Program-made: the position numbers and the translations under genes
From: Mariprofundaceae bacterium
GTDB lineage: Bacteria; Pseudomonadota; Zetaproteobacteria; Mariprofundales; Mariprofundaceae
DNA: 32,739 bases
Direction: 5' to 3'
Assembly: GCA_030950985.1 (NCBI GenBank)
Contig: JAUZQM010000077.1
Coordinates: forward strand, 1 to 32,739
The notes under the pieces: model-generated
What the model was told of the DNA's origin: nothing
What the model saw: the letters and a program-made list of their open reading frames with translations, nothing else
The model's database searches: none
Shown here: piece by piece, positions 1 to 32,739 of the stretch
Position numbering within the stretch: the first letter of the stretch is position 1
Layout: each line of letters opens with the position of its first letter

Positions 1-1358
1 CCATTCGTATTGAACTTTTTGGTGATGAGGTCGATGCGATTTGCCAATTTGACCCACTCACGGGCAAACGCTTGGAATCATTGCATAAATATACGGTGTT
101 TCCAAAATCACACTTTGTAACACCTCGCCACCTTTTGGTGCGTGCGATGGAAACCATCAAAGAAGAACTATCCGAACGTTTGGTAGAGCTTTATGAGCAA
201 AACAAACTGGTTGAAGCACAACGATTGGAACAACGTACCATCTTTGATTTGGAAATGATTCAAGAAATTGGTTATTGCAGTGGCGTTGAAAATTATTCTC
301 GCCATTTAACAGGACAAGAAGAAGGCAAGCCACCGCCAACCCTGCTGAACTATCTACCCAATAATGCCTTGGTCATGATTGATGAATCCCATATCACTGT
401 GCCACAAATTGGCGCGATGTTTAAAGGGGATCGTTCGCGCAAGCAAACACTGGTAGATTTTGGTTTTCGTCTTCCATCAGCCTTGGATAATCGCCCACTT
501 CAATTCCATGAATTTGAAGCCATTGTTCCACAAACTATTTATGTTTCTGCCACCCCAAGTACCTATGAGATGGAAAAAACAGGTGGTGTATTTGCAGAGC
601 AAGTGATTCGCCCTACAGGTTTGCTTGATCCTGAAATAGAAATTCGCCCAGCCGTCACTCAAGTGGATGATTTTGTATCCGCTGCGAACGAGGTGATTGC
701 ACAAGGTTTTCGTGTTTTAGCCACCTGTTTAACCAAACGAATGTCCGAGGATCTCACCGAATATCTGAATAACTTGAATTTAAAAGTCCGCTACTTGCAT
801 TCAGATATTGATACTGTCGAACGTATGGAGATACTGCGCGATTTGCGTTTAGGGAAGTTTGATGTGCTGATTGGCATCAACCTCTTGCGTGAGGGCTTGG
901 ATTTACCTGAAGTTGCTTTGGTGACAATTTTTGATGCCGATAAAGAGGGTTTTTTACGTTCGGAGCGTTCCTTGATTCAAACCATTGGGCGAGCAGCACG
1001 GAATGTTCACGGTCGGGTGATTTTGTATGCAGATAAAATCACCAAATCGATGCAAAAAGCAATGGATGAAACGGCACGCAAACGTAAAAAACAAGAAGCA
1101 TACAATCAATTGCATGGCATCACGCCACAAAGCGTCACATCAGCCATTAAAGATGTACTTGGCTCTGTGTATGAGATGGATTATGGGCATATCCCAGAAG
1201 TAGAAGAAACAGCTCCATTGAGTGATTATGATGCAGCTATTCGTATAAAAACCTTGGAACGTTTGATGACTGAGGCAGCAGCAGATTTAAGATTTGAAGA
1301 TGCGGCCAAACACCGCGATGAATTGTTAACATTAAAGGAGCATGGCAATCATGCATGA
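1..1358 (+). CDS. uvrB: UvrABC system protein B, 3' part (5' end outside window)
   Basis: DNA damage-verifying helicase subunit of nucleotide excision repair, which receives lesions from UvrA and recruits UvrC. The reading frame is open from the first bases ([13 protein letters not shown] just before the first in-window ATG at 72), so the gene starts upstream and that ATG is internal. Visible family signatures are the ENYSRHLTG stretch, the MIDESH helicase motif II, the [10 protein letters not shown] stretch, [13 protein letters not shown] and the helicase motif VI region QTIGRAARN. At the C-terminus is the short UVR domain ([24 protein letters not shown] region) that pairs with UvrC. About 450 of the usual ~670 residues are present. 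The stop codon overlaps the next gene's start, suggesting co-transcription with the helicase. Identification is near certain. Confidence 0.97.
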
Positions 1359-4300
1359 CATCCCAAAATTAACCGTTGTAACTATTCGTAAATGGTTAGG
1401 TTCAGCGGCCGCCAATCAAGGGCGAGATTATTATAAACAAGGACGCGTCATTGAATTTGGTGATTTAGATGATGCCAATGGTGTTTATTCCCATGTTGAA
1501 GGGCCTTCAGGGCGACGTTACTCGCTGACCATTCATTTTCATGATGATGGTGTGGACTGCCAATGCTCTTGCGAAACAGGCGTTAAATGTAAACACGCGG
1601 CAGCTACGCTTTATGAAGTCATGGAAGATCAGCGCAACCCTTCTGAATCCACCCCCGATGTCTCACCATCATTTTCCATGTGGCTGGGTGGTATTGCTCC
1701 CACCACAAACCCAAATGAACCAAGTCAGAAATATTCAGAAGATGTCAAACAACGACTTTTGTATATTTTAGAACCTGAACATCATAACCGTCATATCACC
1801 CTGCGTTTTGTCACCACGCGTGTCCTCAAAGATGGGCGTTATGGCAAAGCCAATGATTACAGTGCTGCGACTATTTTAGATGGGCAAATGCCACAATATA
1901 TCTTAGCCACGGATGCCGATGTATTACGCACTATTGCCAAAGATCGTACACTCGGTGCGCTTGCACTCAATGGTTCTTATCGTCTAAAAGGCGAGCAAGG
2001 GCTACAAATTTTTAAAAAAATATTAAGCAGCAAACGTTGCCACTGGTTAAATAAAGATACCCCTGCACTGAAGCAAGGAAAGAAATTTCAGGCTTCTTGG
2101 TTTTGGGAATGTGATCAGCACGGCAATCAGTTTTTACAGCTTCAACTTCCTGAAAGTATGGAAGATGCAAGCTTTATGCTCACTTCTCCACCTTGGTATA
2201 TTGATATCAAACAAGCCAAATGTGGTCCTCTTGAAACGGGGCAACTTGCTGATGTTTCTGAAGTGTTACTCAATATTCCGCCGATTCCTTTGGAAGCCTT
2301 GGAAGAAGACTATGATGATGTTTGCAAACAACTTCCTGATGATATTGAAGCCCCTAAACCATTGCAATATAGCCAGCGTTCTATTGTACCAACCCCCACG
2401 ATACAGTTGCTAAGCAAAGAGTTTATGAACCCGAAGACACTGCATATGGAAGCCACGCATATTGTGGCATTATTCTTTGACTATGATGGACATAAATTAC
2501 CTTATCTTGCTCAGGATTCTTCAACATTTCGTGCGGTTTCTCAAGGTTTAGTCATGGATTTCCAACGTGATGATAAACAAGAAAATGCTGCTATTGCAGC
2601 CTTGCTCGAAACCCATCTTTATACCTTAACAGATGATTATCGACGCAATCGTCATGCGATTCCCAAACACTATTTCACCTTACATGATAATAATTTCTGG
2701 GCTGAGTGGGTATTACACACTATTCCTCGATTGAAGGAAAAAGGCTTTCACGTTCAAATTTCTAAAGATTTTGCCTACCGCATGGAAATAGCTGAATCAT
2801 GGCAATTAGACATGGGAAGTACCAATAATGGCAACAGCTTGATGGGTACAGCATCATTATCGGTCACACTCGATGATGGTGAAGCCATTGATTTAATTGA
2901 AGTCATGGGGCGTTGGGTTGCCGCATCGCCCAACCTTTTACAAGAAGCGTCCATTTTAGACATCAAACAAAAAGAAAGTGTTGCTTTGCCTTTGGCTGAT
3001 GGACGACTGCTTGCTGCCCCCGGTGCAATGATCGGAAATATTTTACATTATATGCTTGATGTATTTGCAACAAAAAAACCAGAAGAAGCGATGCTCAGTG
3101 CACCTCAAATGATAGCGTTGGAAGAAAGCTTAAAAGCGATTGAAGCACCGATTCATATCAGTAGTTCGATATGGTTGAAACATATGAAAAAGCTTTCTCA
3201 TATCGAAACCATTCCCGAAGTTAATATTCCTGATACGTTAACTGCGGAATTGCGCGATTATCAACATGAAGGCATCTCATGGATGCAATTTTTACGAGAA
3301 ATGCAATTGGGTGGTATTCTTGCAGATGACATGGGTTTGGGTAAAACGATTCAAGCATTAACCCATATTCTTTGTGAAAAATCCGCAGGACGTTTGAAAC
3401 ATCCTGCTTTGGTCATTGCACCCACCAGTTTAATGTACAACTGGCGGCGTGAAGCCGAAAAATTTACCAAAAATTTAAAGGTTCTTACCTTACATGGCGC
3501 AGAGCGTTTTAAATCTTTTGATAAGATTACGGAACATGATGTTATTTTGACCACTTACCCTCTTTTGGTTCGTGATTTTGATACTTTAGCTGCCCAGCCT
3601 TGGCATTTATTGATTTTAGATGAAGCCCAATACATTAAAAATCCGCGCTCCAAGGTGGCTCAACAAGTCCGTAAACTCGATGCCAGTCATAAACTATGCT
3701 TAACAGGCACGCCGATGGAAAATCACTTGGGAGAGCTTTGGGCACAATTTGATTTTTTGATGCCCGGTTATCTTTATGATCAAAAACAATTCATGAAAAT
3801 TTTTCGTAAGCCCATTGAAAAAGAGGGTGATGTCGCGAGGCAAGAGGCCTTAAACTTACGCATTCGTCCTTTTATGTTACGACGCGCTAAGGAAGAAGTC
3901 GCAGCCGAATTACCTGCTAAGACCGAAATTATTCGTAGTACGGATTTAAATGATAAACAACGTGAAATGTATGAAAGTGTTCGCCTTGCCATGCAGAAAA
4001 AAGTCCGTGATGCGGTTGCTGCATTGGGTATGGAAAAAAGCCAAATCATTGTCTTGGATGCGTTACTTAAAATGCGGCAAGTCTGTTGTGATCCACGTTT
4101 GGTCAAAGGTATTGAAGGTGAAGTGCCAGTCTCTGCTAAATTAGAAATGTTATCTGAGATGCTTGTGGAAATGCATGAAGAAGGACGGCGTATTTTATTG
4201 TTTTCTCAATTTACAGGCATGTTAAAACTCATTGAAGATGAAGTAAAACGCTTGGGCATTGGCTATGTTAAGCTGACAGGTAGCACCAAAGATCGTGTCA

Positions 4301-4644
4301 CGCCTGTTCAGAAATTCCAAGAAGGCAATACCCCCTTATTTCTTATCAGCCTAAAAGCAGGTGGGGTAGGGCTTAATCTTACCGCTGCTGATACGGTCAT
4401 TCACTATGATCCTTGGTGGAATCCTGCCGCAGAGAGTCAAGCCACAGACCGTGCGCATCGGATTGGTCAAGAAAAATCCGTGTTTGTTTATAAACTCATT
4501 ACGGAAGGAACGGTGGAAGAGAAAATTCTTGAATTACAAGAGCGTAAACGTGCATTGGCAGAAGGTATTCATCAAAAAGCGGGGGATACAAAAGCACTGT
4601 GGACAGCCGATGATATGGACTCATTATTTGCCCCTTTGCATTGA
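1351..4644 (+). CDS. SWIM zinc finger and SNF2-family DEAD/DEAH helicase
   Basis: Large Swi2/Snf2-type double-stranded DNA translocase of about 1097 residues. The N-terminus holds a SWIM zinc-binding motif (CxC then CxH, within [11 protein letters not shown], about residues 74-82). Helicase motifs follow in the C-terminal half: Walker A DDMGLGKT near residue 658, the DEAQ box near 757, [12 protein letters not shown], and motifs [14 protein letters not shown] to DRAHRIGQ near 1030. The ~570 residues between SWIM and ATPase are the poorly conserved middle region of this family. I chose ATG 1351 because AAAGGAG (1334-1340) lies 10 bases upstream. ATG 1342 in the same frame is possible but only one base from that site. 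The gene overlaps the end of uvrB, suggesting a link to repair or transcription-coupled remodelling, but the exact role of bacterial SWIM-SNF2 proteins is not settled. Confidence 0.93.
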
Positions 4645-4654
4645 ATGTTACCAT

Positions 4655-4763
4655 CCTCTTTATTCTGCTAAATTTACCTAGGGCTATAAAGAGTTTGCAT
4701 GAGGGGAGATGAATCGCTACCTTTCGCCGTCGATTTAGCATGATTAAAATGATTAAAAAGAGG
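4655..4763 (+). promoter_or_regulatory. Candidate structured leader of rpsO
   Basis: The 130-base gap before rpsO holds two nested inverted repeats. CCTCTTT (4655-4661) is complementary to AAAGAGG (4757-4763), which contains part of the ribosome binding site. Inside it, TGCTAAAT (4666-4673) is complementary to ATTTAGCA (4733-4740). If transcribed together they could hide the binding site. Ribosomal protein S15 is known to repress its own mRNA through leader structures in several bacteria. That this leader does so is inference, and the transcription start is unknown. Confidence 0.3.
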
Positions 4764-4774
4764 TAGGACAATTC

Positions 4775-5044
4775 ATGTCTCTAGCTGTGGAAAAGAAAAG
4801 CGAAGTTATTAGCAAGTTTGCAACCCATGAAGGTGATACTGGTTCACCTGAAGTTCAAGTGGCATTGTTAACTGAACGTATCAATGGTTTAAGTGATCAT
4901 TTTAAAGACAATCACAAAGATCACCATTCACGTCGTGGTCTATTGAAGATGGTAGGTCGCCGTCGTAACCTTCTAAAATACTTGAAGGAAAAAGATTTTG
5001 GACGTTATCGTTCATTGATTGAAGCACTCGGTTTACGTCGTTAA
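4775..5044 (+). CDS. rpsO: 30S ribosomal protein S15
   Basis: Primary 16S rRNA-binding protein of the small subunit platform. It also contributes to the bridge with the large subunit. The full 89-residue family length is present, with the signature stretches [17 protein letters not shown], the [19 protein letters not shown] region and [21 protein letters not shown]. An AGAGGTAGGA ribosome binding site lies upstream of the ATG. It is followed by a strong hairpin terminator and then pnp, the very common rpsO-pnp order, in which S15 and PNPase levels are often co-regulated through processing of the junction. Confidence 0.98.
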
Positions 5045-5064
5045 TTCCGTTTAAGTTTTATTTC

Positions 5065-5105
5065 GGCTCTCGTTTACTTGGTTAAACGGGAGCCGTTTTT
5101 CGTTT
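5065..5105 (+). terminator. Rho-independent terminator after rpsO
   Basis: A 12-bp stem (GGCTCTCGTTTA at 5065-5076 with TAAACGGGAGCC at 5083-5094, one G-T pair) encloses a 6-base loop and runs into GTTTTTCGTTTT. It starts 20 bases after the rpsO stop. It may be leaky, since pnp follows within 60 bases. Confidence 0.85.
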
Positions 5106-5153
5106 TGATTTTCTTTCCCCCAGTTATGAGTATGTGTTCTACAAAGGAAATGT

Positions 5154-7250
5154 ATGTTTAATATTCAAACAACCCAAGCGACCATCGCAGGTCGTGATTT
5201 AAGCTTTGAAACAGGTCGCATTGCACGTCAAGCTGGCGGCTCAATCTTGGTACAATATGGTGATGTTGTGGTACATGTTGCTGCAACCGCAGCAAAAACA
5301 CCGTTACAAGGCGTTGATTTCATGCCTTTAACTGTCCATTACCAAGAAAAAACCTATGCAGCAGGTCGTTTTTTAGGTGGATTTTTAAAACGTGAAGGTC
5401 GCCCTTCTGAAAAGGAAACACTCACCTCCCGTTTGATTGATCGCCCTATTCGCCCTTTGTTTCCAAAGGGTTACTTCCATGAAACACAAGTGATTGCCAC
5501 TGTCGTTTCAGCAGATGAAGATAACAATCCTGATATTATTGCCATCAATGGTGTCTCTGCGGCACTGATGATTTCTGACGTGCCTTTTGCTGAAGCTATT
5601 GCAGCATCACGTGTTGGCTTGATTGATGGTGAATTTTTATTAAATCCAACGTACGCTCAAATGAAAGATTCAGATTTGGATTTGATTGTTGCGGGTACAC
5701 GTGATGCAGTCTTGATGATTGAATCCGAAGCAAAAGAATTATCCGAACAACAAATGATTGATGCGATTGCGTTTGGTCAAGCAGGTTATGCACCGATTAT
5801 TGATGCTATTGAAGCCTTGGTAGAAAAAGCGGGTAAAGAGAAAGTCACTGTTGCATTAGCAGGCAATGATGATGTTCAAGCGGCTGTTAATGACGTCTTT
5901 GAAGCCGATGTTCGTGAAGCTTATGCCATTGTAGACAAATCAGCACGTTCTACAAAAATTGAAGCCTTGCGTACTGCCGCACAAGACAAGTTTGCTGGTA
6001 CAAAAGAAAATCCAGGTCAATTTTCTAGCAATGATGTTACTTCGGCTGTGAAAAATTTAGAAAAAAATGTCGTTCGCCGTTCTATTATTGATGGTAACCC
6101 ACGTATTGATGGTCGTAAAACAACCGATGTTCGTGCCATTGATTGCCAAGTAGGCGTGTTACCACGTACCCATGGCTCGGCTTTGTTTACACGTGGTGAA
6201 ACACAAGCTTTGGTCACCATTACTTTGGGTACTGAATCTGATATGCAAACCACTGAATCGTTGGAAGGTGTTGCCAAGCAACGCTTTATGTTGCATTACA
6301 ACTTCCCTCCTTATTCTGTAGGCGAAGCTCGTCGAATGGGTTCACCGGGTCGCCGTGAAATTGGTCATGGTCGTTTGGCACGTCGTGGTGTGGAAGGCAT
6401 GTTGCCAAAAATGGAAGACTTTGGTTATGCCATTCGTGCCGTATCTGAAATCACTGAATCCAATGGTTCATCATCGATGGCATCCGTATGCGGTTCATCA
6501 TTGGCATTGATGGATGCAGGCGTACCAACAAAAGCGCCTGTTGCTGGTATTGCGATGGGATTGATTCTTGAAAAAGATGGTTATGCGGTATTGTCCGACA
6601 TCTTAGGTGATGAAGATCATTTGGGAGACATGGATTTTAAAGTAGCGGGTACAGCTGATGGTATTACCACCTTACAATTGGATATTAAAATTGGTGGTTT
6701 AACCCGTGAAATCATGGAAGAAGCCTTGGCACAAGCCAAAGGTGGACGCATGCATATCTTGGAAGAAATGGCAAAATGCATTACTGCGCCGCGTAACTCA
6801 GTCGCAGACCATGCACCTCGCATGTTCACTATGAAAATCAAAGCCGATAAGATTCGTGAAGTCATTGGTGCTGGTGGTAAAGTTATTCGTGGTATTGTGG
6901 AAGAAACAGGCGCGAAAATTGATATTGCTGATGATGGTACCATCACTATTTTTGCAGTGACAGGTGAAGCTGGTGAAGCAGCGAAAGCCATGATTAACGA
7001 TATTGTTGCAGAAGTTGAAGTTGATGCGACATATGAAGGTAAAGTCGTAAAAATCATGGATTTCGGCGCTTTTGTTCGCATCATGGGCAATACAGATGGT
7101 TTGGTACATATTTCTCAAATTGCACATAAACGTGTTGAGAAAGTTGCCGATGAACTTGAAGAAGGTCAGATCGTCAAGGTGAAGGTATTGGATGTAGATC
7201 GTAGTGGTAAGATTCGTTTATCCATGAAAGCATTGATAGAAAAAGCTTAA
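5154..7250 (+). CDS. pnp: Polyribonucleotide nucleotidyltransferase (PNPase)
   Basis: Phosphorolytic 3'-5' exoribonuclease that degrades mRNA to nucleoside diphosphates; it works as a trimer and in the RNA degradosome. It is 698 residues, the normal length. It has two RNase PH-like domains (the second with RTHGSALFTRGETQALVT and the GRREIGHGRLARR phosphate-site stretch). Then comes a KH domain from about residue 560 with GAGG as the GxxG loop, and an S1 RNA-binding domain from about 628 (VVKIMDFGAFV ... DGLVHISQIA). The start is supported by AAAGGAAATGT directly upstream. It lies behind rpsO and is closed by a UUCG-loop terminator, convergent with argB. Confidence 0.98.
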   Translation: MFNIQTTQATIAGRDLSFETGRIARQAGGSILVQYGDVVVHVAATAAKTPLQGVDFMPLTVHYQEKTYAAGRFLGGFLKREGRPSEKETLTSRLIDRPIRPLFPKGYFHETQVIATVVSADEDNNPDIIAINGVSAALMISDVPFAEAIAASRVGLIDGEFLLNPTYAQMKDSDLDLIVAGTRDAVLMIESEAKELSEQQMIDAIAFGQAGYAPIIDAIEALVEKAGKEKVTVALAGNDDVQAAVNDVFEADVREAYAIVDKSARSTKIEALRTAAQDKFAGTKENPGQFSSNDVTSAVKNLEKNVVRRSIIDGNPRIDGRKTTDVRAIDCQVGVLPRTHGSALFTRGETQALVTITLGTESDMQTTESLEGVAKQRFMLHYNFPPYSVGEARRMGSPGRREIGHGRLARRGVEGMLPKMEDFGYAIRAVSEITESNGSSSMASVCGSSLALMDAGVPTKAPVAGIAMGLILEKDGYAVLSDILGDEDHLGDMDFKVAGTADGITTLQLDIKIGGLTREIMEEALAQAKGGRMHILEEMAKCITAPRNSVADHAPRMFTMKIKADKIREVIGAGGKVIRGIVEETGAKIDIADDGTITIFAVTGEAGEAAKAMINDIVAEVEVDATYEGKVVKIMDFGAFVRIMGNTDGLVHISQIAHKRVEKVADELEEGQIVKVKVLDVDRSGKIRLSMKALIEKA

Positions 7251-7276
7251 TTCAAACTTGTTCAATGGCTTGATAA

Positions 7277-7303
7277 GGCGGGGCTTCGGCTCCGCCTTTT
7301 TTT
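7277..7303 (+). terminator. Rho-independent terminator after pnp (UUCG tetraloop)
   Basis: An 8-bp GC-rich stem (GGCGGGGC at 7277-7284 with GCTCCGCC at 7289-7296) closes a C(TTCG)G tetraloop and is followed by seven T. It sits between the convergent pnp and argB genes, 8 bases from the argB stop. Confidence 0.93.
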
Positions 7304-7310
7304 ATGTCAT

Positions 7311-8701
<1,391 letters not shown>

Positions 8702-8731
8702 GCTGTACCACTCCTTTCCAAAAGACAGCGC

Positions 8732-8760
8732 ACCCTAAGAGGCTATTTACCTTAGTTCAA
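8732..8760 (-). promoter_or_regulatory. Candidate promoter of the membrane protein-argB operon
   Basis: Read on the minus strand, TTGAAC (8755-8760) is followed after exactly 17 bases by TAGGGT (8732-8737), 30 bases before the ATG at 8701. The spacing fits a sigma-70 promoter; the -10 box is a poor match. Confidence 0.3.
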
Positions 8761-8781
8761 CATGAACCCGAAGATTGGAGA

Positions 8782-8803
8782 TAAAAATGAAAGCTGCCGC
8801 TTT
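8782..8803 (-). terminator. Weak candidate terminator behind the small ORF
   Basis: On the minus strand a 5-bp hairpin (AAAGC GGCA GCTTT) is followed by CATTTTTATC. It lies 39 bases after the stop of the unknown 106-residue ORF and upstream of the argB operon promoter candidate. The stem is short. Confidence 0.3.
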
Positions 8804-8841
8804 AAAAAAAAGGAGATGTATCCTATTTAGGCTTTGATCTG

Positions 8842-9162
8842 CTAGTGTTTTATGTTACTGGTGATGGAATCGCTCAAGCCTAGTGCTGTTAAATATGTCT
8901 GCACCCAACCCGCAATCAAATTCTTCCATCGAGAGTCTAATAAAAGTGCCTTGGTACGGTTGTTAATAGGATGAGGCACTTTCAATAGCAAGGATTCCAA
9001 ACGCGGGGTTATCTTGCTAAGCCACGGTTCATAACAGCGGTTATCTCCGATATCCTCAAGCAATAAATAATCCAATTGCAAATTGATCACAAGCATCTGA
9101 CACGTCTTTTTAGCGACTCTCTGTTCACACTGCTGCTGAAATTCAGGAAGTAATCCCTCCAT
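8842..9162 (-). CDS. Hypothetical protein, 106 residues, cut off from its operon by the IS
   Basis: I do not recognise this soluble, probably helical protein. It contains LLLEDIGDNRCYEPWL and NNRTKALLLDSRWKNLIAGW and has no signal peptide or membrane segment. The ATG at 9162 has no good ribosome binding site. An insertion sequence begins only 20 bases upstream, at 9183. If the element and one copy of its 7-bp target duplication are removed, this ORF lies 33 bases behind the nlpD-like stop codon, on the same strand and in the same frame but separated from it by that stop. It was therefore probably the last gene of the pcm-yqaA-nlpD run. It could be a real gene now without its promoter, or a chance ORF. 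Confidence 0.45.
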   Translation of the reverse strand: MEGLLPEFQQQCEQRVAKKTCQMLVINLQLDYLLLEDIGDNRCYEPWLSKITPRLESLLLKVPHPINNRTKALLLDSRWKNLIAGWVQTYLTALGLSDSITSNIKH

Positions 9163-9175
9163 ATTGTATTGTCGA

Positions 9176-9182
9176 GTTATAA
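9176..9182. repeat. Target site duplication, left copy
   Basis: GTTATAA lies directly outside the left inverted repeat of the ISL3-type element. An identical copy flanks the right end at 10167-10173. Insertion by ISL3 elements usually gives 8-bp duplications, and the eighth base differs here (A against C). Confidence 0.7.
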
Positions 9183-9249
9183 GACTCTTCTAAAATTAAA
9201 ATGGGTAAGCAAAATTTATTGACCTTAGAAAAGTCCAATTTACCAGTAA

Positions 9250-10083
9250 TTAGGTAAGCGATATTTTAAATTCAATTGCTGATAGCAATATATCTTTAGA
9301 TTCGCGTTGTTTTATCGTTAAGTTTTCATCATTTTTAAGCACCGTATAACGCATGCCTTTAAGCAAAGGATTGGTCTTCGCTTCTGCTCTGCGAACCTCG
9401 TCAACACCATGATTGATAATTTTCATGATATGGAATTTATCAAACGTTATTTGTGCATTGGGAAGCTGTTCTCGAACGCCTTTAATAAAAGCAGGCGACA
9501 TATCACAACTCACATCTTTCACTTGCTCTCGACAACCTGATTTAGACTCTAAAACCTTAACAAAATCAACAGCTGTTTCATGACTTTTACCTTTGCTTAC
9601 ATGCATTGTAGAACGCTCTTTTAGGTCAACAAACAAGGTGATATAATCGTGTCCTTTAGCAATCGATGTCTCATCCATACCAATGCTATCCACACGACTT
9701 AAATCTTCATGAAGTTTGGCTGAATCAATATAAACATCCAAAATACGCCAAATTAAATAATCTGAAACACCAACTAATTGACTAACATTATGCACTGGCA
9801 TTGCCTTACAAAGTTGCATTAATAATGCCTCAAAGAGCAATGTAAATCCTGATACTTTTCCACTCCAAGGTGGCGAAACCATACGCACTTTTCCATCGCT
9901 ACGTTTAACCCGTGGAACCCGTGCAGTGAGATAACATTCATGTTCAAAAAAGTTCAAATGACGCCACTCTTTTCTGATACTGTCATAAGCTTTGTAAGCG
10001 CACCCATCAGAATCGTCACTACCATCTGTAAAAGTTGACCCTGCTTCAAAGTCAACATCAATACGAAGGCATTTTTTCGACAC
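9250..10083 (-). CDS. ISL3-family transposase, C-terminally truncated
   Basis: DDE transposase of an ISL3 element. Family stretches are clear: EWRHLNFFEHECYL, TARVPRVKR, SGFTLLFEALLMQL, IGMDETSIAKGHDYITLF (first catalytic Asp), VSCDMSPAFIKGV (second Asp) and ITFDKFHIMKIIN. The product ends at residue 277, shortly after KNDENLTIKQRE. This loses the ~130 C-terminal residues that carry the third catalytic residue (Glu), so it should be inactive. The start is GTG at 10083. The N-terminal region that holds a Cys-rich zinc finger in many family members has only one Cys here (FTDGSDDSDGC). The upstream promoter looks intact. Confidence 0.88.
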   Translation of the reverse strand: MSKKCLRIDVDFEAGSTFTDGSDDSDGCAYKAYDSIRKEWRHLNFFEHECYLTARVPRVKRSDGKVRMVSPPWSGKVSGFTLLFEALLMQLCKAMPVHNVSQLVGVSDYLIWRILDVYIDSAKLHEDLSRVDSIGMDETSIAKGHDYITLFVDLKERSTMHVSKGKSHETAVDFVKVLESKSGCREQVKDVSCDMSPAFIKGVREQLPNAQITFDKFHIMKIINHGVDEVRRAEAKTNPLLKGMRYTVLKNDENLTIKQRESKDILLSAIEFKISLT

Positions 10084-10099
10084 ATCAAAACCAATCTAA

Positions 10100-10128
10100 T
10101 TAATATACCAATAAAAATAAGATGTCAA
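10100..10128 (-). promoter_or_regulatory. Transposase promoter
   Basis: On the minus strand, a perfect TTGACA (10123-10128) is followed after 17 bases by TATTAA (10100-10105), inside the element and 17 bases before the transposase GTG. Confidence 0.6.
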
Positions 10129-10166
10129 AACTATAATTGTTACCCACTCTAGTTTCAAAAGAGCCC

Positions 10167-10173
10167 GTTATAA
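10167..10173. repeat. Target site duplication, right copy
   Basis: GTTATAA directly outside the right inverted repeat, matching 9176-9182. Confidence 0.7.
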
Positions 10174-10183
10174 TGATACTCCA

Positions 10184-10963
10184 TTATCTCTGAGGTAGAT
10201 AAATCATTGGATTAACAGGTGTTTTTTTAATACGTACCTCGAAATGTACATGAGGACCTGTGGAGTGTCCTGAATGCCCTGATTTTGAGATCAGTTGGCC
10301 TGCTTTGACATGTTGACCTACTTTCACCAATAATCGTTGATTGTGTGCATAGGCGGTGAATACTTCATTATCATGACGAATGATGACCAATCTGCCATAA
10401 CCAGATAAGCGATTATCAGAATAAACAACTGTACCAGAAGCCGCTGCATGAACTGGAGTACCATCTCTCACTGCAATATCAATACCATCATGCATACGAT
10501 TCCCACGTTTACCAAAAGGACTACTAATAGGTCCTTGAACAGGCCAACGTAAATGAACATTTCTAAGTTTATGTTGGCTACGTAGTTTTTGAGTATGAAT
10601 ACGTGTATTGACGTATTGTTTATGTTTTGAATGTCTTGCCTTTGAGTGTTTTTTTCTATATTTATGAGAACTATTTACAGATAAATAAATTTTCTGATTG
10701 ATCTGAATGGTATAGGGATAGTGTAGATGATTTCGTTTGGCTAAAGAATGGTAAGAAACTCCAAACTGTTGCCCAATAGTATATAAAGAATCACCTTTTT
10801 TAACAGTATGATAAGTGTTAGAGGAATATCGATGAATATTTTTCTGCTTGATTTGTGAGTTTTTATAATAAGGGATGGTGTGAATACTGTGTTTGGAATG
10901 AAAGCAGCCCGAAAGAAATAGGAGCAAACAAAGTGATAAAATATAATTTAATAAAATAGCCAT
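10184..10963 (-). CDS. nlpD: NlpD-like lipoprotein: LysM domain and M23 peptidase domain
   Basis: Outer-membrane or periplasmic cell wall hydrolase, or activator of cell wall amidases during division. It has a lipoprotein signal peptide with the lipobox LSGC (Cys 20). A LysM peptidoglycan-binding domain spans about residues 51-94 (YHTVKKGDSLYTIGQQFGVS). A very basic His/Lys-rich linker covers about 95-135, and an M23 (LytM) domain about 139-257. The end matches E. coli NlpD closely (NP..YLPQR). All metal and catalytic positions are kept: His 158 and Asp 162 (MHDGID), His 207 (YAHN), and His 238 and His 240 (HVHFE). E. coli NlpD lacks them. It follows pcm and yqaA, the usual neighbourhood, overlapping yqaA by 16 bases. 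rpoS, which often follows nlpD, is absent; an insertion sequence sits there. Confidence 0.9.
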   Translation of the reverse strand: MAILLNYILSLCLLLFLSGCFHSKHSIHTIPYYKNSQIKQKNIHRYSSNTYHTVKKGDSLYTIGQQFGVSYHSLAKRNHLHYPYTIQINQKIYLSVNSSHKYRKKHSKARHSKHKQYVNTRIHTQKLRSQHKLRNVHLRWPVQGPISSPFGKRGNRMHDGIDIAVRDGTPVHAAASGTVVYSDNRLSGYGRLVIIRHDNEVFTAYAHNQRLLVKVGQHVKAGQLISKSGHSGHSTGPHVHFEVRIKKTPVNPMIYLPQR

Positions 10964-11559
10964 AAACCTGAAAAACCCAGTATAAGTATTAAAGTAATGC
11001 CTAAAGTTATCCCTTCAAAATAGCGTTCTACCCAATTACGTAATTTATCGCCTCCCCAATACAATAAGCCGCTTTCTAAAAAGAAACGAGCCCCACGTGA
11101 TAATAAAGCAGTGAAAATAAAACCGACAAAAGGTAAACCAAATGCTCCAGCAGCAATAGTAATGACTTTGAATGGGATGGGTGAGAAACCAGCAATCAAG
11201 ACAAGCCATAAGCCCCAATCGACAAACCATGATTCAACTTGGTGAAATTGACCCATCATGCCATACGTTTGCAATAAGGGTTCGGCAATACTGGCAAAAA
11301 GAAAAAGTCCTATAGCATAGCCGATAGCAGCTCCAACAGTAGATCCAGCGGTGCAAATACTAGCAAAACGAAAGGCAAGGTCTGGGCGACCCAATGCCAA
11401 TGCTAACAGTAAAATATCAGGTGGAATGGGAAAAACACTGGCTTCAATCAGGGCAATAAAAAACAATGCCCATTGAGCTTGAGGGTGGTCAGCCCAAGCG
11501 AGTGTCCAATGGTAAGCACGGCGTAACCAAGAGTTTGAAGCGTGTTCTTTTGTGTTCAT
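10948..11559 (-). CDS. YqaA family membrane protein (DedA/VTT superfamily)
   Basis: Inner-membrane protein of the DedA-like (SNARE-associated, VTT) superfamily. Some members act in lipid carrier or phospholipid translocation; the YqaA branch has no firmly proven function. It is 203 residues with about five hydrophobic segments. The family features SVFPIPPDILLLALALG near residue 47, an Ala/Gly-rich second helix, GFSPIPFKVITIAAGAFG and the C-terminal RGARFFLESGLLYWGG are clear. It overlaps pcm by 4 bases and the nlpD-like gene by 16, so it belongs to the same transcript. Confidence 0.9.
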   Translation of the reverse strand: MNTKEHASNSWLRRAYHWTLAWADHPQAQWALFFIALIEASVFPIPPDILLLALALGRPDLAFRFASICTAGSTVGAAIGYAIGLFLFASIAEPLLQTYGMMGQFHQVESWFVDWGLWLVLIAGFSPIPFKVITIAAGAFGLPFVGFIFTALLSRGARFFLESGLLYWGGDKLRNWVERYFEGITLGITLILILGFSGLWLFY

Positions 11560-12221
11560 CCGTATTGTTCTCCTTCTAAAAGAGGGACAAAGGAGCAGTG
11601 ATCAAAATAAGTTTCTTCAATACCCGTTGATTTTTTTTCTCGGCGTACAAGGCAATGTTTCCCTTCTTCTCCTTCGGGCATCAATAACATGCCGCCTTCA
11701 GAGAGTTGTTGCAGCCAAATATCGGATGCAAAGCCGCCAGCAGTGACGATAATAGCATCAAAAGGAGCTTGTTCAGCCCAACCTAAACGGCCATCAGCAC
11801 ATTTAAGCGTAACATTTTGAATGTTTGATTTTAAAAGGTTCTGGTGCGCCTTTTGATGTAAAACTTTGATGCGCTCAATGCTATATACATGTTGACATAA
11901 GCAAGAAAGTATCGCTGTTTGATAACCACAACCCGTGCCAATTTCTAAGACGCGTTCATGCCCTTGTAAATTGAGTAGTTCTGTCATCCGTGCAACCATA
12001 AAAGGTTGTGAAATAGTCTGTTTTGCACCGATAGGTAAGGCAGAATTTTGATAAGCACGTGCAATCAAGGGTTGATCTACAAAAAGATGGCGATGAATAT
12101 GGTACATCGCATCTAAAACATGTTGACTTTGAATACCAGCGGGTATCAGTTGATTTTCAATCATACGGCGACGAGGCAGTTCAAATGATAGTGATAATAG
12201 TGATGATAGTGGTTTATGCAT
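11556..12221 (-). CDS. pcm: Protein-L-isoaspartate O-methyltransferase
   Basis: Repairs damaged proteins by SAM-dependent methylation of isoaspartyl residues. It is 221 residues, the usual length for bacterial PIMT. It shows the family's Ser-containing QTISQPFMVARM (Ser 71), the SAM-binding motif I VLEIGTGCGYQTA (from residue 91), VYSIERI and GWAEQAPFDAIIVTAG. The gene lies just behind tRNA-Pro and overlaps yqaA by 4 bases. The order pcm-yqaA-nlpD resembles the gamma/betaproteobacterial surE-pcm-nlpD region, although surE is not here. Confidence 0.95.
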   Translation of the reverse strand: MHKPLSSLLSLSFELPRRRMIENQLIPAGIQSQHVLDAMYHIHRHLFVDQPLIARAYQNSALPIGAKQTISQPFMVARMTELLNLQGHERVLEIGTGCGYQTAILSCLCQHVYSIERIKVLHQKAHQNLLKSNIQNVTLKCADGRLGWAEQAPFDAIIVTAGGFASDIWLQQLSEGGMLLMPEGEEGKHCLVRREKKSTGIEETYFDHCSFVPLLEGEQYG

Positions 12222-12277
12222 ACTGATGAATCCGAAAAAAATCTAAAAACATAAGTATAATCAAGTCATCCAATGAT

Positions 12278-12354
12278 TGGTCGGGACGGCAGGATTTGAA
12301 CCTGCGACCCCCACACCCCCAGTGTGGTGCGCTACCAAGCTGCGCTACGCCCCG
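12278..12354 (-). tRNA. tRNA-Pro (anticodon GGG)
   Basis: The 77-nucleotide cloverleaf is complete with an encoded CCA end. Acceptor CGGGGCG pairs with CGTCCCG (one G-T), and the D arm is GCGCAGCTTGGTAGCGC. The anticodon stem CCACA/TGTGG encloses the 7-base loop CTGGGGG, giving anticodon GGG, which reads CCC and CCU. The T arm is GCAGG-TTCAAAT-CCTGC. It lies between ihfA and pcm on the same strand, so it may be processed from the operon transcript. ihfA followed by tRNA-Pro is also seen in other proteobacteria. Confidence 0.97.
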
Positions 12355-12418
12355 TTGATTCAAGTAAGACAAACGGCAAGCTAATTGCTGAATTCTTAGA
12401 CGCAATAAGATTTTAATA

Positions 12419-12703
12419 TTATTCATCGTTGTCAAGCAAGGCTTGTTTGAAGATTTGGCTCGGACGAAATATTACGACACGGCGAGCACTAATTTCAGCG
12501 GCTTCTCCCGTATTTAGGTTACGACCTACACGCGCTTCTTTTTCACGCACCAGAAAATGTCCAAAACCAGATATTTGAACGTTTTCACCTGTATTTAGTG
12601 TGTCCGATATTTTATTAAGAACGCAATCAATAAGGAACATAGATGTTTGTTTATTCAGTTCTACGGTTTGTTGAATGATATGAGCAATATCTACTTTGGT
12701 CAT
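12419..12703 (-). CDS. ihfA: Integration host factor subunit alpha (HU/IHF family)
   Basis: Small nucleoid protein that bends DNA sharply; IHF normally works as an alpha-beta heterodimer. It is 94 residues with NVQISGFGHFLVREKEARVGRN and ARRVVIFRPSQIFKQ, closer to IhfA than to HU by my reading. Unusually, the tip of the beta-ribbon arm reads GRNLNTGE. Position 63 is Leu (codon CTA), where IHF and HU almost always have the Pro that wedges into the DNA. It overlaps the end of lolD by 4 bases and precedes tRNA-Pro. Subunit assignment (alpha, beta or HU-like) is less sure than the family. Confidence 0.85.
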   Translation of the reverse strand: MTKVDIAHIIQQTVELNKQTSMFLIDCVLNKISDTLNTGENVQISGFGHFLVREKEARVGRNLNTGEAAEISARRVVIFRPSQIFKQALLDNDE

Positions 12704-13413
12704 AGCTTCTCCTCAGGGTGTTGAATAGATATCAGTTGTCCGTGATGCAATTGTAACATGCGATGAGATTGAGCTGCGAGTATGGGGCTATGCGTCACCA
12801 TAATAATAGATGTTCCTTCCTCATAACAGAGTGCTTGCATGGATTTAAAAACAATTTGTGCAGAGTCTTCATCTAAATTTCCTGTGGGTTCATCAGCTAG
12901 CAATAAGGCTGGTTTTGTCACTAAGGCACGTGCAACAGCAACGCGTTGCGCTTCGCCACCTGAAAGACGTGTTGGTGGGTGTTGTAAACGTTCTTGTAAA
13001 TTTAAACGGATTAATATCTGCTCAGAACGAACCTTAGCATCTTGTTTCGATTCTCCTTGAATCAATAAAGGTAGCATGACATTTTCTACTGCTGTTAATT
13101 CTGGAATAAGATGGTGTTCTTGATACACAAAACTAATGCTACGGTTCCGCAATGCAGCTTGTTTATTTTCGGATAGTGATAAAATGGATATGCCTTGTAA
13201 CTTGATATCTCCGCTATCAATGCTATCTAATGTCCCTAAAAGTTGCAGTAAAGTGCTTTTACCAGAGCCAGATTCGCCCATAATCGCCAAAAATTCACCT
13301 TGATGTACTTCAAGACAAACATCATGCAAAATATTCAATGTTCCTGAAGGGGAGTGATAATTTTTACATAAGTTTTTGACATCCAATATAATACTTGAGG
13401 GAGCATCTATCAT
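12700..13413 (-). CDS. lolD: Lipoprotein-releasing system ATP-binding protein LolD
   Basis: ATPase of the LolCDE complex, which extracts lipoproteins from the inner membrane and hands them to LolA. It is 237 residues from the ATG at 13413 (MIDAPSSIILDV); an upstream in-frame ATG at 13530 would lie inside the preceding gene and add 39 non-homologous residues. ABC motifs are Walker A GESGSGKST, the Q-loop SFVYQEHHLIPELT, the signature LSGGEAQRVAVARAL and Walker B LLLADEPTGNLD. Its membrane partner LolC/E is one gene upstream, separated by a cyclic-nucleotide-binding protein. It overlaps ihfA by 4 bases. Confidence 0.93.
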   Translation of the reverse strand: MIDAPSSIILDVKNLCKNYHSPSGTLNILHDVCLEVHQGEFLAIMGESGSGKSTLLQLLGTLDSIDSGDIKLQGISILSLSENKQAALRNRSISFVYQEHHLIPELTAVENVMLPLLIQGESKQDAKVRSEQILIRLNLQERLQHPPTRLSGGEAQRVAVARALVTKPALLLADEPTGNLDEDSAQIVFKSMQALCYEEGTSIIMVTHSPILAAQSHRMLQLHHGQLISIQHPEEKL

Positions 13414-13420
13414 GATGTGT

Positions 13421-14626
13421 TTACTTTCGCTCCATAAGTGTGCGAATAGTGTCTTGAACACGTTGTTTTTGAAAACGAGTGATAACCTCTTTAACAGAAG
13501 GAAAACATTCAACAATCTGGTCAAAATCATGTTTGTTTAATTCCATGATTTCAAGTGGACAGGCTGCAACGATTGTAGCAGTTCTTGGTCTTCCAGTGAG
13601 TAATGAGACTTCACCAAAAAAAGAACCTTCGTGAAGATCACCTAAATGAATTTTTTGTTGGGAATCTTTTGGATCTTGTATGAATACATTGACATGACCC
13701 GATCGAATCAAAAAAATGGAATCACTCAGGTCATTTTCACAAATAATGGAATCACCTGTTTTAAATTGGCAAAGTTTGAAGCGTTCCGCAAATTTCATAC
13801 GTACATTGACATGTATATCTTTAAACATTGGATTGATGGCTAAAGTACAAGCTAGCACACGTTCACAATAAAAAGATTCAACAGTGGTTTGAATGTTTGG
13901 ATAAGTGGCAACCCAAGTATCAAAGGTATCTCGTTTAATGGTTAATATTTTGACATCACTTTCAGCGATGGCTCTATCGAGGCGAGAAGTGCGTGACATA
14001 AATGCCACTTCGCCAAAAAAATCACCTTCGATCAAATGGGCATAAGCCGTCGTCTGTTCATTTGCAGCTACTTCTAAACAAATATTGCCCATACCAATCA
14101 AATATAAGTTTCCACCCGAATCACCAGGTTTATAAATGATGTCCCCTTCTTGGTAGCTTGTAAGCGATAAAGAATCAATAAAATCATCTAGTTCATCACC
14201 TGATAACATGGATAAAAGAGGTGTACGTTCAAAGTTAAATTTCTTCTCATCATGGGTAAAGGGCGTCGCTTGATAATCTTGAGGGATGAGTGTGCGAATG
14301 GCCCAATCATCACCTCTTTGTTCCGATAGTGTCCTTAAATGATTTTGGATTTCAGTACGTTTAGGATCAATACGAAGAATAATTTTACTGATGGCAATGG
14401 CTTGTACGACAAAGCCATCATTGGCATAGTTTTCGGCAATTTTGATGTAATCACGGACTGCACCTTGTGGATCGCCTAATCGTTCACGAATCTCTGCAAG
14501 TTTAACAAAGATTCGTAAATCGTTGGGTAATTTTTGATGTAATGCTTCAAAAACAGGCAGCGCTTTATCATATTTACCGGTCATCCAAGCTTCTTTAGCT
14601 TTTTTTCGTAGGTTATTGATTAACAT
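13421..14626 (-). CDS. TPR and tandem cyclic nucleotide-binding domain protein
   Basis: Cytoplasmic 401-residue protein with no signal peptide or membrane segment. Residues about 5-90 form TPR-like helices (KAKEAWMTGKYDKALPVFEAL and the following repeats). Two CRP-like cyclic nucleotide-binding domains follow, at about 137-255 and 265-385. The second has a good phosphate-binding cassette, GEVSLLTGRPRTAT (Arg 348). The first reads GEVAFMSRTSRLDRA and keeps the aligned Arg 215 but deviates after it, so it may bind weakly. There is no DNA-binding, kinase or cyclase domain. It sits between lolC/E and lolD with gaps of 2 and 7 bases, so it is made together with the lipoprotein export complex. A role as nucleotide-responsive adaptor is inference. 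Confidence 0.85.
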   Translation of the reverse strand: MLINNLRKKAKEAWMTGKYDKALPVFEALHQKLPNDLRIFVKLAEIRERLGDPQGAVRDYIKIAENYANDGFVVQAIAISKIILRIDPKRTEIQNHLRTLSEQRGDDWAIRTLIPQDYQATPFTHDEKKFNFERTPLLSMLSGDELDDFIDSLSLTSYQEGDIIYKPGDSGGNLYLIGMGNICLEVAANEQTTAYAHLIEGDFFGEVAFMSRTSRLDRAIAESDVKILTIKRDTFDTWVATYPNIQTTVESFYCERVLACTLAINPMFKDIHVNVRMKFAERFKLCQFKTGDSIICENDLSDSIFLIRSGHVNVFIQDPKDSQQKIHLGDLHEGSFFGEVSLLTGRPRTATIVAACPLEIMELNKHDFDQIVECFPSVKEVITRFQKQRVQDTIRTLMERK

Positions 14627-14628
14627 GC

Positions 14629-15870
14629 TTATTCATACCTCAATGCATCGGCTGGTAGGACATGAGCTGCCCGCCATGCAGGATAAAAAGTGGCTAGCAT
14701 ACCCAATAATAAGCTGCTGACTACAATGATGCTAATCGATATGGGATCAATGACAGAAGGAACATGGTCAATATAATAGACATCACTGGATAAAATAGTG
14801 ATACCTGTGATATGTTCAAACCAGCTCAGTAACACATCCAGTTTCCATGCTACTAACAAGCCTAAGCTTGTTCCTATCAGTGTACCGAACCCACATAAAA
14901 GCATACCCATCATAAGAAAAATACGCATCACTGAGGCATGGGTTGCACCGATGGTTTTAAGAATAGCAATCTCTTTGCGCCTTTCCATGACTACCATGAC
15001 CAAAGATGACACCATATTAAACACTGCCACGACCACAATCAGTGAAAGAATAATACCCATCACCACACGTTCCATTTTTAATGCTTTAAAAAACGAAAGG
15101 TGGCGGTGCATCCAATCGGTAATCCAAGCATTGGCTGGAAATACCATGCGGGCTTCATTAGCGACTGTGTTGGCTTGATCTCGATCATAAAGATGGAGTT
15201 CGATGCCCGTGACGGCATCACCTGTTCGATTGAGCTTTTGAACAGCCAATAAAGGTGCAATAATTAAGCCAACATCATATTCATAAAATCCAGAATTGAA
15301 GATGCCAACCACGCGGAAAGCGCGCATGCGGGGTGAAATACCAGAAGGTGAAATACCACCTGATGGGGAAAGAAGACGCACAGTATTACCCACATCTACA
15401 TGGAGTTTTCGTGCTAAATCTTTACCTAATACCACCTCAAAAGGAGATGCTTGAACAGTCGAGCGAATGAAACGACCTGAAATAATACGACTGGCGATTT
15501 GTGGTTCGCGAGATGGATCAACACCTTTGAGAATCGCACCCGTTGAATGGTGTCCATGATTGGCTAACACTTGGCTGCTTAAATAAGGCGCAGCTTTCGC
15601 AACACCCGTAAGTTTTTCTGCTTGTTTCAACCAAGGTTGCCAGTGTTTAAATGTGTCATCAGGGCCTTGAATATCAACGTGGGATGAAAAGCCTAGAATT
15701 TTATTTTTAAGTTCTGCATCAAAACCATACATCACCGATAATACAACAATCAGAGCCGCCACACCGATGGCAACTCCCGCAGCCGAACTCCATCCAATCA
15801 AGGAAACGAAACGGTCATCACGCCGTGATTTTAAATAACGACGTGCCAGCATCCATTCATAAGCTTTCAT
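14629..15870 (-). CDS. lolC: Lipoprotein-releasing system permease LolC/LolE family
   Basis: Inner-membrane subunit of the lipoprotein-releasing ABC transporter. It is 413 residues with the family N-terminus YEWMLARRYLKSRRDDRFVSLI, one membrane helix at about 27-50, and a periplasmic MacB-like domain with GFSSHVDI and SGRFI. Three C-terminal helices follow (about 270-300, 315-345 and 375-400, with MERRKEIAILKTIGATH between the first two). The gene symbol could equally be lolE; only one such gene is in the window, so the complex may be a homodimer (LolF type) or its partner lies elsewhere. It starts 7 bases after the transporter stop. Confidence 0.92.
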   Translation of the reverse strand: MKAYEWMLARRYLKSRRDDRFVSLIGWSSAAGVAIGVAALIVVLSVMYGFDAELKNKILGFSSHVDIQGPDDTFKHWQPWLKQAEKLTGVAKAAPYLSSQVLANHGHHSTGAILKGVDPSREPQIASRIISGRFIRSTVQASPFEVVLGKDLARKLHVDVGNTVRLLSPSGGISPSGISPRMRAFRVVGIFNSGFYEYDVGLIIAPLLAVQKLNRTGDAVTGIELHLYDRDQANTVANEARMVFPANAWITDWMHRHLSFFKALKMERVVMGIILSLIVVVAVFNMVSSLVMVVMERRKEIAILKTIGATHASVMRIFLMMGMLLCGFGTLIGTSLGLLVAWKLDVLLSWFEHITGITILSSDVYYIDHVPSVIDPISISIIVVSSLLLGMLATFYPAWRAAHVLPADALRYE

Positions 15871-15877
15871 CGAGGCA

Positions 15878-17233
15878 TTAACTTAAATAACGCAAATAAA
15901 GATAAATATGACTGATGATAATAGTCAATATCATTAAGCCAAAGGCATGTTTCATAAAGGTTAAGAAAGCAATCGGTTGCCCTGCACGTTGTGCAAAACC
16001 AGCCACAATCAAATTGGCAGATGCACCAATTAAAGAGCCGTTGCCACCCAAACATGCGCCCAAAGCTAAAGCCCACCATAACGGTTCAATGGCTTCAGCT
16101 CCGCCAAAAGTAGGCTCCATGCTTTGAATCAACGGAATCATAGTCGCAACAAAAGGAATGTTATCAATCAATGCCGAAGCAATGGCAGACACCCATAAAA
16201 CAGTGGCTGTGGTAGCAACCAAATCACCACCTGTCAGTGCCAGTGTTTTTTCAGCTAGAATATTGATAACACCCGTATGTTCGACACCTGTAACAATGAT
16301 AAACAAACCTACAAAGAAGAAAATGGTGGTCCATTCGACCTCTGCCATGATGCCTTCATAGGCATGATCCTTTTCTTCCACACTTTGCCCCAAGGTTTGC
16401 AATAAAAGAAGGACTGCTGCGCCAAACATGGCAATGGTTGCAGGTTCTAAATGCAAGTCATGAGCCACAGTAAAACCGCCAATCACACCAAATAATACAC
16501 ATAAACTTTTTTTCAGAAGGGGAACATCCTTGATGGCTGCTCTTTCATCAAATTGCATAATAAGTTTCTTTTTTTCATCCGTAGCATGCAAATCAGAGCC
16601 AAACATAAACCAAATCACAGCAATTACTGCAATGAAAATAACGGGGATGATGGGGGTTAAGTTGATTAAGAAATCAGTGAAACTTAGATGGGCTGCCGAA
16701 CCAATCATGATATTGGGTGGATCACCAATGAGCGTCGCAGTACCACCAATATTGGAAGCTAGAATAAGGGCGAATAGATAAGGATAAGGACGAACACCCA
16801 AAGCATCCGTAATCAATAAGGTGACGGGCGCAATCAATAAAACAGTAGTGACATTATCTAAAAGTGCAGAAAATACAGCCGTAACAAGCGATAACATGAC
16901 CAAAATCCACCACGGTTCACCTTTCGCCAGTTTGGCAGCTTTAATCGCAACATATTGAAACATGCCTGTTTTTTGACTAATGGCGACAATCACCATCATG
17001 CCCGTGAGTAAACCAATGGTATTAAAATCAATGCCTGCAACCGCTTGTTGTTGATTCAATACACCGCATAAAATCATCAAGCCTGCACCCAATAAGGATA
17101 AAACGGCACGATTGAATTTTTCCGCCATAATCACGCCATAGACCAACAATAAGATGGAAACCGCTACCCATGTAGGATCGAAACCAAAAATCACAGTCGA
17201 TGTTGTCGATTCAATATTATGCATCGTTGCCAT
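15878..17233 (-). CDS. NhaD/ArsB-type ion transporter (Na+/H+ antiporter-like)
   Basis: Polytopic inner-membrane protein of the ion transporter superfamily (ArsB, NhaD, citrate transporter). It is 451 residues with about 11-12 hydrophobic segments. The duplicated signature loops are present: SALLDNVTTVLLIAPV and NIGGTATLIGDPPNIMI in the first half, SALIDNIPFVATMIPL and LGGNGSLIGASANLI in the second. NhaD exports Na+ or Li+ in exchange for H+, while ArsB exports arsenite. No arsR or arsC is nearby and the protein resembles the NhaD/P-protein type, so cation antiport is more likely. It overlaps the CBS gene by 17 bases. ATG 17224 is an alternative start. Confidence 0.88.
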   Translation of the reverse strand: MATMHNIESTTSTVIFGFDPTWVAVSILLLVYGVIMAEKFNRAVLSLLGAGLMILCGVLNQQQAVAGIDFNTIGLLTGMMVIVAISQKTGMFQYVAIKAAKLAKGEPWWILVMLSLVTAVFSALLDNVTTVLLIAPVTLLITDALGVRPYPYLFALILASNIGGTATLIGDPPNIMIGSAAHLSFTDFLINLTPIIPVIFIAVIAVIWFMFGSDLHATDEKKKLIMQFDERAAIKDVPLLKKSLCVLFGVIGGFTVAHDLHLEPATIAMFGAAVLLLLQTLGQSVEEKDHAYEGIMAEVEWTTIFFFVGLFIIVTGVEHTGVINILAEKTLALTGGDLVATTATVLWVSAIASALIDNIPFVATMIPLIQSMEPTFGGAEAIEPLWWALALGACLGGNGSLIGASANLIVAGFAQRAGQPIAFLTFMKHAFGLMILTIIISHIYLYLRYLS

Positions 17234-17690
17234 CTCCTTGTTTGGTAAGTTGAAGAAAATCTAAAATATCACCCGCAGAAATAATCCCTAACAATTTTTC
17301 TTGATCATCTACAACCAATACATATTCATGTTTGCAAAAAGAAGCCAACGAAGCTGCAACGGATAACAAAGAATCATGTGGGTGAACCGTGATGGGAACT
17401 TTATCCAAAGCCACGGCTACTTTTTGTGTACTAAGTTCGGTGTAATGTTGATGTAAAATACCCATGTCAGGCGCATAAGAAACCTGATCTAAATCGCCAC
17501 TGACGATATAATCAGGGACAATATGAGATAACAGCGAAACTGTTGAAAAAATACCCGCAATAGTTTTATCGGGATGAAGTACAGGCAACATGCGCAAATC
17601 AGAATCACGCATACGCGTTAACACATCGCTAATACATTCGTCCACTTGTGCGGTGATAAGGTGGGTCACCATGATTCGTTTTGCCAGCAT
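17217..17690 (-). CDS. CBS-domain pair protein
   Basis: Soluble 157-residue protein made almost only of two CBS domains, a module that senses adenine nucleotides. The first is at about residues 7-60 (MVTHLITAQVDECISDVLTRM ... LPVL ... IAGIFS); the second at about 98-155 (PITVHPHDSLLSVAASL ... YVLVVDD ... LLGIISAGDILDFL). ATG 17690 is chosen because TTAGGAGAAAAT precedes it; an in-frame ATG at 17762 would add 24 unlikely residues. It overlaps the NhaD/ArsB-type transporter, so it likely controls that transporter by energy state, as CBS domains do in several channels and transporters. That role is inference. Confidence 0.88.
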   Translation of the reverse strand: MLAKRIMVTHLITAQVDECISDVLTRMRDSDLRMLPVLHPDKTIAGIFSTVSLLSHIVPDYIVSGDLDQVSYAPDMGILHQHYTELSTQKVAVALDKVPITVHPHDSLLSVAASLASFCKHEYVLVVDDQEKLLGIISAGDILDFLQLTKQGDGNDA

Positions 17691-17737
17691 ATTTTCTCCT
17701 AATATGGGGTGGATGGTATTCACTGTTTCACTGCTAT

Positions 17738-17786
17738 TTGAAATAAGGGACCTTCGACACAAGTGCTCGAGGCTGACGTTCCTTTT
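17738..17786. repeat. Intergenic repeat, copy 1
   Basis: A 49-base unit (TTGAAATAAGGGACCTTCG... to GCTGACGTTCCTTTT) recurs at 17855-17903 with about 40 of 49 bases identical. It contains the CTTCGACA...TGACG pattern of REP-like intergenic repeats. It overlaps only a non-coding extension upstream of the CBS gene. Confidence 0.6.
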
Positions 17787-17822
17787 TATAAGTTATCGTC
17801 GTTCAAGTATGAACCTATCATC

Positions 17823-17852
17823 ATGCCCGAGTTCTTTTATCGGGCATCTTTT
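17823..17852 (+). repeat. Hairpin between the two intergenic repeats
   Basis: ATGCCCGA (17823-17830) and TCGGGCAT (17840-17847) form an 8-bp perfect stem with a 9-base loop, followed on the plus strand by CTTTT. No plus-strand gene ends here. On the minus strand, where lysS transcription would arrive, there is no T-run, so a terminator role is unclear. Confidence 0.5.
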
Positions 17853-17854
17853 GC

Positions 17855-17903
17855 TTGAAATAAAAGACCTTCGACACAAACTCTCAAGGGTGACGTTTTT
17901 TCA
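17855..17903. repeat. Intergenic repeat, copy 2
   Basis: Second copy of the unit at 17738. Its right part (TGACGTTTTTTCAATGAAA...ACATCAG, running to 17922) also resembles 21364-21396 near yaaA (TGACATTTTTTTCAGTAAA...ACATCAG). The family is thus dispersed at least twice in the window. Confidence 0.6.
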
Positions 17904-17945
17904 ATGAAATACATCACATCAGCCCATGAAAGCCTATCGGACTTT

Positions 17946-19478
17946 TTATTCAGGTCGCATATGTGGAAACAATAGAACATCACGAATGGAATGTTGTTCG
18001 GTCAATAACATGACCAAACGATCCACACCGATGCCAACACCTGCGGCAGGTGGCATACCAAATTCCAAAGCTCGCAAATAATCTTCATCCACACCTGTGG
18101 CTTCAGCATCACCCGCATCTTTGGCTTGCGCCTGAGCCACAAAACGAGCCCGTTGATCATCAGGGTCATTCAATTCTGAAAAACCATTGGCAATTTCTCG
18201 ACCTGCTACAAAGAGTTCGAAACGATCGGTGACGGTATCATCGTCATGATTGCGACGTGCCAAGGGTGAAACATCCACAGGATAATGGGTAATGAATGTG
18301 GGTTGCTGCAAATGAGGTTCGACTAAGGTTTCAAATAATTCCAATAAATAATGCCCTGCTTTCCATGTCAGCAAAGGTTTGACATCGGGTTTTTCTTGCA
18401 AACAAACCGTTGCCAATAACGCTTTATCATTGGCATGACCGCGTAAATCAGGGCGTTTTTCAAACACAGCTTCATCCATACGGATATGTTGAAAGGGTTG
18501 TGTTAAATCAACCTCGATGCCTTCCCAAGTAAGCTTGGAAACATTCAATCCTTGTGCAATATCACGAATTAAACCTTCGGTGTTATCCATAGCATCATTG
18601 AAATCTGCATAGGCTTGGTAAAATTCCACCATCGTGAATTCGGGATTATGGGTCGCATCTAAACCTTCATTGCGAAAGTTACGATTGATTTCAAAAACTC
18701 GTTCAAAACCACCGACCAATAAACGTTTGAGATACAATTCTGGTGCAATGCGTAAAAATAAGTCCATATCCAAGGCATTATGATGGGTGATAAAAGGTGT
18801 CGCCGCTGCGCCACCTGCTTGCGTTTGCAGCATGGGTGTTTCCACTTCCATAAAGCCGCGTGATTCCAAGCCTTGGCGTAACAATGATACGGCTTTGGAG
18901 CGCGTACGGAAAATATGGCGTGATTCAGGGGACACCATTAAATCAACATAACGTTGGCGATAACGGGTTTCAATATCACTTAAACCATGCCATTTTTCAG
19001 GTAAGGGACGTAAACATTTGCTAATAATTTCAATATGAGACACTTTGACCGATAACTCACCTGTTTTAGTGATAAAAAGCGTGCCTTTAGCACCAATGAT
19101 ATCACCCAAGTCCCATTTTTTGGTGGGGTTATAAATGTCTGCCCCACCCAATGCATCACGACTCAAAAACAGCTGTAATTCCCCTTCACCATCTTGAATC
19201 TTGGCAAAGCTAGATTTCCCCATCACACGATGTCCCATCATGCGTCCTGCGATGGTCACTTCGATACCCATCTCTACCAAAGCTTCAGCAGACACATCAC
19301 CATATTGACTACGAATGGCAGATAATGTGGTGGTACTGCGCCATGTATTACGATAAGCGAGACCTTGCTCACGTTGGATGCTTAATTTATTACGTCGCAC
19401 TATCATTTGTTCAGACATCGCGGGTATCGATTGTTGATTGCTTTTGTTCGGGGAAGTTACAGGTGTTGAATCGCTCAT
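17946..19478 (-). CDS. lysS: Lysyl-tRNA synthetase, class II
   Basis: Charges tRNA-Lys with lysine. It is 510 residues, normal length. The N-terminal anticodon-binding OB domain spans about 50-170 (VTIAGRMMGHRVMGKSSFAKI). The class II catalytic core has motif 1 around SKAVSLLRQGLESRGFMEVETP, motif 2 FRNEGLDATHNPEFTMVEFY and motif 3 GVGIGVDRLVMLLT. The first ~25 residues (Ser/Pro/Asn-rich) are extra, and an internal start at Met 21 is possible. It starts 5 bases after ndk, suggesting translational coupling. Confidence 0.97.
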   Translation of the reverse strand: MSDSTPVTSPNKSNQQSIPAMSEQMIVRRNKLSIQREQGLAYRNTWRSTTTLSAIRSQYGDVSAEALVEMGIEVTIAGRMMGHRVMGKSSFAKIQDGEGELQLFLSRDALGGADIYNPTKKWDLGDIIGAKGTLFITKTGELSVKVSHIEIISKCLRPLPEKWHGLSDIETRYRQRYVDLMVSPESRHIFRTRSKAVSLLRQGLESRGFMEVETPMLQTQAGGAAATPFITHHNALDMDLFLRIAPELYLKRLLVGGFERVFEINRNFRNEGLDATHNPEFTMVEFYQAYADFNDAMDNTEGLIRDIAQGLNVSKLTWEGIEVDLTQPFQHIRMDEAVFEKRPDLRGHANDKALLATVCLQEKPDVKPLLTWKAGHYLLELFETLVEPHLQQPTFITHYPVDVSPLARRNHDDDTVTDRFELFVAGREIANGFSELNDPDDQRARFVAQAQAKDAGDAEATGVDEDYLRALEFGMPPAAGVGIGVDRLVMLLTEQHSIRDVLLFPHMRPE

Positions 19479-19483
19479 GTCAG

Positions 19484-19915
19484 TTACGCTAAACGACTTT
19501 GTAAATCCAAATCGCTAAAGAAAAAAGCAATTTCAGTGGCTGCATTTTCTTCAGAATCTGAACCGTGAACCGCATTAGCATCAATAGACTCAGCATGATC
19601 GGCACGAATGGTACCCGCTTCTGCTTCTTTAGGGTTGGTTGCACCCATCAATTGACGATTCAATGTAACGGCATTTTTGCCTTCCAAAGCCATAGCCAAG
19701 ATAGGGCCAGAACTCATGAACGAGCATAAATCTTTATAAAAGGGACGTTCTGCATGAACAGCATAAAAACGACCTGCTTCAGCTGCACTCAAGTGAGTCA
19801 TATTGGTAGCAATAACGGTTAAGCCATTTTCTTCGAAACGGCGAATGATGTCACCAATCACGTTTTTTGCGACAGCGTCAGGTTTGATGATTGATAGTGT
19901 ACGTTGAACGGCCAT
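19484..19915 (-). CDS. ndk: Nucleoside diphosphate kinase
   Basis: Transfers the terminal phosphate from ATP to other nucleoside diphosphates through a phosphohistidine. It is 143 residues, with the active-site stretch [20 protein letters not shown] (catalytic His 117), the N-terminal [11 protein letters not shown] and the loop [24 protein letters not shown] precedes the ATG. It is followed by lysS after 5 bases. Confidence 0.98.
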
Positions 19916-19956
19916 AATTTCCTCTGCTTTGTTTCTGCGGATTTATTTATTTTTTA

Positions 19957-20011
19957 CTGAATTATTTAAGCATTCAGCCCATACGACGATGGGTGCGGCA
20001 TCCTAGGATGC
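19957..20011. repeat. Palindromes between mnmA and ndk
   Basis: A 14-bp perfect palindrome GCATCCTAGGATGC lies at 19998-20011, and a 6-bp stem CTGAAT/ATTCAG with a 9-base loop at 19957-19977. Both lie in the 115-base gap upstream of ndk. The loopless palindrome looks more like a protein site than an RNA hairpin. No T-run follows either one. Confidence 0.45.
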
Positions 20012-20030
20012 GTATTTGTGCGTGGCAAAC

Positions 20031-21158
20031 TTAATCCAACACTTTGGAAACAATTCCACCACCCAAGAGTTCATCATCGACATAAAAGGCAGCGACTTGC
20101 CCCGGTGCTGTTGGCTTTTGAGGGGTATCAAAGGTGATATTCACAACCTTGTCGGACACTTGAATTTGACAAGTGGCTGGCTGCATTTGATAGCGCACTT
20201 TAGCTGTGATGATTTCATCCTCACTTTTATCGCGTAACCAAGTCACTTCAGAGACTTCCACTTTACGAATCAAGGCATCTTCAGGGTGTGCGACCACAAC
20301 ACGGGCAGTGACTCCATCCAAGGATACGACATGCCAAGGACCATCGGATAAACCCAAACCTTTGCGTTGCCCTAATGTATAATGAGCAATCCCTTCATGT
20401 CCGCCCAAACGATTGCCCTCACGATCGACAATATCTCCTGCACGAAAGCCAGATGTTGCTCCTTCGCGTTTAAGAAAGGCAATGCGATCACCCGTAGGAA
20501 TAAAACAAATATCTTGGCTTTCATGTTTGAAAGCAGTCATTAAATCATAATGTTGAGCTAAAATACGTGTGCCATCTTTTTGTAAATGTCCGACAGGAAA
20601 TAAAATACGAGCGACTTGCTCACGCCCTGTTGTCGCAAGAAAATAACTTTGATCTTTTTTATTATCATTGCCTTTGTAAATATGTACGCCACTTGCATCG
20701 TCACGTCGTTGAACATAATGACCCGTCGCAACATATTCAGCTTCGAGCTGGTCGGTGGCATCTAACAGGCTGCCAAATTTCACAAAACGATTGCATCGTT
20801 CACACGGGTTGGGAGTCCGCCCTGTTTCATAATCTTCAATAAACGGTTCAATCACATCGCGGCGGAAGTTGTCACGCATATCCATATTGTAAAAAGGAAT
20901 GCCGATTTGATCGCATACTCGGCGTGCATCATAAGCATCATCCAGAGAGCAACATGAGCCTTTCCCTGCGACATCTTCACGGCGGTATTCCCAAACATTG
21001 AGAAAAACACCGATGACATCCGCGCCTGCTTCTTTAAGTAATGCCGCCATGACTGAGGAATCAACACCACCACTCATCGCAGCAATGATACGCACACCCT
21101 TAAGATGAGATAAATCAGGTTTTAATGATTCGATATATTCTTTAGAAAAATTAGACAT
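20031..21158 (-). CDS. mnmA: tRNA-specific 2-thiouridylase MnmA
   Basis: Puts sulfur on uridine 34 of tRNA-Lys, -Glu and -Gln. It is 375 residues. The PP-loop for ATP is SGGVDSS (29-35). The catalytic Cys pair is Cys 121 (TPNPCERCN) and Cys 220 (ESQDICFIP). The HYTLGQRKGLGL stretch and the C-terminal beta-barrel (QKPTAPGQVAAFY) are typical. The CCSLDDAYDARRVCDQIGIP segment belongs to one of the common MnmA subtypes. Its neighbours ndk and lysS lie downstream on the same strand, about 115 bases away. Confidence 0.97.
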   Translation of the reverse strand: MSNFSKEYIESLKPDLSHLKGVRIIAAMSGGVDSSVMAALLKEAGADVIGVFLNVWEYRREDVAGKGSCCSLDDAYDARRVCDQIGIPFYNMDMRDNFRRDVIEPFIEDYETGRTPNPCERCNRFVKFGSLLDATDQLEAEYVATGHYVQRRDDASGVHIYKGNDNKKDQSYFLATTGREQVARILFPVGHLQKDGTRILAQHYDLMTAFKHESQDICFIPTGDRIAFLKREGATSGFRAGDIVDREGNRLGGHEGIAHYTLGQRKGLGLSDGPWHVVSLDGVTARVVVAHPEDALIRKVEVSEVTWLRDKSEDEIITAKVRYQMQPATCQIQVSDKVVNITFDTPQKPTAPGQVAAFYVDDELLGGGIVSKVLD

Positions 21159-21195
21159 GCGGCGAAGTGTGTCAGGAAAAATCGTATATGCCTTC

Positions 21196-21403
21196 TAATT
21201 TATTGATGTTACGCATACCGTCATTCCCATGGTCTTTTCATCGGAAATATAGAAGAATATTCATATCACTCTGAAAGTATGGCTTTAGCCGCACCGAATG
21301 AAGTATCAGGGTGTGGCTAAAGCCGCACTTCCAAAAGGTGTTCAATGATCGACCAAGCTAGAATGACATTTTTTTCAGTAAAGTGCGTAACATCAGTAAT
21401 TTA
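21196..21403. repeat. MITE-like palindromic element with 20-bp terminal inverted repeats
   Basis: TAATTTATTGATGTTACGCA (21196-21215) and the complement of 21384-21403 match at 18 of 20 bases. Between them are GTCATTC and GAATGAC in inverted order, and GGCTTTAGCCGCAC / GGCTAAAGCCGCAC in direct order. The element has no ORF and fills nearly all of the 242-base gap between yaaA and mnmA. Its last three bases are the yaaA stop codon. Its right end resembles the repeat at 17893-17922. Confidence 0.6.
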
Positions 21404-22168
21404 TTGACGCGTAAACACCATCTGTTGTGATGTGGAGAGTTGTTCATTCCATTCATAGCCTTGAAGGTTAAAGGCTTGAAGCTCATCAGGTGTTTGTAAT
21501 TGATGTTGAATGATGAAACGGCTCATCAAGCCTCGCGCACGTTTGGCGTGAATACCAATGATTTTATAGTGACCATTTTTCCATTCTTTAAAGGTCGGTG
21601 TAATGATGCGAGCTTGTAAGGTTTTGGGGTGGACGGCTTTGAAATATTCTTGGGAAGCAAGGTTAATTAACAAATTATCACCTTGTTGCAGCAATGCTTT
21701 TTGGATGGATGCTGAAATCATATCCCCCCAAAATGTGTACAAATCCTTGCCGCGTGAATTTGCCAAGCGTGTTCCCATTTCAAGTCTATAAGCTTGCATC
21801 CAATCCCAAGGGCGAAGAAGTCCGTAAAGCCCTGATAAGATACGCAAGTGTTGTTGTGCAAAGGCAATATCCTTCGTTGATAACGATGCCACATCTAAAC
21901 TTTTGTAAACATCACCTTGGAATGCCCATAAGGCTTGTTTGGCATTGCTTGCATCAAAAGGTGTATGCCAATTTTGGAAGCGTTGGTGGTTTAAATCAGC
22001 CAGCGACATGGATAATTTCATCAATTCAGCGATGTCAAAAGCATCTTTATCATGTAGGACATCGATTAAAGCTTGGCTATGCTCTAAAAGTTCGGGTTCT
22101 TGGGCTGGAACATTGGAATCAAACGGTGTCATATCCAATTTTTTCGCAGGTGAAATGAGAATAAGCAT
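21401..22168 (-). CDS. yaaA: Peroxide stress protein YaaA (DUF328/UPF0246 family)
   Basis: DNA-binding protein that in E. coli lowers free iron and protects against hydrogen peroxide. It is 255 residues, normal length. The family features MLILISPAKKLDM, RILSGLYGLLRPWDWMQAYRLEMGT, LINLASQEYFKAV and HAKRARGLMSRF are clear. It starts 3 bases after the unknown Cys protein and so ends a three-gene unit headed by the oxidase-like membrane protein. Its last codons and stop lie at the border of an intergenic repeat. Confidence 0.95.
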   Translation of the reverse strand: MLILISPAKKLDMTPFDSNVPAQEPELLEHSQALIDVLHDKDAFDIAELMKLSMSLADLNHQRFQNWHTPFDASNAKQALWAFQGDVYKSLDVASLSTKDIAFAQQHLRILSGLYGLLRPWDWMQAYRLEMGTRLANSRGKDLYTFWGDMISASIQKALLQQGDNLLINLASQEYFKAVHPKTLQARIITPTFKEWKNGHYKIIGIHAKRARGLMSRFIIQHQLQTPDELQAFNLQGYEWNEQLSTSQQMVFTRQ

Positions 22169-22171
22169 GAT

Positions 22172-22705
22172 TTACGCGCTTTTTTGTTGGCGACGCTGAA
22201 GTTTCTTTTCGAGCTTCTTACTGCTAACCCAGTGTCGTAAAATCATCAGCCGTTTACCACCCCGTTTATCTTCACATTCAGGGCAAGTAAGGTAGCTAAG
22301 GAAAAGCTCTTTGGGCAACAAACCTTCATCCAATAGTTCAGATTGCATAGCACGAACTTCTTGCCGCATATTGGTAACATCACCATGAAAAAGACGGACA
22401 CGCAGATGAAAAGGTGTCGGAAGAATACGAATATGATGGGCAGGTGAATGGCTTTCTTGCAGTGGGCAAAGAAGTTGACCACGAAATGCGCCTGTACGTG
22501 TTAAATTAAAGCCTGGCCATGCTTCGTGTAATTCTAAATCTTCAATATTCGTTTTTTGTTTGAATAAATAGTTTTCATAACCAACTGGCATGTGCATAAA
22601 CATGGGAATACCAAGATCATGAACCAATTGACCACCCAAATCAATATCGCCACTACGCCAATCTGGATAGGAAGAAGGACAGCCGCAAGGTAAACGTTCA
22701 CTCAT
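22172..22705 (-). CDS. Uncharacterised conserved-looking Cys-containing protein
   Basis: I cannot assign a known family. It is a soluble 177-residue protein. It has an N-terminal CGC motif (Cys 7, Cys 9), GGQLVHDLGIPMFMHMP (His 29, His 38), Cys 80, HH at 90-91, a TCPEC motif (Cys 141, Cys 144) and a very basic helical tail (SSKKLEKKLQRRQQK). The Cys pairs and His residues could bind a metal. ATG 22705 overlaps the TGA of the upstream oxidase-like gene (ATGA); an in-frame ATG at 22762 would reach further into that gene and is rejected. Tight coupling to a haem-protein homologue and to yaaA suggests a shared job in redox or metal handling, which is inference. Confidence 0.8.
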   Translation of the reverse strand: MSERLPCGCPSSYPDWRSGDIDLGGQLVHDLGIPMFMHMPVGYENYLFKQKTNIEDLELHEAWPGFNLTRTGAFRGQLLCPLQESHSPAHHIRILPTPFHLRVRLFHGDVTNMRQEVRAMQSELLDEGLLPKELFLSYLTCPECEDKRGGKRLMILRHWVSSKKLEKKLQRRQQKSA

Positions 22706-23238
22706 GATTTTTTCTTGTACAGCCCTTTTATGGACAGTAAAACATTGGCGAGATAGACCCAAAAACCAATGGCAAGACCTGTGGCGGCAATGGAAATAAC
22801 AGGTCCATAAAAACGATGAATAGCAGGAATATCTTCAGGGTGAGTTAACCAAAGTCTGCCTTCCCAAATACCAAAAATCATCAGCGATACATAAAAACAT
22901 GAGACCCCAATAGCCGTCCACCAAAAAGAATGTTCCGCCATACGTTTGGAATATAAAGGGCGACCCGTAATTTTAGGTAATAAATAATAAGTCACTGCCA
23001 TGCCAAGGATGGTAACGCCGCCGACAAGATTGATATGGGCATGAGCAAGCGGATCAATCATATGCCCCGGTCCACCATAGGGGCTACCAATGGAGTCCAG
23101 CCAAGCACGAATGCTGGGAATCACTTGTAGCAAGCCGTGGACAGTGCCAACAAAAAAGGAAATCACAGATGTAATTAAAAATTTAGCGAGATAACGGTTT
23201 TCATCAATTGAATCGGATGTGGGAGGTGTTAAAGACAT
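22702..23238 (-). CDS. Stand-alone short haem-copper oxidase subunit I-like protein
   Basis: Inner-membrane protein of 178 residues with four hydrophobic segments (about 17-40, 66-88, 103-125 and 143-170). It resembles the first helices of CcoN/NorB-type subunit I. TVHGLLQVIP matches the end of helix I. PLAHAHINLVGG places His 68 where the low-spin haem ligand of helix II lies, followed by the typical YYLLPKITGRPLYS loop. The later helices with the CuB and high-spin haem ligands are missing. It cannot be an oxidase by itself but could bind a b-type haem. Such short homologues exist in other bacteria without a defined function. It heads a unit with the Cys protein and yaaA. Confidence 0.75.
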   Translation of the reverse strand: MSLTPPTSDSIDENRYLAKFLITSVISFFVGTVHGLLQVIPSIRAWLDSIGSPYGGPGHMIDPLAHAHINLVGGVTILGMAVTYYLLPKITGRPLYSKRMAEHSFWWTAIGVSCFYVSLMIFGIWEGRLWLTHPEDIPAIHRFYGPVISIAATGLAIGFWVYLANVLLSIKGLYKKKS

Positions 23239-23418
23239 GCGCGAAGCGTATCGTTAATGGCATCAAAAAAGAAGATGTGTCCTGCTGTTTTCCAATCTGA
23301 GTGCATATTAATCTCACAGCCAAGTCGCATTGGCATGAATAATCAGCTAAAATTATGAAGTGGAGAAAGAACGGATACTCGTTATGCTTGCCGCATTCCA
23401 AATACGAGGTATTCGAAC

Positions 23419-23697
23419 ATGGATATTGATGTTCAAAAGGTCGCAATGCTAGCTCGCATTCGTTTGACCGATGAAGAAGCTACAGAACTTAGTCCCCAAC
23501 TTTCAAGCATTCTTGCGTATGTCGATCAGTTAGCCGCTGTCGATACAGAAGGTGTGACACCAACTGCACATCCGCATGATGCGAGTATGCCTTTGCGTGC
23601 CAATGTGGTGACCAATGGCAACCGTCGTGATGCTTTACAAGCGGTCGCTCCTAAACTTGAATCGGGACTGTATGTTGTTCCCAAGGTGATTGAATAA
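23419..23697 (+). CDS. gatC: Asp-tRNA(Asn)/Glu-tRNA(Gln) amidotransferase subunit C
   Basis: Small subunit that holds GatA and GatB together in the transamidation pathway making Gln-tRNA(Gln) or Asn-tRNA(Asn). It is 92 residues with the family pattern VQKVAMLARIRLTDEEATEL, ILAYVDQLAAVDT and ASMPLRAN. The GAGG ribosome binding site lies in the loop of a small inverted repeat (AATAC-GAG-GTATT, 23401-23413). The stop overlaps gatA's ATG (TAATG). Confidence 0.95.
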   Translation: MDIDVQKVAMLARIRLTDEEATELSPQLSSILAYVDQLAAVDTEGVTPTAHPHDASMPLRANVVTNGNRRDALQAVAPKLESGLYVVPKVIE

Positions 23698-25166
23698 TGC
23701 CCTTTTCTTCCTTATCAGAAATTAAAACACGTTTAGATAACGGTGAAACGACCGCTGTTGAAGTTGCACAGCTTTATTTGGATCGTATCGCAGCGCATAA
23801 CGAGCAATTGAATGCTTTTGTGCATTTGGATGCGGAACATGTGCTTGGTCAGGCTCAAGCATCGGATGCTCATCGTGCTAAAGAAGGTGCGCGTGCGTTG
23901 GAAGGTTTGCCGATTGCGGTCAAAGATATTTTTTGTACGCAAGATGGACCAACGCAATGTTGCTCCAATATTTTGAAAGATTTTCATGCACCTTACGATG
24001 CGCATGTGATTACCAAACTCAAAGAAGCTGGCGCGGTTTTGGTCGGCAAAACCAATATGGATGAGTTCGCAATGGGTTCATCGACTGAAACATCAGCCTT
24101 TGGTGTGTGTCGTAATCCTTGGGATATGGATCGCATTCCCGGTGGTTCTTCAGGGGGTTCGGCTTCGGCAGTTGCGGCGGCGTTAACACCTGCTGCTTTA
24201 GGTACAGATACTGGCGGCTCAATTCGTCAACCTGCATCACTCACGGGAATTACTGGCATGAAACCGACGTATGGTCGTGTATCACGCCGTGGTATTATTG
24301 CGTTTGCATCCTCTTTGGATCAAGCCGGCCCAATGACGCGTACCGTCAAAGATGCCGCCATGATTACCGCTGCTATTGAAGGTCATGATGCCTTGGATTC
24401 GACCACGGTTGCAGATGCGCCTCAATTGGATTGGTTAAAAGCCTGTGAACAACGTGATATGAAAGGCATGAAAATTGGTGTACCAAAAGAATATTTTGTG
24501 GAAGGCATGGATGCAGAGGTTCGTGCTTCTGTGGAAGAAGCCTTGAAACAATGTGAAGCTTTGGGTGCTGAATTGGTCGATATTTCTTTACCCCATACCC
24601 ATCTTGCTGTGGCTGCTTATTATGTCATTGCGCCATCCGAAGCGTCTGCCAATTTATCGCGTTATGACAGTGTTCGATTTGGTCATCGTTGTGACAATCC
24701 TGAAGATTTATTGGATATGTACACACGCAGCCGTGATGAAGGTTTTGGCTCAGAAGTAAAACGTCGTATTTTAACAGGTACTTTTGCGCTTTCATCTGGT
24801 TATTACGATGCTTATTATTTAAAAGCACAACAAGTCCGTACCTTGATTCAACAAGATTTCACCCAAGCGTTTGAAAAAGTCGATGTGATTGCTACACCCA
24901 CAAGTCCCATCACTGCCTTTAAAATTGGTGAAAAAACAGATGATCCATTGACCATGTATTTATCAGATATTGATACCATCGCAGTCAATTTGGCTGGTTT
25001 ACCGGGATTGTCTCAACCGTGTGGTTTTGCACAAAATTTACCTGTTGGTTTACAATGGATTGCGCCCGCTTGGCGTGAAGATGTCTTGTTAGGTGCGGCA
25101 TCAGCTTATGAAGCGGCAACAGATTGGCACAAACACGTGCCTGCGGCATTTGGAGGTGAAGTATGA
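23697..25166 (+). CDS. gatA: Asp-tRNA(Asn)/Glu-tRNA(Gln) amidotransferase subunit A
   Basis: Glutaminase subunit that supplies ammonia for amidation of misacylated tRNA. It is 489 residues, normal length. The amidase-signature catalytic triad is visible: Lys 76 (LPIAVKDIF), the cis-Ser 151 (IPGGSSGGSASAVAA) and nucleophile Ser 175 (TDTGGSIRQPASLTG). GMKPTYGRVSRRGIIAFASS follows. It overlaps both gatC and gatB, a compact gatCAB operon. Confidence 0.98.
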   Translation: MPFSSLSEIKTRLDNGETTAVEVAQLYLDRIAAHNEQLNAFVHLDAEHVLGQAQASDAHRAKEGARALEGLPIAVKDIFCTQDGPTQCCSNILKDFHAPYDAHVITKLKEAGAVLVGKTNMDEFAMGSSTETSAFGVCRNPWDMDRIPGGSSGGSASAVAAALTPAALGTDTGGSIRQPASLTGITGMKPTYGRVSRRGIIAFASSLDQAGPMTRTVKDAAMITAAIEGHDALDSTTVADAPQLDWLKACEQRDMKGMKIGVPKEYFVEGMDAEVRASVEEALKQCEALGAELVDISLPHTHLAVAAYYVIAPSEASANLSRYDSVRFGHRCDNPEDLLDMYTRSRDEGFGSEVKRRILTGTFALSSGYYDAYYLKAQQVRTLIQQDFTQAFEKVDVIATPTSPITAFKIGEKTDDPLTMYLSDIDTIAVNLAGLPGLSQPCGFAQNLPVGLQWIAPAWREDVLLGAASAYEAATDWHKHVPAAFGGEV

Positions 25167-26596
25167 CCTGGGAAGTTGTGATTGGACTGGAAGTCCATTG
25201 CCAAATCAATACCAAGACCAAAGCTTTTTGTGGTTGTGCAACCACTTTTGGCTCTGAACCCAATACCCAAACATGTCCTGTTTGCTTGGGCATGCCGGGA
25301 CAGCTGCCTGTTTTAAACACTTTAGCTGTGGATAAAACTATTTTAACTGGTTTGGCGATTTCTGCTGACATCAATCTTGAATCTAAGTTTGATCGTAAAA
25401 ACTATTTTTATCCTGATTTACCCAAAGGTTATCAAATTACTCAATTTACTGTGCCATTGGTAGAACACGGGCATATTGATATTGTCACCAAAAGTAGTGG
25501 CGCAAAACGCATTGGTGTAACACGCATTCACATGGAAGAAGACGCAGGAAAATCCATGCATGAAGGTTTGGATGCGGTATCTCATATTGATTTGAATCGT
25601 TCGGGTATTCCTTTGATGGAAATTGTTTCTGAACCTGATATGCGCTCTTCCGATGAAGCGATTGCTTATTTAAAAAATCTACATCAAGTCATTCGGTTTT
25701 TGGGTGTATCGAATGCAGATATGGACAAAGGGCAGTTCCGTTGCGATGCGAATATATCAGTACGTCGCCCCGGTGAACCGTTTGGTACACGGACTGAAAT
25801 GAAAAACATGAATTCATTTCGTTTTATCAAACAAGCGATTGAATATGAAATTGTTCGCCAAATTGAAGTGATTGAAGATGACGGAAAAGTGATTCAAGAA
25901 TCGCGTTTATGGGATTCAGTGAAAAATGAATCACGTTCGATGCGTACCAAAGAAGAAGCCAATGATTACCGTTATTTTCCTGAACCTGATTTACCGCCTT
26001 TGCGTGTATCTCAGCTTGAAGTGGATACGATTAAAGCAAGTATGCCTGAATTACCGCATCAATTACGGGCGCGTTTTGAAACTGCATTTGGTCTCTCTGC
26101 GTATGATGCGGATGTGTTGACTCAAACCCGTGAATTATCGGATTGGTATGAGACTTTGGTCGCAGGACATCCTGCTGACCCCAAACAATGTGCGAACTGG
26201 ATGGCGAATGAGTTATTGGGTCGCTTGAAAGAAATGAATAAAGACCTTGCGCATTGTCCGATTTCTGCACAAGCCTTTGCACTGTTATTGGATCGTATCG
26301 CGGACAGTACTATTTCAGGAAAAATCGCTAAAGATGTCTTGGATGCCATGATGGAAACAGGTGTGTCGGCCGATGACTTTATTGAAGCCAATGGCTTGAA
26401 ACAAGTCAGTGATTCAGGTGCTATTGATGCCATGATTCAAACGATTATGGATGCGAACCCGAAGCCATTGGAAACGTATCGTGGTGGTAAAGAAAAGTTA
26501 TTTGGTTTCTTTGTCGGTCAAGTGATGAAAGCATCGAAGGGGCAAGCTAACCCTGCGATGGTGAATCAACGTTTGAAAGAAATGTTAAAAGCTTAG
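25163..26596 (+). CDS. gatB: Asp-tRNA(Asn)/Glu-tRNA(Gln) amidotransferase subunit B
   Basis: Kinase and amidotransferase subunit that activates the Glu or Asp on tRNA and amidates it. It is 477 residues. The N-terminus VIGLEVHCQINTKTKAFC starts the zinc site (CGC ... CPVC). Further motifs are FYPDLPKGYQITQ, HMEEDAGKS, DLNRSGIPLMEIVSEPD and RCDANISVR. The C-terminal YqeY-like tail ends with FGFFVGQVMKASKGQANP. The ATG overlaps the gatA stop. A strong terminator follows. Confidence 0.98.
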   Translation: MTWEVVIGLEVHCQINTKTKAFCGCATTFGSEPNTQTCPVCLGMPGQLPVLNTLAVDKTILTGLAISADINLESKFDRKNYFYPDLPKGYQITQFTVPLVEHGHIDIVTKSSGAKRIGVTRIHMEEDAGKSMHEGLDAVSHIDLNRSGIPLMEIVSEPDMRSSDEAIAYLKNLHQVIRFLGVSNADMDKGQFRCDANISVRRPGEPFGTRTEMKNMNSFRFIKQAIEYEIVRQIEVIEDDGKVIQESRLWDSVKNESRSMRTKEEANDYRYFPEPDLPPLRVSQLEVDTIKASMPELPHQLRARFETAFGLSAYDADVLTQTRELSDWYETLVAGHPADPKQCANWMANELLGRLKEMNKDLAHCPISAQAFALLLDRIADSTISGKIAKDVLDAMMETGVSADDFIEANGLKQVSDSGAIDAMIQTIMDANPKPLETYRGGKEKLFGFFVGQVMKASKGQANPAMVNQRLKEMLKA

Positions 26597-26612
26597 TAAA
26601 GATTGTTGAAAT

Positions 26613-26654
26613 AACACGCCATATTGAATAGTCGTTCGTATGGCGTGTTTTTTT
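26613..26654 (+). terminator. Rho-independent terminator after gatB
   Basis: A perfect 11-bp stem, AACACGCCATA (26613-26623) with TATGGCGTGTT (26639-26649), has a 15-base loop and ends in a T-run. It separates gatB from the convergent membrane-protein gene. Confidence 0.9.
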
Positions 26655-26664
26655 CTATCCACTC

Positions 26665-27372
26665 TCATTCTGACTGCGGTTGACTTAAAGCGACTACCGC
26701 TGCTGGAATAATTAAAATATTCAACATGGGAACCAGCATCAACACCATCGCTAATCCGCCAAAACTTAACCAAAAAAGAGGTTGTTCTTTGAGTTGAGCT
26801 TTGCGTTGTTCGAAATTCCAATTTTGACGTGTGGCAGTGGTATCCATGAGTTCAAAACATAAAAAATGAATACTCGCATACGTCCAAATGATGATGGCTA
26901 AAATAGGGCCAAGAATAGGGATAAAGCTAAGCACAAAAGCAAGTATACCCCATATCACAAGAATTGAGATAGGGCGAAGCGAATGGATCAAGGCTGTGCT
27001 GCATTGTTGCCACCACGGCGCTGCATTTTCAGATCGTTCAATGCCATAAAGATGTTCGGTGCGTACGGCAAGCGTGTCCAACCAAGGTGCGACAGCGGCG
27101 GAAGCTAAAGCTGTAAAGCCAATGATCCCCGTTAAACCTGCCAATGTGATGGATATAGCCCATATCAACCATGATAGAATAATCCAATACCAAGCATCGC
27201 CTTCAGGTAACCAAGCTTGCATCATCATATCAAATAAGAAAAACACAGCAAACAATAATGCAATCATTAACACTGCAAGAAAAGCGATTATTTTCCATAA
27301 AACAGCGCGTAATGACGCTTTAGAAAGTAACAGGTAGATGCCTGATAAAAGTTTAAATGAGCCTTGAAACAT
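26665..27372 (-). CDS. EI24 domain membrane protein (CysZ-like)
   Basis: Inner-membrane protein of 235 residues resembling the EI24/CysZ family; E. coli CysZ takes up sulfate. The N-terminus MFQGSFKLLSGIYLLL is typical. Hydrophobic segments lie at about 25-50, 60-95, 135-165 and 200-230. Between them are the conserved-looking SFIPILGPILAI and FLCFELMDTTATRQNW stretches. No cysteine or sulfate genes are nearby, so a specific substrate is not supported. It is a single gene, convergent with gatB. Confidence 0.8.
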   Translation of the reverse strand: MFQGSFKLLSGIYLLLSKASLRAVLWKIIAFLAVLMIALLFAVFFLFDMMMQAWLPEGDAWYWIILSWLIWAISITLAGLTGIIGFTALASAAVAPWLDTLAVRTEHLYGIERSENAAPWWQQCSTALIHSLRPISILVIWGILAFVLSFIPILGPILAIIIWTYASIHFLCFELMDTTATRQNWNFEQRKAQLKEQPLFWLSFGGLAMVLMLVPMLNILIIPAAVVALSQPQSE

Positions 27373-27449
27373 AGTGTGTTCCTCAATGAAAATTGACCGC
27401 TTCTATGGTTATGGCGTGAAATGGCAAGATTAAAGAAAATAAAGATTGC

Positions 27450-27501
27450 TTGATATTCACGCTTGGATTTAGGAAATATTTTTATAGTGTGCTGCTCACA
27501 C
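27450..27501 (+). promoter_or_regulatory. Candidate promoter/operator of the carbonic anhydrase gene
   Basis: TTGATA (27450-27455) is followed after 18 bases by AAATAT (27474-27479), an acceptable sigma-70 pair. Just downstream lies a perfect inverted repeat GTGTG-CTGCT-CACAC (27487-27501), which could be an operator or a small leader hairpin. Its half-sites differ from a CRP site in centre and spacing. Confidence 0.3.
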
Positions 27502-27543
27502 AACCTCTGTATATCTTTGAAAGAGGGAAAACGAGGTTTAACG

Positions 27544-28425
27544 ATGAAAAAAACATTTTTAACATTGACGATGAGTGCCTTATTGGCAGCACCATTCGCC
27601 GTGAATGCATTTGAACATAAAGAGGATGTTGCAAAGCATCAAGCAGTAGCAGGTTCAGTGATTACAGAGCAACGCGCAGCACTTGCAAAAAACACAGAGG
27701 GCAAGGGTTTTGGTCCTCAAGCACCACGAGATATTGATGCCGTTAAAGGTAACAATAGACGTGCTTCTAATGTAGCACCAGCTTCTAAAAAAATGAACCT
27801 TTGTAATATTCACTTCCATAGAAATGCGGAACATAAATCTAAAGATTTTTCTACTTATGCAGGCAATGGTAAAGGCTACGAAAATGGCTATAAATATTCA
27901 GGAAAATTAAGTCATCAAGAGCTTAAACCACTCAAACATGAAGTATGTTCTAAGCATCATGGTCATGATGCTTTGCAATCGGGTGATACCATTGAAGTTC
28001 ACTATGTGTACACCACAGCTCAAGTCAAACCTGGTCCAGGCTTAGAGTCTTGCTTCAATAAGGGTGTCATCAACAACCCTCAACTTCGTGTTGAAACACA
28101 AGTTTATGTGATTGTGAATGATAAACACGCGTTGGATTTTAAAGATTTAACGCAAGTTGATAAAAATAAATCTGGATTATATCAGGCAGTAGGCATTCCG
28201 AATAACACAGGTAAGGCTGTTCAATATGAAGGCTCTACAACGGGTCCTAGTTATCATAAAATAGGTTCGCCTTACCATGTCTCTTGGAGTGTGCGCCCTC
28301 AGGTTGCAAAGGTAAATATCAAAACTGTTGGAAAATGGTGTGAAGGGAATATCTTCGATGAAAATCATGGTCATGGTGTAAGAAACTTGATTAAAAACCC
28401 TGATTTATTGTCACATATCAATTAA
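27544..28425 (+). CDS. Delta-class carbonic anhydrase, secreted
   Basis: Converts CO2 and bicarbonate outside the cytoplasm. It is 293 residues from ATG 27544, which is preceded by ACGAGG and begins a clear signal peptide (MKKTFLTLTMSALLAAPFAVNA, cleavage expected after Ala 22); an in-frame ATG at 27463 would block that signal. The delta-class signature CNIHFHRNAEHKS holds His 90, His 92, Glu 96 and His 97; His 153 in DTIEVHYVY is the likely third zinc ligand. Cys 87, 135, 170 and 266 could form two disulfides, fitting the periplasm. A His-rich KHHGHD stretch (138-142) and HGHG near the end are notable. Delta enzymes were first known from diatoms; bacterial members are annotated. The gene is monocistronic with its own terminator. 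Confidence 0.85.
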   Translation: MKKTFLTLTMSALLAAPFAVNAFEHKEDVAKHQAVAGSVITEQRAALAKNTEGKGFGPQAPRDIDAVKGNNRRASNVAPASKKMNLCNIHFHRNAEHKSKDFSTYAGNGKGYENGYKYSGKLSHQELKPLKHEVCSKHHGHDALQSGDTIEVHYVYTTAQVKPGPGLESCFNKGVINNPQLRVETQVYVIVNDKHALDFKDLTQVDKNKSGLYQAVGIPNNTGKAVQYEGSTTGPSYHKIGSPYHVSWSVRPQVAKVNIKTVGKWCEGNIFDENHGHGVRNLIKNPDLLSHIN

Positions 28426-28450
28426 TCGAAGTAAGTTTGAAGATTGCTAG

Positions 28451-28480
28451 AAAAGCCGCCTCATTGAGGCGGCTTTTTTT
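28451..28480 (+). terminator. Bidirectional terminator between carbonic anhydrase and hemE
   Basis: AAAAGCCGCCTC (28451-28462) and GAGGCGGCTTTT (28466-28477) form a 12-bp stem with a 3-base loop. T7 follows on the plus strand, and the A-run on the other arm gives a T-run for hemE on the minus strand. Confidence 0.92.
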
Positions 28481-28482
28481 GT

Positions 28483-29550
28483 TTAGACGTGGTATTTTAC
28501 AGATTCTTCACGCACAGCTTTGAAGAACTCAATCGCATGTTCAGGCGGTACATCGGGTGTAATACCGTGACCCAGATTAAATACATGACCATTGCCATGA
28601 CCAAACTTCGCCAAAATATCTTTCACTTCAGCACGGATACGTTCTGGCTTCGCATATAACATGGTTGGATCCATATTGCCTTGCAGAGCAACACGATCGC
28701 CAATACGTCGTTTGGCTTCATCAATATCAATCGTCCAATCCAAACCAACCACATCACAACCTGTGTCAGCAATCGCTTCCAGCCAACCCATGCCACCCTT
28801 GGAATACAAAATAACAGGCACTTTGCGACCATCATGTTCACGTGTTAGTTGTTGCACAATCCGTTGCATGTATTGCAATGAAAATTCATTGTAACAGCTG
28901 GTATTAAGAATGCCGCCCCATGTATCAAAGATTTGTACCGCTTGCGCACCATTGGCAATTTGACCATTCAAATAAGCAGCCACGGAATCTGCCAATTTTT
29001 CAAGCAAGAGATGCATGGTTTCTGGTTCATTAAACATCATGGCTTTGACTTTAGAAAAATTCTTTGAACCGCCACCTTCAACCATATACGTTGCCAATGT
29101 CCAAGGTGAACCTGCAAAACCAATCAAGGGAACACGGCCGTTCAAATCACGGCGAATCATGCTTACGGCATCCATGACATAACCAAGCTCTTGACTCGGA
29201 TCATCCAATACAGGTAATTTTTCAACATCAGCACGGCAAGTAATAGGGTTAGGAAATTTTGGACCTTCACCTGCACCAAAAGTCAATTCCATCCCCATAG
29301 CTTCTGGCACAACCAAAATATCTGAGAATAAAATCGCAGCATCTGTTTTTATAATATCAACAGGCTGCAAAGATACTTCACTGCATAATTCAGGGGTGCG
29401 GCAAAGATTCAAAAAACCACCAGCTTTGGCACGTGTTGCACGATATTCAGCTAAATAACGACCCGATTGACGCATCATCCAAACAGGTGTGCGCTCGACA
29501 TCTTGGCGCAAACATGCGCGTAAAAATAAATCATTCTGCAATTCAGTCAT
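28483..29550 (-). CDS. hemE: Uroporphyrinogen decarboxylase
   Basis: Removes four carboxyl groups from uroporphyrinogen III to give coproporphyrinogen III in haem synthesis. It is 355 residues, normal length. The N-terminal substrate-binding stretch [18 protein letters not shown] (Arg 27, Arg 31) is present, with [27 protein letters not shown] and the C-terminal [14 protein letters not shown]. Thiamin genes lie upstream on the same strand, 81 bases away, with a palindrome between. Confidence 0.98.
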
Positions 29551-29579
29551 CTCAAATCCTTTTTAATTATCATTAAACT

Positions 29580-29621
29580 ACAAAGGCACAAAACAGTCTT
29601 ATAAAAATTTTGTGTCTCTGT
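29580..29621. repeat. Imperfect palindrome between thiG and hemE
   Basis: ACAAAGGCACAAAA (29580-29593) is repeated in inverted form at 29608-29621 (TTTTGTGTCTCTGT), matching at 12 of 14 bases with a 14-base spacer. The CACAAAG/CTTTGTG type of palindrome recurs in intergenic DNA of many bacteria. No clear T-run follows on the minus strand. Confidence 0.5.
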
Positions 29622-29631
29622 GGTGTATTAT

Positions 29632-30417
29632 TTAATCCCAAATATAACCTTCGGTTGGTGATGATGCTGATGCAAAGGCACGTTTTTGCATGCGTCCAGC
29701 CAAATAAGCTTGGCGACCTGCACGAATCGCATCACGCATGGCTTTTGCCATCAAACATTCATGTTTAGCTTCAGCAATGGCGGTGTTAATCAAGGCTGCA
29801 TCCGCACCCAACTCCATCGCTTTAGCAGCATCCGAAGCTGTACCAATACCCGCATCGACAACAATCGGCACATGGGCCCGTTGTTTAATCACACGAATAT
29901 TAAAGGGATTCGCCAAACCACGCCCTGAACCAATAGGGTTGCCCAATGGCATGACAGCCACACAACCGATTTCTTCTAACGTTCGTGCAACAATAGGGTC
30001 ATCATTGGTATAAACCATGACTTGAAAACCATCTTTGACCAATGTTTCTGCCGCTTTAATGGTTTCAACAACATTGGGATAAAGTGTTTCTGTATCACCC
30101 AATACTTCCAATTTTACTAAATCCCAACCACCTGCTTCACGCGCCAAGCGTAAGGTTCGCACCGCATCATCAGCATTAAAACAGCCCGCAGTATTGGGTA
30201 AAATGGTATATTCTTTGGGATTAATGTAATCGAGCAGATTTTCCTTACCCATATCGGTGATATTTACACGTCGAACAGCAACTGTAATCATCTCAGCTTC
30301 GGATGCTTCGGTGGCATCCTTAGTTGCTTGAAAGCTTTTGTATTTCCCAGAACCGACAATCAAGCGAGATTTAAATTCGTATGTTCCGACTTTGAAGACA
30401 TCATCTGTCATCGTCAT
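29632..30417 (-). CDS. thiG: Thiazole synthase
   Basis: Forms the thiazole phosphate part of thiamin from deoxyxylulose phosphate, dehydroglycine and ThiS thiocarboxylate. It is 261 residues. [15 protein letters not shown] at the start, Schiff-base Lys 102 in [32 protein letters not shown] and [15 protein letters not shown] identify it. It overlaps thiS by 4 bases (ATGA). Confidence 0.97.
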
Positions 30418-30611
30418 CCTCCACCTATCATATGCACCAATTCGATGCGGTCATTTTCACACAAGCGTGTGTCGTTATATTGACTTTTAGGAACGACTTC
30501 AAGGTTGCGTTCCATCGCAATCATACGTTCTTCCAAGCCCAGTTCGATGACAAGTTCACCAAGTGTGCTTGCGCATGTTGCAGTTGTTTCGCCATTTAAT
30601 AAAATTTGCAT
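30414..30611 (-). CDS. thiS: Sulfur carrier protein ThiS
   Basis: Ubiquitin-like carrier that donates sulfur, as a C-terminal thiocarboxylate, to ThiG. It is 65 residues from ATG 30611 ([10 protein letters not shown]) and ends in the required Gly-Gly (VHMIGGG). An in-frame ATG at 30635 would add eight residues not expected in this family; the AAAAAGG site fits 30611 moderately well. No TPP riboswitch is visible upstream. Confidence 0.92.
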
Positions 30612-30726
30612 AAAACCATGCCTTTTTTGAATCATTTTAAGTCATAAGAGCTGTTTATTGTATAAAAAAGCTCAAAACAAGACTTTTTTCATTTGACCCT
30701 ATTTATCTCGAACTTAGTGTGAGGCG

Positions 30727-30767
30727 CACGCTATCATCAAGCGTGGTTTCTCCCAAGTAGGGAAAAC
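30727..30767 (+). promoter_or_regulatory. Two tandem hairpins in the aroQ leader
   Basis: CACGCT/AGCGTG (30727-30732 and 30740-30745, 7-base loop) is followed at once by GTTT-C-TCCC / GGGA-AAAC (30746-30754 and 30760-30767, one bulged C, 5-base loop). They end about 15 bases before the aroQ ATG. There is no T-run, so this is not a standard terminator; a leader or binding role is inference. Confidence 0.35.
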
Positions 30768-30782
30768 ATACATGGAGAATGC

Positions 30783-31244
30783 ATGCCGCAGCGAAAGATA
30801 CTTGTGTTACATGGTCCAAATTTGAATCTTTTAGGGATGCGTGAACCTGAAACATATGGTTCCGAATCACTGGCTGATATCAATCAATCATTGCAAGCTT
30901 TAGGCATTACATTGGGTGTCGATGTGCAATGTTTTCAAAGCAATCATGAAGGTGTTTTGGTGGATGCGATTCATCAAGCACATTTGGATGCAGTGGATGG
31001 TATTTTGATCAATCCTGCCGCTTACACGCATACCAGTATTGCGTTGCGTGATGCGTTATTGGGCGTGCAGATTCCGTTTATTGAAGTGCATTTATCGAAT
31101 GTTCATGCACGTGAAGCATTTCGTCATACATCAAGACTTTCAGACATTGCATTGGGTGTGATTGCTGGTTTTGGTGCCAGCTCTTATCACTTGGCATTGC
31201 GTGGTCTTGTACAACAAATGAATACCACAAGGAGTATAACTTGA
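30783..31244 (+). CDS. aroQ: 3-Dehydroquinate dehydratase, type II
   Basis: Third step of the shikimate pathway. It is 153 residues, typical for type [22 protein letters not shown] contains catalytic Tyr 25. [26 protein letters not shown] and [15 protein letters not shown] carry the active-site Asn and His residues. GGAG lies 5 bases before the ATG. Its stop overlaps the accB start; aroQ-accB-accC is a widespread gene order. Confidence 0.97.
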
Positions 31245-31690
31245 ACCTTACTGAAATCCGTAAATTAATTAAAATGGTCGAAGAGTCAGATATTTCTGAA
31301 ATTGAAATTTCTGAAGGCGAAACATCTGTTCGCATCTCACGTCAAAATAATATGACTGCAACAGCAGTACTCGCACCGGCACCCGTAGCAGCTCCAGTAG
31401 CCATGATACCTGCCGCAGTGGAAGCCGTTAGCAATACGGAACCTGATGATGCTGATGTTGTGAAATCGCCAATGGTTGGAACGTTTTATAGTTCTTCAAG
31501 TCCTGATGCTGATGCCTTTGTAGTGGTAGGACAATCCGTGAAAAAAGGTGAAACCCTTTGTATCATTGAAGCGATGAAGCTGATGAATGAGATTGAAGCA
31601 GAATACAACGGTGTTGTGGAAAAGATTTTGGTTGATAATGCAACACCGCTTGAGTTTGGACAAGCGATGTTTGTTGTTAAACCAGCTTAA
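31241..31690 (+). CDS. accB: Biotin carboxyl carrier protein of acetyl-CoA carboxylase
   Basis: Carries biotin between the two half reactions of acetyl-CoA carboxylase. It is 149 residues with the N-terminal [22 protein letters not shown], an Ala/Pro linker (about 39-65) and the biotinyl domain with EAMKLMNE (biotin on Lys 113). The start is TTG at 31241, supported by AAGGAG six bases upstream and by the conserved N-terminus; the first ATG (31274) would cut it off. The TTG overlaps the aroQ stop (TTGA). Confidence 0.95.
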
Positions 31691-31700
31691 GGGATTAGCT

Positions 31701-32739
31701 ATGTTTCATAAAATTCTTATTGCCAATCGTGGTGAAATTGCTGTTCGTGTTATTCGTGCGTGTAAGGAGTTGGGCATTGCTACGGTAGCGGTTTATTCAG
31801 AAGCCGATAAAGAAGCCATGCATACTCGCCTTGCCGATGAATCGATTTGTATTGGCCCTGCCGCAGGAGCCCAATCTTATCTACATATTCCTGCCATTAT
31901 GGCAGCAGCAGAAATTACAGATGCTCAAGCGATACACCCCGGTTATGGTTTTTTGGCTGAAAATGCTGAATTTGCTGAAATTGTCATTGCTTCAGGATTG
32001 ACTTGGATTGGTCCCACACCTGAATCAATGCGTATTATGGGTGACAAGGTCAAAGCCAAACAACGCATGCTTGAAGCGAATGTACCTTTGGTTCCTGGAT
32101 CTTCAGGCGCGGTGCGTTCAGTGGAAGAAGCACACGAGGTTGCTGAAGAAACAGGGTTTCCTCTGATTATCAAAGCGGCATCGGGTGGTGGTGGCCGTGG
32201 CATGAAAGTGGTTCACTCCGAAGTTTCCCTCTCGAACGCCTTTAATATTTGCCAAACTGAAGCCAAAACAATGTTTGGTGATGAGACGGTGTTTATTGAA
32301 AAATTTCTTCAAGTACCACGTCATATTGAAGTGCAAGTGTTGGGTGATAGTCATGGTAATCTTGTCCATTTATTTGAACGTGAATGCTCCATTCAACGCA
32401 ATAATCAGAAAGTGCTTGAAGAAGCGCCTAGCCCTTCGATTAGTGAAAAAACACGCAAGGCTATTTGCGCTGCGGGCGTGGATGCTGCCAAAGCTGTGGA
32501 TTATGAAGGTGCAGGTACGATTGAGTTTTTACTTAACCCAGATCAATCCTTTTATTTCATGGAAATGAACACACGCATTCAAGTGGAGCATCCTGTGTCA
32601 GAAATGGTTACGGGTTTGGACCTCATCAAAACGCAAATCGCGGTGGCCTCCGGCGAATCTTTGCCGTTTAACCAACGGGCGGTGCAATGGCGCGGCCATG
32701 CGATAGAATGTCGCATTAACGCAGAGGACGCCGAACATG
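31701..32739 (+). CDS. accC: Biotin carboxylase of acetyl-CoA carboxylase, 5' part (3' end outside window)
   Basis: Carboxylates biotin on AccB with ATP and bicarbonate. The frame is open from ATG 31701 to the window end (about 346 of ~450 residues). MFHKILIANRGEIAVRVIRAC, HPGYGFLAENAEFAE, the ATP-grasp Gly-rich loop KAASGGGGRGMK, HIEVQVLGD and EMNTRIQVEHPVSE identify it. The stretch usually read as QRRHQK or QRRNQK is QRNNQK here; the catalytic Lys is kept. It starts 10 bases after accB. Confidence 0.97.
   Translation, partial: MFHKILIANRGEIAVRVIRACKELGIATVAVYSEADKEAMHTRLADESICIGPAAGAQSYLHIPAIMAAAEITDAQAIHPGYGFLAENAEFAEIVIASGLTWIGPTPESMRIMGDKVKAKQRMLEANVPLVPGSSGAVRSVEEAHEVAEETGFPLIIKAASGGGGRGMKVVHSEVSLSNAFNICQTEAKTMFGDETVFIEKFLQVPRHIEVQVLGDSHGNLVHLFERECSIQRNNQKVLEEAPSPSISEKTRKAICAAGVDAAKAVDYEGAGTIEFLLNPDQSFYFMEMNTRIQVEHPVSEMVTGLDLIKTQIAVASGESLPFNQRAVQWRGHAIECRINAEDAEH

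Follow-up and report, generated by a model that had tools for sequence, protein, structure and literature searches.

A compact group of three minus-strand genes in a Mariprofundaceae genome (order Mariprofundales) raises the question of whether they act together, and in what process. The original prediction, made from the letters of the window (the whole 32,739-nucleotide stretch of contig JAUZQM010000077.1 that was analysed), joined a membrane protein (here MEM), a cysteine-containing protein (CYS) and YaaA into a small membrane module, for haem sensing or electron transfer, linked to the control of peroxide/iron. All three open reading frames were found at their predicted places on the minus strand, and both the 4-base ATGA overlap of the first two genes and the gap of 3 bases between CYS and yaaA can be read in the sequence. 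The features discussed below are the following.

22702..23238, minus strand: MEM, 178 aa; four-helix membrane protein, homologue of CcoN helices IX–XII
22172..22705, minus strand: CYS, 177 aa from ATG; soluble, predicted GyrI-like/SOUL fold, PF20603 'Bact_hydrolase'
21401..22168, minus strand: yaaA, peroxide stress protein, 255 aa; PF03883; adjacent, judged to lie outside the unit
22702..22705, minus strand: ATGA shared by the MEM stop and the CYS start; the two genes may be translationally coupled
23035..23043, minus strand: MEM H66-A67-H68, equivalent to the two helix X haem-ligand histidines, AHAH aligned on AHAH
23137..23139, minus strand: MEM H34, first helix; candidate second axial ligand
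22679..22687, minus strand: CYS C7-G-C9; with C141-P-E-C144, probably a four-cysteine metal site
22274..22285, minus strand: CYS C141-P-E-C144; the other half of that probable site

The longest listed version of the CYS reading frame begins upstream of the ATG, at a TTG. A promoter/terminator scan of positions 20900–23700 returned three promoter-like sites, against 6.8 expected. An Rfam scan of the window returned one tRNA, away from the three genes.

MEM matched PF00115 (COX1) with 55.8 bits (cut-off, 34.8) over profile positions 345–411 of 436, and COX1 was matched at E ≤ 0.01 by all 53 MEM rows of alignment A4; 49 of these rows come from the window and from 48 of the 80 related loci described below. 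Phmmer aligned MEM with CcoN residues 337–423 of 3mk7, and hhalign aligned it with residues 336–461 of CcoN from the related gene clusters, AHAH falling on AHAH, with H66 and H68 corresponding to CcoN H343 and H345. In the usual helix numbering, these residues make up helix X and those that follow it. The AlphaFold2 model (pLDDT 89, pTM 0.81) has four long helices and superimposed on residues 299–464 of 3mk7_A (Z 15.2, rmsd 2.3, 155 aligned), the best match being specifically the third repeat of subunit I. Phmmer also gave weaker matches, of 5.2 bits to the helix-II region of CcoN and of 11.5 bits to its helix-VI region, which are attributed to the repeat within subunit I. By sequence, profile and predicted fold, MEM is a free-standing C-terminal third (helices IX–XII) of CcoN.

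Compared with CcoN (3mk7 chain A; TIGR00780), MEM shares the sequence and predicted fold of helices IX–XII and the H-x-H of helix X, but it is not a full oxidase subunit I: its model has four long helices, not twelve, and it scored 39.6 bits against the CcoN equivalog TIGR00780, for which the cut-off is 583.15. Covering only helices IX–XII, it lacks the CuB histidines (helices VI–VII) and the low-spin haem ligand of helix II. The original prediction had correctly described an oxidase-I-like protein with four helices and without CuB ligands. Its assignment of HAHINLVGG to helix II is ruled out by the profile positions, the CcoN alignments and the fold match, which place the motif in helix X.

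Related loci were found by two peptide patterns (MEM residues 27–34 and 57–64), the best 80 of 179 relatives were kept, and residue conservation was counted with one best MEM match per locus. H66 and H68, which lie outside the search patterns, were present in 81 of 81 rows (the window and these 80 relatives), bearing out the conservation of His 68, one of the tests that the original prediction had set itself. H34 was present in 80 of the 81, a count biased by selection, as for H59 and D62, because the search patterns include these residues. The distant homologue L022 keeps H34 and, of H66 and H68, only H68. The phmmer and hhalign alignments disagree on where H59 falls on CcoN. Two further alignments leave out defective copies: A1 omits L036 and L051, each of which has a single stop, and A2 omits L011, whose match contains one stop, and L021, which a contig end splits.

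CYS narrowly passed the cut-off of PF20603 'Bact_hydrolase' (28.1 bits against 27), and this family was matched at E ≤ 0.01 in 33 of the 34 CYS rows of alignment A3, which were hand-picked for spread from the copies found. NCBIfam returned no family for CYS. A profile search of the PDB gave no significant match (best E, 0.029), so that only fold comparison is informative here. The predicted CYS model (pLDDT 92) resembled 5kax (Z 13.0, 140 aligned, rmsd 2.9), 6wl5 (Z 12.9), SOUL (Z 11.5) and HEBP1 7oon (Z 11.3). Over residues of about 15–162, it has the fold of CTR107 (5kax), EcmrR (6wl5), the Listeria hydrolases (5x5r/5x5m) and HEBP1, with Z of 11–13, which on the model places CYS in the GyrI-like/SOUL-HEBP fold group. 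Unlike these proteins, to which it is about 7–15% identical, CYS has invariant CxC and CxxC motifs, the CGC and CPEC that the original prediction had pointed out. C7, C9, C141 and C144 were each found in 55 of 55 rows, and together they probably form a metal site.

MEM and CYS occurred in the same 44 of the 398 sampled genomes. Forty-one of these have the two genes adjacent on the same strand; two have a gene running into a contig end, and the remaining one, G029, has them on different contigs. The two genes are a real pair whose adjacency is beyond chance, and the claim that they are conserved neighbours, which the original prediction had proposed as a test of itself, thus held. Of the 21 betaproteobacterial genomes carrying MEM, 20 gave no match to CYS and one gave a weak match; hence the two are not obligate partners. 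The beta and gamma labels came from record titles, except that six loci titled only Proteobacteria (L142, L147, L159, L168, L173 and L182) were labelled by the presence or absence of CYS, which makes the CYS count by group partly circular; a tree built later agrees with the labels.

The wider company of MEM in Zeta-, Beta- and Gammaproteobacteria is a gene set for a cbb3-type oxidase. The window and the best 80 of 179 relatives were compared wherever 3 kb or more of downstream sequence was available, which gave 32 Zeta, 16 gamma and 19 beta loci. Two or more marker genes of the set, running towards MEM, lie no more than 6 kb from it in 18 of these Zeta loci, 9 of the gamma and 18 of the beta ones. 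In the remaining 14 Zeta loci, among them the window, and the remaining 7 gamma loci, the set does not lie beside the pair. In the window's own genome, CcoN lies on contig C124 and the 880-aa gene of the set, which encodes membrane/spermine-synthase domains, on contig C34. The CcoN of the set has histidines at the expected positions in helices II, VI, VII and X. The set also includes a FixO-type CcoO; a CcoP-like protein with a FixP_N match below the cut-off and CXXCH in none of 26 copies; a mono-haem cytochrome with one CXXCH in 37 of 37 members; a small protein that matches FixS, though below the cut-off; an FGE-domain protein; and a polyferredoxin (Fer4_5/Fer4_18) that we take to be CcoG-like. 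This company points to respiration rather than to a peroxide sensor.

MEM tracks the 880-aa gene within the order. The 78 genomes divide into 42 with both, one with MEM only, four with the 880-aa gene only and 31 with neither (Fisher, 3e-16, calculated over genomes that are not independent), and the tracking may reflect few gain or loss events. Three of the four genomes with the 880-aa gene only are 68–84% complete; the fourth, G016, is 93% complete. Homologues of the 880-aa gene that match less strongly (E 1e-41 to 1e-46, 31–34% identity) occur in five genomes outside the order, none of which has MEM; the gene is thus not exclusive to the cbb3 set. In the distant G029, a MEM homologue (32% identity) lies about 1.6 kb from an 880-aa gene homologue.

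We propose with moderate confidence that MEM and CYS both play an accessory part in a non-canonical cbb3-type cytochrome oxidase, an enzyme of iron oxidisers and related members of the Zeta-, Beta- and Gammaproteobacteria. By homology, MEM would reside in the cytoplasmic membrane with AHAH near the periplasmic face, and would probably hold haem b through H68 and/or H66, the second axial ligand coming from H34 or from a partner protein. It would most likely join the oxidase encoded by the genes that often face its own, or assist in its construction, and we somewhat favour a haem-b accessory subunit over a scaffold for haem insertion or assembly. CYS would be cytoplasmic, with its probably metal-binding four-cysteine site, and may help MEM in ligand or haem handling in the Zeta and Gamma lineages. 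MEM can dispense with it, because 20 of the 21 beta genomes tested show no CYS.

It is possible, if rather doubtful, that the pair is purely an assembly module, in which MEM stands in temporarily for, or scaffolds, the C-terminal part of CcoN during insertion of haems b and b3, CYS delivers or checks haem in the cytoplasm in the manner of SOUL/HEBP, and neither protein stays in the finished oxidase. The polyferredoxin and the FixS-like small protein of the set do resemble known maturation genes, and CYS shares its predicted fold with the haem-binding HEBP1 and SOUL. However, that fold is slightly closer to drug-binding regulators and CTR107 than to HEBP1, which does not single out haem, and the missing CYS of the beta carriers also argues against such a module. 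MEM genomes further contain a second four-helix CcoN-like protein, MEM2 (L098:11513-12025 and others; DUF2871 match below the cut-off). MEM2 is like MEM in length, in its H-x-H motif and in its similarity to CcoN 322–450, but is only 28% identical to it, forms a separate clade and lacks H34. Its gene lies between a cytochrome c gene and a thioredoxin-like gene, a setting that would suit assembly. The same cytochrome c neighbour also suits an improbable reading in which MEM is a single-repeat oxidase fold, oligomerising (for example, as a trimer mimicking the 12-helix barrel of subunit I) and holding haems between protomers via H-x-H, as an independent electron-transfer or gas-binding haem complex. 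A four-helix protein that keeps both helix X haem-ligand histidines, and whose weak helix-II and helix-VI matches fit an internal repeat, is consistent with this. The best match is nevertheless specifically to the third repeat, and since MEM tracks the cbb3 gene set, it seems rather to act as a partner. We regard as similarly unlikely the form of this idea in which MEM, with itself or with MEM2, assembles an oxidase-like barrel clamping haems by H-x-H between protomers, to give an electron-transfer complex distinct from the cbb3 oxidase alongside which it would work in iron oxidisers. If true, a single-repeat MEM would illustrate a route from one 4-helix unit to the 12-helix subunit with its three-fold build.

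The originally predicted membrane module for haem sensing or electron transfer, linked through YaaA to peroxide/iron control, now appears very improbable. In its favour, the three genes lie close together in the window, with no terminator-like site at positions 20900–23700, where 2.5 were expected by chance. The third gene was correctly named: its product matched PF03883 with 295.6 bits (cut-off, 29.6) and exceeded the cut-off of NF002542 (359.1 against 278), falling just short of that of NF002541 (360.1 against 368). The neighbourhood nevertheless rejects the link. yaaA adjoins the MEM-CYS pair in only 4 of the 16 genomes with both, lying on another contig in the other 12, and in 4 of 81 loci (the window and the best 80 of 179 relatives), 8 of the 81 ending within 1.3 kb of MEM. 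In the tree, the yaaA-adjacent loci form one clade, at least partly the same organisms as the four genomes, and we therefore judge the adjacency accidental; yaaA would be a chance neighbour of a relocated pair. The original prediction was thus sound in its conserved two-gene unit and its His 68, and failed in its helix-II reading and its peroxide/iron tie.

For neutrophilic iron oxidisers, it is the outer-membrane part (Cyc2) of the electron route from iron to oxygen that is best worked out. Those parts of the literature that were surveyed say little about the oxidase side, at the inner membrane. In the portions covered of four reports (PMC5371394, PMC7029218, PMC4725956 and PMC8788666), cbb3-type oxidases accompanied by additional cytochromes are described from iron oxidisers and from a biocathode bacterium, one report noting Tenderia/Mariprofundus synteny that includes polyferredoxin and hypothetical genes (PMC5371394); their accounts of the cbb3 loci, in the main text covered, contain no four-helix CcoN-like protein or CYS pair. 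Likewise, no description of MEM or CYS was found among the results listed by literature searches or in the main-text portions covered of these four or of PMC4643136, PMC8406198, PMC10734462, PMC3179512, PMC4886054 and PMC5513912. MEM is thus conserved and apparently undescribed. Accompanying oxidase genes across three proteobacterial classes and retaining haem-ligand histidines, it offers a concrete inner-membrane target, and a free-standing third of subunit I is a test case for subunit build-up and haem insertion.

MEM was also considered as a marker of the Cyc2 pathway and, within the order, rejected. An earlier, provisional Cyc2 pattern gave one match in the window's own genome, in a region with two long open reading frames that presumably encode DNA-replication and repair proteins. 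A search for the porin family PF07396 gave no match in three genomes, and an ORF scan of 193 sequences gave no Cyc2-like protein. With a pattern taken from the portion seen of PMC8406198, the Cyc2 motif was found within the order in 36 of 43 genomes with MEM and 30 of 35 without it. Outside the order, the motif was enriched, being present in 20 of 41 MEM genomes against 14 of 319 others; the carriers of both were mainly beta (16 of 21), with 4 of 20 gamma genomes, in one of which (G400) the motif match is apparently spurious.

The three genes joined into one unit by the original prediction lie on the minus strand of the window at the predicted positions, including the ATGA overlap between the first two and the 3-base gap before the third:

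22702–23238, minus strand: MEM, the 178-residue membrane protein
22172–22705, minus strand: CYS, the 177-residue cysteine protein
21401–22168, minus strand: yaaA, the peroxide-stress gene

The genome to which the window belongs (as contig C115) is 1.75 Mb in size and 89% complete, and the nearest relatives of the window's MEM come from bins titled Mariprofundaceae or Zetaproteobacteria.

We searched 398 genomes of the phylum, 78 from the window's order and 320 others. MEM was found at E ≤ 1e-30 in 44 genomes (43 of the order and one outside it, G029). These 44 are also precisely the genomes with a CYS match of E 2.5e-39 or better; three weaker CYS matches (E 1e-10 to 3e-16) lay outside them. 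In 41 of the 44, the two genes were on the same strand with 12–194 bases between their profile edges; in the exceptions, a gene ran into the contig end (G106, G028) or the genes were on different contigs (G029). A second survey took in the window and 80 loci of named genomes, counting those with at least 600 bases downstream of MEM. CYS followed MEM in 38 of 39 Zetaproteobacterial loci, in 17 of 20 from gammas and in none of the 21 from betas. These counts are partly circular, the presence or absence of CYS having decided the beta or gamma label of six records titled only Proteobacteria. The tree built later agrees with the labels: the betas make up a single starred clade (100/98), the Zetaproteobacteria one side of a 93/95 branch, and the gammas need two changes. 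The single Zetaproteobacterial miss, L116, is a counting artefact, its CYS match sitting in a long frame whose start precedes MEM. Of the 21 beta carriers searched genome-wide, 20 yielded no CYS and one a weak match (E 1.6e-13), while two positive controls were found; CYS was present elsewhere in two of the three gamma genomes lacking it next to MEM.

The inclusion of yaaA in the unit did not hold. It adjoins the pair in only 4 of the 16 genomes holding both (the window's own, G005, G006 and G008) and is on another contig in the remaining 12. Of the 81 loci, 8 of which run out within 1.3 kb of MEM, four have yaaA beside the pair: the window, L103, L104 and L105. The last three are the G005, G008 and G006 cases again, so that the two counts overlap. 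All four fall into one starred clade of the MEM tree (support 97/99). In the sister genome G004, the pair lies ~3–4 kb from the 880-residue gene of the oxidase set described below, and in G010 ~10 kb from it. Thus, the placement of yaaA beside the pair looks derived, and MEM–CYS is the conserved unit.

The Pfam COX1 match to MEM (E 4.7e-15) is confined to profile positions 345–411 of 436. phmmer aligned MEM residues 59–143 to CcoN 337–423 of 3mk7, and hhalign aligned the MEM family to CcoN 336–461 of related clusters, AHAH on AHAH. The AlphaFold2 model (53-row alignment; mean pLDDT 89, the other four models 80–82) has four long helices and matches CcoN residues 299–464 with Z 15.2 and rmsd 2.3 over 155 residues; most oxidase matches listed for it align the same C-terminal third, and the best Foldseek E was 4.4e-4. 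For helical bundles, Z below ~13 may reflect a common arrangement; the MEM–oxidase values exceed this and agree with the sequence. Judging from these concordant sequence and model matches, MEM is a free-standing protein equivalent to the helix IX–XII third of oxidase subunit I. H66 and H68 correspond to the helix X histidines that bind haem b3 and haem b, respectively. Both are retained in 81/81 MEM rows, and H68 alone in a distant homologue (L022). H34 (80/81), H59 and D62 (81/81 each) are also kept, all three lying inside the patterns used to find the loci.

CYS scores barely above the PF20603 cut-off (28.1 against 27), and this family matches 33 of 34 hand-chosen CYS copies at E ≤ 0.01. Its model (pLDDT 92) has a GyrI-like/SOUL fold, with matches to CTR107 (Z 13.0), EcmrR (12.9), Listeria hydrolases (11.6–12.2), SOUL (11.5) and HEBP1 (11.3). 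C7, C9, C141 and C144 are invariant in 55/55 rows, which suggests that they form one putative metal site.

In other genera the pair is often close to a long cbb3-type gene set, in which the following were recognized:

CcoN, 468 residues, with histidines where helices II, VI, VII and X should carry them
FixO-type CcoO
CcoP-like protein, FixP_N match below cut-off, CXXCH absent in 26/26 copies
small protein, FixS match below cut-off
mono-haem cytochrome c
FGE-sulfatase-domain protein
870–880-residue membrane protein with a spermine-synthase domain, next to the polyferredoxin
polyferredoxin
small proteins including a DHC-type cytochrome

Examples of this non-canonical set are L088:4465-16701, L119:11071-20062 and L179:10515-20422. 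Among loci with at least 3 kb downstream of MEM, at least two of four set markers converged on MEM within 6 kb in 18/32 Zetaproteobacterial, 9/16 gamma and 18/19 beta cases; the set was not beside the pair in the others, the window included. A ~130-residue protein with four hydrophobic segments is transcribed divergently from MEM (L119:9530-9913 and homologues, 28/40 Zetaproteobacterial loci); its homologue at L088:17966-18349 has a below-cut-off DUF420 match. It may belong to the same function.

In the 78 genomes of the order, MEM and the 880-residue gene occurred together in 42, MEM only in one (G253), the gene only in four (G001, G007, G016 and G190; 68, 79, 93 and 84% complete) and neither in 31 (Fisher 3e-16, related genomes not being independent). 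Outside the order, both occur in G029; five other genomes carry a weaker homologue of the gene (31–34% identity) without MEM. We considered Cyc2 as what MEM might follow instead. Its motif, taken from part of PMC8406198, was present in 66 of the 78 genomes regardless of MEM (36/43 with it versus 30/35 without), and this candidate was rejected. Thus, it is the oxidase set that MEM tracks, rather than Cyc2. G018 (2.3 Mb) and G068 (2.5 Mb), both single-contig genomes of the order, have the Cyc2 motif and lack both MEM and the 880-residue gene. Strains CP-8 and CP-5 are described, in the part of PMC5513912 consulted, as having an aa3 oxidase and no cbb3. The best 80 of 179 MEM relatives include 41 carriers outside the Zetaproteobacteria, among them records titled Gallionella, Ferrovaceae, Nitrosomonadales, Chromatiaceae and a biocathode gammaproteobacterium. 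The Cyc2 motif occurred in 20/41 of these versus 14/319 other non-order genomes, relatedness uncorrected; by group, it occurred in 16/21 betas and 4/20 gammas, one gamma case looking spurious. This comparison, which bears on a link of MEM to iron oxidation outside the class, is weak for the gammas.

Since the oxidase set travels with MEM, the cbb3 oxidase is its likeliest partner. MEM may be an added haem-b subunit of this oxidase or an assembly scaffold; both readings are tentative, and the first is only slightly favoured. If oriented by the CcoN topology as we assume it to be, MEM would have its H-x-H near the periplasmic side and its termini in the cytoplasm. A putative haem b may sit on H68 or H66, with a second ligand from H34 or a partner protein. 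CYS would serve as a helper in the cytoplasm, equipped with a GyrI/SOUL-kind ligand pocket and a metal site, and would be dispensable in beta lineages.

The same genomes hold a second CcoN-third protein, MEM2, which suggests that free-standing CcoN thirds have been used more than once. In several Zetaproteobacterial and beta carriers, this four-helix protein with H-x-H is clustered with a cytochrome c, a thioredoxin-like gene and a small protein:

L098:10917-13006 (contig C56 of the window's own genome): MEM2 cluster
L088:1465-3588: MEM2 cluster
L152:5590-7665: MEM2 cluster

Eddie 2017 reported that the Cyc1 region is syntenous between Tenderia and M. ferrooxydans, the syntenous regions including a polyferredoxin and three hypothetical proteins (PMC5371394). 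For Zetaproteobacteria, McAllister 2020 (PMC7029218) noted cbb3 oxidases of a proximal and a distal form; for Ferrovum JA12, a cbb3 cluster is reported in which subunits I and II alone were identified (PMC4725956). A description of MEM or CYS was not found in the literature searched, including portions of these papers, supplements aside. We class both as probable accessory proteins of a cbb3-type oxidase.

Elsewhere in the window, an ISL3-family transposase (9250–10083; PF01610, PF13542) looks truncated, as its DDE domain match ends at position 139 of 240. A tRNA gene (12281–12354, minus strand; Rfam RF00005) overlaps a 73-residue ORF at 12214–12435. A gene at 27463–28425 encodes a delta-type carbonic anhydrase (PF10563, E 1.9e-72), a family best known from marine algae.
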